A stretch of DNA of 52,127 nucleotides from Planctomycetota bacterium. Lineage in GTDB: Bacteria; Planctomycetota; UBA1135; GCA-002748355. Positions within the stretch are counted from its first letter, which is position 1, and every line of letters begins with the position of its first letter. The position numbers and the translations under genes are program-made. The notes under the pieces are model-generated. The model worked only from the letters and a program-made list of their open reading frames with translations, was not told where the DNA came from and did no database searches. The DNA is taken from contig DROQ01000209.1 of assembly GCA_011321845.1 (NCBI GenBank), forward strand, positions 1 to 52,127, in the 5' to 3' direction. This document shows positions 1 through 52,127 of this stretch, in pieces.

Positions 1-35
1 CCATCCAACCGGCGATCTTTCTCGTTCCTTCCAGG

Positions 36-210
36 GCGTTCCCTTTCTCCCCACGGCTCGGAATCCTCCAAAGGCTTTGGCCTCAGGCGCCTTCGGCGAA
101 GTCGGCCAAAGCCTTTGGAGGATTCCGGGCCGGGGGGAGAAAGGGAGCGCGGTGGTGGGAGGGGAAAATGAGGGCTAAGGTTGGGTGGGTACGTCCGACA
201 GACTCTTAAG
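36..210. repeat. Dispersed intergenic hairpin repeat, copy A
   Basis: Positions 36-150 form a long inverted repeat. The left arm (36 to about 82) pairs with the right arm (about 104-150) around a short loop rich in GGCGCCTTCGGCG. The inner 20 or so base pairs, centred on CCAAAGGCTTTGG-like sequence, are almost perfect. A purine-rich stretch follows, then at 173-210 a short motif beginning GGCTAAGG and ending GTCCGACAG. The same order of parts recurs at 7190-7354 and, in decayed form, at 37197-37290, so this is a family and not a single terminator. There is no T-tract after the hairpin. Mobility is unproven. Confidence 0.8.
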
Positions 211-498
211 GGGCATCCCCGCCCCCAAGGCTGCCCCGGTCCACGGAAATCCGGAATCTCCCTGGGCCTTTCCGTGCTGGAAGCCGGAAGGGCCCTGCTG
301 CAGGAGGCTCACGGCCGGTTCCTCAGGTTGGGGTCGAAGGGTCTGTCCAGGGCACTCAACCCGCGCATTTCTGCCGGTGGGGCGTACGGTCCCTGCGATG
401 GAAGCCTCCCCAGTCCTCTGCTCTGCGCTCCCGGGACGGGGACCTCCCAGGGGGAACGCAGGCTGGAAGCCTCATGGGCCGTACTGCATGATGGATCC
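211..498. other. Gene-free leader upstream of rpe
   Basis: No convincing gene is visible here. The rpe frame stays open upstream to about 181, but that translation has no resemblance to the family and it runs through the repeat element. Several GC-rich short inverted repeats occur. I compared the stretch by eye with RNase P RNA, SRP RNA and tmRNA and saw none of their hallmark motifs. It may simply be the promoter and leader of rpe. Confidence 0.4.
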
Positions 499-1194
499 AT
501 GAACCTCGCCTCCCAATCCTTGATCGCCCCTTCGCTCCTCTCCGCCGACTTCGCGCACTTGGGCAGCGAGCTGCAGCGAGCGGAGAAGGCGGGCGCGGAC
601 TGGCACCACGTGGACGTCATGGACGGCCACTTCGTCCCCAATCTGACGATCGGACCGCCGGTGGTCCAGTCTCTTCGGCGGGCCACAGGGACCTTTCTCG
701 ACGTGCACCTGATGATCGAGGACCCCTGGGCGTTCTGCGATCCCTTCCTGGACGCCGGAGCCGACCTCCTGACCATCCACGTCGAGGTGTTGGGGCCGCG
801 GGACAAGAAGGGACGGGATGGGAGGGCCTTGCTCCAAAAGATCCGGGGACGGGGGCGCCGGGCAGGGATCGCCCTCAACCCGGAGACGGAGTTGGAGGCT
901 GTGCTCCCCTACCTGGACGAGGTGGACCTGGTTCTGGTGATGAGCGTGCACCCCGGTTTCGGTGGGCAGAGTTTTATCAGCGCGGTTCTGTCCAAGACGC
1001 GGGCTCTGCGACAGGAGCACGGTTACAAGGGCTGGATCGAGATGGACGGGGGACTCAATCGCGATACGGTGGCCTCTTGCGCGGAGGCGGGTTGCGACGT
1101 CTTCGTCGCCGGTTCGGCCCTCTATGGCGCAGGGGACATGGCCGCGGAGATCGGGGTGTTTCGGGAACGAATCCGCGGAATCGAGCTTGCGTAG
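499..1194 (+). CDS. rpe: Ribulose-phosphate 3-epimerase
   Basis: Interconverts ribulose 5-phosphate and xylulose 5-phosphate in the pentose phosphate pathway, in the cytoplasm. The 231-residue product has the usual length and the family landmarks in order: APSLLSADFAHL at the N-terminus, the DVMDGHFVPNLTIGPPVV metal/substrate strand, HLMIEDP, ALNPETELE, VMSVHPGFGGQSF, and EMDGG followed by AGSALYG near the end. The His and Asp metal ligands expected in these motifs are present. The start at 499 was chosen because the conserved protein begins there and the in-frame extension upstream is not conserved-looking. accD follows after 74 bp on the same strand. Confidence 0.97.
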   Translation: MNLASQSLIAPSLLSADFAHLGSELQRAEKAGADWHHVDVMDGHFVPNLTIGPPVVQSLRRATGTFLDVHLMIEDPWAFCDPFLDAGADLLTIHVEVLGPRDKKGRDGRALLQKIRGRGRRAGIALNPETELEAVLPYLDEVDLVLVMSVHPGFGGQSFISAVLSKTRALRQEHGYKGWIEMDGGLNRDTVASCAEAGCDVFVAGSALYGAGDMAAEIGVFRERIRGIELA

Positions 1195-1268
1195 CATTCC
1201 GCCCCGGCTCGGTATATCCTTGTCCCCTTCGGATCCCGAAGATTGTGGCGCTGCCAAAGGAAGGAACG

Positions 1269-2168
1269 ATGGCTTGGACGCGGTTCGGCAAGAAAAAGGA
1301 TATGCCTGGGGGGCTCTGGGAGAAATGCGAGTCCTGCGGGACCATGATCTTCCGGAAGGATTTCCCCAAGGCCAGGATTTGTCCCGAGTGTGGACACCAC
1401 TTCAGCCTGGACCTCATGTCCCGGCTGAAACTGACCGTGGACGAGGGGAGCTTCGAGGAGTATTGGGCGGAGATGGAGACCATCGACCGCTTGGGCTTTG
1501 CCGATCGTATCCCCTATTCCGAGAAGATCGAACGCACGGTGAAAAAGACCGGGCGCAAGGAGGCGGTGCTCACGGGGACCTGCAGGATCGGCGGGATCGA
1601 GACGGCGATCGGGATCATGGACTTTTCCTTCCTGGGGGGGTCCATGGGGGTCGTCGTGGGAGAGAAGATCGCGCGGCTCGTGGACATGGCGCATGACAAG
1701 AAGCTGCCCCTGGTCATCTTTTGCGCCTCGGGGGGGGCGAGGATGCACGAGGGGGCTCTCTCTCTGATGCAGATGGCCAAGACCTGTGCCAGCCTGGAGC
1801 GCTACCAGAAGAACGGCGGTTTCTATGTCTCGGTGCTCACCAACCCGACGACAGGCGGAGTGACTGCTTCCTTCGCCACGGTCGCGGATGTCATCCTGGC
1901 CGAACCCGGGGCCTTGATCGGCTTCGCCGGACCCAGGGTGATCAAGACCACCCTCAAGCAGGATCTCCCCAAGGGGTTCCAGCGGGCGGAATTTTTGATC
2001 GAAAAGGGGCAAGTGGACCGCATTGTTCCGCGGGACGCGATGCGCAAGGAGTTGGCGCGGTTGCTGGCCTATGGGGTTCGCCGGGATCCCCTGGCCGCCA
2101 TGGCGCTGGTGGCGGGAGAAGAGTCCAAGGCCAAGGCCGGGGCGGAGGCGGGCGAAGGGGATGCCTGA
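1269..2168 (+). CDS. accD: Acetyl-CoA carboxylase carboxyltransferase subunit beta
   Basis: Beta half of the carboxyltransferase that moves CO2 from carboxybiotin to acetyl-CoA, the first step of fatty acid synthesis; it works with AccA in the cytoplasm. The 299-residue product has the typical N-terminal four-cysteine zinc ribbon (C20, C23, C38, C41), then the crotonase-like fold with GGSMGVVVGEKIARL, the FCASGGARMHEG oxyanion segment, NPTTGGVTASFA and LIGFAGPRVI. The start follows an AAGGAAGGAA ribosome-binding sequence. The common partner folC does not follow; a NYN-domain gene overlaps the stop by 8 bp instead, implying translational coupling. Confidence 0.97.
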   Translation: MAWTRFGKKKDMPGGLWEKCESCGTMIFRKDFPKARICPECGHHFSLDLMSRLKLTVDEGSFEEYWAEMETIDRLGFADRIPYSEKIERTVKKTGRKEAVLTGTCRIGGIETAIGIMDFSFLGGSMGVVVGEKIARLVDMAHDKKLPLVIFCASGGARMHEGALSLMQMAKTCASLERYQKNGGFYVSVLTNPTTGGVTASFATVADVILAEPGALIGFAGPRVIKTTLKQDLPKGFQRAEFLIEKGQVDRIVPRDAMRKELARLLAYGVRRDPLAAMALVAGEESKAKAGAEAGEGDA

Positions 2169-3114
2169 TTCGGGACTCAAGGGTTGGAAGGTCCGCGGCG
2201 AGGATGGTTCCCTCGGAGCCGCGGTCTTCGTCGACTTCGACAATCTTTATTACGGCCTCCTGAGCGAACTCTTCCAGCGCGATCACAAGAAGACTCTCGA
2301 GGCTTCCGAGAACCTCCTCAACACCCTCCGCGAGGAGCTGAAGGAGCGCAATCTGGCGATCGTGCTGGGACGTTCCTACTCGGCCTTCGATGAGTTCCCC
2401 GGCTCCGAGGCCGCCCACTCCCTGGCCCTCATGGGGTTCGACCCGCAATACATCGTGCGCCACAAGGGCAAGAACTCGGCGGACCTGCAGCTCTCCCTGG
2501 ACCTGATGGAGGTCCTGCTGACGAGGAAGGACATCGATGTTTTTGTCATTGTCGGAGGGGATCGGGACTTCATCCCTGTCTCCCGCAAGGTGCTCGAAGC
2601 CCGGAGGGAGTTGTTGATCGCCTCGCTTCCCGAGAACACGAGCGGAGACCTCCTGGATCGGGTGGGGTCCGAGCGTTTCCTGGACCTCTCGGCGCTGTTG
2701 GAATTTCCCGAGGAAGAAGAGGAGGGAGAGATCGAAGAGGTGGAGGGCAGTCCACGCGAGGCCCAACCCATCGCAGCCCACCATTCCCAGCTCAAGTGGG
2801 AACCGCTCTCGGATGAGGAGGCTTTCAGCCCGGAGCGTAAGGACCGGGTGCTCCGCTTTTTGTTCGACCTGTCCAAGCGCTATGAGGAGAAACACGGCAA
2901 GGGCGAGGTCTGGTTGAGCCCTTTCCTCAAGAACGAGATGCCCGAGTACTTCCCCGATCTGACCCATCCCCAGCGCAGGCGCCTGATCAACATCCTGAAG
3001 GAGGAAGGAAAGATCGAGATCGTCGAGCGCAAGAACGAGAACGGCCCCTTTCCCTTTTCCGTTGTGCTCCTCAACAACGAACATCCCCGCGTGAAGGACC
3101 TGCTGACCGCCTGA
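2161..3114 (+). CDS. NYN-domain (PIN-like) nuclease-like protein with C-terminal winged-helix-like region
   Basis: The N-terminal part (about residues 18-170 of 317) matches the NYN/LabA-like PIN fold, a group of predicted metal-dependent RNA-processing nucleases. It has AAVFVDFDNLYYG with D25 and D27, then GKNSADLQLSLDLMEV and VIVGGDRDFIPVSRKV, so the acidic catalytic set looks intact. An acidic linker (about 185-200, rich in Glu) leads to a C-terminal region of roughly 100 residues that looks helical, ends in a beta hairpin and resembles the OST-HTH/LOTUS winged helix often attached to NYN domains; that assignment is weaker. The ATG overlaps the accD stop, and the permease gene follows 3 bp after its stop. 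RNA degradation or modification is the family expectation; the substrate is unknown. Confidence 0.85.
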   Translation: MPDSGLKGWKVRGEDGSLGAAVFVDFDNLYYGLLSELFQRDHKKTLEASENLLNTLREELKERNLAIVLGRSYSAFDEFPGSEAAHSLALMGFDPQYIVRHKGKNSADLQLSLDLMEVLLTRKDIDVFVIVGGDRDFIPVSRKVLEARRELLIASLPENTSGDLLDRVGSERFLDLSALLEFPEEEEEGEIEEVEGSPREAQPIAAHHSQLKWEPLSDEEAFSPERKDRVLRFLFDLSKRYEEKHGKGEVWLSPFLKNEMPEYFPDLTHPQRRRLINILKEEGKIEIVERKNENGPFPFSVVLLNNEHPRVKDLLTA

Positions 3115-3117
3115 TCC

Positions 3118-4125
3118 ATGCTGACCTTTGTCCTGCGCCGCCTTCTGGGGCTGATTCCCGTCCTGTTCTTCGTCGTGCTGACGGTCTTCGTTCTCCTGCG
3201 TTCGGTGCCCGGGGATCCGGTTCGAAACCTTCTGGGGGAGAAGGGGACGCAGCAGGAACGGGAGCGGGTGACCAGGGAGCTGGGGCTGGACCGTTCCATC
3301 CCCATCCAGTTCGGGATCTACTTCAAGGGGCTCCTCCAGGGGGATCTGGGCAAGAGCTACATCCGAAACGAGCGGCCCATTGCGGAGGACATCGCGGAAC
3401 GCTTTCCGGCGACCTTCGAACTCGCCTTTTGCGCGATGCTCCTCGCGGGCTTCTTCGGGCTGGCGGCCGGGATCCTTTCCGCGGTGCTCAAGGGGAAGTG
3501 GCTGGATTATCTCTCGATGACTCTTGCGCTCCTGGGGATCTCGGTGCCTGTTTTCTGGTTGGGGCTCCTTCTGATTCTCGCCTTTGGGGGCAAGGCCCCC
3601 TTCCCCTCGGGGGGCCGCCTGGACCTTTCCGTCTTCCACTCTTTCGAGCCGACGACGGGGTTTTACCTGGTGGACAGCCTCCTCCAGGGCAACCTCTCCC
3701 TCTTTTTCGACGTACTCTCCCATTTGGCTTTGCCGGCCATCGCTCTTGCCACCATCCCCCTGGCGGTGATCTCCCGCATGACCCGTTCCTCCCTCCTTGA
3801 GACCCTGGGGCAGGACTTCATCCGGACCGCGCGGGCCAAGGGGCTTCCCGAGCGAAGGGTGGTGCTCAAGCACGCTCTCCGAGCCTCCCTGATCTCGATC
3901 CTCACGGTGCTTGCCCTCCAGTTCGGGACCCTCCTTGCGGGGGCGGTTCTGACCGAAACCGTGTTTACCTGGCCCGGCCTCGGAACCTACGTGGTGGATG
4001 CGGTCAACAACCGCGACTACACGGCCGTGCAGGGAGGGGTCCTGGTGATCGCGACCGTCTTCGTCCTCGCCAACCTGGTGGCGGATCTGAGCTATGCCCT
4101 GGCCGATCCGAGGGTGCGGTTATGA
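3118..4125 (+). CDS. ABC transporter permease, DppB/OppB type
   Basis: First of a pair of inner-membrane permeases of the dipeptide/oligopeptide/nickel importer class. The 335-residue product starts with the hallmark LRRLLGLIPVLFFV helix and the SVPGDPV motif, has about six hydrophobic segments, and carries the cytoplasmic EAA-type loop (IRTARAKGLPERRVVLKHALR) that contacts the ATPase, followed by ETVFTWPGLG. It overlaps the next permease by 4 bp (ATGA). No solute-binding protein or ATPase lies within the window on either side, so the transporter must borrow them from another locus, and the substrate cannot be told. Confidence 0.95.
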   Translation: MLTFVLRRLLGLIPVLFFVVLTVFVLLRSVPGDPVRNLLGEKGTQQERERVTRELGLDRSIPIQFGIYFKGLLQGDLGKSYIRNERPIAEDIAERFPATFELAFCAMLLAGFFGLAAGILSAVLKGKWLDYLSMTLALLGISVPVFWLGLLLILAFGGKAPFPSGGRLDLSVFHSFEPTTGFYLVDSLLQGNLSLFFDVLSHLALPAIALATIPLAVISRMTRSSLLETLGQDFIRTARAKGLPERRVVLKHALRASLISILTVLALQFGTLLAGAVLTETVFTWPGLGTYVVDAVNNRDYTAVQGGVLVIATVFVLANLVADLSYALADPRVRL

Positions 4126-5009
4126 CCGAGCGCATGGAGACAGGAGGAAGCATGCTTCGGCCTCGCCGAAAAGAGGGGTTTCCCCGCCTCCTCGCCCAGT
4201 TGATGAGACGGCGCAGCGCGGCGATCGGCATGGCTGTGGTCATGGTTCTGACCCTGATGAGCATTCTGGTCCCCATCCTGCATGGAGGAGATCCCCTCCA
4301 GGGCACGGAGGCTGCGGCGTACCTCGGACCCGGCCTGGAACATCCTTTCGGCACCGACGTTCTGGGGCGCGATCTCTTTCTCCGGGTCTTTTACGGTGGG
4401 CGTTTCTCCCTGGCGATCGGCTTCTCGGCCGTTCTTTTTTCTCTCGCCTTCGGGGTTCCGCTTGGAGCCATCGCAGGTTACTCGGGGGGCAAGATCGACG
4501 CCCTCCTGATGCGCTTGATCGATCTCATGCTCTCCTTTCCCAGCCTTCTTCTGGCCATCGTCTTGACCACTCTCTTCGGCGGCGCGAGCATGAGCGGGCT
4601 CATTCTTTCGGTGGGGATTGTGGGCATTCCCCAGTTCGCCCGACAGATGCGGGGCGAAGTCCTCGCCATCCGCGAACAAGAATATGTCCTCGCCGCCAAG
4701 GCTCTCGGATTCCAGCATCTGAGGATTCTCTTCCGCCACGTCCTCCCCAACACCATTGCCCCCCTCACCGTCATCGCCACCCTCCGCGTGGGGACGGCCA
4801 TCCTGGACGCTGCCGGCCTTTCCTTCCTCGGCCTTGGGGTCGAGGTGGGGGTTCCCGAATGGGGGACCATGATCAAGATCGGCCGCGACGAGATGAGCCA
4901 AACGATCTGGCCCGCCCTTTTCCCGGGGCTGGCCCTCACCCTCACAGTCCTCGGCTTCAATCTCTTCGGTGACGGTCTCCGGGACGCCCTGGACCCCAAG
5001 TCCAAGTAA
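4122..5009 (+). CDS. ABC transporter permease, DppC/OppC type
   Basis: Second permease of the pair, 295 residues. It has the typical N-terminal cytoplasmic tail and transmembrane helix (about residues 37-52), the HPFGTDVLGRDLFLRVFYGGR motif of DppC-type subunits, an EAA loop (LAAKALGFQHLRILFRHVLPN) and the DAAGLSFLGLGV...PEWGTMI ending. Translation is coupled to the upstream permease by the ATGA overlap. Expected to form a heterodimeric channel with that protein. Family knowledge points to peptides, nickel or similar small solutes; the sequence does not decide between them. Confidence 0.95.
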   Translation: MTERMETGGSMLRPRRKEGFPRLLAQLMRRRSAAIGMAVVMVLTLMSILVPILHGGDPLQGTEAAAYLGPGLEHPFGTDVLGRDLFLRVFYGGRFSLAIGFSAVLFSLAFGVPLGAIAGYSGGKIDALLMRLIDLMLSFPSLLLAIVLTTLFGGASMSGLILSVGIVGIPQFARQMRGEVLAIREQEYVLAAKALGFQHLRILFRHVLPNTIAPLTVIATLRVGTAILDAAGLSFLGLGVEVGVPEWGTMIKIGRDEMSQTIWPALFPGLALTLTVLGFNLFGDGLRDALDPKSK

Positions 5010-5083
5010 CCCTCCGCTTCCTCCTCCTTCTCCGTCTCCCCTCCCCCCTGGACCCTCGAACCGCTCCGGCTATCCTCCCTCGC

Positions 5084-6487
5084 ATGAAGACCTACGACCT
5101 CATCGTCCTCGGTGTCGGCTCGGCCGGTTCCCGGGCCGCGGCGACCGCCCATCAGGCGGGCAAGTCCGTTCTCGCCATCGACGCGGGGGAGCGTCTCGGG
5201 GGCCTTTGCATCCTCCGTGGCTGCATGCCCACCAAGACCCTCCTCGAGACCGCCCACCGCCTTCACGAGATTCGAACCGCTGCTCCCTTCGGGATCCACG
5301 CCTCGGAACCCAGCCTCGACTTCAGGGCCATGATGGATCGCATGCGTTCCCTCGTAGAACGCTTCCGAAACGCCAAGGTGGGGAGCATCGAGGGGGCAGG
5401 CTACGAGCTGCGCCGGGGGAGTCCACGCTTTGTCGATCCCCATCACATCGAACTGGACGGTGAGAAGATCGAGGGCAAGACCTTCGTCCTCTGCACGGGC
5501 TCCAAGGTCCGTCCCATCCCCGTCCCGGTCGAGGAAGGCGCGGAGGTGCGCACGAGCGACGACCTTTTCGAGCTGCAGGAGGTCCCCGGCCGGGTCGTGG
5601 TCCTGGGGGCCGGGGCGGTGGGCCTCGAGTTCGCCCAGTGGCTTGCCCGCATCGGGACCCGGGTCCTCCTCGGAAACCGCTCCCCCCTGCTGCGGCGCAA
5701 AGACCCGGAGATGGGGGAGGAGCTGAGGGATGCCCTCGGCGAGGAGATGGAAGTTTTGGCTCCGGCGCGCATCGAGGAGATCCTGAAGGGCGAAGAGGGG
5801 GGGGCAAGGGTGCGCTTCGAGCTGCATGACGGCAGCGAGCGCGTCGTGGACTGCGATTTCGTCCTGGATGCCCTGGGCCGCATTCCCAACTTCGACGGCC
5901 TGGAGTTGGAGGCAGCCGGGCTTTCCCTGAAAGGGGAGCGCCTCGCCTGCAACTCCTACCTTCAGACCGAGGTTCCTCACATTTTTGTTGCAGGAGACAC
6001 GACGGGCAGCCGTCTCATCCTCCACGAAGCCAACCTCGAAGGCCAGCGCGCCGCGCGCAACGCCATGCGCCTGATCGAGGGGGAGCATTCCCTCGAAGGC
6101 CCCGATCCCCGCGTCCCTCCCTTCGATGTCATCTTCACGGACCCGCCTTTTGCCAGCGTGGGAAGGAATTGGATCGACCTGGATCGCGAGGGGGTCCCCT
6201 ATCGCGAAGCCACCAAATTCTTTCCTAAGCAGGGGCGTGGAATCTGCATGGGAGTCCGCCATGGTTTCATGAGGTTGTTAGCGGCTCCCGACACCGGCAA
6301 GGTCCTGGGTTGCCAGATCCTCGGTCCCCGGGGAGACGACCTCATCCATGTGCCGATGGCGGTCCTGGCCATGGGAGGCACGGTCCATGAGATGCTTCGT
6401 TTCCCTTGGTACCATCCCACGCTCAGCGAGTCTTTCATCGAGGTTGCTCGGGAGCTGTCGAACCAATGCGGGAGGGAGCATGCCTGA
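5084..6487 (+). CDS. FAD-dependent pyridine nucleotide-disulfide oxidoreductase (dihydrolipoamide dehydrogenase/mercuric reductase-like)
   Basis: Flavoprotein that passes electrons between NAD(P)H and a disulfide. The 467-residue chain has the FAD dinucleotide motif LIVLGVGSAGSRAA at residues 6-19, the redox-active pair C42/C47 in GGLCILRGCMPTK, a second dinucleotide fold at VVVLGAGAVGLEFAQ, the FAD-closing motif HIFVAGDTTG, and a C-terminal dimer domain with the HPTLSE catalytic signature (H444, E449). No E2 or E3-partner genes for a 2-oxoacid dehydrogenase are nearby, so it is probably a stand-alone enzyme of this group; the substrate is unknown. Its stop overlaps the cupin start by 8 bp, suggesting the two work together. 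Confidence 0.92.
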   Translation: MKTYDLIVLGVGSAGSRAAATAHQAGKSVLAIDAGERLGGLCILRGCMPTKTLLETAHRLHEIRTAAPFGIHASEPSLDFRAMMDRMRSLVERFRNAKVGSIEGAGYELRRGSPRFVDPHHIELDGEKIEGKTFVLCTGSKVRPIPVPVEEGAEVRTSDDLFELQEVPGRVVVLGAGAVGLEFAQWLARIGTRVLLGNRSPLLRRKDPEMGEELRDALGEEMEVLAPARIEEILKGEEGGARVRFELHDGSERVVDCDFVLDALGRIPNFDGLELEAAGLSLKGERLACNSYLQTEVPHIFVAGDTTGSRLILHEANLEGQRAARNAMRLIEGEHSLEGPDPRVPPFDVIFTDPPFASVGRNWIDLDREGVPYREATKFFPKQGRGICMGVRHGFMRLLAAPDTGKVLGCQILGPRGDDLIHVPMAVLAMGGTVHEMLRFPWYHPTLSESFIEVARELSNQCGREHA

Positions 6488-6989
6488 GAAGGAAAAACCC
6501 GAGTCAAGAACGAACCGTCCCATCGCCGTTCCCGCGACCTCGGTCCCGCCGCGGAAGAAGAAAACTGCCTATCCCCCTCCCTTCGCTTCCCGCGTCGAGG
6601 GCCGGGAGAAGCGCAAACTCGGGGATTTTTTCGGGCTGAAGAATTTCGGCGTCAACCTGACCCGGTTGGCCCCCGGCGCCTCCTCCGCCCTACGCCACGC
6701 CCACAGTGTCCAGGACGAGTGGATCTATGTTCTCGAGGGGAACCCAACCCTGGTTACCGACGAGGGGGAGACGCTTCTCTCTCCCGGCATGTGCGCGGGG
6801 TTTCGGGGGGGGGATGGGAACGCGCATCATCTGGTCAACAAGACCGAGCAGACGGTCGCCTACATCGAGGTCGGGGACCGCAGCCCTGGGGACGAAGCGA
6901 GCTATCCGGATGACGATTTGGTGGCCCGCCTCGTTGACGGGCGATGGGAGTTCTTCCATAAGGACGGTCGCCCTTACGGGGAGGGTTGA
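6480..6989 (+). CDS. Cupin-domain protein
   Basis: The 169-residue product has a basic, proline-rich N-terminal segment (about residues 1-40) and a single cupin barrel. Cupin motif 1 appears as ALRHAHSVQDEWIYVLEG, giving metal-type His, His and Glu ligands, and motif 2 as LSPGMCAGFRGGDGNAHHLVNKT with the second His. Cupins with this pattern bind a metal and often small sugars or organic acids; many are enzymes, others sensors. The tail YPDDDLVARLVDGRWEFFHKDG is common in stand-alone cupins of this size. The gene overlaps the upstream oxidoreductase and ends the plus-strand block facing the complex I operon. Confidence 0.88.
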   Translation: MPEKEKPESRTNRPIAVPATSVPPRKKKTAYPPPFASRVEGREKRKLGDFFGLKNFGVNLTRLAPGASSALRHAHSVQDEWIYVLEGNPTLVTDEGETLLSPGMCAGFRGGDGNAHHLVNKTEQTVAYIEVGDRSPGDEASYPDDDLVARLVDGRWEFFHKDGRPYGEG

Positions 6990-6998
6990 CCGTCCTTC

Positions 6999-7075
6999 GG
7001 TCTTTGCCACCCGCTCTTCCCCTCTCGCCGGGGCTCTCCCATTTCCCGCGCGGCTCGGAATCCTCGAGGATCCAG
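6999..7075. repeat. Partial, decayed copy of the hairpin repeat (left half)
   Basis: This stretch resembles the left flank and left arm of copy A: a pyrimidine-rich run with CTCTCCCATTTCCC, then GCGCGGCTCGGAATCCTC, after which the match is lost. It lies just upstream of the full copy B in the same gene-free interval, suggesting a nested or duplicated insertion that has since decayed. Confidence 0.45.
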
Positions 7076-7189
7076 TCGCGCAGGTCGGGAGGAGGGAGAA
7101 GATGTTGTTTGTGAGTTGTTTCAACGTTGGTGCCATGGGGGAATTCCATGATTGGGGATGGGGGCCGCCCAAGAATGGTTTGGGCTGAA

Positions 7190-7354
7190 CTCGGAATCTT
7201 CCAAAGGCTTTGGGCGACTTCGCCGAAAGCGCCTGAGGCCAAAGCCTTTGGAGGATTCCGAGCCGAGGGGGGAAAGGAAGAGCCATGGAAAGATGGCTAA
7301 GGTCGGGCGTGTAAGCCCGACAGACTGCTAAGGACGGGCGGTTCAGTCCGACAG
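7190..7354. repeat. Dispersed intergenic hairpin repeat, copy B
   Basis: The hairpin spans 7190-7262 with arms CTCGGAATCTTCCAAAGGC and its near complement ending GGATTCCGAG. The loop sequence is the reverse complement of the copy A loop, so the palindromic core lies in the opposite orientation. After it comes the purine-rich spacer and two tandem copies of the short motif (7295-7333 and 7327-7354), each beginning GCTAAGG and containing a small GTCGGGC...GCCCGAC hairpin. It fills the 396 bp interval between the convergent cupin and nuoN genes, where it could act as a two-way transcription stop. I see no gene in this interval. Confidence 0.8.
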
Positions 7355-7385
7355 CCCCTTGACTCCCACGCGGGCGCCCTCGGCC

Positions 7386-8894
7386 TTAGAGACGGACGTT
7401 GACGAGGACGTCGAGGAAGAGGTCGGGGAGGAGACCGACGAGGAGGATGGCCGCGGCGCAAAGGCTGAGAGTGAGGCCCGTGGCAAAGCCCTTGCCCGAG
7501 ACTGGTTCCGTGCCGCCTTCCTTGAAGTAGAGGGCGACGAGGATCTTGAGGTAGTAATAGAGGCCGATTACCGAGCCGAGGATGGCAATGATGGCGAGAG
7601 GGGCCTGGCCGGCTTGGATCGAGGCAGCGAAGACCTGGTACTTGGCCCAGAAGCCGGCGGTGGGAGGGACCCCAGCCAGAGAAATTGCGGAGATGGCGAG
7701 GATGGCGGCGGCGATGGGGTTTCGGCGTCCGAGGCCACGGATCCCTTCGAGGGTGACGATGGCCGGGTCCCTGCGCTCGATCCAGGAGAGGACTCCGAGG
7801 GCGGCGAGGTTGGTGACTCCGTAGACGGCGAGGTAGAAGAGCAGGGCCCGCATGGCCACTCCCGCGTCCGTCGGTCCTTGCCCCACGGCCATCGCCTGGT
7901 AGGCGACGAGAAGGTAACCGGCGTGGGCGATGCCCGAATACGCGAGGAGGCGTTTGAGGTTGGTCTGGACCAGTGCGCCTGCGTTCCCGACCAGGATGGA
8001 GAGGATGGCGAGAAGAGTGAAGACGGGGACCAGCTCATGGGGAAAGAGCCTGCTGGCCGAGACCAGCAGGAAAAAAGCTGCCGCCTTGGTTCCCGTGGAC
8101 ATCAGGGCGGTGATGGGGGTGGGGGCGCCTTCGTAGACGTCCGGGGTCCACATATGGAAGGGAGCGATGGAGGCCTTGAAGAAGAGTGCGATGAAGAGGA
8201 GGGCTCCCCCCAGGGCGGCGTATTCGATCGGCTGGGGGAGACCTTGTTGCAGGATGGATCCCATGCCGGGCATATCCAGGGAACCCCTTCCCGCGTAGAT
8301 GAGGGCGGAGCCGTAGACGAAGAAGGCGGCTCCGAAGGCGCCCAGGAGGAAGTATTTCAGGCCCGCTTCGACCGACCTGGCCCGGCTGCGACGGAAGGCC
8401 ACCAGGACATAGAGGGCGATGGAGAAGATCTCCAGGCCGATGAAAGCCAGCATCAGGTTCTTTGCCGCGAGGAGGAGACCCGCTCCGATGGGGAAGAAGA
8501 GGGTCAGGACATGGTATTCCCCGTGGGTCTGGTTCTCTTCTTTGCTGTCCTCGCTCCACCAGGCTCCACTGAGGACGAGGCTGATCAGGGTCAGCACAAG
8601 GATCAGGGTCGTTCCCAGGACGGTCCATGGTTGGAAACGGAAAACCGGCTCCACCAGGGGACCGAGCTCCAGTTTTGGAGGAAGCGCCTTGGAGGGTTGC
8701 AAGAAGTTGTACTGCATCCCTCCCGCGATGATCCCCGCGAGGAGGCTCAGGAGGCTGATGCTGTGGACGAGGTTCCTTGTCCCCTTACCCGGCTTCAGCA
8801 GGAGATCCAGGCAGAGGACCAGGATGGCTCCACAGAGGGGGAGAAGGAGTGGGAGAAGGACGTAGAAGTCCGTCGATGTGAAGCTGAACTGCAT
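7386..8894 (-). CDS. nuoN: NADH-quinone oxidoreductase subunit N
   Basis: One of the three antiporter-like proton-pumping subunits in the membrane arm of complex I. The 502-residue product is highly hydrophobic and ends with a long helix-rich tail. Recognisable segments include AFIGLEIFSIALYVLVAF, the GSALIYA helix, IAPFHMWTPDVYEGAPTPITALMSTGTKAAAF with its conserved lysine, and LLAYSGIAHAGYLLVA. The ATG overlaps the nuoM stop, and this choice gives the normal N-terminus; a longer in-frame start adds a hydrophilic stretch unlike the family. Last gene of the operon. Confidence 0.96.
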   Translation of the reverse strand: MQFSFTSTDFYVLLPLLLPLCGAILVLCLDLLLKPGKGTRNLVHSISLLSLLAGIIAGGMQYNFLQPSKALPPKLELGPLVEPVFRFQPWTVLGTTLILVLTLISLVLSGAWWSEDSKEENQTHGEYHVLTLFFPIGAGLLLAAKNLMLAFIGLEIFSIALYVLVAFRRSRARSVEAGLKYFLLGAFGAAFFVYGSALIYAGRGSLDMPGMGSILQQGLPQPIEYAALGGALLFIALFFKASIAPFHMWTPDVYEGAPTPITALMSTGTKAAAFFLLVSASRLFPHELVPVFTLLAILSILVGNAGALVQTNLKRLLAYSGIAHAGYLLVAYQAMAVGQGPTDAGVAMRALLFYLAVYGVTNLAALGVLSWIERRDPAIVTLEGIRGLGRRNPIAAAILAISAISLAGVPPTAGFWAKYQVFAASIQAGQAPLAIIAILGSVIGLYYYLKILVALYFKEGGTEPVSGKGFATGLTLSLCAAAILLVGLLPDLFLDVLVNVRL

Positions 8895-10414
8895 CAGCGC
8901 GCCTCCAGGACTTTGGCTTGGATCTGGGCCAGGGTTTTGGACGTGCGACTCGTGAACTGCCCGGGGAAGAGGCCGATCCATAGAAAGAGGACGACCAGAG
9001 GTGCGAGGACCAGGATCTCCCGGAGCCTCAGGTCCTTGAGTTCCTGGTTTTCGCTATGACGGATGGGTCCGAAGAGAACCCTCCGCACCATGGAGAGCAT
9101 GTAAACCGCGCCAAAGATGACCCCGGCGGTTGCGATGGCTCCCAGGACAGGCCAGGCCTTGAAGGCCCCTACGAAGATCAGGAACTCGCCGATAAAGCCT
9201 GAGAGCCCAGGCAGGCCGACCGAGGCGAAGGTCGTCAGGACCAGGAAGAAGGCGAAAATGGGCATGGTCTTGGCCAGACCCCCGAAGGCCGAGATCTCCC
9301 TCGTGTGTCGCCGCTCATAGATCATGCCGACCAGGAGGAAGAGGGCGGGAGTCGCCACCCCGTGGCTGATCATTTGGATCACGGATCCCTCCAACCCATA
9401 GGCGTTGAGGGCGAAGGTTCCCAGGACGATGGGCCCGAGGTGGCTGATCGAGGAGTACGCGACGAGTTTTTTTAGGTCCGACTGCGCCCAGGCCAGGAAG
9501 GCTCCGTAGAGCAGGCCGATCACCCCGATGACCATGAGCCAGGGAGCGAAGAAGAGCGTCGCCTTGGGGAAGAGCGGAAGGCAGAAACGGATCAGTCCGT
9601 AGGTCCCCATTTTGAGGAGGACGCCTGCCAGGATCACCGATCCCGCGGTGGGGGCTTCGACGTGGGCATCGGGGAGCCAGGTGTGGAAGGGGACCGTGGG
9701 GACCTTGATCAAGAAGGCGATGGCGAAGGCAAGGAAGAGGAAGTACTGCGTCTCTACCGGAAGTTGCAGGTACCTGAGATGGTCCAGGATGGAGGAAGTC
9801 AGGACGGGAACCTCGCTCCCTGGAATGTTCAACGGAGTCCGCACCAGGTAGACGATGGCGAGGAGCATCAAGACCGAGCCAGCCACGGTGTAGAGGAAGA
9901 ACTTGAGGGTTGCGTAGAGGCGGCGTTTTCCTCCCCAGATTCCGATCAGGAAGTAGAGGGGGATCAGCATGACCTCCCAAAAGACGTAGAAGGTGAAGAA
10001 GTCGAGGGCAAGGAAGACCCCGATCATTCCGCTTTCCATGACCAGGAGCCAGAAGAGGAACTCCCGGGCCCTCTTCTTGATGTGGCTCCCCGCGGAGAAG
10101 AGGACCACCACCGAGATCAGGGTAGTGAGCAGAACGAGGAGGACGGAGAGCCCGTCCACCCCGAGGGCGAAGTGCACCTGGAGGCTTTGGAGGTGAAACC
10201 AGGGAACACTGAAAAGGTATTTGACCCCTTCGGCTCCCGGCCCATATCCCGTCCACAAGGGAAGAGAGAGGAGGAAGGTGAGAAGGCCGGCGCCTTGAGC
10301 GAGCCGCCAGAGGGCTGGGCTTCCTTCGTCCGAACCCCGAAGGGGGGCGAAGAGGACCAGGAGGGCGCCGACGAGCGGGAGGAAGGTCAGGATCAGCGAA
10401 AGAGAGGAGTCCAC
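8894..10414 (-). CDS. nuoM: NADH-quinone oxidoreductase subunit M
   Basis: Proton-pumping antiporter-like subunit of the complex I membrane arm, 506 residues. Landmarks include FHLQSLQVHFALGVDGLSVLLVLLT, the FYVFWEVMLIPLYFLIG helix with the functional Glu, VPFHTWLPDAHVEAPTAGSVILAGVLLKMGTYGL with the conserved Lys, and VAYSSISHLGPIVLG. It starts with GTG, preceded by an AAGGA sequence, 10 bp after the nuoL stop. It overlaps nuoN at its end. Nothing about its length or motifs is unusual. Confidence 0.97.
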   Translation of the reverse strand: MDSSLSLILTFLPLVGALLVLFAPLRGSDEGSPALWRLAQGAGLLTFLLSLPLWTGYGPGAEGVKYLFSVPWFHLQSLQVHFALGVDGLSVLLVLLTTLISVVVLFSAGSHIKKRAREFLFWLLVMESGMIGVFLALDFFTFYVFWEVMLIPLYFLIGIWGGKRRLYATLKFFLYTVAGSVLMLLAIVYLVRTPLNIPGSEVPVLTSSILDHLRYLQLPVETQYFLFLAFAIAFLIKVPTVPFHTWLPDAHVEAPTAGSVILAGVLLKMGTYGLIRFCLPLFPKATLFFAPWLMVIGVIGLLYGAFLAWAQSDLKKLVAYSSISHLGPIVLGTFALNAYGLEGSVIQMISHGVATPALFLLVGMIYERRHTREISAFGGLAKTMPIFAFFLVLTTFASVGLPGLSGFIGEFLIFVGAFKAWPVLGAIATAGVIFGAVYMLSMVRRVLFGPIRHSENQELKDLRLREILVLAPLVVLFLWIGLFPGQFTSRTSKTLAQIQAKVLEAR

Positions 10415-10424
10415 GTTTGAATCC

Positions 10425-12350
10425 TTAGGACCAGAGTTGGAAAACGAGCCAGGCGATCAGGACGGTGGTCGACCCCGCCATCCAGAGGGCATAGGTCTGC
10501 AAGTGACCGTCTTGGAATTTTCGGACCAGGCGTCCGAGAGAGAACGCGAGCCCTCCCACCATGTTGACCAGGCCGTCGATGACCAGGAGGTCGAAGAGGG
10601 CGGCCAGTTTGGAGAGGAGGAAGAGGGGGGTGAGGATCAGCCCCTGGTAGAGCTGGTCGATGAACCATTTCCCCGCGAGAAGGACATAGATGGGCCGGGC
10701 CATGCGGGCGACCTTTTCCCCAAAGGCTGGGCCCCTGGAGTAGAGGACGAAGCCTGCGGCGATTCCGACGATGGCGATCAGCGAACTCAGGAGGAGGAAC
10801 ATCAGCTCGGACTCGTGTCCCAGGCCGTGCGCTTCCTCGGCGCCTTCCTTGAGAGGGGTCACACTGGAGCTGAGGAAGTGGTGGATCCAGTTCCCGTCCT
10901 TGACGATGAGATCGGGGAGGCCCATCACTCCTCCGAAGAGGGCGAGGACGGCAAGGACCATCAGGGGCACGGTCATGAGTTTGGGGGACTCATGGGGGTG
11001 CAACTTGTCGGGGTCGAAACGCTCCTTGCCGAAGAAGGTGAGCCCGACAAGCCTGAAGGTATAGAAGGCCGTCATCAGGGCTGTCAAAGCTCCGATCCCC
11101 CAAAGGACAAAGTGTGCCCTTGTCCCTCCCCGTACCGTCTCCCAGAGGATTTCGTCCTTGCTGAAGAAACCGGAGGTCAGGGGGAAGCCCGCCAGGCAGA
11201 GGGATCCGATCAAGAAGGTGACATAGGTTACCTTCATGTATTTCCGCAGGCCGCCCATCTTGAGGATGTCCTGCTCTTCGTGCATTCCATGGATGACCGA
11301 TCCGGCCCCGAGGAAGAGGAGGGCTTTGAAGAAGGCGTGCGTTCCCACGTGGAAGATGGCTGCCGACCAGGCCCCCATCCCGCAGGCAAGGAACATGTAC
11401 CCGAGTTGGGAGACCGTGGAATAAGCGAGGACCTTCTTGATGTCCCTCTGGGCCATGGCGATGGAGGCCGCCAGGAGGGCCGTCAAGGCGCCCACGGTCG
11501 CGACCACCATCATGGCGGTGGGGGATTGGACAAAAAGGAAGGACATCCGGGCCAGCATGTAGACGCCGGCCGTCACCATGGTGGCCGCGTGGATCAGGGC
11601 GGAGACGGGAGTGGGACCCGCCATCGCGTCCGGAAGCCAGACAAAGAGGGGGATCTGCGCCGACTTTCCGGTCGCTCCCACGAAGAGAAGCAGGCTGATC
11701 AGGGTGGCCGTTCCAGCCGAGAGCACGACGCTGGAGGACTGGATCGCTGCGATGTCCAAGGTCCCGAAGTGGTGGAAGAGCAGGAGCATCCCGATGAGGA
11801 AGCCCATGTCTCCGACGCGGTTGGTAATGAAAGCCTTTTGGCCGGCGACCGCGGGCCAGCCGCCCTCCCGGTCATACCAGAAGCCGATCAGCAAGTAGCT
11901 CATGGCCCCAACCCCTTCCCAGCCCACGAAGAGGAGGGGGAGGCTCTCCCCCAGGACAAGAAGGCTCATCGAGAAGATGAAGAGATTGAGGTAGGCGAAG
12001 AACTTGGCCTTGCCTTCGTCGTGAGCCATGTATCCGATGGAGTAGACATGGATCAAAAAGCCGACACCAGTCACGATCAAGGCCATGAAGCCGGAGAGGT
12101 TGTCCAGGTAGAGCCCGAAGGAGACCTTGAGGTCCCCCGTGGAGATCCACTGGTAGACGACCTGGTGGAGGGCCTCGCCATGGCCGAGGGCGAAGAAAGC
12201 ACCCAAGGAGATGGCGAAGGAGCCGAGCACCGCGGCGGAGGCGATGTACCCTGCGATGCCCCGGGTTGATCCCCCCTTCGCGTGCAGGACGCCGCAGAGG
12301 ATGGCTCCAAGAAGGGGGAGGATGGGGATGAGGAAGAGGAGGTCGTTCAT
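10425..12350 (-). CDS. nuoL: NADH-quinone oxidoreductase subunit L
   Basis: Distal proton-pumping subunit of complex I, 641 residues, which in this family carries the long lateral helix along the membrane arm. Motifs include FGLYLDNLSGFMALIVTGVGFLIHVYSIGYM, LFVGWEGVGAMSYLLIGFW with the pumping Glu, IPLFVWLPDAMAGPTPVSALIHAATMVTAGVYML with the conserved Lys and His, and AYSTVSQLGYMFLACG. The C-terminal hydrophobic anchor is present. The start codon directly abuts the nuoK stop (no gap). Confidence 0.97.
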   Translation of the reverse strand: MNDLLFLIPILPLLGAILCGVLHAKGGSTRGIAGYIASAAVLGSFAISLGAFFALGHGEALHQVVYQWISTGDLKVSFGLYLDNLSGFMALIVTGVGFLIHVYSIGYMAHDEGKAKFFAYLNLFIFSMSLLVLGESLPLLFVGWEGVGAMSYLLIGFWYDREGGWPAVAGQKAFITNRVGDMGFLIGMLLLFHHFGTLDIAAIQSSSVVLSAGTATLISLLLFVGATGKSAQIPLFVWLPDAMAGPTPVSALIHAATMVTAGVYMLARMSFLFVQSPTAMMVVATVGALTALLAASIAMAQRDIKKVLAYSTVSQLGYMFLACGMGAWSAAIFHVGTHAFFKALLFLGAGSVIHGMHEEQDILKMGGLRKYMKVTYVTFLIGSLCLAGFPLTSGFFSKDEILWETVRGGTRAHFVLWGIGALTALMTAFYTFRLVGLTFFGKERFDPDKLHPHESPKLMTVPLMVLAVLALFGGVMGLPDLIVKDGNWIHHFLSSSVTPLKEGAEEAHGLGHESELMFLLLSSLIAIVGIAAGFVLYSRGPAFGEKVARMARPIYVLLAGKWFIDQLYQGLILTPLFLLSKLAALFDLLVIDGLVNMVGGLAFSLGRLVRKFQDGHLQTYALWMAGSTTVLIAWLVFQLWS

Positions 12351-12719
12351 TTAGCCCTCCAGCTCGGTAGCGGTTTCGACATCGAGAGTCGTCTTGAGTC
12401 GGAAAAAGGCGATCAGGAGGGCCAGCCCCACCGCTGCCTCCACTGCGGCGATGGTGATGACGAAGATCGTGTAGACCTGTCCCTCAGGATCCAGGAAACG
12501 CTCCCTGGCTGCCGCCAGGAAGGCGAGGTTCCCGGCGTTAAGCATCAGCTCGATGCTCATGAAGACGACGATCAGGTCGCGGCGGATGAGGAAGCCCAGG
12601 ATCCCGAGGCCGAAGAGGATGGCCGAGAGGATCATGATGTGATCGGTGGGGACCCCTCCGATGAGGGGGCTGGCCTGGCTCATCGTGTGGGTCAGGGAGC
12701 TGAGTGCGGGGTAGATCAT
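12351..12719 (-). CDS. nuoK: NADH-quinone oxidoreductase subunit K
   Basis: Small three-helix membrane subunit of complex I. The core HIMILSAILFGLGILGFLIRRDLIVVFMSIELMLNAGNLAFLA contains the glutamate in IELMLN expected for proton transfer. At 122 residues it is about 20 longer than usual because of an N-terminal extension; an internal ATG at about 12683 would shorten it. I kept 12719 because it forms an ATGA overlap with the nuoJ stop, as other junctions in this operon do. Confidence 0.96.
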   Translation of the reverse strand: MIYPALSSLTHTMSQASPLIGGVPTDHIMILSAILFGLGILGFLIRRDLIVVFMSIELMLNAGNLAFLAAARERFLDPEGQVYTIFVITIAAVEAAVGLALLIAFFRLKTTLDVETATELEG

Positions 12720-13369
12720 GACTGCGCCCCTCCCTTCTCCAGACCGGAGGCTGCCCCCGCGGCCATGACCTTGGCCGGAGAAGCACCGGTGTGAACCAGG
12801 GTGCCGCCTTGTTTGGCGAGGGCGTCCTGCTCGATCTGGTAGATGACCTCTACGTTCCTCTTCCGGGAGCGGCGGCGCTTGGCCAGAGTCACGACACCGA
12901 GGATCGCCGCGAGGAGAAGAACGGAGGTCGCCTCAAAGGCCAGGACATGGCGCCCGAAGAGGCTTTGGGCCAGCTCCTTTCCTCCCTCGGCGCCCCGCAT
13001 CCCCGCTTCGAGATCCCCTCCGGGTACTGGAGCGACTGCCAGGTCTGGATAGGTGATCGCCAAGAAGGCGAGGAGGGCCCCCGCGAACAGCGGCGCGAGG
13101 ATGGACGCGATCGGGGTCTCCCGGGGCTCTTCCTTCCGGAGGTCCAGAAGCATGATCACGAAGAGGAAGAGCACCATGATCGCGCCCGTGTACACGAGGA
13201 GCTGCAAGGCCGCCATGAAGGGGAAGCCCAGGACGAGGTAGATCCCCGACAGGCAGAAGAAAGCCCCCACGAGGTGTACGGCGCAGATCGCGGGATTGCG
13301 CTGGAACACCACGTTCGCCCCGAAAAAGACGGAGAAGAGGGCCAGGACGTAGAAGACTATCGATGCCAC
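12716..13369 (-). CDS. nuoJ: NADH-quinone oxidoreductase subunit J
   Basis: Membrane subunit next to NuoK and NuoA, 217 residues. It has the expected helices IVFYVLALFSVFFGANVVFQRNPAICAVHLV, GIYLVLGFPFMAALQLLVYTGAIMVLFLFVIMLLDL (a family signature) and two further hydrophobic segments, then a charged C-terminal tail. The start is GTG, with AAGGAG 11 bases upstream; no ATG would keep the first helix. It overlaps the nuoI end by 13 bp. Confidence 0.96.
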   Translation of the reverse strand: MASIVFYVLALFSVFFGANVVFQRNPAICAVHLVGAFFCLSGIYLVLGFPFMAALQLLVYTGAIMVLFLFVIMLLDLRKEEPRETPIASILAPLFAGALLAFLAITYPDLAVAPVPGGDLEAGMRGAEGGKELAQSLFGRHVLAFEATSVLLLAAILGVVTLAKRRRSRKRNVEVIYQIEQDALAKQGGTLVHTGASPAKVMAAGAASGLEKGGAQS

Positions 13370-13866
13370 TTGTCGAACTTCTCCTTGGTAAAACGAATGC
13401 GGCCTTCAAGTTCCTTGATGGGAGTCATGAGGCGGTCCTTGTGGAACACAAGCGACTCCCGAGTGAAGTTGGCCAGCTCATAACGGTCGCTCATGATGAT
13501 GGCCTCCTTGGGGCAGACCTCCTCGCAGAGGCCGCAGAGAATGCAGCGCAGCATGTCGATGCTGAATTCTTCGGGTTCCCTCTCGATGTAGCGTTCCGTT
13601 TCCTCGGCCTTGATGGTGATGGCCATGGCGGGGCAGACGACCTCGCACATGGAGCAAGCGACGCAGCGCGGAGTTCCGTCTTCGTTTTCCACGAGGAGGG
13701 GTTGGCCCTTGAGGGCGATGGGTGCTTCGTACCGTTCTTCGGGATATTGTCTCGTCACCTTGGGCCGGAACATGTTCCGGAAGGTGATGGACAAGCCCTT
13801 GAGAATCTCGGGGATGGCCAGCTTCTCCATGAGGGAGAGCCGCTTCTCCATACGCCTTACCTTCAT
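13357..13866 (-). CDS. nuoI: NADH-quinone oxidoreductase subunit I (two 4Fe-4S clusters)
   Basis: Hydrophilic ferredoxin-like subunit that carries clusters N6a and N6b toward the quinone site. The 170-residue product has both cluster motifs: CVACSMCEVVCP and CILCGLCEEVCP, each with the full C-x2-C-x2-C-x3-CP pattern. An N-terminal amphipathic stretch (KGLSITFRNMFRPKVTRQYPEE) fits the membrane-facing helix of this family. The ATG overlaps the nuoH stop (ATGA); a longer in-frame reading upstream is out of keeping with the family and lies inside nuoH. Confidence 0.97.
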   Translation of the reverse strand: MKVRRMEKRLSLMEKLAIPEILKGLSITFRNMFRPKVTRQYPEERYEAPIALKGQPLLVENEDGTPRCVACSMCEVVCPAMAITIKAEETERYIEREPEEFSIDMLRCILCGLCEEVCPKEAIIMSDRYELANFTRESLVFHKDRLMTPIKELEGRIRFTKEKFDKWHR

Positions 13867-14903
13867 GAGAGCACTCCCGTCGCGATGAGGATCCCTGTTG
13901 CCATGAGATTGAGAATGCTGATGGGGAGGAGGATCTTCCAGCCCAGGTGCATCAACTGATCCCAGCGGAACCGGGGGAGGGTCCAGCGGACCCAGATGTA
14001 AAAGAAGAGGAAAAGGCCCACTTTGGCGGCGAAAACCAGGAAACCGATCAGGGCCCTGAGCCAGAGGCTGTCGATGCTCTCGATCAAACCGAAGAAGGTG
14101 GGGCCTCCCAGGAAGAAGGTCGCCAGAAGACAGGACATGGTGAACATGGCAGAGTATTCCCCCATGAAGAAAAGGGCGAATTTCATGGAGGAGTATTCCG
14201 TGTGGAACCCCCCGACCAGTTCGGTTTCGCATTCCGCCAGGTCGAAGGGGAGGCGGTTGGTCTCTGCAAAGGCGGCGATCAAGAAGATGACGAAGGCGAT
14301 GGTTCCGACGGGGAAAAAGAAAAGGATCCAGGTGTGCTCGCCTTGGAAGCTGAAGATCTCCCCCAGGTTCATCGTCCCGGTCAACATGACTACGGTGATG
14401 ACGGACATCATCATGGAGAGTTCATAGGAGATCATCTGCGCCGAGGCCCGGAGTCCCCCGAGTAGGCTCCATTTGTTGTTCGAGCCCCAGCCTCCGAGGA
14501 GGATTCCGTAGACCCCAAGTCCGCTCATGGCGATGAAAAAGAGCACCCCGATGTTGATGTCGGCGATCGCCATGGAGAAGGGCTGTCCATCGATCAGGAT
14601 GGGGAAAGTGAAGGGAATGACAGCGACGGTCATCATGGCCGGACCGGCGGCCAGGGCGGGGGCGATCCGGAAGAGGAAGGGGTTGGCTCCCTCGGGGACC
14701 AACTCCTCCTTGAAGAAGAATTTCAGACCGTCGGCGATTGGCTGGAAAAGCCCCCAGGGGCCGACACGGTTGGGCCCGTAGCGGAACTGGATCCAGGCCG
14801 AGACCTTGCGTTCGGCAAGGGTCAGGAGCGAGACCATGATGGGGACCATGTGGAAGAGCACAAGGACCTTGATGATGGTGGCGATCAGAAAAGCGGTGGT
14901 CAT
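13863..14903 (-). CDS. nuoH: NADH-quinone oxidoreductase subunit H
   Basis: Membrane subunit that forms the quinone-binding chamber where the peripheral arm docks, 346 residues. Conserved pieces include AERKVSAWIQFRYGPNRVGPWGLFQPIADGLKFFFKE, WGSNNKWSLLGGLRASAQMISYELSM and ETNRLPFDLAECETELVGGFHTEYSSMKFALFFMGEY, which hold the charged residues of the E-channel. About eight hydrophobic segments. It overlaps nuoG upstream and nuoI downstream by 4 bp each. Confidence 0.97.
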   Translation of the reverse strand: MTTAFLIATIIKVLVLFHMVPIMVSLLTLAERKVSAWIQFRYGPNRVGPWGLFQPIADGLKFFFKEELVPEGANPFLFRIAPALAAGPAMMTVAVIPFTFPILIDGQPFSMAIADINIGVLFFIAMSGLGVYGILLGGWGSNNKWSLLGGLRASAQMISYELSMMMSVITVVMLTGTMNLGEIFSFQGEHTWILFFFPVGTIAFVIFLIAAFAETNRLPFDLAECETELVGGFHTEYSSMKFALFFMGEYSAMFTMSCLLATFFLGGPTFFGLIESIDSLWLRALIGFLVFAAKVGLFLFFYIWVRWTLPRFRWDQLMHLGWKILLPISILNLMATGILIATGVLS

Positions 14904-16468
14904 GTGCGGACCTCCTCGGTTCCCTGGGTCTGGTTGCCAAGCTCTTCCTTGTCCTGGATCTCAAACTGCTCCTCGTCCCAGGTGAGGATCCTCTCCTGGA
15001 GCCGGGTGAGGAGTTGGAAATCGTCTCCCGAGAGTGCGGGAGGTCGGAGGGCAGGACGAAGATATTGCTTGGTCCCGCAGGCAGCGATCCAGTGCCCCGC
15101 CTTCTCCATGGGGCTCCAGCCGGCGAGCCGGACCAGGGCGTTGGGGAAGAGATCGCTGCGGATGCCCAGGTGGAGGAGGGGGCCTTGCGCGGCGATGGTC
15201 TCGAGACATGCCCGGCCCAAAAGCTCTCCAAAGCCGAAGCCGATAAGGGCGAGTCTGGTTGGATCCTGGCCCTCCAAGGATTCGGGGGGGATGGCCTTGA
15301 GCCCGACCTCTTCGCGCAGCCCCTTGCAGTTGGGGGCGGGTTCGTCGGTGTGCAGGAACTCGTCTCCCTTGGCGTTGGGATCGGGTTGGTAGTATCCCAT
15401 TTCGGGTTCCAGCCCGAAACGTTCCAGGGTCTCAACCATTTCCTTGAAGGCCCAACCCTCTTCGATGGTGGCGAAGGGGGAAAGGACGAAGAGGACTTTG
15501 GGGTTCCGTAATAAGAGGGGAGCGGCCTGGTCGAGGGCCTCCTGCAGGTTGGTTGGGACCTGATGGCCTTGGCTGTCCCGATAGAAGGGAGAGGGAAGGC
15601 GGGTCTCGGTGACCTCCAGGTTGTAACGGTCGAATTCCAGGCGTCCCTCGTCGCACATCCAAAAGTCGTTGATGTTCGGATTGTGGCGGGGACGGATCCG
15701 AAGGATTTTGTTGTCCCGGGTCTCGACCGAGATATTGCACCCTCGGGAGCAGAGTCCGCAGACGGTTTCGGTGCTGTGGAGGAACCACACTCTGGATTTG
15801 AACCGGAACTTCTTGAGGGTCAAGGCTCCCACCGGGCAGAGATCGACGATGTTCCCCTGGTAGTTGCCGTGGAGAGGGTCCCCCATGAAGGTGCTGAGAT
15901 AGGAGCGGTCTCCCCGGTCCAGAACCGTGAGTTGGGGTTCCTTGGTGACGGCCTCGAAGAAACGGACGCAGCGAGTGCAGAGGATGCAGCGTTCGTTGTC
16001 CAGGAGGATTTTGTCTCCCAGGCTCTTCCGCTTGTCGAGGTGCCTCCGCGGTTCGTGGGTGCGCCCCCGGTCCTGGCCCGTCGCATAGGCCGTGTCCTGA
16101 AGCATGCATTCCCCGGCCTTGTCGCAGATGGGGCAGTCCAGGGGATGGTTGATCAGCAGGAACTCCATGACCCCGGCACGCGCCTTCCGGACCAGTTCGG
16201 AGTCCGTCAGGATCTCCATGCCCTCGATGATGGTTTCCCGACAGGAGACCGCGAGGCCAGGTCTCGGCCCCTTGCCCTTGCTCTCAATCTGGCATTGACG
16301 GCAACTCGCCGCGACCGGGAGGCCTTGGTGGTAGCAGAAGTGGGGGATTTCCTTTCCGATCGAGTGAAGGAAATCAATGAGCCGCCCTCCGAGAGGAGCT
16401 TGGTACTCCTTGCCATCGACGAGGATGCTGGTGTATGTGGTCTCGGCCTTGTTCGTGTCCGGACTCAT
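14900..16468 (-). CDS. nuoG: NADH-quinone oxidoreductase subunit G, short form
   Basis: Large iron-sulfur subunit of the NADH-oxidising arm, here only 522 residues where family members are commonly 650-900. The N-terminal third keeps all cluster sites: the 2Fe-2S set (FCYHQGLPVAASCRQC with a later AVSC), the His/Cys cluster HPLDCPICDKAGEC, the 4Fe-4S set RCILCTRCVRF, and an N7-like set CGLCSRGC with a distant WMCDEGR. After that the molybdopterin-like region is strongly reduced and hardly recognisable. So the electron path is intact while the structural C-terminal domain is trimmed. ATG overlaps the nuoF stop. Confidence 0.95.
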   Translation of the reverse strand: MSPDTNKAETTYTSILVDGKEYQAPLGGRLIDFLHSIGKEIPHFCYHQGLPVAASCRQCQIESKGKGPRPGLAVSCRETIIEGMEILTDSELVRKARAGVMEFLLINHPLDCPICDKAGECMLQDTAYATGQDRGRTHEPRRHLDKRKSLGDKILLDNERCILCTRCVRFFEAVTKEPQLTVLDRGDRSYLSTFMGDPLHGNYQGNIVDLCPVGALTLKKFRFKSRVWFLHSTETVCGLCSRGCNISVETRDNKILRIRPRHNPNINDFWMCDEGRLEFDRYNLEVTETRLPSPFYRDSQGHQVPTNLQEALDQAAPLLLRNPKVLFVLSPFATIEEGWAFKEMVETLERFGLEPEMGYYQPDPNAKGDEFLHTDEPAPNCKGLREEVGLKAIPPESLEGQDPTRLALIGFGFGELLGRACLETIAAQGPLLHLGIRSDLFPNALVRLAGWSPMEKAGHWIAACGTKQYLRPALRPPALSGDDFQLLTRLQERILTWDEEQFEIQDKEELGNQTQGTEEVRT

Positions 16469-17901
16469 GATTCACCTCCTTCCGCGTTGCTCTGTTCCCT
16501 GGCGGGTTCCCTTGCGGGTTCCCTGGCGGGTTCCCTTGCGGGTCCCATTCCGGCGAGGGCTCCCTGGAGGCCGCTGTCCTCCGGGGAGGAAAACGAAGAG
16601 GAGCTTTTGTTTAGGGCCTCCTCGAACTCTTCCCTGAAGTGTTTGAGGGCCAGTTCCACCGGCCAGGCGGCTGCGTCCGAGAGCACGCAGATGGTTTTTC
16701 CCTTCATGTTTGCGCAGGCATCCAGCAAGGTGTTCAGATCGTCGGGCTTGCCCCTGCCCTGTTCGATCCGTTTCAGGATGTGGGCGAGCCAACCTGTTCC
16801 TTCCCGGCACTGGGAACACTGGCCGCAGGATTCGTCGTGGTAGAAATCGGCGATAACCCGGGCGGCCCGAATGATGGACGCGCTTTCGTCGATGACGATC
16901 ACCGAGGCGGTTCCGAGCATGGAGCCTGTGTTTTTGAGATCGTCGTGGGTCAGCGGAGTGTCGAGAAAGGAGGGGGGCAGGAAACCCGAGGAGGATCCCC
17001 CGGGAAGAAAGGCTTTGAGCTTGCGATCCCCCAGAATTCCTCCACCGAATTTCTCGCTGTAGATCAGCTCCCGGATCGGGATGCCCAGGGGAACTTCGAA
17101 GATGCCGGGAGTCTTGACGTGGCCCGAGATCCCCGCGAGGACGTTCCCGGGAGATGCCTCCGTTCCCATTTTCCGGTACCAGTCCGGCCCGTTGGCCACG
17201 ATGGCGGGGACATTGCAGAGGGTCTCGATGTTGTTGACCGTGGTCGGGTAACCCCAGAGTCCCGCGGCGGCGGGGAAGGGGGGTTTGGGCCTGGGATGGC
17301 CCCGCTTGCCTTCGCTCGCCTCCATCAGGGCGGTCTCCTCGCCACAGATGTAGGCCCCGGCTCCCCGGATGAGGTGGATATCGCAGGAGAACTCCGAGCC
17401 CAGGATGTTCTTGCCGATCAACCTCCCGCGGTAACCTTCCTCGATCGCCTTGAAGAGGACGCGGGCTTCCTCCACGTATTCCCCACGGATGAAGATATAA
17501 GCCCCCCGACATTGCATCGCATAGCAAGCGAGGAGGATTCCTTCGAGGAGAAGGTGGGGGTCCTGTCGGATCAGCACCCTGTCCTTGCAGGTGCCGGGCT
17601 CGGACTCATCGGCATTGACGGCCATGAGCCGGGGCCGAGGGTCGTCGAATTTGGGCATGAAGGTCCACTTGAGCCCCGTGGGGAAGCCCGCGCCCCCACG
17701 CCCCCGAAGGCCCGAGTCCTTGACCATCCCGGTGACCTGGGAAGGCTCAAGCTCCTTGAGAGCTTTCTCCAGGACGCTGTAAGCGCCGGCGGCCTTTGCC
17801 CCCTCGAGGGTCTGCATCCCTTCCCTCCGGAGGCGATCGAAGAGGTAGGTGGGATAACCGGGGTCCTGGTCCCTTACGGGCCATGCGTAGCCGTTACTCA
17901 T
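16465..17901 (-). CDS. nuoF: NADH-quinone oxidoreductase subunit F (FMN and NADH binding)
   Basis: Takes electrons from NADH onto FMN and cluster N3. The 478-residue product shows SGLRGRGGAGFPTGLKW (FMN/NADH loop), GAGAYICGEETALMEASEGKRGHPRPKPPFP, NIETLCNVPAI, and the 4Fe-4S ligands ESCGQCSQCREG plus a later Cys in KTICVLSD. It is longer than usual: after the family core comes a Ser-rich stretch and a tail made of repeated REPA units encoded by a 12 bp tandem repeat. The start overlaps the nuoE stop by 1 bp (TGATG). Confidence 0.97.
   Translation of the reverse strand: MSNGYAWPVRDQDPGYPTYLFDRLRREGMQTLEGAKAAGAYSVLEKALKELEPSQVTGMVKDSGLRGRGGAGFPTGLKWTFMPKFDDPRPRLMAVNADESEPGTCKDRVLIRQDPHLLLEGILLACYAMQCRGAYIFIRGEYVEEARVLFKAIEEGYRGRLIGKNILGSEFSCDIHLIRGAGAYICGEETALMEASEGKRGHPRPKPPFPAAAGLWGYPTTVNNIETLCNVPAIVANGPDWYRKMGTEASPGNVLAGISGHVKTPGIFEVPLGIPIRELIYSEKFGGGILGDRKLKAFLPGGSSSGFLPPSFLDTPLTHDDLKNTGSMLGTASVIVIDESASIIRAARVIADFYHDESCGQCSQCREGTGWLAHILKRIEQGRGKPDDLNTLLDACANMKGKTICVLSDAAAWPVELALKHFREEFEEALNKSSSSFSSPEDSGLQGALAGMGPAREPAREPAREPAREQSNAEGGES
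16501..16548. repeat. 12 bp tandem repeat inside the 3' end of nuoF
   Basis: Four units alternate between GGCGGGTTCCCT and TGCGGGTTCCCT (plus-strand reading), so the true period may be 24 bp. The period is a multiple of three and reads as repeated Arg-Glu-Pro-Ala in the NuoF tail, so copy changes would not break the frame. The tail has no known role. Confidence 0.85.
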
Positions 17902-18500
17902 CAGCGAGCCTCCTCCTCACCGCAGGGGACGGTCCCATAGGAATGCGCGAGGTTTTTGGGGATCTCCGGGAGGGTCTCGATCTCCGGGGGAAGCGAGATC
18001 ACTCCCTTCTCGATCTGGTCTATGATCTCCAGGGCTTTTTCGGGGGTCAGTTCCTCGAAGTACGTTCCGTTGACGTCGATCATGGGCGCGGTAGTACAAG
18101 AGCCCATGCACTCGACTTCCCGGAGGGAGAATGGCGCGCCCTCCTTGGCGGGTTTGCCGGCCTCGATCCCCAGTTTTTTTTCCAGGGCTTTGACAATCTC
18201 CTGGGCTCCACGGAGATCGCAGGAGATGTTGCGGCAAACCGCGATACGAAACTTGGCGCGGGGTCCCTGGTCGTACATCCAGTAAAACGTGAGGACTCCA
18301 AGGACCTCCACGGGAGTGATTCCGACGAAGTCGGCAGCCCAGGACATCTCCTCCCGTCCCAGCATCCCACGGTGGTCCTGGATGTCGTGAAGCAGGGGAA
18401 GGAGGATCGCCCTGGGGTGGGGGAAGCAGGTCTTGCGACCTTCCCACCAGGCGACCCGCTCCTTGGGAAGGGGGCAGGATGATGTGGAGGATGCGCTCAT
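17901..18500 (-). CDS. nuoE: NADH-quinone oxidoreductase subunit E (2Fe-2S)
   Basis: Thioredoxin-like 2Fe-2S subunit that pairs with NuoF. The cluster ligands are seen as CRNISC and, about 40 residues on, CMGSC. The helical N-terminal region PRAILLPLLHDIQDHRGML and VGITPVEVLGVLTFYWMY are typical. A C-terminal extension of roughly 30 residues follows the core. The ATG at 18500 gives 199 residues; a GTG at 18545, with GGGAGAG upstream and an 11 bp overlap with nuoD, would give 214 and is the alternative start. Confidence 0.95.
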   Translation of the reverse strand: MSASSTSSCPLPKERVAWWEGRKTCFPHPRAILLPLLHDIQDHRGMLGREEMSWAADFVGITPVEVLGVLTFYWMYDQGPRAKFRIAVCRNISCDLRGAQEIVKALEKKLGIEAGKPAKEGAPFSLREVECMGSCTTAPMIDVNGTYFEELTPEKALEIIDQIEKGVISLPPEIETLPEIPKNLAHSYGTVPCGEEEAR

Positions 18501-18534
18501 AGTCTTGCCTTGGTCGTTGCTCGAAGAGAAAGCA

Positions 18535-19863
18535 TCAGCGGTCACACTCTCCCATGACGAAGTCGAGGCTGCCGATGATGGCTACGAGATCGGAGATGTA
18601 GCGCCCGCGTGCCAGGGTTTTGAGGGCTTGGATGTTGAGAAGGGAGGGGGAGCGGACGTGCAGGCGATGGGCCCTGGGACCATCGTCGCTGACGAGGTAG
18701 AAGCCCAGCTCACCCTTGGTCGCCTCCACCGCCGAATAGACCTCGCCTCTGGGAACCTTCATGTTCGCGACGACTTCGAACTGGTAGATCAACTCCTCCA
18801 TGGAGCTGAAGACCTTCTCCTTGGGGGGGAGGACAAAGCGTCGGTCCTCGGCATAGATGTCCCCCTTGGGGAGGTTCCGGATGGCCTGGGAGATGATGCG
18901 CGCGCTCTGGCGCAGTTCCTCCATCCTTACCAGGTATCGGTCGAAGCAGTCCCCGACTTCTCCGACAGGGATGTCGAAATCGTAGTTCTCATAGCCCGAG
19001 TAGGGGGCGAGTTTGCGGACGTCATGTTCGATACCGCAACCCCGGAGGATGGGACCGGTCAGGGAAAGGCCAATGGCCTCGTCCGCCGTGAGGACCCCGA
19101 TGTCCCGGTTGCGGTCCCACCAGATCTTGTTTCCCGTGAGGAGTTTTTCAAAGTTGTCCACCTTGGCGGGGAATCCGTCCACGAACTCGGTGATCGCCTT
19201 GACCGTGGCATCGGGGATCTCGTTTCCGACTCCACCGATCCGGATGTAGCTGTTGTTCATCCGCTGGCCGGTGATGGAATCCACGATGTCATAGAGGTCC
19301 TCGCGTTCCCGGAAGGCGAAGAAGAACATGGAGGCCGCACCGATGTCCAGGGGGGTTGTGCCCACGTAGATGAGATGCCCCATGATCCGCATCAACTCCA
19401 TGAGGATGACGCGGATGGCCTGGGCGCGGGGGGGGACTTCGAGACCGGCGGCCTTCTCGACCGTCTGGCAGAAGGCCACGTTGTTGATTTGGGGAGCGAG
19501 GTAATCGAGGCGGTCGGTGTGGGGGATGTATTGGAAGAAACGAAGTGTCTCCGCCATCTTCTCCTTACCGCGGTGGAGGTAGCCGATGACGGGCTCGGCG
19601 TCGACGATCAGTTCCCCGTCGAGGGTCAGGACGATACGGAGAACGCCGTGGGTCGAGGGGTGTTGAGGACCCATGTTGACCGTCATGAGGTCTTCGTGGA
19701 GTTCCTGACCAAACTCCTGGCTCAGGCGTTCCCTCTCCGCGGGGTCCAACTCGAGAAGGCGGTGGAGAGGGCTCACGCCCTGCTTCCCCATCTCCTTTCC
19801 CATGTCGATTTCGAGGATTTTCGTTGTCACCATTTGGCTGATCTCTTTGACAGATCTTTCCAT
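18535..19863 (-). CDS. nuoD: NADH-quinone oxidoreductase subunit D
   Basis: Hydrogenase-derived 49 kDa subunit that lines the quinone pocket, 442 residues. Family landmarks are VNMGPQHPSTHGVLRIVLTLDGE, VIGYLHRGKEKMAE, the YDFDIPVGEVGDCFDRYLVRMEE stretch, and the C-terminal SLDFVMGECDR ending with its conserved Asp and Arg. The first 50 or so residues are less conserved, and an internal ATG at about 19833 is possible. In family structures NuoD contacts NuoB cluster N2, yet no nuoB gene lies in this operon. Confidence 0.96.
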   Translation of the reverse strand: MERSVKEISQMVTTKILEIDMGKEMGKQGVSPLHRLLELDPAERERLSQEFGQELHEDLMTVNMGPQHPSTHGVLRIVLTLDGELIVDAEPVIGYLHRGKEKMAETLRFFQYIPHTDRLDYLAPQINNVAFCQTVEKAAGLEVPPRAQAIRVILMELMRIMGHLIYVGTTPLDIGAASMFFFAFREREDLYDIVDSITGQRMNNSYIRIGGVGNEIPDATVKAITEFVDGFPAKVDNFEKLLTGNKIWWDRNRDIGVLTADEAIGLSLTGPILRGCGIEHDVRKLAPYSGYENYDFDIPVGEVGDCFDRYLVRMEELRQSARIISQAIRNLPKGDIYAEDRRFVLPPKEKVFSSMEELIYQFEVVANMKVPRGEVYSAVEATKGELGFYLVSDDGPRAHRLHVRSPSLLNIQALKTLARGRYISDLVAIIGSLDFVMGECDR

Positions 19864-19904
19864 GCCGGACCCGTTAGAGGCCGACGAAGCTGCTCCCGCC
19901 GGGT

Positions 19905-20477
19905 TCAGTCAGGGAGCCGGAGGAGATTCCATTCACGGTAGAGCTTGGAGGGGTCCTTGCCACGGAGGGGGAAGTCCTTGCGGAGGGGGAAGCCGTTGTA
20001 CCCGTCGGGCATGAGGAGCCTCTTGAGGTCGGGGTGCCCTTCGAAGACGATGCCGAACATGTCGAAGACTTCGCGCTCGAGCCAGTCGGCTCCAGGGAAG
20101 AGAGGGACGCAGCTCGGCATGGTGGATTTGGGGTGCGTCCAAACAATCAGGCGGACCTGGAAGGGGGCGTTCCCTTCGCCGACGCGCTGCAGATGGTAGA
20201 CGACGCGAAAGCGCTCCTTGGCCCCCGGGCGGAGAGCCAGGGAATCCGGGGTGGAACTCCCGGGGAGGGATTCATCCGTGGCCGTCAAGGAGGTCAGAAG
20301 TCGGAATCTCGGTTCGCAATCATCCCGCAGATAACGAAGCAGGGAAAGGATGTGTTCCTTGGGACAGTCCAGGCTGGCTGTCCCGTCGGCCGAGGGGAGA
20401 TACTGGGTCCCATCGCTGATCTCGGGCGAGATCCGGTCCTGGACCAATGCGAGGAGGTTCTCGGGGCTCAGTCCCAT
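19905..20477 (-). CDS. nuoC: NADH-quinone oxidoreductase subunit C
   Basis: 30 kDa scaffold subunit of the peripheral arm, 190 residues. The signature segment is present: [40 protein letters not shown]. The start follows a clear GGAAGGGAGG ribosome-binding site and overlaps the nuoA stop by 10 bp, so nothing can be encoded between the two, which is where nuoB normally sits. A longer in-frame reading runs back inside nuoA and is not family-like. It is not fused to NuoB or NuoD. Confidence 0.96.
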
Positions 20478-20839
20478 TCGAGGCCTCCCTTCCGCCAGAT
20501 GTAGAAGAGACCCAGGAAGAGGACCAGGATGAAGAGCAACATCTCCACCATGAGGAAGAGTCCGTTTCCGTCCGCCGTCATTTCCCGGAGGTTGACTCCG
20601 AGCGGCAGAAGAAAGACCGACTCGATATCGAAGAGAATGAACAGGACCGCGACGAGAAAAAATTTGACGGAGAAGCGCCCCCGGGCGTTCCCCTGGGGTG
20701 TCATTCCGCATTCATAGGTCCTGAATTTTCCCCTGGTCCCTCTCTTCCTCCCGAGAATCTCCGAAGCGAGGATGCTTACGGTGACAAAGCCCAGAATGAC
20801 GAGAAACAAGATGAGGATTGGAACGTATTCGCTCAGCAT
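20468..20839 (-). CDS. nuoA: NADH-quinone oxidoreductase subunit A
   Basis: Three-helix membrane subunit near the quinone site, first gene of the operon, 123 residues. The pattern [29 protein letters not shown], then [42 protein letters not shown], matches the family closely, including the loop cysteine in YECG and the acidic FDIE helix. The ATG at 20839 follows GGGAAGGGAAG. The frame stays open upstream to 21016, but that part is hydrophilic and not family-like. Confidence 0.96.
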
Positions 20840-20898
20840 CTTCCCTTCCCGATGAATGGGCAGCCCGGAATCGGTCCACCCCTCAAATTTGGCCAGGA

Positions 20899-20926
20899 AG
20901 TCTAGCCATGCCTTGGTGCGATTCAA
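20899..20926 (-). promoter_or_regulatory. Possible sigma-70-type promoter for the nuo operon
   Basis: On the minus strand TTGAAT (20926-20921) and TAGACT (20904-20899) are separated by 16 bp and lie about 60 bp upstream of the nuoA start, in the 175 bp between divergent nuoA and the gene at 21015. Each hexamer matches the E. coli consensus at four of six positions. This is a weak visual match only. Confidence 0.25.
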
Positions 20927-21014
20927 GGATTCCCGCCTTCTTGGACGAGGCGATTCTTCGTCTTTTTTGCCGCAGCTTCCATGCCAGGCCCGGGCAGCAA
21001 GTAAGATCCTTTCC

Positions 21015-21608
21015 ATGCGAGCTTTGTCCCGGTCTCTCCTGGTTCCTTTGATCCTCCTGTTGGGGCTGACCCTGCTCTTTGTGTTTCCTCCCTGGGGGGC
21101 TGCCCCTCAGCGGGAGAGCCTGGGGAGGGAAGCTTCCCAGGCCGGGGAAAAGCCCCCCGCATCCGTCCCCAGCTCGAACCCGGATCCAGGGCTCCCTCCC
21201 AACTTCCCCACCCGAGGCGCAGGGAGGAGACATCCCGCCCCCAGAAGAAAGGGGCCAGGCATCGGTCGAACCGGCCCTCGCCCTCCCCAGGCCATCCTCT
21301 TTCCCGACGGGACCTGGCTCCTCCCTATCAACGGGGTGAAGAAGGCCCCTCCCTTTCCGGGCTTTCCCCCCGGGCGCCCCTACGCTCCTGTCGTCTCGAT
21401 CTACACCGATCCCGCGACCGGCCTTTCCTGGTATGTCCACGCCGATGGGAGCCGCTCCAACGTCCAGATGGTGCGCCGCGAGGAAGGGGGGCGGGTCTGG
21501 GAGGAGGCCGGGTGGGTCGTGGGGACTCCGACCAAGTCCAAGGCGATTCGGCTGGAAAAGAGGGCGGCTTCTCCGAGCAAAGCTGGTTCCTCTTCCCCGA
21601 AGAAGTAA
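21015..21608 (+). CDS. Unknown membrane-anchored, proline-rich protein
   Basis: The 197-residue product begins with a signal-anchor helix (about residues 4-26, [21 protein letters not shown]), followed by a proline- and charge-rich linker to about residue 90. A more ordered region with [16 protein letters not shown] and [29 protein letters not shown] comes next, and the chain ends with a basic, Ser/Lys-rich tail. I recognise no family. The helix and linker suggest a protein held in the inner membrane with its body outside the cytoplasm. It is read divergently from nuoA and is followed after 80 bp by the kinase-like gene. Confidence 0.7.
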
Positions 21609-21688
21609 TCTATAGACCGAATCTCGTGAAGGCCTTCCTCCCTTGGCAGGGAACGAAGCGACTCACTCTCTCCCTGCTTGATGGCACC

Positions 21689-22312
21689 ATGGATGAAAGC
21701 CTCAGAATCCGCCGGCTCGTCGCCCTCCTTCCGGCCCTCAGACCCATCGGGCACGATCTCAAGAATCTTCTCAGCATCGCCATGGGCAATCTCGAACTCG
21801 CCCTTCCCAAGGTCGAGGACGAGCGCGTCCGCAAGGACCTCGCCACCTCCCTGGGCGCCCTGGATCGGATGGACGCGATTTTGACTCGGGCCCAGGGCCT
21901 GCTCCGCGAAGGGGGGGAGGAGGCGGAGGACTTTTCGCTTCGTTCCCTCCTGGAGGAGGTCCAGAGCTGGTTCGGGGAGCTGCGCCCTCAGTTGCTCGAA
22001 GGCCTTGCGCTGGAAGTCCGGGAGGACCCTGGGGAGGTCACCTTCCTCCAGGAGGAACTGCGCCAGTTTCTCCTTACCCTCTTCGCCTTGATGGGAGGGG
22101 GGGGACTCTGTATCCATCTGGACCGGACCCGTCTGGCCGGAAGAGAGGGGCTGGTCGACGGAGACTACGCCCGACTCCTGTTCCAGGGAGAACTCTCGGA
22201 TTCCCAGGGCCTTTGGATGCTGTCCTTGGAAAGGGCCCTCTTTCGGGCGCACGGAGGGGACATCCAAATGACTCCCGATGGTCCCCTCCTCCTCCTTCCC
22301 CTGGCCCCTTAG
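21689..22312 (+). CDS. Degenerate histidine-kinase-like protein (possible histidine phosphotransferase)
   Basis: The 207-residue product begins directly with a DHp-type helix holding the phospho-acceptor motif GHDLKNLLSIAMGNLELA (H22). A helical hairpin follows, then a shrunken ATPase-like half. The segment LRQFLLTLFALMGGGGLCIHL sits where a kinase N-box would be but lacks the ATP-binding Asn; no clear G1 box is visible; and the end ALFRAHGGDIQMTPDGPLLLLPL resembles the last HATPase strands. No sensor or membrane segment is present. Such a pattern is known from ChpT-type phosphotransferases, which accept and pass phosphate without using ATP. That role is an inference; no response regulator is adjacent. 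Confidence 0.7.
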   Translation: MDESLRIRRLVALLPALRPIGHDLKNLLSIAMGNLELALPKVEDERVRKDLATSLGALDRMDAILTRAQGLLREGGEEAEDFSLRSLLEEVQSWFGELRPQLLEGLALEVREDPGEVTFLQEELRQFLLTLFALMGGGGLCIHLDRTRLAGREGLVDGDYARLLFQGELSDSQGLWMLSLERALFRAHGGDIQMTPDGPLLLLPLAP

Positions 22313-22406
22313 GGCGCACTCCCGGCCGCAAGGTGCTGATCCCCCAACTCCCTCCTTTTCTCCAGCTGGGCAAAAGGAAAATGGGCCATGGGCCGATAGG
22401 ATTTCC

Positions 22407-22907
22407 ATGGCTCTTTTATCAGGGAAACAAATACTCATGCTGGCAGGGAGTTTCGCCCTTGTTGCCACTCTGAGTATCCCGTGGTTCACCGAAAAGGAAC
22501 CCATGGCTCAGGGGGGGACGGCTCTCTCGGCAAAGGTCCTCGAGTGGGGGATGCTTAAAAACCTCCCTGGTGAATTCCTCGGGAGCCCCGAGTCCATCGG
22601 TAACGGTCTCCTCAGGCTCAAGCTGAGGCTCAAAGGTTTGTCCCAAGGAGTGCACCCAGGCTATTTCCTGGTCGATCGCATCAATGGAGGACCTTCCCGG
22701 GTGAGCCGTTTCCAACGTGGACCCAGCACCAGGGAGGAGTTGGGTATGGGGGAGTTGTGGGATTACCAGGTCCTGGGACAGCCGGACCCTCTGGAGTTCC
22801 CCAAGCGTGGAGCCTGCTTCGTGGAACTGCGTTTCGTCGTCCCCACGGATTTTCATTGGGGGGTCTTGGATTTCAGGGGGCGCAGCCTGGCAAGGATCGG
22901 GCGCTGA
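22407..22907 (+). CDS. Unknown exported or membrane-anchored protein
   Basis: The 166-residue product starts with a hydrophobic segment (about residues 8-24, QILMLAGSFALVATLSI) that looks like a signal peptide or anchor. The rest is a mixed alpha/beta region with no recognised motif; it contains one Cys near the end (RGACFVELRFVVP). The start at 22407 was chosen because it puts the hydrophobic segment at the N-terminus. The gene is convergent with the acyl carrier protein gene, with 24 bp between their stop codons and no clear terminator. Confidence 0.6.
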   Translation: MALLSGKQILMLAGSFALVATLSIPWFTEKEPMAQGGTALSAKVLEWGMLKNLPGEFLGSPESIGNGLLRLKLRLKGLSQGVHPGYFLVDRINGGPSRVSRFQRGPSTREELGMGELWDYQVLGQPDPLEFPKRGACFVELRFVVPTDFHWGVLDFRGRSLARIGR

Positions 22908-22931
22908 AGACGAGGCCCGGGGAAACAGGTC

Positions 22932-23195
22932 CTACATGGCCGCCTTGCGGGCGCGCGGCTGCTTTTTGAGGATCAAGGCCATGAGACTGCGAAGGGAGCG
23001 AAAGTTCTCGGGAGTAAAATCGTAGGGATCGAGGCGGATCTCGAAGCGCTCCTCCAGTGCTCCCGCCAGCTCCAGCACCTGGAGGGAATCCAGGATTCCC
23101 TCGCCCAGGAGGTCGCTGTCCGGACGAAGCTCGCCTGCCTGTCCCTCGAGGACCTCGAGCAGGATCCTCCGGAGTATCTCGAAATTCACCGTCAT
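22932..23195 (-). CDS. Acyl carrier protein-like protein
   Basis: An 87-residue protein with the four-helix acyl carrier pattern. The phosphopantetheine attachment site appears as LLGEGILDSLQVLELAG, with S37 as the expected modified serine in the DSL motif. The helix around ALEERFEIRLDPYDFTPENFRSLRSLMALI fits the recognition and third helices. The C-terminus is basic (KKQPRARKAAM), unlike fatty-acid synthase AcpP, so a dedicated carrier for a special pathway is more likely than the housekeeping one. No ketosynthase or ligase gene is nearby. Confidence 0.88.
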   Translation of the reverse strand: MTVNFEILRRILLEVLEGQAGELRPDSDLLGEGILDSLQVLELAGALEERFEIRLDPYDFTPENFRSLRSLMALILKKQPRARKAAM

Positions 23196-23197
23196 TG

Positions 23198-23226
23198 TGC
23201 TTCCCCCCAAGGGTCCGGGGGAAGCA
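23198..23226 (-). promoter_or_regulatory. Stem-loop that buries the ribosome-binding site of the acyl carrier protein gene
   Basis: In the transcript TGCTTCCCCC pairs with GGGGGAAGCA over 10 bp around a loop of about 9 bases. The second arm contains the only purine-rich ribosome-binding sequence, and the stem ends 2 bases before the ATG at 23195. If it folds, ribosome access would be limited. There is no T-tract, so it does not look like a terminator. Confidence 0.55.
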
Positions 23227-23312
23227 TGAAAGCAGGGGAGGCCCCTGGATGCAAGCCCCCGCGAGAAACTCCCCTGCCCGGAGTTGGGGAGGGTGGGGGA
23301 TGCCCCAGTCTG

Positions 23313-23366
23313 GGACTTCCAGCGGAGGACTTTCAGCCTGGGACTTTCAGTCTTGGACTTTTCGGT
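23313..23366. repeat. 14 bp tandem repeat at the 3' end of the histone-like gene
   Basis: Four copies with starts 14 bp apart (23313, 23327, 23341, 23355), each beginning GGACTT and the middle two GGACTTTCAG. The array covers the last codons and stop of the histone-like gene and runs into the gap after it. The period is not a multiple of three, so it expanded outside or at the edge of coding sequence. Confidence 0.7.
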
Positions 23367-23712
23367 ACCCCAGGTCTTTGAGAACCTGGAGGATCTCACT
23401 GTTGGAGGGGAAGAGGCGGTTGTTCTTCTTTTTGTATGCATCCAAGGCCGCGATGAATTCCAGGACCTCCTGGTCGATCTCCAGGTCTGGGTCCTTGCGG
23501 ATGGGCTTGGCCTTGGTGGAGGTTCCCACCTTCCCGGAACCTGTTTTGGCGGCCTTCTTCGGGCTTTTCGAGCCAGCTTTTTTGGATGCTTTTTTGGCGG
23601 AGCCTTTCGCGCTCTTGCCGGCGGCCTTTTTCTTGGCTTTTTTCGGGGCCTTCTCGCTCGGTTTCTTCTTGCTTGCCTTGGCTTTTTTTCTGGTCTTGGT
23701 GCTGGCGCTCAT
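23347..23712 (-). CDS. Histone H1-like lysine/alanine-rich DNA-binding protein
   Basis: A 121-residue protein in two parts. Residues 1 to about 70 are a low-complexity Lys/Ala/Ser tail with repeated KKA and KAxK motifs, as in histone H1-like and other bacterial nucleoid proteins. Residues 72-121 form a compact domain (DPDLEIDQEVLEFIAALDAY, then LFPSNSEILQVLKDLGYRKV) that looks helical. The tail should bind DNA without sequence preference; the C-terminal domain may dimerise or dock. The gene lies between mtnA and the acyl carrier protein gene on the same strand. The exact nucleoid role is inferred from composition. Confidence 0.8.
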   Translation of the reverse strand: MSASTKTRKKAKASKKKPSEKAPKKAKKKAAGKSAKGSAKKASKKAGSKSPKKAAKTGSGKVGTSTKAKPIRKDPDLEIDQEVLEFIAALDAYKKKNNRLFPSNSEILQVLKDLGYRKVQD

Positions 23713-23757
23713 CTGGCTCTTCTCCGTCTTCGCTATGAGGACTTTGGAGCCTTATCG

Positions 23758-24813
23758 TCACTCGGCCGCCCAGTCCTGAATCCTGCTCGAGAAGGGGGGG
23801 GAAGCGACGCCCTTTTCGGTCACAAGGGCGGTGATCAGCTCCGCCGGAGTGACGTCGAAGGCGGGGTTCCTCGCAGGAAATCCCGGGGGGCAGCGCCCCT
23901 CTTCCGGCCCCAGGGTGACCTCCCTGGGGTCCCGTTCTTCGATGACGATCTCCCTCCCCTCTCTGGTCTCCGGATCCAGGGTGGTCGTAGGGGCGACAAT
24001 GTAAAACGGCAGCCCGGCATGGCGCGCGGCAAGCGCGAGGGGAAGGGTCCCCACCTTGTTGGCTGTGTCTCCGTTGGCGGCGATGCGATCGGCTCCCACA
24101 AGGATGGCGTCGACTTCTCCCGAGAGGATGAGTCCGGGACCGGCGCCGTCACAGAGGAGGGCGCCCGGGATCCCTCGTTCTTCGAGTTCGAAGGCGGTCA
24201 GCCTGGCGCCTTGGAGGAGGGGGCGGGTCTCGTCCGCGTAAACGAAGAGATCCTTCCCCTGGGCGTGGGCCGTCACGAGGACTCCAAAGGCGGTTCCGAT
24301 CCCCGCCGTAGCGAAGCGCCCCGTGTTGCAGTGGGTCAGGATCCGCATTCCATCCCGCAGCAACTCGGCCCCGTGCCGGCCCATGGCCAGGCAAAGCTCC
24401 TGGTCCTGTCGGTGCATGTTCCTGGCTTCGTCCAGGAGGAGGCGGAGGAGTCTTTGTGGGTCCCAACCCTTTTCCCGCTCTCTTCGAGCGATGTCCTCGG
24501 CCCGGGCAAGAGCGAAAAAGAGGTTGACGGCCGTGGGGCGGGAAGCCCGAAGAGCCTGGAGAGCCTGGTCCCATTCTTGGGGGGTAGCTGCTTCGCGTGC
24601 TGCGAGGGCGGCCCCATAGGCTGCCGCCACCCCCAGAGCAGGTGCTCCACGGATGGCCAGCCTCTGGATCGCGTCGATGAGGGTGGCGCAGTCCTGGATG
24701 TCCAGCACCTTGAGGGTCCGTGGGAGGAGGGTCTGGTCGATGAGCTGGAGCGAGCCGGTCTCATCCCCGATCCATTCCAGAGTGGGGGGGGAGATCTCGG
24801 GGATCCTTACCAT
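23758..24813 (-). CDS. mtnA: S-methyl-5-thioribose-1-phosphate isomerase
   Basis: Converts 5-methylthioribose 1-phosphate to 5-methylthioribulose 1-phosphate in the methionine salvage pathway. The 351-residue length is normal. Motifs: IQRLAIRGAPALGVAAAYG, ILTHCNTGRFATAGIGTAFGV with the catalytic-type Cys, GADRIAANGDTANKVGTLPLA with the catalytic-type Asp, and FYIVAPTTTLDP. These separate it from the related eIF2B subunits. The other salvage genes (mtnB, mtnC, mtnD, mtnK) are not in the window. The start overlaps the purE stop by 7 bp. Confidence 0.96.
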   Translation of the reverse strand: MVRIPEISPPTLEWIGDETGSLQLIDQTLLPRTLKVLDIQDCATLIDAIQRLAIRGAPALGVAAAYGAALAAREAATPQEWDQALQALRASRPTAVNLFFALARAEDIARREREKGWDPQRLLRLLLDEARNMHRQDQELCLAMGRHGAELLRDGMRILTHCNTGRFATAGIGTAFGVLVTAHAQGKDLFVYADETRPLLQGARLTAFELEERGIPGALLCDGAGPGLILSGEVDAILVGADRIAANGDTANKVGTLPLALAARHAGLPFYIVAPTTTLDPETREGREIVIEERDPREVTLGPEEGRCPPGFPARNPAFDVTPAELITALVTEKGVASPPFSSRIQDWAAE

Positions 24814-25310
24814 CCGTAATTCTCTCGGACCTTTCGGTCCTTCTCGAGGACGACCCGGGCCTGGTCCTGAATGAACCCTTCGAGTTTCTTCCGAAGAGCT
24901 TCATCGTGAAGGGCGAGGATGCGGAGGGCGAAGAGGGCCGCGTTCTTCGCGCCCGCCTTGCCGATCCCCATCGAGGCCACAGGGACTCCTCCCGGCATCT
25001 GGACGGTGGAGTAGAGGGCGTCCACCCCTCCCAGGGCGCCTCCCCCCATGGGGACACCCACCACGGGGAGGGTGGTGTGGGCGGCGAGCACCCCAGCAAG
25101 ATGGGCGGCGAGGCCAGCGGCGGCCACGAGGACCTGAACGCCTTCGGAGGCTGCCTTTTCCGCGAAAGAGGTCGCCTCACGGGGGGTCCGATGGGCGGAC
25201 AGGATGCGGGCCCCAAAGGAGACCCCGAGGGATTCGAGGAGTTCGAAACCCCCTTGGAGGGTGGGAAGGTCCGAATCCGAACCCATGATAAAAACAATCG
25301 GTGGCGCCAT
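24807..25310 (-). CDS. purE: 5-(carboxyamino)imidazole ribonucleotide mutase
   Basis: Class I PurE; moves the carboxyl group of N5-CAIR to C4 in purine synthesis. The 167-residue product has VFIMGSDSDLPTL, SAHRTP with the catalytic His, AAGLAAHLAGVLAAHTTLPVVGVPM, and GVPVASMGIGKAGAKNAALFALRIL. The ATG at 25310 was chosen because an AAGGAG sequence lies 9 bases upstream; a TTG at 25328 in the same frame is less likely as that would put the ribosome site inside the gene. The partner purK is not adjacent; purC is directly upstream. Confidence 0.97.
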   Translation of the reverse strand: MAPPIVFIMGSDSDLPTLQGGFELLESLGVSFGARILSAHRTPREATSFAEKAASEGVQVLVAAAGLAAHLAGVLAAHTTLPVVGVPMGGGALGGVDALYSTVQMPGGVPVASMGIGKAGAKNAALFALRILALHDEALRKKLEGFIQDQARVVLEKDRKVRENYGW

Positions 25311-25337
25311 CTTGCTGTTCTCCTTCAAAGGGAGGAA

Positions 25338-26240
25338 CTAGAACAACTTCAATCCCGTCAAAGCTTGGTGGATCTCGAGGTAGCGGTCCAGGGCCTTCTC
25401 CTGGATTTCGGGGGGGAGGGCGGGACCGGGGGCGGTTTTGTCCCAGTCGAGGGTTTCGAGATAATCTCTCACGACTTGCTTGTCGTAACTCTCGGGAAAG
25501 GCGCCGGGGCGGACCTGGTCCCTGGGCCAGTAGCGGGAGCTGTCCGGGGTCAGGCACTCGTCGATCAGGAGGAGGCGGTTGTCCAGGAGGCCCAGCTCGA
25601 ACTTGGTGTCGGCGAGGATGAAACCCTTCTCTTTGGCGTAGTCGTGGCCGCGTTTGTAGAGGGCGAGGGCAAGCTCGCGGCCCTTGTGGGCGAGTTCTTC
25701 TCCCACCAGCTCACAGACCTGCTCGAAGGAGATGGGTTCGTCATGCCCTTCCTCGGCCTTGGTCGAGGCGGTGAGGATGGGCTCCGGGAGGGCTTGGGCG
25801 TGCTGGAGGCCTTTTTCGAGCTGCACCCCGGAGACCGCGCCGCTGGCCTTGTAGTCCTTCCAGCCGCTGCCGGTCAGGTAACCACGGACCACCCATTCGA
25901 CCGGGAGGGGCTCGGCCTTCCGGCAGCGCATGGTCCTTCCTTCGAGCAGTTCGCGCTCCCGGGGGCTCAGCTCTTGCCATTCGGAGACCTCCGTGGAGAT
26001 CATGTGGTTGTCGCAGAGGTCCCGGGTCATCCGGAACCAGAAGGCCGAGAGGCTGCAGAGGATGCGACCCCGGCCGGGGATCCCCGTGGGGAGAACCACG
26101 TCGAAGGCCGAGAGCCGGTCGGTGGCGACCAGGAGGAGGTCCCCCCCCAGTTCGTAGAGGTCGCGGACCTTGCCCTTTCCCAGGAGTCGGGCCGAAGAAA
26201 GGTCGGTTTCGAGAACAGTGGGGGGTAGGCTCAAGGTCAT
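25338..26240 (-). CDS. purC: Phosphoribosylaminoimidazole-succinocarboxamide synthase
   Basis: Joins aspartate to CAIR using ATP in purine synthesis, the step after PurE. The 300-residue product is the longer form of the family. Landmarks: LLGKGKVRDLYELGGDLLLVATDRLSAFDVVLPTGIPGRG, VVRGYLTGSGWKDYK, GFILADTKFELGLLDNRLLLIDECLTPDSSRYW. The ATG has GGAAGGAGCG just upstream. With purE (27 bp on) and mtnA it forms a minus-strand group; aroA diverges from it across 80 bp. Confidence 0.97.
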   Translation of the reverse strand: MTLSLPPTVLETDLSSARLLGKGKVRDLYELGGDLLLVATDRLSAFDVVLPTGIPGRGRILCSLSAFWFRMTRDLCDNHMISTEVSEWQELSPRERELLEGRTMRCRKAEPLPVEWVVRGYLTGSGWKDYKASGAVSGVQLEKGLQHAQALPEPILTASTKAEEGHDEPISFEQVCELVGEELAHKGRELALALYKRGHDYAKEKGFILADTKFELGLLDNRLLLIDECLTPDSSRYWPRDQVRPGAFPESYDKQVVRDYLETLDWDKTAPGPALPPEIQEKALDRYLEIHQALTGLKLF

Positions 26241-26320
26241 CGCTCCTTCCTCTTGAGTCTGTGGGAAATGGAATGGAGAGATCCTGGCCTTTCCGAGCCG
26301 GGATTCAAGCTTCTTGACGA

Positions 26321-27652
26321 ATGCCGCAAGCGATCCAAAGCCTTCCAGTCTGTAAGTCTTTTTTTCAACGCCTCCTCCTGATGGCGCTCTTGGAAGAGGG
26401 GGAGCGTCGCTTCCGCTACCCTGTGGGACTGGAGTTGCCCCAGGACCTGCGGGTCCTGTTGCAGGCCCTGCACGTCTTGGGGGGGAGTTACGAACGGGAC
26501 GAAAAGGCGGCCCTCCTCCAGGTGAGGGGACGGGGTGCGGGCCCCCTGCGGGGGCGATTGGACCTCGGTTCCAACGCCACCCTGCTTCGCTTCAGCATCG
26601 GGATCTGCACGGTCCTGGGCGGAGAGCTGGAGTTGGACGGAAGCCCCCAGCTCCGGCGTCGCCCCATCGGTCCTCTCTGCGCTCTGGTCCAGGACCTCGG
26701 GGCCCATTTCAGCTTTTCCCAAACGCCCGGCCACCTCCCCCTCCACTTTCGTGCTCCCGGCCTCCGCTCGAGGGGGACATGGGGGACACCCATTGTTGTC
26801 GATCCCAGCGCCGGCACCCAGGGGGCCTCGGGCCTTCTTTTGGGGCTGGCGGCCCTCGGCCGGGGCGCCCATCTCCACTGTCCGAGCGCGAAGGGGGACA
26901 CCCATCCCTATCTGCTCCTTACGGGCGAAGCCCTGGAGGTCATGGGCTATCCCGCTTGCCGATCCGAGGCGGGGACCCTGGTCCTTCCCTCCCGAAGCCC
27001 CCGTCCTCAGCCGGGGGGGAGGTCCCCGGCAGGGGGGGACATCCATGTACCCAGGGACCCCTCCGCCCTTGCCTTCGCTCTCGTGGTCGCTGCTCTTCAG
27101 AGCAGGGAATGCTTCTTCCCCGGTCCCCTTTTGGGGGTTTCCCACCCCGACCTGAGAATCCTGGAGGATCTCCGGGAGATGGGGCATGAATGTGAAGCCA
27201 CCCCGGAGGGCCTCAGGTTTCGGGGGAGGGGTGCCGGGGCGGGGGACCTATGCATCCAGGACCTGGACCTGCGTCCGGACAGTTTCCCGCCTCTTTCCCT
27301 TCTCTGTGTCTTTCGTGAAGGAGTCCATGTGTTGGGGGATGCCCCGCGGCTGCGGATCAAGGAATCCGACCGGATCGGGGCTCTGGCCCAGGGCTTTCGC
27401 AGCCTCGGGATCGAGGTCCAAGAACGGGAGGGAGGCTTGCGGATCCGGGGAGGCTGGACTCCCAAGGGGGAGGGCCCCAAGGAATTGGATCCGCGGGGGG
27501 ACCATCGTATGGCCATGGTTTTCTTGCTTTTGAGCCGGCTCGGGGGTCTCCACACCCGGGTCCTCGGGGAGAGCTGCGTCGAGAAGAGCTGGCCTTCGTT
27601 CCCGCGCTTTTTGAAAGAAGTCGGGGTTGGCGACGGAAGGACGGAGGATTAG
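26321..27652 (+). CDS. aroA: Divergent 3-phosphoshikimate 1-carboxyvinyltransferase (EPSP synthase)
   Basis: Expected to make EPSP from shikimate 3-phosphate and PEP on the chorismate pathway. The 443-residue chain is clearly of this family but divergent. The N-terminal SKSxxxR motif reads CKSFFQR (K12, S13, R17); the usual NAGT loop reads GSNATLLR; the shikimate loop is DPSAGTQGAS and keeps the Gln. The C-terminal half keeps LDLRPDSFPP, RIKESDRIGAL, DHRMAM and EKSWPSF. So most catalytic residues remain while surrounding motifs have drifted. Glycine/arginine-rich inserts occur near residues 225-245. The last 4 bp overlap the convergent TPR gene. Confidence 0.88.
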   Translation: MPQAIQSLPVCKSFFQRLLLMALLEEGERRFRYPVGLELPQDLRVLLQALHVLGGSYERDEKAALLQVRGRGAGPLRGRLDLGSNATLLRFSIGICTVLGGELELDGSPQLRRRPIGPLCALVQDLGAHFSFSQTPGHLPLHFRAPGLRSRGTWGTPIVVDPSAGTQGASGLLLGLAALGRGAHLHCPSAKGDTHPYLLLTGEALEVMGYPACRSEAGTLVLPSRSPRPQPGGRSPAGGDIHVPRDPSALAFALVVAALQSRECFFPGPLLGVSHPDLRILEDLREMGHECEATPEGLRFRGRGAGAGDLCIQDLDLRPDSFPPLSLLCVFREGVHVLGDAPRLRIKESDRIGALAQGFRSLGIEVQEREGGLRIRGGWTPKGEGPKELDPRGDHRMAMVFLLLSRLGGLHTRVLGESCVEKSWPSFPRFLKEVGVGDGRTED

Positions 27653-29316
27653 GGGGCTTTCCCCTTACCCCCTGTTGCCTTTTTCCCCCGTTTCTTGTTC
27701 TTCTTCCCCTTGCGCCTCTTCTCGCTTCCCTGCTTCTTTCCCTCGTTTACGTCCTGGTCCATCTTGGCCAGATTGCCCTTGGCGTCTCGGATGGCCCCTC
27801 GGGCTCTCTTTTTCTCCTCTTTGCCTGCCTTTTTCGAGGCAAGGATCTCCTGCCCGAAGCGAATGGCTTGTAGATACATGGTTCGGGCCTTGGCCAGATC
27901 GCGGTGGAGGTGGTATTGGAGGATCAGGGCTCCGTCGTTGAGGAGCTGGGGGTCCTTGGGGGAGAGGGCGAGGGCTTTTTGATAGGCCCGCCAGGCCTCC
28001 TCGTATTTCCCGGTTTCCCGGCAGAGGAAGGCGTAGTTGTTCCATTCCTCAGGAAGGTTGCGGTAGATCCCCAGGGCGTGGTTGAGTTCCCTCGAAAGAG
28101 CGAGCGCCCCCTCCTGGTCGGCCTTCTTGGCCAAGGCGGCCAGGGAGTTGGCGTGGAGGACACCCGGGTTGCCAGCCGCTTTGAGGGCCTCCACCAGGGG
28201 ATGGGGGGACTCCCGCAGGAGATAGCTCAGGGCCAGGGCGGCTTCCTTGGTCTTGCCGAGGGCCAGGGAGGAGATCGCGAAATAATAGGCCGCGCGGTCC
28301 ATGCTGGAGTCCAGGGTCCAGGCCTTCTTCATGAGTTCCTGGACCCGCTTGTTGTCGCCCAGCTCGAAGGCGGCGTAGCCGGCTTCGAAGAGGAGGATGG
28401 CGTTCCTGGGGTCCTTGGGGTGCTTCTTGGCGAAGCCCCGCTGGGCCTTGAGGTAGAAGTCGAGGCGGAATCCCGCTTTCCTGGCTCCGCGCATCCAGGC
28501 CAGGGGGGCTCCCTTGAGCGGATCCCGGACCAGGGCTTGGAGGTAGAAGCCCATGGCACGTTTCAGGTCCCCTTCCCAGGCGGCGAGATCCGCGAGCCTC
28601 CGATAGGAGAGCGCAAGGTTGGGATTCCGTTCGATGGCCTGTTCCAGGTCCTTGCGGACCTTGCGGGCCAGGATGGCTCGGTCCTTGGGTTGGAGGCTCT
28701 CGGTTTGGACTCCTGTTGTGTACTGTCGGAAGAGGGTCTCCGCCCGAAGGAGATAGCCGTCGGGTTTTTGGCCATGGGTATCGATGAGCTGGTTCGCGGT
28801 GAGGATCGCTTCGTCGTCCTCGGCCATGTAATAGGCGGCGAAGCCCCGCATGCGCAGGCACTCGTAATCCTTGGGCTTCAGGTCCAAGGCCCAGTCCGCG
28901 TAGGTCATGGCCTCTTCGAAATCCGCCATGGCTCCGTCTCTGGTCCTTGGGCTTGCGATGAGCCTTTTAGCCTTTTCTAAAAAGGCTCTCGAGGTCATGC
29001 GCCAGAGGTCGAAGTCCTTGAGGAACACCCCTTGGGATTGTTCCAGAGCTTCGAGGGCGTCATCGAAGAGTTCGGCTTCCAGTAGCACCTGGGCACGTTC
29101 GAGGTGCAGGTCGCGGTTCTTGGGGGACTCCTTGATACGAAGGCTGAGCGCCTTGGCCTTGGCCCGGGCGTTCTTCTGGACCTGTTCCCGGAGTTTTGCT
29201 GGGTTTCCCTGGCCCCTCCTCCCCGTGGCCGTAGGAATCCCCGTGGGGTTAGGGATCCCCGTGGTCGCAGGAAAGAGGGCGAGAAAAAACCCCAAAACCA
29301 GGATGTGGATGCTCAT
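27649..29316 (-). CDS. Exported TPR-repeat protein
   Basis: A 555-residue protein with an N-terminal signal peptide (about residues 1-20, IHILVLGFFLALFPATTG), a repeat-like ATG/IPT linker, then tetratricopeptide-type helical pairs along most of its length. It ends with a strongly basic Lys/Arg/Gly tail. Near residues 425-520 is a module starting WNNYAFLCRETG and containing LLNDGALILQYHLHRD, which also occurs twice in the neighbouring upstream protein. The start overlaps that gene by 4 bp (ATGA), so the two are made together. TPR proteins of this kind act as scaffolds in the envelope; the partner is unknown. Confidence 0.85.
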   Translation of the reverse strand: MSIHILVLGFFLALFPATTGIPNPTGIPTATGRRGQGNPAKLREQVQKNARAKAKALSLRIKESPKNRDLHLERAQVLLEAELFDDALEALEQSQGVFLKDFDLWRMTSRAFLEKAKRLIASPRTRDGAMADFEEAMTYADWALDLKPKDYECLRMRGFAAYYMAEDDEAILTANQLIDTHGQKPDGYLLRAETLFRQYTTGVQTESLQPKDRAILARKVRKDLEQAIERNPNLALSYRRLADLAAWEGDLKRAMGFYLQALVRDPLKGAPLAWMRGARKAGFRLDFYLKAQRGFAKKHPKDPRNAILLFEAGYAAFELGDNKRVQELMKKAWTLDSSMDRAAYYFAISSLALGKTKEAALALSYLLRESPHPLVEALKAAGNPGVLHANSLAALAKKADQEGALALSRELNHALGIYRNLPEEWNNYAFLCRETGKYEEAWRAYQKALALSPKDPQLLNDGALILQYHLHRDLAKARTMYLQAIRFGQEILASKKAGKEEKKRARGAIRDAKGNLAKMDQDVNEGKKQGSEKRRKGKKNKKRGKKATGGKGKAP

Positions 29317-32300
29317 CCCTTCCCCTTTTCGCGGACTTTACCTTTCTCCTCTTTGTCGGAAGAGGTTTCCTTGCGCAATCCTTCCAACTTCCTCAAATGC
29401 ATCTTGGTCGCTCTCCGGCCATGGGGATAAAACGCCAGGCTCTTCTTGAGAGCCGCCTCCGCCTCGTCCAACCGGGCGGGATCCCGCATCAGGAGGACGC
29501 CGAGGTTCATATAGGCGTCGCCCAGGGCTTCTTCCAGGACCTGGTCCTTTTTGTTGCGGGCGAAGGCGGGCTTGCCGACCTTGATGGCCTGGCGCAGGAG
29601 GTCTTCGGAATCCTTGGAGTGCTCCTTGAGGTAGTAGACATCGATCAGGGCCGTGTCGTTGAGGAGGCGCACGTTGCGCGGCTCCAGAAGGCGGGCGCGG
29701 TTGTAGGCCTTCCAGGCGCGCTCGAAGTAGGCCTTGGCTTTTTGGGGATTCCGGGCCGTCCTGCCCGCTTCCCGAAGGAAGAGGCCGAGGTTGTTCCAAA
29801 AGTCCACGTCCCCGGGCCGCGCCTTGGTGGCTTCTTCGAAGAGGGCGATCCCCCCGTCGAAATCACGGCTGCGGAAGAAGGGGCCGCCGAGCCCCAGGAT
29901 CCCCAACTTGGCGGTCCGGGAGATCAGGGGGTCCTTGCCGGTGGTTGCCGCCTTGTCGCTGATCGCGAGGGCCTGGAACCAGGCCTTCTTGGCCTCCTTG
30001 TTCCGGCGGGCGACGGCGTAGTAGAAGCCCATGCCGGTTTGGGCCATGGCCCTCCAGTAGTCCGCGGAAGCCTTGTAGCCGGGATTCAGCCTGGTGCATT
30101 GGACCAGAGCCTGCTCCGCCTTTTGGTAGGCTTCGAGAGGGGAGCCCTTCTTGGGGTCCATCCGGCGTTCGTTTCCGAGGATGTAGTAGAAATAGCCTTT
30201 GTACCAGGCGAGGTTGGCATCCTTGGCAAAGCGCTTTTCCAAGGGTTCCAGGAAGCGGAGCGCATCCTCTGCCCCCCCGTTCTTGGCCACGACCTGGCTG
30301 AGTTCTGTGAGAAGGGGGGGAAGCAGGCTGCGATCAGCCAGGGCGAGGACCTTGCCGATCGCGGAGATGGCTGCCTTGGGGCGCCGGGCCCAGAGTTCCA
30401 TATTCTTCCAATTCCGGGCGTAGCGGACGAGGTCGACCGGGAGTCCTACGGCCTTTTCCAGGGGCCCGAGGTCGAGGGTTCCTCCCGCGGCCCATTCCTT
30501 GAGAGAGTCCAGAGCCTTGAGGTTCCACGTACGGGCCTTCTCCAGCGAGGGCGGCGGAGCTTTGGAGTTCCGGGGGGCTTTGGAGAGGTCGGCGATCGCC
30601 TTTTGCGCGCCGACATCGGCGGCGCGGAGGAAGAAGGCGGCCAGCAGCGGCTTGGGGAACTCCAACCCCAGGGAGTCGAGGTGCAGGAGTTGACGGGAGG
30701 CCAGGGTCATCGCCTTGTCGGGCTCTCCGTTGAGGATGTAAGCCTGGCAGAGGTCGTAAGCGGGGAGGACGTGGATGCGCAGACCCAAGACCTCGCCTCC
30801 CTTCTTGAGGGAGTCCGATTTTTCATGGGCCTGCTCCAGGCGGTCGATGGCGTCGGCCAGGTGGTTTCGCGCGCCCCGCTCCCGCTTTTGCATGAGGGAC
30901 TGGGCCAGGAGGAGCGAGGTCCGGCCCGCCGCGAAAAAGGGCTCCGGGTCTTCGCCCGCCTTCTTCAGCAGAGGAGAGATCCGTTCGAAGGCTTCCTGGA
31001 ACTTGCCTTCCTTCGCGAGCTGAAGGGCCTTGAGGATCTCTTCTTCGGGGAGGGGAGGGTCGAGCCAAAGGTCCGCCGGGCGGCGGGGGAGGACGAGGCC
31101 GACTGTCACCCGGGGTAGGGGGAGGAGGCCTGAACCGCTCTTTTTGCCCTTTTCGAGGCTGAGAATTTTGCGGGCAGCCGCCCTCCGCTTGTACGGATAG
31201 AACTTCACCGCCTCGCGATAAAAGGGGAGGGCTTTTTGGGGGTGTCCCAGGTTTTCTTCGAGCACACCCAGGTTTTGCCACGCGTCCCCGACGGCTTCCT
31301 CGATCCTGCGTCGCCTTTCGCTCAGGTTTGGATCTCCTGGATGGGAAGCGTCGCTGGAGTCGGGCTCAGGCAACTCGTCGAGCTGGGCCTGGCCGATTTC
31401 GATGGCCTTGTGAAGAAGTCTGCGGGCCTCGGGGTAGTCCCGCTTGAGGTGGTAGACGAGCATGAGGCCGCAGTCGTTGACGATGCGGGGGTCGTCGCCG
31501 GAGTATTGAACCGCTTTTTTGTAGGCGGCGTAGCTTTCCTCCCAGAGGCTCTTGGCTTTTTCGCCCTGTCCCGAACGGGCGTAGCGGACCCCGAGGTCCC
31601 GGGCGCTCAGGCCCAGGTTGTTCCAGGCCGGTCCCCAGGTGGGGTGCTTTTTGGTCACAAAGCGCCAGTAGTTGAGGGCCTTTTCCAGGCCCCCTCCGAC
31701 GAATCGGGAACCGATGCGGAACAGCAGGCCCCGGTAGGTTTTGCGCGCGCCGTCAAAGTAGTGGTCGATCCCGTTGGGGTCCACCTGGGCGACCTCGGGG
31801 GCAAGGTCGTAGGCCTTGGCCAGCTCCTTCTGTCCTTCCTCGAGCTTGCCGTCCTGGATCGCGAGATCCGCTCGTGAAACATGGGTCAGGGCCGCGCGGA
31901 GCCTCGAGTTCTTGGCGAAGGCCGGCAGCTTGGCTGCCTCCAGAAAGGCCCGCTCCGCTCGTTCGAAGGCCGCCCCTGCCCCCCGGAGGTCGCCTTCTCT
32001 CCTGAGGGCGTCCCCCAGCGCCGCTTCCGCCGATCCGAGATAAAATTGGACGATGGCTTGGGCCTTGGGGGAGGCGGAGTCCCTGGCCAGTTCCCGGGCC
32101 CATTTGCGGTAGAACTCGAGGCCATCCCCGACCTTGCGCGTCGAAAGGAGGAAGTTGAAGAAGGTCTGCTGGAGTCCAAGGTTCTCGGGAGTTTCCCGGA
32201 CCGCGTCGCTCAGGACGCCGAAACCCTCCGCGGGGTCGCCCACCCATTGGCTCGTCCAGGCGTAGAGTTGGTAGGCTCTGTTCCGGGTGTCCTCGAAACC

Positions 32301-32945
32301 CAGGGCCGGATCGATGACCTCGTAGATCCTGGAGGCCAGGTCCTTGGAAGCGGCCGAGACCTTGTTGCCTTCACGGCGTCGCTGCTGGGTCAGCTGCCCG
32401 TAGAGGTTTTCGCTCGTGAGCAGGGCCACCCTGGCCTTTTCTCCCGAGTCCCCTCTCTTTTTGAGGAGGGCGAGAGCCCTGAGTCCGGCCTCCGCTCCCT
32501 CCCGGTAACGCCCCATGTCCTTGTAGGTCTCCGCCAAAACTTTGAAGGGGCGGGGATCGGTGGGCATCAGCTTGGAAGCGGTCAGGAGGTGGGTTTTCGC
32601 ATCCTCGTAGTTGGCCTGGACGGAGAGCGCGCTGCCTCCATTGGTCCTGAGGTGTCGGGTAAAGGCGAGGTAACTCCTCCCATAGAGGAGTTCCCAGCGA
32701 AAGCGGGTGACGGGGTCGAGCTTGTCCTGCTGGGGACGGAGCTTATCGAGGAGGAGGAGTGCTTCCTGGGGCTGGCCACTCTCCAGCTTGTTCCGGGCTA
32801 GTAACAGGATCGTGGAGGGATGCGCCTCCTTCGAACCCCGGGCCTTGGGCTGGGACTGGGTCCCCTGGCAGGCGAGGGGAAGGAGGAGGAGGCAAAGAAA
32901 GGAAAAAGTCCCCAATTTTGGGCGTCGTCTCGTAGGTTTCTGCAA
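29313..32945 (-). CDS. Large TPR-repeat lipoprotein
   Basis: A 1210-residue protein with a lipoprotein signal peptide (LCLLLLPLAC, lipidated Cys at residue 26) and many TPR-type helical pairs. Two copies of a module of about 150 residues stand out, one in the middle and one at the C-terminus, with WNNLGL, then IVNDCGLMLVYHLKRD or LLNDTALIDVYYLKEH, then a GDAW/YxNLGVL pair and FYPxxRRA. The start codon is TTG at 32945, with AAGAAGG just upstream and no ATG that would keep the signal peptide. It forms a two-gene unit with the TPR gene downstream. Likely an envelope scaffold; function unknown. Confidence 0.85.
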   Translation of the reverse strand: MQKPTRRRPKLGTFSFLCLLLLPLACQGTQSQPKARGSKEAHPSTILLLARNKLESGQPQEALLLLDKLRPQQDKLDPVTRFRWELLYGRSYLAFTRHLRTNGGSALSVQANYEDAKTHLLTASKLMPTDPRPFKVLAETYKDMGRYREGAEAGLRALALLKKRGDSGEKARVALLTSENLYGQLTQQRRREGNKVSAASKDLASRIYEVIDPALGFEDTRNRAYQLYAWTSQWVGDPAEGFGVLSDAVRETPENLGLQQTFFNFLLSTRKVGDGLEFYRKWARELARDSASPKAQAIVQFYLGSAEAALGDALRREGDLRGAGAAFERAERAFLEAAKLPAFAKNSRLRAALTHVSRADLAIQDGKLEEGQKELAKAYDLAPEVAQVDPNGIDHYFDGARKTYRGLLFRIGSRFVGGGLEKALNYWRFVTKKHPTWGPAWNNLGLSARDLGVRYARSGQGEKAKSLWEESYAAYKKAVQYSGDDPRIVNDCGLMLVYHLKRDYPEARRLLHKAIEIGQAQLDELPEPDSSDASHPGDPNLSERRRRIEEAVGDAWQNLGVLEENLGHPQKALPFYREAVKFYPYKRRAAARKILSLEKGKKSGSGLLPLPRVTVGLVLPRRPADLWLDPPLPEEEILKALQLAKEGKFQEAFERISPLLKKAGEDPEPFFAAGRTSLLLAQSLMQKRERGARNHLADAIDRLEQAHEKSDSLKKGGEVLGLRIHVLPAYDLCQAYILNGEPDKAMTLASRQLLHLDSLGLEFPKPLLAAFFLRAADVGAQKAIADLSKAPRNSKAPPPSLEKARTWNLKALDSLKEWAAGGTLDLGPLEKAVGLPVDLVRYARNWKNMELWARRPKAAISAIGKVLALADRSLLPPLLTELSQVVAKNGGAEDALRFLEPLEKRFAKDANLAWYKGYFYYILGNERRMDPKKGSPLEAYQKAEQALVQCTRLNPGYKASADYWRAMAQTGMGFYYAVARRNKEAKKAWFQALAISDKAATTGKDPLISRTAKLGILGLGGPFFRSRDFDGGIALFEEATKARPGDVDFWNNLGLFLREAGRTARNPQKAKAYFERAWKAYNRARLLEPRNVRLLNDTALIDVYYLKEHSKDSEDLLRQAIKVGKPAFARNKKDQVLEEALGDAYMNLGVLLMRDPARLDEAEAALKKSLAFYPHGRRATKMHLRKLEGLRKETSSDKEEKGKVREKGKG

Positions 32946-33116
32946 GGTCTACCTTCTTGGTCATCGATTCCAGGATCAGGTTCTCGCCACCCATTGTGAA
33001 GGGGCCTAGGGGGGGAGGACAAGGTTCGCCCGCAGTTCTTCACGAAAAACAGGCGAGAGAGGGGGGTTCCCGGGAAATGTTTCCCTTGGGACACCCAGGC
33101 CCGTTTAGCAAATGGG

Positions 33117-34316
33117 GTGCCTTGGCCTGCTCGATTTCAGAAAGGGAAGGTTTTGGGCCGATGCAGGGAGGAGCGATCGATCCGTTTTCCCCGTAGTGAG
33201 AGCGTTTTCTTGCCCCAGTCCGCCGCATCTTGTCCAACGCTTGTGCTTCCCTCCCACTTCGACCGGGGAGTGGTGGAGGAATACGCTCCCCAAATCGAGG
33301 AGGTTCTCCGAGAGGCTTCGAAGGGGGAGGGGAAAGCCCTGGTGGAGCTTTCGGCGGTGGAGAGTTTCGACAGCGCCGGGATGGCTTTTTTGATCGAAGC
33401 CCTCGAGCAAGCCCGGGCCCAAGAGGTGGACCTGCGCTTTGTGGGGGTTCGGCCTGCGGTCTCCGACTTTTTCTCCTTGGTGGGGATTGAACGGCTGCTT
33501 GTGCCGGAACAGCAGGCGAAGGGCGGCAACTTCGTGGAGAAGGTGGGGGACTTGGCCCTCCCCATGATGGAGCGGCTTGGAGCGGGCAAGGATCTTCTGG
33601 TCGAGGCCGCCCATTCGCTCATGGATCCGTCGAGTGGGGGGAAGCGCGCGGGCAGAGGGCGCTTTTTCCTGGAGCTTGAACACGCGGGCATCGGGGCCAT
33701 CGGCATCGTGAGCCTGATCGGTTTCCTCCTGGGTCTCATCCTCGCCATGCAGGCCTGGGTGCAGCTCAAAGTTTTCGGTGCCGACAAATACGTGGCCGAC
33801 ATGGTCGCGGTCAGCATCACGCGGGAGATCGGCCCCTTGATGACGGCCATCCTCGTCGCCGCGCGCTCGGGCTCGTCCATCGCTGCCCAGCTTGGGACCA
33901 TGGTGATCAACGAAGAGGTGGACGCGCTCCGGCAGATGGGGATCAACCCTGTCCGCTATCTCGTCGTCCCCAAGGTGGGGGCCTTGGCCCTGGCGACCCC
34001 CTGCCTCGCTGTGCTCTTTTCCACGATCGCCATCTTCGGCGGGCTGCTCTTCGGCGTCTTCGTCGTGGACCTCGGTTGGCAGGTCTACATCGAAGCCACG
34101 AGCGAAGCTCTGCAGGCGGGGGACATCCTCGGTTCGCTGATCAAGTCCACCGTCTTCGGGACTCTCGTCGCGACCGTGGGCTGCTCCCTCGGCCTGAACG
34201 TCAAGGGCGGGCCGGTGGGGGTGGGTAAAGCCACCACGGGGGCGGTCGTGGCCTCCATCTTCATGATCATCGTGTTCGACGCCGTCTTTGTCCTGCTGCT
34301 GAGGGTGGGCGCGTGA
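33117..34316 (+). CDS. mlaE: MlaE-type lipid ABC transporter permease fused to an N-terminal STAS domain
   Basis: Inner-membrane permease of an MCE-type lipid transport system. The first 100 or so residues of the 399 read as a STAS domain (TLVLPSHFDRGVVEEYAPQIEEVL, then ALVELSAVESFDSAGMAFLIEAL), equivalent to the separate MlaB of E. coli. The rest is the MlaE fold: FFLELEHAGIGAIGIVSLIGFLLGLILAMQA, ISREIGPL-like ITREIGPLMTAILVAARSGSSIAAQLGTMVINEEVDALRQMGINP, and KSTVFGTLVATVGCSLGLNVKGG. The GTG at 33117 is the longest start; a TTG at 33153 after GGGAAGG is an alternative, so the N-terminus is uncertain. Confidence 0.92.
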   Translation: MPWPARFQKGKVLGRCREERSIRFPRSESVFLPQSAASCPTLVLPSHFDRGVVEEYAPQIEEVLREASKGEGKALVELSAVESFDSAGMAFLIEALEQARAQEVDLRFVGVRPAVSDFFSLVGIERLLVPEQQAKGGNFVEKVGDLALPMMERLGAGKDLLVEAAHSLMDPSSGGKRAGRGRFFLELEHAGIGAIGIVSLIGFLLGLILAMQAWVQLKVFGADKYVADMVAVSITREIGPLMTAILVAARSGSSIAAQLGTMVINEEVDALRQMGINPVRYLVVPKVGALALATPCLAVLFSTIAIFGGLLFGVFVVDLGWQVYIEATSEALQAGDILGSLIKSTVFGTLVATVGCSLGLNVKGGPVGVGKATTGAVVASIFMIIVFDAVFVLLLRVGA

Positions 34317-35155
34317 GGATCTTCAAGCGAAAGCCGAGGATTCCCAAGGAACTCCTGGAGCGGAAATCCCGGACCGAGGATCTGATCCGGGGGATCGCCA
34401 TCGAGACGAATTTCGATGGGCGCACCGTCCTCAAGGGAGTGGACCTGGCCGTGACCAAGGGGGAGGTCTTCGTGATCCTGGGCCCCTCGGGCTGCGGGAA
34501 GACGACCCTCCTCCGCCACCTCTCCGGAATGCTTCCGCCGACCCTGGGGATCGTGCAACTCTTCGGCCGGGATCTCTATACCTTGAAGGGCAAGGAGCTG
34601 GCCGAGTTGCGAGGGCGTATGGGCTTCAGCTTCCAGGGTGGGGCCCTCCTGAATTCCATGTCGGTCCTCGAAAACGTGGCTCTCCCCCTCCGGGAGTCCA
34701 CCGACCTTCCCTGGGAGAAGATCGAACGGATCGCCAGGCTCAAGCTGGACATGGTCGGTCTGCTGCACGCCGCCCACCTCTCCCCCTCCTCCCTGTCGGG
34801 CGGGATGAAGAAACGCGCGGCCATCTCCAGGGCCATCGCCCTCGATCCCGAACTCATCTTCTTCGACGAACCCTCGGCCGGCCTGGATCCCATCACCGCC
34901 GTCGAGGTCGACAACCTGATCCTCAAACTCAACAAAGTCTTCGGGATCACCATGGTGGTCGTCACCCACGACATCCCCTCCGCCTTCCTGATCGCGGACC
35001 GCATGATCATGCTGCACGAGGGACGGGTTCTGGCCCGGGGAACCCCCGATGAGATCCGGGAAATGAAAGATTCCAAGGTCCAGGACTTCATCCACCGCGC
35101 GCTTCCGGCCGAAGAGCAGAGAAGCGGCGGGCTCGCACGGTTCCTCAAGACATGA
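34313..35155 (+). CDS. mlaF: MlaF-type ABC transporter ATP-binding protein
   Basis: ATPase that drives the MlaE permease. The 280-residue product has Walker A GPSGCGKTT (residues 57-65), a Q-loop in MGFSFQGGALLNSMSV, the signature LSGGMKKRAAISRAI, Walker B ELIFFDEPSAGLDP and the switch His in VVVTHD. The N-terminal 25 residues are basic and longer than usual. The start is GTG inside a GTGA overlap with the mlaE stop, so expression is tightly coupled. Confidence 0.96.
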   Translation: MRIFKRKPRIPKELLERKSRTEDLIRGIAIETNFDGRTVLKGVDLAVTKGEVFVILGPSGCGKTTLLRHLSGMLPPTLGIVQLFGRDLYTLKGKELAELRGRMGFSFQGGALLNSMSVLENVALPLRESTDLPWEKIERIARLKLDMVGLLHAAHLSPSSLSGGMKKRAAISRAIALDPELIFFDEPSAGLDPITAVEVDNLILKLNKVFGITMVVVTHDIPSAFLIADRMIMLHEGRVLARGTPDEIREMKDSKVQDFIHRALPAEEQRSGGLARFLKT

Positions 35156-35186
35156 CCCCCCTCCGCCTCCTTCCCCAAGGACATCG

Positions 35187-36164
35187 ATGAGACAGCGCTC
35201 GAGAAGTTTCAAAGTCGGCCTCTTCCTGCTGAGTTCAGCGGGTTTGCTCCTTTTGTTGCTGTTCCTGGCGATCGGGGCCAGCCTTCGGACGGAGAAGAAG
35301 ACCTACATCATCCACTTCATGGAGACGGTCAAGGGGATGGTGATCGGGTCGCCGGTGAATTTCCAAGGAGTTCGGATCGGGAACGTTGTGGATATGCGAT
35401 TCTCCAACGGCGTGACGGAGGTCAGCGTCGAGGTGGACCCCCGGAAGGCTCCCATCCAGAAAGTGACGAGGGCGAGCCTGGACCGAGCCTGGGTGACGGG
35501 GCAGGTGACCGTGGAGCTTTCCGGGTACGAGAAGGACGGTGAGGAGGTCCCCGAGTACGGCCTGATCCAAGCCTCCCTCTCCCCGACCGCTCAAATGGCG
35601 AGCAGTCTCCCCCAAGCCATGAAGGGGATCTCCAGTCTTCTCGCCAATCTGAACGATGTGACGCGCAGGCTGGGACTCCTCCTCAAGGATGAAAACCTGG
35701 ACCGGATCGCCGCTCTGATGGACCGAGGTGAGCATCTGATGGAGACCATGGACGGTCGCCTTGCCAGGGTCCTGGACCGCCTGGAGGGGAAAAGCCTCCC
35801 GGAGCTGGAGGGCCTCATGGGGGATTCGCGCAAGCTGCTTACCCCTTTCCGAAGGAACCTGGAGCGGGTGGAGGAACTCCTGGGCAAACCTGAGCTGGAG
35901 GCGGCCTTGGCCCGCTCGGATGCCATCGCTCGGAATTTGGAGGGCACCCTCCAGGGGGCCAAGGAGGTCTCGACGCAACTGGGGCGCTTCCTGGGGGGGA
36001 ACCGCCTCGAATGGGCGCAGCTCCTTCGGAATCTGCGGGTGGCTGTGCAGGAATTCCAAGGCCTGGCGAGGACCCTTCGTTCGAGCCCGCGGGCCTTGAT
36101 TTTTGGAAGCAACCGCAAGGCGAGGGTGCAGGCCCTCCCCGCAAGCTCTGGGAGGGAAGAATGA
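35187..36164 (+). CDS. mlaD: MCE-domain (MlaD-type) lipid transport protein
   Basis: Substrate-binding component of the lipid transporter, held by one N-terminal helix (about residues 9-31) with its body in the periplasm. A single MCE domain follows: YIIHFMETVKGMVIGSPVNFQGVRIGNVVDMRF, then VSVEVDP and GQVTVELSGY. The C-terminal 190 residues are predicted helical, with heptad-like spacing around RGEHLMETMDGRLARVLDRLEG and later segments; in this family such helices form a tube toward the outer membrane. The gap after mlaF is 31 bp; the stop overlaps the next start. Confidence 0.94.
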   Translation: MRQRSRSFKVGLFLLSSAGLLLLLLFLAIGASLRTEKKTYIIHFMETVKGMVIGSPVNFQGVRIGNVVDMRFSNGVTEVSVEVDPRKAPIQKVTRASLDRAWVTGQVTVELSGYEKDGEEVPEYGLIQASLSPTAQMASSLPQAMKGISSLLANLNDVTRRLGLLLKDENLDRIAALMDRGEHLMETMDGRLARVLDRLEGKSLPELEGLMGDSRKLLTPFRRNLERVEELLGKPELEAALARSDAIARNLEGTLQGAKEVSTQLGRFLGGNRLEWAQLLRNLRVAVQEFQGLARTLRSSPRALIFGSNRKARVQALPASSGREE

Positions 36165-36793
36165 AGAAGACCAGGCTCCGAGCATGGCTGTCCCTTTTGG
36201 TCTTTTTCCTGCTGCCGGTCTCCTGCGGGAGTGTGGAGGTCCGGGAGCCCAACTTCTACCCGTTGCCCGCGCCGGCTTTGAGTTCCCCTGTCTCGCCGAC
36301 GGGGAAGGTGCTCCGGGTCGAGGATTTCAGTCTCGCTCCCCACCTGGTAGGGGAGGAGATCCGGGCCATGACCCGTAAAGGGCGGATGGAAAGCTATCCT
36401 TACCAGCGCTGGGCCGCTCCCTTGGGGGCCCTTGTCTCGGACGCTCTCCTGCGCTCTTTTCAGGAGTCTGGGATGTTCGACGCCGTGGTGGACGCCACCG
36501 ATCCGACCCCCTCGGACTGGGTGCTCACGGGCCGGGTCTTCCACTTCGAAGAGGGTGCGTCCGCCACGGGGATCGAGGTCCGGGTGGATCTCCTGGTAAC
36601 GCTCCGGGAATCGGGGACCAACACTCTTCTCTGGCAGGGGCGTCTGCGCAAGAACCTTGGGGTCCATCGGAGAGGTCCTGCCCAGATGGTCGCCAAGCTC
36701 CAAGAGGCCTTTATCCAAGCCATTCTGCCTCTTCCCGAGATCTTCGAGGGTCAGGGTTGGGCAGGTGGTTTCCGTGCAAAACCTGGGAAATAG
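36161..36793 (+). CDS. ABC-type transport auxiliary lipoprotein (PqiC/DUF330-like)
   Basis: A 210-residue lipoprotein (signal peptide ending LLPVSC, lipidated C22). The body shows the pattern of the ABC transport auxiliary family: YPLPAP near the N-terminus, VLRVEDFSLAP, YPYQRWAAPLGALVSDALLRSFQESGMFDAVV, then WVLTGRVFHFE and a strand pair ending LLWQGRL. Such proteins sit in the outer membrane and receive or guide lipids from the MCE protein, which fits its place right after mlaD (4 bp overlap). The family match is by pattern only. Confidence 0.82.
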   Translation: MKKTRLRAWLSLLVFFLLPVSCGSVEVREPNFYPLPAPALSSPVSPTGKVLRVEDFSLAPHLVGEEIRAMTRKGRMESYPYQRWAAPLGALVSDALLRSFQESGMFDAVVDATDPTPSDWVLTGRVFHFEEGASATGIEVRVDLLVTLRESGTNTLLWQGRLRKNLGVHRRGPAQMVAKLQEAFIQAILPLPEIFEGQGWAGGFRAKPGK

Positions 36794-36802
36794 GATCCAG
36801 TC

Positions 36803-37189
36803 ATGACAACTCCCGAACGAGCGCCCCAAGAGCTGAAGAAAATCAACTGGGATTACCTCTTCCACAATTACGACTTCGACGACCAGGACGAATTGGAGCT
36901 TCTCGAAGACCTTGCTCGTTCCCTCCAGGCGGAGTTGGTGAATCTCCTGACACAGTTGGAGGATTGCAGCCAGGGAGGTCTATGGAATGAAGCTGGGGCG
37001 ATCGTCCACAGGATGAAGTCCAGCTTCGGCAACATCGGGATGTCCCGGGCTTCGACCCTTTGCGCCGGGATCCAGGACGCTCTCCAGCAGGGTAGGATGG
37101 AAGAAGGAGCGCGGGAGATCGAGCGTCTTCTCCAAGCCCAGAACTCCCTCCTCGGTGGGCTCGAGGGCCTCCTGGCAAGGATCGGCTGA
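36803..37189 (+). CDS. Hpt-domain phosphotransfer protein
   Basis: A 128-residue, fully soluble helical protein. The motif AGAIVHRMKSSFGNIGMSRASTLCAGIQDAL matches the histidine phosphotransfer (Hpt) helix pair, with H69 as the expected phosphorylated residue, K72 three residues after it as usual, and the SSFGNIG turn. It has no other domain. It lies 9 bp after the PqiC-like gene, as if part of the lipid-transport operon, but no histidine kinase or receiver-domain gene is nearby. It may serve a distant relay. Confidence 0.85.
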   Translation: MTTPERAPQELKKINWDYLFHNYDFDDQDELELLEDLARSLQAELVNLLTQLEDCSQGGLWNEAGAIVHRMKSSFGNIGMSRASTLCAGIQDALQQGRMEEGAREIERLLQAQNSLLGGLEGLLARIG

Positions 37190-37196
37190 CCCTTTC

Positions 37197-37290
37197 GACC
37201 CTGGATCCTTCCGAGCCGCCCACAGAAAGGGAGAACCCTGGTGGGAGAGGAAAAAAGGGCTAAGGTCGGGGGGCGGAGTCCGACCAACCG
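37197..37290. repeat. Dispersed intergenic repeat, decayed copy
   Basis: The order of parts matches the right half of copy A: a remnant of the hairpin arm (GGATCCTTCCGAGCCG), AGAAAGGGAG, TGGTGGGAGAGGAAAA, then GGGCTAAGGTCGGG and GAGTCCGACC. The left arm is missing. It lies in the 273 bp between the Hpt gene and the large lipoprotein gene, otherwise without a visible gene. Confidence 0.65.
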
Positions 37291-37462
37291 CTCGGGGCAA
37301 AGGGGGAATATTTTTCCCCTCCCTCCGTCGTTGGTGGGAGTTCTCCCTGCCAAGCCTTATGATTCATGATCTCGAATCACCGGGGCAACTCTCTTCCGGG
37401 TTGGACGTTTCCAGGTTCAGCCGGGCCGGAAGATTTTCTTCTCCCAAAGGGGCCTCCTGCGA

Positions 37463-40336
37463 ATGCTGAAAAACGCCACGCGCTGCTTGCTGATCCTCAT
37501 GGCTGTTTCCCCCTTCTTCACGGCTTCCTGCTCCGACAATCTGGGGAGGGCCTTCGATCGGAAAAAGGGCACGTCCAAGAGCGCCGGATCCAACCAGTTC
37601 CAAGTCCCCATGGATGGTGCCATTGTCCTCTCCAACCGTCCCAAGGTGGTCAAGGTAGGGCCGACTGGAACGGGCTGGCCTGTTACGACCCCGGTTTTCG
37701 TCCTCTTCAACGAGGCCATGAACTTCGACAGCATCAAAAGCTCCAGCACCACCGAGCCCAGCCATCTCTTCATGCGGGTCAAGGGAACGACAACTCTGAT
37801 CCCGGCCAGCTATGACTTGATCCTGGGTGGCCGCCTCCTGGTGATGCGCTCCTCGGCTCCCCTTCCACCCAGGGCCAGCATCGAAGTGGTCGCCGGGACG
37901 GGGGTTCGCGATCTGGACAAGGCCACCTTGGCCAAGAGAGGGGTCCTCGGGGAGTTCACCACGGACGCCCCCTCCAACGCGGGACCCAAGGTTGTCTTTC
38001 GTTACCCGGAGGACAACGACAAGGGGATCCTTCGCTCCAGCCCCGCCCTCCTCGGGCTCTCCGTTCCAGTCGATCCCACGACCGTCACCGAGAATTCCAT
38101 TTACCTCCAGGAGAAGGGCGCCAGCGCCAAGCTCTCGGCCGGGATCTCCTTTCCTCTTCGTATTGCTTCGGCCCCCGACCCCAGGTTGATCCAACTCGCA
38201 CCCTCCGAATCCCTCCCCAAGTCCAAAAAAATCGAGTTTGTCTACACCAAGGACATCAAGGCGGGGAACGTGGAGTTGGACCCGGGAAAGAAGTCGCCGC
38301 CAGTGACCTTCACAAGCGCTGGGGTGCTCGCTGTCAAGAGCGTCAAGGTGGGCAACCCCACCTCCGGTTTCGATCACATGGTGAACCTGGACAATCTCTC
38401 CAATCTCAAGGTCGCCGTGGAGACTCCGGACGAGACCGAAGCCGGGGATCAGGTTACGGTGCGGATCTACGGGGTGGACCCCAGCGGGAAGACGGACAAG
38501 GACCTCCTCTTTCTGGAGAAAACCCAGAAAGCGGGGATCACGGGGAGTGGGACGGTGGAGCTTTCCTTCGTGGGGGAATTGGGGAGCGCAGGGAGCACCA
38601 AGTTCAAGGATGGAACCCTCACGCTTTGCGCCCGCATTTCGCGAGGGACCGAGATCACCGGCTATGTCCTTGCCCCGAGAACCCTGCAGGACTCCGTGCG
38701 TCCGACCCTGACGCAGCTGGGTCCTCCCGTTTCGGCAACGGGGACCAACGTCTTTCTCACCGACCTGAACGCGGCTTCTCTCATGGGGGTCGCTTCCGAG
38801 GAATTGGGTGCCGCCGAACTGGTCCTGGGCTCGACGACCTACCAGCTCTTCGCCTCCAACGCGGACGGGACCTTTATGACCAATCCCTTCCTCCTCAACC
38901 GGCAAACCTCGGCTTCTTCCCTCACCTTGAATCTCCGGGACAAGGCGGGGAACTTCGCCTCCTCCACGATCAGTGGGTCCATCGTCCAGCGGGGATTCGT
39001 GACAGGCTCGGTGTCGGGGGGGACTTTGACGGTGGTGGTTTACGACCACGCCACCCTTGAGGGGCTTTCTGGGGTTTCGGTGCTCGTGGAGCCTGGAATG
39101 CCTTCCAAGCCGGGGTCCGGACAGATCGTCAAGACCACAGACACCAACGGGGAAGCGGTCTTTTCGGGGCTCACGGGGTCGCGCTACTCCATCACCCTGG
39201 TCAAAAGCGGATACCACCTCTTCAGCCTGTTGAACACGGCGGCAGGTTCCGTGTCATTGCCCTTGAAGCCCATTTCGACCGGGACCTCGAGCCTGTCAGG
39301 GACGCTGGGGTTCACGGCCCTTCCCGGGCTGCGGGCGAGGGTGGGCCTCAATATCCCGACCGATACGGACGACGACTTTGTGCTGGAGACGACCTCCAGC
39401 TCTCCCAAGACCTTTGGGCCGGTTCCGGTACAGGCGCGACGTCCCCTCCTTGTTTCCGCCTTCGCGGGGACACTTCCCCCTACGCTCAAACCCACCTACG
39501 CCCTCTACTCTGCTTCCCTCGCGGCCACCAGTGGGGGAGGGGGGAAGAATCTCGCCCCCCCCTCCCCGCTGGCGGCCGGAGAGGACTACGCCATTTCGCT
39601 GAGCCTGAGTTCGGCGATCAACACTTTTTCCAACCTCTCCGGGGCGTACTCCTTGGACTTCAGCGGCGCAACGGGGCTGGATACCAGCAAGCTAGTGGAG
39701 GATCCAAGCGTTCAGATTCTTGCAAGTTTGAACGGGCTCCCCGGAATGATCCTGGCTGGGCTTGGATTTGCCAAGGGGAGCGGGTCCTCCTGGTCGATCG
39801 ATGGGTCCTACAGCCTCTCTATGCTGGTGGACTTTGCCTCCCTGGGACCGATCGCCTGGGTCTCGACCCAGGCGAGGGACACGGATGGGAACCTGAGCCG
39901 ACACCGCGCCCTCATTTCCGATCCATTCTCGGGGGCGGTTTCCTCCCTGGTCTCCCCTGCGGGAGTTCCGACCGTGAGCACCCCTGCCTCCAACTTTACG
40001 GGGAGTCCTTCGGTGAGCTTTCAGGATCGGCTTTCCACTTCGGTCTTAAGTGGAACGCTCGCCTTCCACACGATCGAGGCGGTTGGGCCCTCCTCGCGGC
40101 GCTGGGAGTTGTTGGTGGAAGATGAGGATGCGGCCTCGGGGGTGGATACCGTCCAGTTTCCCGATCTGGGGGCATCCTCCCTGACCGGGCTCGCCAAGGG
40201 ATCCTGGTCCATTCGGGTCCGGGACCGCCTCCTCCTCGCCCCCGGCCTGAGCGGGACGGAGTTCAACCTGGTCGATCTCCCCCGCTTCGAGTTGACCTTT
40301 TCCCGGTCCAAGGCGGTGACCCATACCGTCCAATGA
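37463..40336 (+). CDS. Large surface lipoprotein with Ig-like and carboxypeptidase-regulatory-like domains
   Basis: A 957-residue exported protein; the signal peptide ends FFTASC (likely lipidated C23). Residues from about 45 to 290 contain two SbsA/Big-type Ig-like segments of the kind that begin with a proposition about extreme values (VPMDGAIVLSNRPKVVKVGPTG..., and VFRYPEDNDKGILRSSPALLGLSV). Around residues 515-600 is a carboxypeptidase regulatory-like fold (VVYDHATLEGLSGVSVLVEPG, TTDTNGEAVFSGLTGSRYSITLVKSGY). The rest is rich in Ser, Thr, Gly and Leu with beta-strand character. No enzyme motif is seen. Probably a cell-surface adhesive or structural protein; function unknown. Confidence 0.82.
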   Translation: MLKNATRCLLILMAVSPFFTASCSDNLGRAFDRKKGTSKSAGSNQFQVPMDGAIVLSNRPKVVKVGPTGTGWPVTTPVFVLFNEAMNFDSIKSSSTTEPSHLFMRVKGTTTLIPASYDLILGGRLLVMRSSAPLPPRASIEVVAGTGVRDLDKATLAKRGVLGEFTTDAPSNAGPKVVFRYPEDNDKGILRSSPALLGLSVPVDPTTVTENSIYLQEKGASAKLSAGISFPLRIASAPDPRLIQLAPSESLPKSKKIEFVYTKDIKAGNVELDPGKKSPPVTFTSAGVLAVKSVKVGNPTSGFDHMVNLDNLSNLKVAVETPDETEAGDQVTVRIYGVDPSGKTDKDLLFLEKTQKAGITGSGTVELSFVGELGSAGSTKFKDGTLTLCARISRGTEITGYVLAPRTLQDSVRPTLTQLGPPVSATGTNVFLTDLNAASLMGVASEELGAAELVLGSTTYQLFASNADGTFMTNPFLLNRQTSASSLTLNLRDKAGNFASSTISGSIVQRGFVTGSVSGGTLTVVVYDHATLEGLSGVSVLVEPGMPSKPGSGQIVKTTDTNGEAVFSGLTGSRYSITLVKSGYHLFSLLNTAAGSVSLPLKPISTGTSSLSGTLGFTALPGLRARVGLNIPTDTDDDFVLETTSSSPKTFGPVPVQARRPLLVSAFAGTLPPTLKPTYALYSASLAATSGGGGKNLAPPSPLAAGEDYAISLSLSSAINTFSNLSGAYSLDFSGATGLDTSKLVEDPSVQILASLNGLPGMILAGLGFAKGSGSSWSIDGSYSLSMLVDFASLGPIAWVSTQARDTDGNLSRHRALISDPFSGAVSSLVSPAGVPTVSTPASNFTGSPSVSFQDRLSTSVLSGTLAFHTIEAVGPSSRRWELLVEDEDAASGVDTVQFPDLGASSLTGLAKGSWSIRVRDRLLLAPGLSGTEFNLVDLPRFELTFSRSKAVTHTVQ

Positions 40337-40457
40337 GGGCGAAGGGGGCGTGGTCCCCGTGCCGAGAGGAGTGAGGCAAAAGCTGGGTGGGAAAGTCTTG
40401 GAGGAGGGATTCGAAGGGGGGTATGCTCCAAGCTGTCCAGCCATTGCTGGGCGGGAG

Positions 40458-40483
40458 CGTCCGCCGGGAACGTCCGCCGGGAA
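40458..40483. repeat. 13 bp direct repeat before the small lipoprotein gene
   Basis: CGTCCGCCGGGAA occurs twice back to back (40458-40470 and 40471-40483), about 20 bp upstream of the ATG at 40505, with weaker similarity on both sides. It could be an operator or a simple slippage product. The rest of the 168 bp gap shows nothing clear. Confidence 0.4.
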
Positions 40484-40504
40484 GGTCCGAAAGGAGAGGG
40501 GTGC

Positions 40505-41113
40505 ATGAGAACTCTTGCGAACAAAAAACAGTGGGTATGGCAGGTCCTGCCTGTCCTGTTGGTGGGGTTTTTGTCTCTCTCCTCCTGTAGAGTGGCCGAA
40601 CCCCGAGGGTTTTTCTCGGACCTGAGCCGGACGGATGCCGAGGTCAGGGCCTTTCCTCTGGATGACATTCTGGTCTGGCCCGTCACGTCCAAGGATCCCA
40701 AGCTTGCAGGAGTGTTGGATCTGATGACCCGCGAACTCCATCAGGGTCTCCTGAGAGCGCAGTACTCCGTTTTGAGCCACAAAAAGGCCGTGGAGCTGGC
40801 ACAATCTCTGGGAACCGGACAGGACTCCGCGCTCGAAGCCCTGCGGAGACTCAAGGGTGATGGGGTGCTTGTCGTTTCCGTCGATTCCTGGAACGAAAGA
40901 GGGTTGGAGAGCCTCGGGAAGGTCGAAACCCAGGGGCGCTTCGTCCTTCTATCCCCAGAGGGCACCGTCCTTTGGCAGGGTCGCTTTCGGAACAACGGCA
41001 AACTCGTGGACCCCTATTTCGAGTCCCACCTGCTTGAGGACCTGAGGCTGGAAGCGGTCAAAAACCTTGCCCGCAAGCTCAGCAAAAAGTTCCCTCCTCA
41101 TCGCGTTCTCTGA
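40505..41113 (+). CDS. Small lipoprotein, possibly GNA1162/LpoB-like
   Basis: A 202-residue lipoprotein (signal ending LSLSSC, C28). The mature part begins with a short linker, then DILVWPVTSKDPKLAGVLDLMTRELHQGLLRAQYSVLSHKKAVELA, GDGVLVVSVDSWN, and a beta segment ending GTVLWQGRF, with a basic helical tail. This alpha/beta layout recalls the small outer-membrane lipoproteins of the GNA1162, LpoB and FlgT-like superfamily, but the resemblance is structural and weak. An AGGAGAGG sequence sits upstream of the ATG. It may or may not share a transcript with the preceding gene. Confidence 0.72.
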   Translation: MRTLANKKQWVWQVLPVLLVGFLSLSSCRVAEPRGFFSDLSRTDAEVRAFPLDDILVWPVTSKDPKLAGVLDLMTRELHQGLLRAQYSVLSHKKAVELAQSLGTGQDSALEALRRLKGDGVLVVSVDSWNERGLESLGKVETQGRFVLLSPEGTVLWQGRFRNNGKLVDPYFESHLLEDLRLEAVKNLARKLSKKFPPHRVL

Positions 41114-41386
41114 TCCTTTTCGTGCGCTTTGGGATCTCCTCTCTCGCCCCTGCCTAGCCTCTGGAGGGGAAGGTCCGCTTAAGTTTGCTTCTTTTGGCTT
41201 GCACCCTCCCAAGCCCCTCCCTACCCTTTTTGGTTCTATTTTTTCAGGCAGAGTGCCTGAATGGAGTCTCGGCCCGGACGCCTCCAAAAGGGAGGGCACC
41301 GAGCCTTGTCCCTTTCTGCGGAGCCCCTGTTCTCTGCGGATATGGGAGACAGCCGGAACGAAAGAAAACACAAGGATTACAGGGAT

Positions 41387-41656
41387 ATGGCTATCAAACC
41401 CGAAGATCGAAAGAAGATCGTTGAAGAATTTCGCAAAAACGAGAAGGACACGGGGAGCGCCGAGCTTCAGGTGGCCCTTCTCACCAAAGACATCAAGGAA
41501 TTGACCGAGCACCTCAAAGTTCATAAGAAGGACTTTCATTCTCGGCGCGGCCTCTTGCAAAAAGTTGGGCTTCGGAATCGGCTCCTGCGTTATCTGAAGC
41601 GAAAGGATTTCACCACTTACAAGAGCCTCTGCGACCGCCTTGGTCTTCGCCACTAA
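41387..41656 (+). CDS. rpsO: 30S ribosomal protein S15
   Basis: Binds 16S rRNA early in 30S assembly. The 89-residue product is the standard length, with DTGSAELQVALLTKDIKELTEHLKVHKKDFHSRRGLLQKVGLRNRLLRYLKRKD, which covers nearly all the rRNA-contact residues. The ATG at 41387 was chosen because the longer in-frame reading has no family match. pnp follows, the normal order in bacteria. The 273 bp upstream of the start hold no gene that I can see. Confidence 0.98.
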   Translation: MAIKPEDRKKIVEEFRKNEKDTGSAELQVALLTKDIKELTEHLKVHKKDFHSRRGLLQKVGLRNRLLRYLKRKDFTTYKSLCDRLGLRH

Positions 41657-41751
41657 ACCCATCTTGAAACGCATGACTTGCACGGGCAGAGACCATTCAT
41701 GTCCTTCTTGCCCCGTAAGAGGTCTTTCAAAAGCCTCGCTTTATCCCATTG

Positions 41752-41784
41752 GGCTCCTGCTTGCCCGGGTTCCCGGAAGGAGCC
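41752..41784 (+). ncRNA. Structured rpsO-pnp intercistronic hairpin
   Basis: GGCTCCT (41752-41758) pairs with AGGAGCC (41778-41784), and inside it CCGGG pairs with CCCGG around a 2-base loop. There is no T-tract, so it is not a typical terminator. In E. coli the rpsO-pnp spacer holds an RNase III hairpin through which PNPase limits its own mRNA; this hairpin is placed the same way, but equivalent function is an inference. Confidence 0.5.
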
Positions 41785-41858
41785 GGAAGATCGGCCCCTT
41801 TCCACCCCTCCGCAGGCCTGCTCTTGGGCGAAGGAATTACAATCATTAGGAGAATACA

Positions 41859-44219
41859 TTGAGTTATCACAGAATTGAGCGAGAGATCGCAGGAAAGCCC
41901 ATGGTCATGGAGACCGGAAAATGGGCCAAGCAAGCCGACGGCGCGGTCGTGGTTACCTATGGTGGAACCACTGTGCTATGCACGGCTCAGAGCGCGGAAC
42001 CCCGGGAAGGGTTGGACTTCTTCCCCCTTACGGTGGACTATCGCGAAAAAACCTATGCCGCGGGCAAGATCCCCGGTGGCTTCTTCAAGAGAGAAGCGCG
42101 TCCCACAACCAAAGAAGTCTTGACCTGCCGGTTGATCGACAGGCCCATTCGTCCCCTGTTCCCGGAGGGCTACAAGAACGAGGTCCAGGTCATGGCGACC
42201 GTCCTCAGCTACGATGGGGAAACCGATCCAGACATTGTGGGAATGATCGCGGCCTTCGCAGCGGTGAACGTGAGTTCCATGCCCTTTGACACCCTCCTCG
42301 GCGCTTGTCGAGTAGGGCTCAAGGATGGGGTTCTTGTGTTGAACCCGACCGTCCAGGAGACCCTTGAGTCGGACCTCAACTTGACGATGGCAGCCTGGAA
42401 AGAGGCTGTGGTCATGGTGGAGGCGGGCGCCCGGGAAGTCCCCGAGGAGGTCATGTTGGAAGCCCTGGAAGCCGGCCAAAACCTCTGCGTCGAAGTTGGC
42501 TCCATGATCCGGGAATTGGTCAAGAAGGCGGGCAAGGAAAAGGTCGAGTTCGTCCCCCCCGAGGGTTACCCCCAACTTGCCAAGGAGCTGGAGAAGAAAT
42601 TCAAGAAGAAGATCGAAAAGGCGGTCTCGGCCAAGGGGAACAAACACGACCGGGCCGAGGCTGTGGGCGCAGTCAAGGAGGAGATGGAGGAATACTTCGC
42701 AGCCAAGCTGGAGAAGCTCGGGGACGAAGCCCCCAAGGCCAAGAAGTTCTTGAGCGGGGCATTCAAGGATCTCCGCTCCCAGGCGGAGAGGGCGGCCATT
42801 CTGGCTGGGACCCGTTCGGATGGCCGAGGATACAAGGATATCCGTCCCATCTCGATCGAGGTGAGTCTCTTCCCGAGAACGCATGGTTCCGCCGTCTTTA
42901 CCCGTGGGGAGACCCAGGCCATGGTCATCCTCACCTTGGGAACTTCCCAGGACGAGCAGATCATCGATGGGCTGAGCGAGGAATACCGGAAACGCTTTAT
43001 GCTCCATTACAACTTCCCGCCCTACTGCGTTGGGGAGGTGCGTCCCATTCGTGGTGTGAGCCGCCGCGAGATCGGCCATGGAGCGTTGGCGGAACGGGCT
43101 CTCGAGGTCATCCTTCCCGAGCCCGAGAAGTTTCCCTACACCATCCGCATTGTCAGCGAAATCCTCGAATCCAACGGTTCCAGCTCCATGGCCTCTGTTT
43201 GCGGGGGAACCCTGGCCCTGATGGACGCGGGGGTCCCGATCAAGCAACCGGTTGCCGGGATCGCCATGGGCCTGATCAAGGAGGGCCGCAAGACGGCCAT
43301 TCTCTCGGATATCCTCGGGAGCGAGGACCATGTCGGGGATATGGATTTCAAGGTGACCGGAACCCAGCGTGGAATCACTGCCCTTCAAATGGATATCAAA
43401 TGCAGCGGCTTGACCCGTGCCCTGATGAAGAAGGCCCTGGACCAGGCCAAAGAGGGCCGAGTCCACATCCTCAAGGAGATGTTGCAGGCGATCCGTAGGC
43501 CGCGGAACACCCTCTCCTCCTTCGCTCCTCGCTTGGAACGGATCAAGGTCAATCCTGACAAGATCGGCCTGATCATCGGTCCGGGCGGCAAGAACATCCG
43601 GGCTCTTCAGGAGGAGACCAAATCCAGGGTGAACGTGGAGGATGATGGAACCGTCCTGGTCTCGGGCACCAACCCGGCAGGGGTCGAAGAGGCCGTCAAG
43701 CGGATCCAGGCCATGACCGCCGAGGTCGAAGTCGGCAAGCTCTACAAGGGCAGGGTCGTGGCGGTCAAGGAGTTCGGCGCCTTCATCGAAGTTCTTCCTG
43801 GACAAGAAGGGTTCTGCCACGTCTCCGAACTTTCGGATGACTTTGTCCGTTCGGTGACCGATGTCGCGAAGGTGGGAGACGTCCTCGAGGTCAAAGTCGA
43901 CTCCATCGACGAGCTGGGACGCATTCGCCTGACCCGGAAAGGACTCGAGTCCTCGGGGAGCAGCGCCATGGGTTACGAGTCGGATGAGGACTTTGGAGAG
44001 GCCGAAGAAGAGGTTGAAGCTTCTGAGCCCTCGAGAGAGACCTCGGACAGAAGGGGAGCCCGATCCTCGGAGAAGCGTGGCAAGCGAAGGGATTCGGGCC
44101 GCTCCCGGGATGGAGGTTCTAACCGGCAACGGGGCGGTTCCTCCCGTGGCGGGAGACGAAGTGGTGGAGGCCAACGCCGTTCTGGGGGAGGTGGCCGCAG
44201 GAGGTCTCAGGATTCCTGA
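41859..44219 (+). CDS. pnp: Polyribonucleotide nucleotidyltransferase (PNPase)
   Basis: Phosphorolytic 3'-5' exoribonuclease of the RNA degradosome. The 786-residue protein has two RNase PH-like halves (VVVTYGGTTVLCTAQSA..., and HGSAVFTRGETQAMVILTLGT...GSSSMASVCGGTLALMDAGVP with SDILGSEDHVGDMDFKVTGT), a KH domain (DKIGLIIGPGGKNIRALQEETK) and an S1 domain (LYKGRVVAVKEFGAFIEVLPGQEGFCHVSEL). The C-terminus carries an extra tail of about 60 residues, rich in Arg, Gly and Ser with RGG repeats. The start codon is TTG, preceded by TAGGAGA at a good distance; no ATG is available nearby. Confidence 0.97.
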   Translation: MSYHRIEREIAGKPMVMETGKWAKQADGAVVVTYGGTTVLCTAQSAEPREGLDFFPLTVDYREKTYAAGKIPGGFFKREARPTTKEVLTCRLIDRPIRPLFPEGYKNEVQVMATVLSYDGETDPDIVGMIAAFAAVNVSSMPFDTLLGACRVGLKDGVLVLNPTVQETLESDLNLTMAAWKEAVVMVEAGAREVPEEVMLEALEAGQNLCVEVGSMIRELVKKAGKEKVEFVPPEGYPQLAKELEKKFKKKIEKAVSAKGNKHDRAEAVGAVKEEMEEYFAAKLEKLGDEAPKAKKFLSGAFKDLRSQAERAAILAGTRSDGRGYKDIRPISIEVSLFPRTHGSAVFTRGETQAMVILTLGTSQDEQIIDGLSEEYRKRFMLHYNFPPYCVGEVRPIRGVSRREIGHGALAERALEVILPEPEKFPYTIRIVSEILESNGSSSMASVCGGTLALMDAGVPIKQPVAGIAMGLIKEGRKTAILSDILGSEDHVGDMDFKVTGTQRGITALQMDIKCSGLTRALMKKALDQAKEGRVHILKEMLQAIRRPRNTLSSFAPRLERIKVNPDKIGLIIGPGGKNIRALQEETKSRVNVEDDGTVLVSGTNPAGVEEAVKRIQAMTAEVEVGKLYKGRVVAVKEFGAFIEVLPGQEGFCHVSELSDDFVRSVTDVAKVGDVLEVKVDSIDELGRIRLTRKGLESSGSSAMGYESDEDFGEAEEEVEASEPSRETSDRRGARSSEKRGKRRDSGRSRDGGSNRQRGGSSRGGRRSGGGQRRSGGGGRRRSQDS

Positions 44220-44407
44220 GGCTCCTGCTCCCCTCCCGGATCGCCGGATAAGCCTCCCCGGAGGACCCTTTTGGGGTTCTGTCCCCGACCGGAAAGGTCC
44301 ATGAAAGGGCCTCTCCGGTCTTCCACCGCTCCAAAAGCGAGGGAATTGGCCTGGGGTGCTTAAATATCAGGAATCCGTTTAAGGGCTAAATCGCTCTAGC
44401 CGATAAG

Positions 44408-44441
44408 GGACACGTTGGGGTTCTCCCAACGTGTCCTTTTT
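44408..44441 (+). terminator. Strong intrinsic terminator after pnp
   Basis: GGACACGTTGGG (44408-44419) pairs perfectly with CCCAACGTGTCC (44425-44436) around a 5-base loop, followed directly by TTTTT. The 188 bp between the pnp stop and this hairpin hold smaller inverted repeats (such as GGCTA...TAGCC at about 44384-44401) but no gene. Confidence 0.93.
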
Positions 44442-44629
44442 CAATTTCTTTGCCCCTTGGCAAACGTCTCTACCCCATGGACATCCAATCCCCTCCCCTT
44501 TTCTCCATTCGAGGAGCTTCTCCGCTCATAGAAACCGAGAAAAAAAACGGGATTTCCTGCCCATTTCCTGAATTTGAGACGTAAGGCCATCGAGCAGCAG
44601 AAGTTATGGCTCTTTTTTTGGAGAACATC

Positions 44630-44854
44630 ATGATCAATGGAACCGTCAAATGGTTCGATAACCGCAAGGGTTTCGGCTTCCTCAATGCAGACACCGTTCC
44701 TGGAGACATTTTCGTCCACTACTCGAAAATCGAGGGTGAAGGATTCCGAACCTTGAACGATGGCGATCCCGTAACATTTGAGCTGGAGGAAGGCGAAAAG
44801 GGCTATTTCGCCTTCAATGTCCGGCCGGTAAACAAGGAAGCGAGCGTCAACTGA
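44630..44854 (+). CDS. Cold-shock domain protein (CspA family)
   Basis: Small single-stranded RNA/DNA-binding protein that melts mRNA structure. The product of 74 residues has both nucleic-acid motifs: KGFGFL (residues 13-18, RNP1) and DIFVHYS (26-32, RNP2), plus TVKWFDN at the start. The ATG at 44630 follows GGAG at good spacing and gives the normal N-terminus; an ATG at 44606 would add 8 residues. The gene has a long gap before it (about 190 bp after the pnp terminator), room for a structured leader as in other cold-shock genes. Confidence 0.96.
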   Translation: MINGTVKWFDNRKGFGFLNADTVPGDIFVHYSKIEGEGFRTLNDGDPVTFELEEGEKGYFAFNVRPVNKEASVN

Positions 44855-44865
44855 TCGGCCTTTTT
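44823..44865 (+). terminator. Possible weak terminator overlapping the cold-shock gene end
   Basis: GGCCG (44823-44827) can pair with CGGCC (44856-44860), followed by TTTTT. The stem is only 5 bp and the loop is about 28 bases, so this is a weak candidate. Confidence 0.3.
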
Positions 44866-45012
44866 GTTCCCCAAAAACCCCCATTCTCCTAGATTCCGCT
44901 CCCGCGGGGTCCTCCCCTGAGGGCATGGGTTTCCCCATTCCCCGGAGTTCCAGCCCTTGGGATTCCGGCCCTTGCATCTTTGGGAGAAGGTCCCGGCTGG
45001 GGCCAGGATCCT

Positions 45013-45420
45013 GGTTCCTCGGTTGCGGTTCTTTTTACTGGGCATAGACCCGGTTCCTCCGGTTCCGGTCCTATTATAAGGAGAGACCCGGTTCCTTCGG
45101 TTCCGGTCCTATTTATTGGGAGAGACCCGGTTCCTTCGGTTCCGGTCCTATTTATTGGGAGAGACCCGGTTCCTCCGGTTCCGGTCCTATTATTAGGAGA
45201 GACCCGGTTCCTTCGGTTCCGGTCGGTATTGTTGGGAGAAAAACCGGTTCCTTCGGTTCCGGTCCAGATTTCCTGGAGAAAAACCGGTTCCTTCGGTTCC
45301 GGTCCAGATTTCCTGGAGAAAAACCGGTTCCTTCGGTTCCGGTCCTATTATTGGGAGAGACCCGGTTCCTTCGGTTCGGGTCGGTATAGCTGGGAGAGAA
45401 CCCGATTCCTTGGGAGATAT
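45013..45420. repeat. Array of about ten 38-40 bp tandem repeats
   Basis: The core CCGGTTCCTTCGGTTCCGGTC recurs with starts at 45013, 45052, 45090, 45129, 45168, 45206, 45246, 45286, 45326, 45364 and 45404; the first and last copies are degenerate. Two sub-types exist: one with GAGAGACCC before the core and CCTATTTATTGG after it, the other with GAGAAAAACC before and CCAGATTTCCTG after. ACCGG and CCGGT can pair around each core. The period varies and is not a multiple of three, so the array is not coding. The inter-core sequences are alike, so it is not CRISPR. The 655 bp gap (44855-45509) shows no gene. Confidence 0.92.
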
Positions 45421-45509
45421 GGGTGCATCCTCCTTGATCTTTGGGTTCCCTTGATTGGATCTCCTGATGAAGGGGGGCGAGGTCTGGTTTCTAGGATAGA
45501 ATCCCTCCC

Positions 45510-48500
45510 ATGCGAAAATGCTTGGCCACTGCCTTTCGATGGGGCCTCGGAATCGGGTTCGGGTTTTCAGCCATTCTCGGGGCGCAAAGCCCGAAACGGC
45601 AGGTGCGGGAGACCGTTAGGGTCCCTTTCAGCTCCGTCTCTCCCCGCATCGATGGGCAGAGGGATCGTTGCTGGGAGAAGGCGGTGGTCTGCCGTTTGGA
45701 TCAAAAGGAACAGCTCCTCCCAGGGACTCTCCTCGATTGGAAGGGACCCAGGGACAGTTCCCTCGAGGTGCGGGTTCTTCACGATGGGATGCACCTCTTC
45801 TTTTTCATTCGGATCCGGGATCAGGGTCCCCTGGCACCCAAGTTGGGGGAGAGTTGGGAGAGCGGGGATGTCTTGGAGTTCTTCTTCGATACGGATCTCC
45901 GGGATGGAGGCGAGGGGAATACCCAGTTCAACGAGGATGACCTCCAATTCCTGGTGATGCCTTTTGGGGTGGAACGGGACTGGGGCCTGGTGGATTTCGA
46001 TCTTCAGGACCAGGCCCGCCTGGGGAAGACCCACATTGTCGACCGGGGTTTTTCGGGCTTGCAGCTCGTCCGAAGGAGGACCCCGGAGGGAGGAATCGTG
46101 GAACTCTCTCTCCCCCTGGTGGATTTGCCCGAGTTCAAGGCTGGCACCCGGGAGATCGGTTTCAACATTGCCTATGGGGACCGGGACCCCGGGAGAAAGG
46201 TCTATCAGTACCTTGTTTGGTCGGGGGGGAGGCCTCCCTATCGAAACACGGCCAATCTTGGGAGGCTGCAATTCCTCGGCCCCCCTCCTCTCAGCAGCAA
46301 TGAAGAGTCGAGTCCCTTCATGACCGGGTCCTGGCTGCAATCCCTCCCCTTTCTGCTGCCAGGGGTCCTCCTCTTCGGCATGCTTTGGGTTGCGCGCTCG
46401 GTCACCAAACGTCTCCTCGAGCGAGGACCAAGAACCAAGAGAACCTTTGTCATCTCTGTCATTGGGATGGTCCTGCTTGCCCTCCTTTGGCCCAGCATCG
46501 CGCAATATCTTCGTGCCAACCAGTTCCAGGAAAAGGCTCACCAGGCGATGAAGCTCGCAACCGGATTGCTCCGCCAGTTGGAGGAGGGGGCCTTGTCCCG
46601 CCTTCCGGGCCCTAGCCGCGATCAACCCCTGATGAGCCTCTTCAAGGGGGGCACTCTCAAGCTTCCGGTCCGGTATCGCTATGGCTCCCTGCTCTCCAAA
46701 CAGGCAAGCCAGTTTGGTCTGCGGCCCACCGAAGTGGAGGGTTACTCCTTTTTCCCTTATGACCTCCCCATCGGGAAGAAAAACCTGCCCCTCGAATGGG
46801 AGGAAGCCGCAGGTGGAGCGACCTCCCTGGGGTTCCTCCTGCGCTTGGAACTCCCCGAAGGCCGAACCCCGGGGCAAGGGGGGCCCCTCTTCACTCTGTC
46901 CTGGATGGAGAAGGGGGAAAAGAGGGAGCGAGTCGTCTCTTTCCATGACGTCCAGGTTTTGGGGACAACCGAGGGGAGGATGTTGCGTTTCTTCGCCCCC
47001 TTCGAGGCGGGGGCGGGGGTTCATTCCTGTGTGTTGCGGAAGGAAGGGGAGCCGGGGCGGCTCCAGCTCGAGGGGATCTCCTGTAAAAAGGGGGGGGCAT
47101 GGGAGCCCCTTCTCCTGCATTTCCTTTCTCGCGCGGGAGTTCCCACGGGGATTCGCGGGGGACATCCCGAAAAGGCGGGGAGGATCCTGCTTCCCGGTCA
47201 ATCGATGAAGCTCCAGGTACCAGGGGATTGGGGCCTGGGGGTGACTCGGGTTTGGGCCTTCCTGGATGCTTTCGAGGGTCCCCGCTTCGGGGAGACTGTG
47301 GAAGGAACGATTGTCGGGCGCCTCCGGGTTGGTCTGGAGGGGGGAACATTCTTAAACAGGGATCTGCGCCACCAGGTCCAGGTCTTCGCAGGGAAGCGGA
47401 GCGCCAACCAGGAACTGCCCCGCCTCTTGGAAGGCAAGGGAACAAAGGTCGGCTTTGAGTGGGAAGGTACCGATGAGGAGCCTCATGTTGTTCCCGTCGT
47501 TCCGATCCCTTTGGAAGGGGGACGGAGGATTCTCAGCCTCGAATACCAAAATCTTGGGACCTACCCCCAACGGGTTCGCGATCTGGTTCTTGCCATGGTG
47601 GAGAAGGAAGAGCTGGAAGGGCTTTCTCCCTTTCCCCTTGCGAGGGCGGGAGGAGAAGGAAGATTCCGGCTGACTTCCGCATCCCAGAAGGTGCTTGGCC
47701 TGGGTAGTTGGTTTCTTTTTCGCAATGGCAAGTTGAGTGCTTCCACGCTCGGGAAAGCGGGCACCCTCCAGCGTTTTCCCAAAAAACTCGAGGAGATCGA
47801 GACGGACTGGGTTTGGCGCGACGGCCGCAATTCATTCGGAAAGAAGGCCGAGAGCTTCGAGACCTTCCATCGCTTCAAATCTCCGGACTGGGATGGGGCG
47901 GTGCTGGCCTTTTCCATCGAAGATCCAGGTTGGGGCCGTTTTCTGCAAATGCATCAGCTGATCGCCCTTCTTCTAGGAGGAGTCTCCCTCCCCTGGTTTC
48001 TCGTTCTGCTCTTCGAGGTCTTTGCGATGGGGGGGGGATTGCGCATCCAGTTGAGCACAACGATGGCAGCCGCCACGATCGTCCCCCTTGTGGTTCTTTC
48101 GATGTTCTTGGCCAATCTGCTCACCAAGGGGCAAGAAGAGAATGCCCGGAAGGACCTCCTGGATGGTCTCTCCCAAGTGGAACGCAGAATCGGGGAGAGC
48201 CTGAACGCCCTCGAAACCATGGGCAGGAAGTTGCATCGACTCATGGCTTCCGCCCTGGCACGCGGCGAGTCCGAAGAGTCTCTTCGGAAATCCCTCTCCC
48301 TGGTGCGCCCCACAGATTGGCCTCCCGAGAGCTTCCTTGTCCTGGAATGGCCGGGGGAGGATGGCAAGGTGAAGCGCGTCTTCGACCGGCCTTCTTCTCG
48401 CAAGTTGGGGAGCGTTCCCCTGGGGCCGGGGGCGGGTCTATACCTCGCATGGGCCCGATCCTTTCTGGCGGCCCGCATCGACCCCACACCGCCCTCCGGG

Positions 48501-51125
48501 AGGGCCCGAGGGGCCAAGGCTCCCTCCTCCCCTTCCGAGGGGCTTCGCCTCTCCCTGGGAAGGGTGGTGGATCCCAAGCTCCTCTCTTCCTGGGCGGAGC
48601 GAGGGACGGTGGCTCTTTTCGACCTCAAGGGCTACCCCCTCCTGGCCGGCAGTAACCCCGACGCCCTTGTGGGAGATGAGCGGTTCCTGCTAGGGATGCG
48701 AAGGCCTTCTCTCCAAAAACTTCTGGCCTCGGTTGTCGGACCCCTTCGCGGCAGCCTGTCCCCGGAGATCCAATCGGTCCCCGCTCCCTTCGGGGCCGAG
48801 TTGGGGAGTTTAAAGATCCTCCGGGACCCTAACCAGCAGGCGCAGTTTGTCCTTGGCTTCTTCGAGCCTGCCCGGGGTGCCCGCCTCCCCTTCTTCCTGG
48901 GGAGTTTGGGGGTCGGTCCCTTTTTCACTGCGGTCCTGGGCTTACTCCTTGCCCTTGTCCTGTTCTTCGCATGGATGATGACGGACCGGATCTCCCGGCC
49001 GATCGAAGCCCTGGAAGGGATGGCCAGCCGCCTTGCCATGGGGGATCTCGAGATCGATGTCAGTGTTGAGAAGGGGGTGGGGGAAGTCTCCAAGCTGACC
49101 CGCTCCTTCTCCACCATGGCGAGCGAACTGAAGCGCCGCATGCTCCAGGGGGAGCGGATGAGCCGGACCATTCACCTTCTTTTCCAGGTTGTGGATCCCG
49201 ACGAGGTCGCCGCCCAGGGGGCAAGACTCATGGGGGAGGCCTTGGGCTGCGCTCCAGGCATGGTTCTCGTGAGGGACTGGGCCGGCAAGGATGTCCTGGT
49301 CTTCGGAGAGGAGGGAGGGGAACGAAGGGTGTCCCGGCAAAACCCCTTGGTGCGCCTGGTGTTCGAGGCTGTCGGGGTCTTTTGCTTTCGCCGTGAGGTC
49401 CTGGGGACGGAGGGCGGTTGGCCTCTCTTTGCAGAAGCGCCCCTAGGGCTGGTGCTCCCCCTCAGGAACGGGGAGCGCCCCTGGGGGGCTGTCGTCTTTC
49501 CTTTGCACCAGGGGGAAGCCTGCGATTTGGACCTGCCGCATCTCGAAGGTCTGGGGCAGCAGCTGGTGGCTGCTTTTGATCGGGCCCGTCTTCACCATCT
49601 TGCGGTGGAGGACCCGAGGACTGGCTTCCTGGTCAAGCCCTACTTCAGAAAGAGGCTCGAAGGTGCTCTGGACGAAGCTCTTCGTAACGGGGAAACGCGG
49701 TTCCTGATTCGGGTTGCGCTCGAGGGCTCCGACCATCTTCGCAAGCGTTGGGGGAACAGCCGCTTCGATCTCCTTCTCGCCCAATTCGCGAAGGGGGCGA
49801 GAAAGCTCCTGACGCGGGAGTCTCTTGTTGGGCGAACGGGGCTCTTTCGGTTTGAGTTCTTGTTGGAGAGCAGGGGCGAGGACCTGGTCGAGGCCTTCCG
49901 AAGGGCCGCACGGCTTGCAGCCTTGGATGTGCTGGATGAGCTTTCCTCCAAGGAATTCCTTGCCTATCTCGAGGTTCAAGGGGCCCGCTTTCCCGAAGAC
50001 GGACGGTCCATGGCCTTCTTGTTGGATGCCCTGGGAAGGAGGGACGAGGATCTCCCCTCGGGAAGGAGTCGCCAGCCCATTGTGAGAGGGGGGTACGTCT
50101 TCGCTTCCAAGGCCATGAAGGCCGTACTCGATGATTTGGATCGGATCTCGGGAACGGATTTCTCCCTTCTGGTCCAAGGGGAGACCGGGACAGGTAAGGA
50201 GATCATTGTGGATCTTTGCCACCAGGGGAGCAAACGGAGTGGGGGGCCTCTGGTCAAAGTGAACTGCGCTGCGATCCCTTCCTCTTTGATCGAATCGGAA
50301 CTCTTCGGACATGAGAAAGGGGCCTTTACCGGGGCAACCCAGCGAAAAAAAGGTCTGTTCGAGGCAGCGTCTGGGGGTAGCTTGTTTTTGGATGAGGTGG
50401 GGGAACTTCCCTTAGCGGTTCAGGCCAAACTCCTCCGCGTGCTTCAGAACAGGGAATTCTTCAGAGTGGGGGGAACCCACCCCATCTCGGTGGATGTTCG
50501 GGTGATCGCCGCGACCCATCGGGATCTCACCAGAGATATGAAGGAAGGGAGGTTCCGTGAGGACCTCTATTACCGTCTCCAGGAGTTCTGCTTGAACTTG
50601 CCACCCCTTCGGGAGCGAAAGGAGGAGATCCCCTATCTGATCGATCATTTTGCCGCGGAATACCAAGGAGAGGCCAAGACGCTGAGTCCGGGAGCTTTAG
50701 ATCTGCTTTATCGGTATGATTTTCCCGGGAATATCCGTCAGCTCAAAAACCTTTTGCAGCGAGCCTTCGTCCTCGCGAGGGGGCCCTTTATCGAGCCCGA
50801 GGATTTGGACCTTCCCCCCCTCCAGGGGCCGCGCCTCGAAGAGGAGGAAGAGAAGTCCGAGCCGGCTTTTGTTCTCCCCTCCCTGCCTCCTCGGGACAGG
50901 CCTCAGGGGGGTGTTCGGGGACCTTCGCAGGGGGAGCGTTGGGCCCTTTTGGAGAAGCGGCTCAAGGAGGAAGGTGAGATCAGTCCTCAGGAATACCGCA
51001 CTTGGTTGGGAATCTCACGCCGGACCGCAACGAGGGATCTGGGGACGTGGAAGGAGAAGGGACTTCTTTGGAGCAGGGGGAACAAGAGATCTCTTCGCTA
51101 TGGACTTGGAAGGGAGAAAGGCTGA
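45510..51125 (+). CDS. Giant membrane-bound sigma-54 activator with exported CBM9-like sensor
   Basis: An 1871-residue protein. Order of parts, with rough residue numbers: signal peptide (1-25); CBM9/DOMON-like beta domain (about 43-262, PRIDGQRDRCWEKA ... SGDVLEFFFDTD); TM1 and TM2 (273-297, 310-336); a large external region (337-813); TM3 and TM4 (814-868); a second external region (869-1130); TM5 (1131-1155); HAMP (1155-1207); GAF-like (1217-1365); degenerate GGDEF (1366-1484, where the signature reads LFRFEF); AAA+ sigma-54 domain (1527-1767) with GETGTGKE at 1557-1564, GAFTGA at 1604-1609 and Walker B Asp/Glu at 1628-1629; acidic linker; winged-helix HTH (1811-1868, ISPQEYRTWLGISRRTATRDL). 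The topology parity puts HAMP onward in the cytoplasm. Probably a one-component sensor that switches on sigma-54 promoters. Ligand and targets are unknown. Confidence 0.9.
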   Translation: MRKCLATAFRWGLGIGFGFSAILGAQSPKRQVRETVRVPFSSVSPRIDGQRDRCWEKAVVCRLDQKEQLLPGTLLDWKGPRDSSLEVRVLHDGMHLFFFIRIRDQGPLAPKLGESWESGDVLEFFFDTDLRDGGEGNTQFNEDDLQFLVMPFGVERDWGLVDFDLQDQARLGKTHIVDRGFSGLQLVRRRTPEGGIVELSLPLVDLPEFKAGTREIGFNIAYGDRDPGRKVYQYLVWSGGRPPYRNTANLGRLQFLGPPPLSSNEESSPFMTGSWLQSLPFLLPGVLLFGMLWVARSVTKRLLERGPRTKRTFVISVIGMVLLALLWPSIAQYLRANQFQEKAHQAMKLATGLLRQLEEGALSRLPGPSRDQPLMSLFKGGTLKLPVRYRYGSLLSKQASQFGLRPTEVEGYSFFPYDLPIGKKNLPLEWEEAAGGATSLGFLLRLELPEGRTPGQGGPLFTLSWMEKGEKRERVVSFHDVQVLGTTEGRMLRFFAPFEAGAGVHSCVLRKEGEPGRLQLEGISCKKGGAWEPLLLHFLSRAGVPTGIRGGHPEKAGRILLPGQSMKLQVPGDWGLGVTRVWAFLDAFEGPRFGETVEGTIVGRLRVGLEGGTFLNRDLRHQVQVFAGKRSANQELPRLLEGKGTKVGFEWEGTDEEPHVVPVVPIPLEGGRRILSLEYQNLGTYPQRVRDLVLAMVEKEELEGLSPFPLARAGGEGRFRLTSASQKVLGLGSWFLFRNGKLSASTLGKAGTLQRFPKKLEEIETDWVWRDGRNSFGKKAESFETFHRFKSPDWDGAVLAFSIEDPGWGRFLQMHQLIALLLGGVSLPWFLVLLFEVFAMGGGLRIQLSTTMAAATIVPLVVLSMFLANLLTKGQEENARKDLLDGLSQVERRIGESLNALETMGRKLHRLMASALARGESEESLRKSLSLVRPTDWPPESFLVLEWPGEDGKVKRVFDRPSSRKLGSVPLGPGAGLYLAWARSFLAARIDPTPPSGRARGAKAPSSPSEGLRLSLGRVVDPKLLSSWAERGTVALFDLKGYPLLAGSNPDALVGDERFLLGMRRPSLQKLLASVVGPLRGSLSPEIQSVPAPFGAELGSLKILRDPNQQAQFVLGFFEPARGARLPFFLGSLGVGPFFTAVLGLLLALVLFFAWMMTDRISRPIEALEGMASRLAMGDLEIDVSVEKGVGEVSKLTRSFSTMASELKRRMLQGERMSRTIHLLFQVVDPDEVAAQGARLMGEALGCAPGMVLVRDWAGKDVLVFGEEGGERRVSRQNPLVRLVFEAVGVFCFRREVLGTEGGWPLFAEAPLGLVLPLRNGERPWGAVVFPLHQGEACDLDLPHLEGLGQQLVAAFDRARLHHLAVEDPRTGFLVKPYFRKRLEGALDEALRNGETRFLIRVALEGSDHLRKRWGNSRFDLLLAQFAKGARKLLTRESLVGRTGLFRFEFLLESRGEDLVEAFRRAARLAALDVLDELSSKEFLAYLEVQGARFPEDGRSMAFLLDALGRRDEDLPSGRSRQPIVRGGYVFASKAMKAVLDDLDRISGTDFSLLVQGETGTGKEIIVDLCHQGSKRSGGPLVKVNCAAIPSSLIESELFGHEKGAFTGATQRKKGLFEAASGGSLFLDEVGELPLAVQAKLLRVLQNREFFRVGGTHPISVDVRVIAATHRDLTRDMKEGRFREDLYYRLQEFCLNLPPLRERKEEIPYLIDHFAAEYQGEAKTLSPGALDLLYRYDFPGNIRQLKNLLQRAFVLARGPFIEPEDLDLPPLQGPRLEEEEEKSEPAFVLPSLPPRDRPQGGVRGPSQGERWALLEKRLKEEGEISPQEYRTWLGISRRTATRDLGTWKEKGLLWSRGNKRSLRYGLGREKG

Positions 51126-51652
51126 GCCCTCGGGGAAACCTTCCATGGGCTTCGGATTTGGACTAGGCTGGGCCCGGATCCATTCCCTTGTTGGATGACG
51201 CCCCGTCCATAAGGTCTCTTATGAGCCTTTGCGCCATGGCGCATTTTTGGCGCATTTGCTCCTTCCTACGTTTCTACCCACCGCATGGGGGCGGGGTTCT
51301 TTCGAAAAAAAATCCCTGTTTTTTTGCTGGCTAAGCCTTTTGTTTCCAGAGGCTTGAGAATCTGGCCGGACTTTTTGTCTTTTTTTTTGGGTTTCTCGAC
51401 AACTTCGCATAAGTTTTGTTCGTCTCTTGTCGAGTGCGAGAGGAGGTTCCTTTCGAAGAGATTGGTTGAAACGGTGTGTGGATGACAGTGTTTCGGGTGA
51501 TGGGGTTCCGGTGATGGTGCTCCCCTGAAGGGGCTCCTGTGATGCTGTGGATGCTCCCTTCTTGGGGGACCTTTTCATCCGAAACCTGTTTCTGTCCAGA
51601 AAAAGCCAAGTTCGAAGAGCTTTCCTCTTGCGCCTCGAGCAAGGGAAAAAGG
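51126..51652. other. Gene-free interval after the sigma-54 activator
   Basis: No gene is visible in these 527 bp. The stretch is more AT-rich than its surroundings at 51300-51430, with several T and A runs, and has a perfect 14 bp palindrome TGCGCCATGGCGCA at 51230-51243. It probably holds the promoter and control sites of the exported-protein gene that starts at 51653. Confidence 0.5.
51237..51251 (+). promoter_or_regulatory. Weak sigma-54-like promoter match
   Basis: TGGCGCATTTTTGGC has the diagnostic GG and GC doublets exactly 10 bp apart and matches 8 of the 11 fixed positions of TGGCACGNNNNTTGC. It overlaps the palindrome at 51230-51243 and is followed by AT-rich DNA. It lies about 400 bp upstream of the next start codon, which is far, and the match could be chance. 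Confidence 0.25.
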
Positions 51653-52127
51653 ATGACCGAGATGAGGAAAAGAGAAATGTTGGAATCTCCTAAGAAGTTC
51701 AGGTTGATTCGCCGTGAACGGCAGGTCTTCTCTCTGTTCCGCTCCCTTCCTATGCTGGTCTTCCTGGTCCTTCTGGGAACGACTTCCCTTTCTTCCCTTC
51801 TCTCGGGACAAGAACTCGCGGCCCGAAGAGCCCCCTCCAACCCATACCTCTCCGCGGGCCGTCTTGGGCAGTTCTCCTCGGATCAAGCCGGAATCCGGGT
51901 CAAGGCCCGGTCGGTCCTTTTCGGAAGTCCCCGGCATTGCAGGGCTCCTGCCACCATTGATTTCAAGCAGGTCTTGGATGCGACTCCTGAAATGCAAAAA
52001 ATTCAGGACGAGGACATCCCCAAGGGTTCCGCGAAATACATCATCCTTGTGGCCAAGGCGGTGAAAAGGATTCGGAAAGTTGTGGCCAAGGTGGCTGTTT
52101 CCGAGAAGAGAGATTGCGTGGTCAAGG
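51653..52127 (+). CDS. Exported protein of unknown function, 3' end beyond the window
   Basis: An open frame from ATG 51653 (with AGGGAAAAAGG just upstream) runs without a stop to the last base, giving 158 residues. It has a basic N-terminus, a hydrophobic signal or anchor segment (about residues 31-47, LPMLVFLVLLGTTSLSS), a linker, and then a charged region with IDFKQVLDATPEMQKIQ and AKYIILVAKAVKRIRKVVAKVA. The latter part recalls coiled periplasmic chaperone-type proteins, but I cannot name a family. Only the start is visible; an internal ATG at 51662 is also possible. Confidence 0.7.
   Translation, partial: MTEMRKREMLESPKKFRLIRRERQVFSLFRSLPMLVFLVLLGTTSLSSLLSGQELAARRAPSNPYLSAGRLGQFSSDQAGIRVKARSVLFGSPRHCRAPATIDFKQVLDATPEMQKIQDEDIPKGSAKYIILVAKAVKRIRKVVAKVAVSEKRDCVVK

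Follow-up and report, generated by a model that had tools for sequence, protein, structure and literature searches.

A tandem repeat array ahead of a large activator gene in a Planctomycetota genome, probably a species-specific minisatellite

Long runs of near-identical repeats in front of a regulatory gene raise the question of whether they serve to control that gene or merely happen to have accumulated there. One such array lies between a cold-shock gene and the gene for a very large activator in the window analysed here, a stretch of 52,127 nucleotides from a 4.16 Mb Planctomycetota MAG. The original prediction regarded it as a cluster of binding sites, a chain of RNA hairpins or a simple minisatellite. 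Our analysis favours the last of these: the array is probably a species-specific, non-coding minisatellite (a satellite as defined by Subirana and Messeguer 2019), amplified by slippage or unequal exchange, and it does not look like a conserved control element. The chief value of this result is as a correction, in that the most satisfactory explanation for a striking array before a large regulator is that this genome has several species-specific minisatellites, of which this is one.

Anatomy of the array and its neighbourhood

The features on which the argument rests are the following:

41859-44219: PNPase gene (pnp), upstream of csp
44606-44854, + strand: cold-shock domain protein gene csp (CSD, PF00313), on the upstream side of the array; 89% identity in the same-genus relative G001
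44955-44997, + strand: decayed outlying unit CCTTGGGATTCCGGCCCTTGCATCTTTGGGAGAAGGTCCCGG, upstream of the main array, located by local alignment to the unit
45010-45049, + strand: degenerate first copy CCTGGTTCCTCGGTTGCGG..., with 62-75% identity to the other copies
45050-45401, + strand: nine full repeat units of 38-40 bp, with a near-invariant core CCGGTTCCTYCGGTTCCGGTC and three spacer types
45402-45411, + strand: truncated last copy CCGATTCCTT, from the split of the array on its core
45497-45502, + strand: TAGAAT, candidate -10 box of a putative leaderless activator promoter
45510-51125, + strand: activator, 1871 aa, from Pfam and sequence

Tandem Repeats Finder places the array at 45013-45411 with a period of 39, a score of 445 and 10.2 copies, a number to be taken with caution, since it comes from a fragmented MAG (268 contigs) and assembly can collapse arrays that exceed the read length. 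The count of about ten copies of a conserved core between the cold-shock gene and the activator is thereby borne out. Split on its core, CCGGTTCCTYCGGTTCCGG, the array runs from 45010 to 45411 and comprises the nine full units flanked by the degenerate first copy and the truncated last one. Exact cores start at 45050, 45088, 45127, 45166, 45204, 45244, 45284 and 45324, the ninth full unit (45362) carries the core with one mismatch, and the steps from core start to core start are 38, 39, 39, 38, 40, 40, 40, 38 and 40. The array is not a product of chance, since 1.4 occurrences of CGGTTCCGG would be expected in the window and nine are present, eight of them inside the array. Upstream of the main array, the segment at 44955-44997 aligns to the repeat unit with a score of 33, whereas shuffled sequences average 18 (p = 0.004). 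The array thus extends somewhat upstream of the limits first assigned to it. Its 3' end does lie upstream of the activator start, as had been stated, but 98 bp from the ATG at 45510 instead of about 90.

Spacers fall into three types (CTATT.., CAGATTTCC and GGTAT..), one more than originally described, and their order, A-C-B-B-A-C, reveals a 158-bp higher-order duplication. Adjacent units are identical in two cases (45088 and 45127, 45244 and 45284), and the centre of the array is homogeneous, with decayed copies at its edges (45010, 45402 and 44955). Taken together, the homogeneous centre, the decayed edges, the identical adjacent pairs and the 158-bp duplication are what slippage or unequal exchange would be expected to leave behind, in agreement with the earlier suggestion of a simple minisatellite with recent local expansion. 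Presumably, tandem amplification by replication slippage or unequal exchange acted, in the gap between csp and the activator, on a unit of about 39 bp, itself based on two CGGTTCC copies that lie nine bases apart. The centre of the array would then be young and homogenised and its edges decaying, and any effect on the activator, be it on the distance to upstream elements, on DNA flexibility or through copy-number-dependent expression, would be incidental or secondary.

Two other classes of repeat were considered and rejected. A coding repeat is incompatible with steps that mix 38, 39 and 40 bp and with stops in five of the six frames; the single open frame, 44980-45957, keeps no constant register across the units and overlaps with the activator gene. 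A CRISPR array was discarded on account of its recurring spacers (45088 = 45127, 45244 = 45284).

The activator contains, according to Pfam, CBM9-like, HAMP, weak degenerate GGDEF and sigma-54 AAA+ domains, while a signal peptide and an apparent C-terminal helix-turn-helix were judged by eye. HAMP, a degenerate GGDEF-like region and a sigma-54 AAA+ activator are here united in one polypeptide with what appears to be a secreted sensor part (signal peptide, CBM9-like); several families of the order have long orthologues of this protein. No Shine-Dalgarno sequence precedes its ATG, from which the end of TAGAAT (45497-45502) is separated by 7 nt; TAGAAT also stands 12-13 nt before the activator ATG in G001 and in a second relative, G005. 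A sample of the genome shows a weak excess of TANNNT at -14 to -12, and Shine-Dalgarno-like motifs in the host genome have a normal peak at -11/-10. The activator is probably transcribed leaderless, from a candidate promoter located downstream of the array, and the array would hence lie upstream of the activator promoter.

Uniqueness and age of the array

The gene order pnp-csp-activator is kept in G001 (a Planctomycetota MAG of the same genus, JALSSW010000083.1) and in the family members G002, G003, G005 and G006. In G001, where the activator C-terminal region has 63% identity, the gap between csp and the activator, some 465 bp long, has been sequenced in full; no array, no recognisable unit and no homologous seed of the repeat unit is present in it. 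The array is likewise absent from all the family members examined. Hence, judging from this syntenic gap, the array would most simply be younger than the split between the host species and that of G001, the alternative being its loss in G001. The activator and its C-terminal domain would then be older than the array.

A wider search gave a similar picture. Among 60 relatives no sequence similar to the array was detected, and the exact core occurs in none (0/391) of the other genomes sampled across the phylum. A mobile or dispersed origin was rejected on this absence and on the lack of any match to the core in phages, plasmids and viral contigs. The genome scan for the core that had been proposed as a check recovers, at up to three mismatches, the array and a scattered background of matches with 2-3 mismatches (24 in total, versus 73 for a reversed control pattern), with no genome-wide spread beyond that background. 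A REP palindrome or other dispersed family was also discarded, the array being found at a single locus in the genome.

Regulatory and structural alternatives

Lying upstream of both the candidate promoter and the ATG, 98 bp from the latter, the array would be suitably placed for an enhancer composed of protein-binding sites. The protein might be the activator itself, through its C-terminal DNA-binding domain, and the control cooperative or autoregulatory. The host genome encodes sigma-54, the core holds a direct repeat (CGGTTCC-TT-CGGTTCC), and it is conserved above the spacer, with 2 of 21 variable columns versus 12 of 19 (Fisher p = 0.0007, circular scan p = 0.01), p-values that are optimistic because columns are taken as independent and spacer types change in linked blocks. 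Selection on the core could thus be envisaged from the alignment. On the other hand, G001 keeps the C-terminal region of the activator without the array, and the host genome has no core sites elsewhere, its matches being fewer than those of the reversed-pattern control. Helical phasing is also missing. The cores had been thought to face nearly the same side of the DNA, but a step of 38-40 bp spans about 3.7 turns, so that each core is rotated by some 100 degrees from the previous one, and their phases are flat (Rayleigh R = 0.06, p ~0.97 at 10.5 bp per turn, and flat across 10.4-10.6). The search for sigma-54 promoters gave no good candidate; the TGG-N8-TTGC at 45012, in the degenerate first copy, was set aside as uninformative, as one of 12 matches in the window, many of them coding, where 5.7 are expected. 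An enhancer of this kind is therefore unlikely on the evidence of G001, the genome scan and the phasing, and the idea of binding sites for the activator's winged helix is not upheld. Just as doubtful, in our view, is the idea that the array evolved recently as a multi-site DNA element under selection on its core, used by the activator or some other factor to control the gene in this species only, with copy number as a tuning device. Nothing supports a link between the array core and the activator, even if some regulatory role is still conceivable.

Repeats at leaderless promoters of Mycobacterium tuberculosis vary in copy number and have been proposed to alter promoter strength (PMC12817950). 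The geometry is alike in both cases, for those repeats (lpdA/VNTR3690, cysG, dop; PMC12817950) likewise consist of tandem units, tens of bp long, that precede an apparently leaderless gene, and the signs of recent expansion in the array would be consistent with a promoter-proximal VNTR that tunes or phase-varies activator expression. The M. tuberculosis units, however, are 54-58 bp long, contain or adjoin the promoter or sit 12-29 bp from the gene, and are known to vary in copy number, whereas the array stops about 85 bp short of the -10 box and its copy number is known from one genome of the species. Such a role seems quite improbable here, and the array would acquire greater importance only if its copy number altered activator expression, as proposed for the M. 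tuberculosis promoter repeats. Least credible of all, and very improbable in our view, is a series of RNA hairpins, whether in a long activator leader or in the 3' untranslated region of csp. Most units can be folded as CCGG(TCCTA...TAGGA)CCGG and one double-sided change, from TA/TA to AG/CT, is present, but the whole region folds no better than its dinucleotide shuffles (z = +0.63), single units with their flanks held fixed yield z from -1.4 to +0.8, base-pair counts and covariation lie inside the shuffle range, Rfam returns no match to the array, and the activator is seemingly leaderless.

Satellites and other repeats in the host genome

Bacterial satellites have been defined as at least four tandem copies of a unit of 10-200 nt (Subirana and Messeguer 2019, PMC6749651), and the planctomycete Rhodopirellula baltica harbours 29 of them, about 4 per Mb (PMC6749651). 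With 10.2 copies at a period of 39, the array described here has the same make-up; like those satellites (PMC6749651) it is non-coding, unique and species-specific, and the variation of its steps between 38 and 40 bp, as opposed to a strictly constant period, makes no essential difference. We therefore class the array as an ordinary bacterial satellite. Nor does it stand alone, for two further large intergenic arrays, with unrelated units and in unrelated contexts, were found in an 841-kb sample amounting to 20% of the genome, from which the background rate of arrays is taken. One (L112:6434-6874, G000:C52) consists of about 11 copies of a 39-bp unit between rplQ and a convergent dnaE; in the other (L111:8363-8659, G000:C17) a 53-bp unit is repeated 5.6 times, with a NUDIX gene on one side and an unknown gene on the other. 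Neither was found in eight relatives, except for a 33-bp partial match to the L111 array in G003. Hence, large species-specific intergenic arrays appear to be a habit of the host genome, tied to no one kind of gene. The L112 unit contains a palindrome, CCCTCGAGGG, and the L111 array stops right at the start of the unknown gene.

Another repeat of the genome is a GTAG-tagged palindrome, GTAGGAAACGCCTCCAGGCGTTTC. At up to two mismatches it gives about 130 matches in forward and 115 in reverse orientation, against none for the control. Examples are found at L065:9600-9676, L065:10174-10325, L068:11213-11395 and L075:10641-10760, and none within the window. The palindromes often form short tandem runs and display compensating stem variants (AAACGCCT/AGGCGTTT, AAACCCCT/AGGGGTTT and AAACGTCT/AGACGTTT), and they resemble a REP family of the GTAG type, one that is missing from the same-genus relative as well as from 19 others. 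A Y1 transposase (PF01797) was not detected in the host genome, and one is present in the same-genus relative. GTAG-tagged REP palindromes (PMC3733652) resemble the array in being short, extragenic and sometimes tandem, and they make up a large family in the host genome, whereas the array unit has no GTAG tag, is no clean palindrome and occurs at one locus only.

Other structures were observed around pnp. Between pnp and csp, at 44405-44439, lies a strong terminator-like hairpin of 16 pairs followed by a T-rich stretch, and a similar sequence occupies the same position in G001. The C-terminal tail of PNPase (~43900-44219 in the window) is rich in Arg, Gly and Ser, and the DNA encoding this tail in relatives (L027, L028, L037-L043) is made up of long tandem repeats, most of them a multiple of 3 nt.
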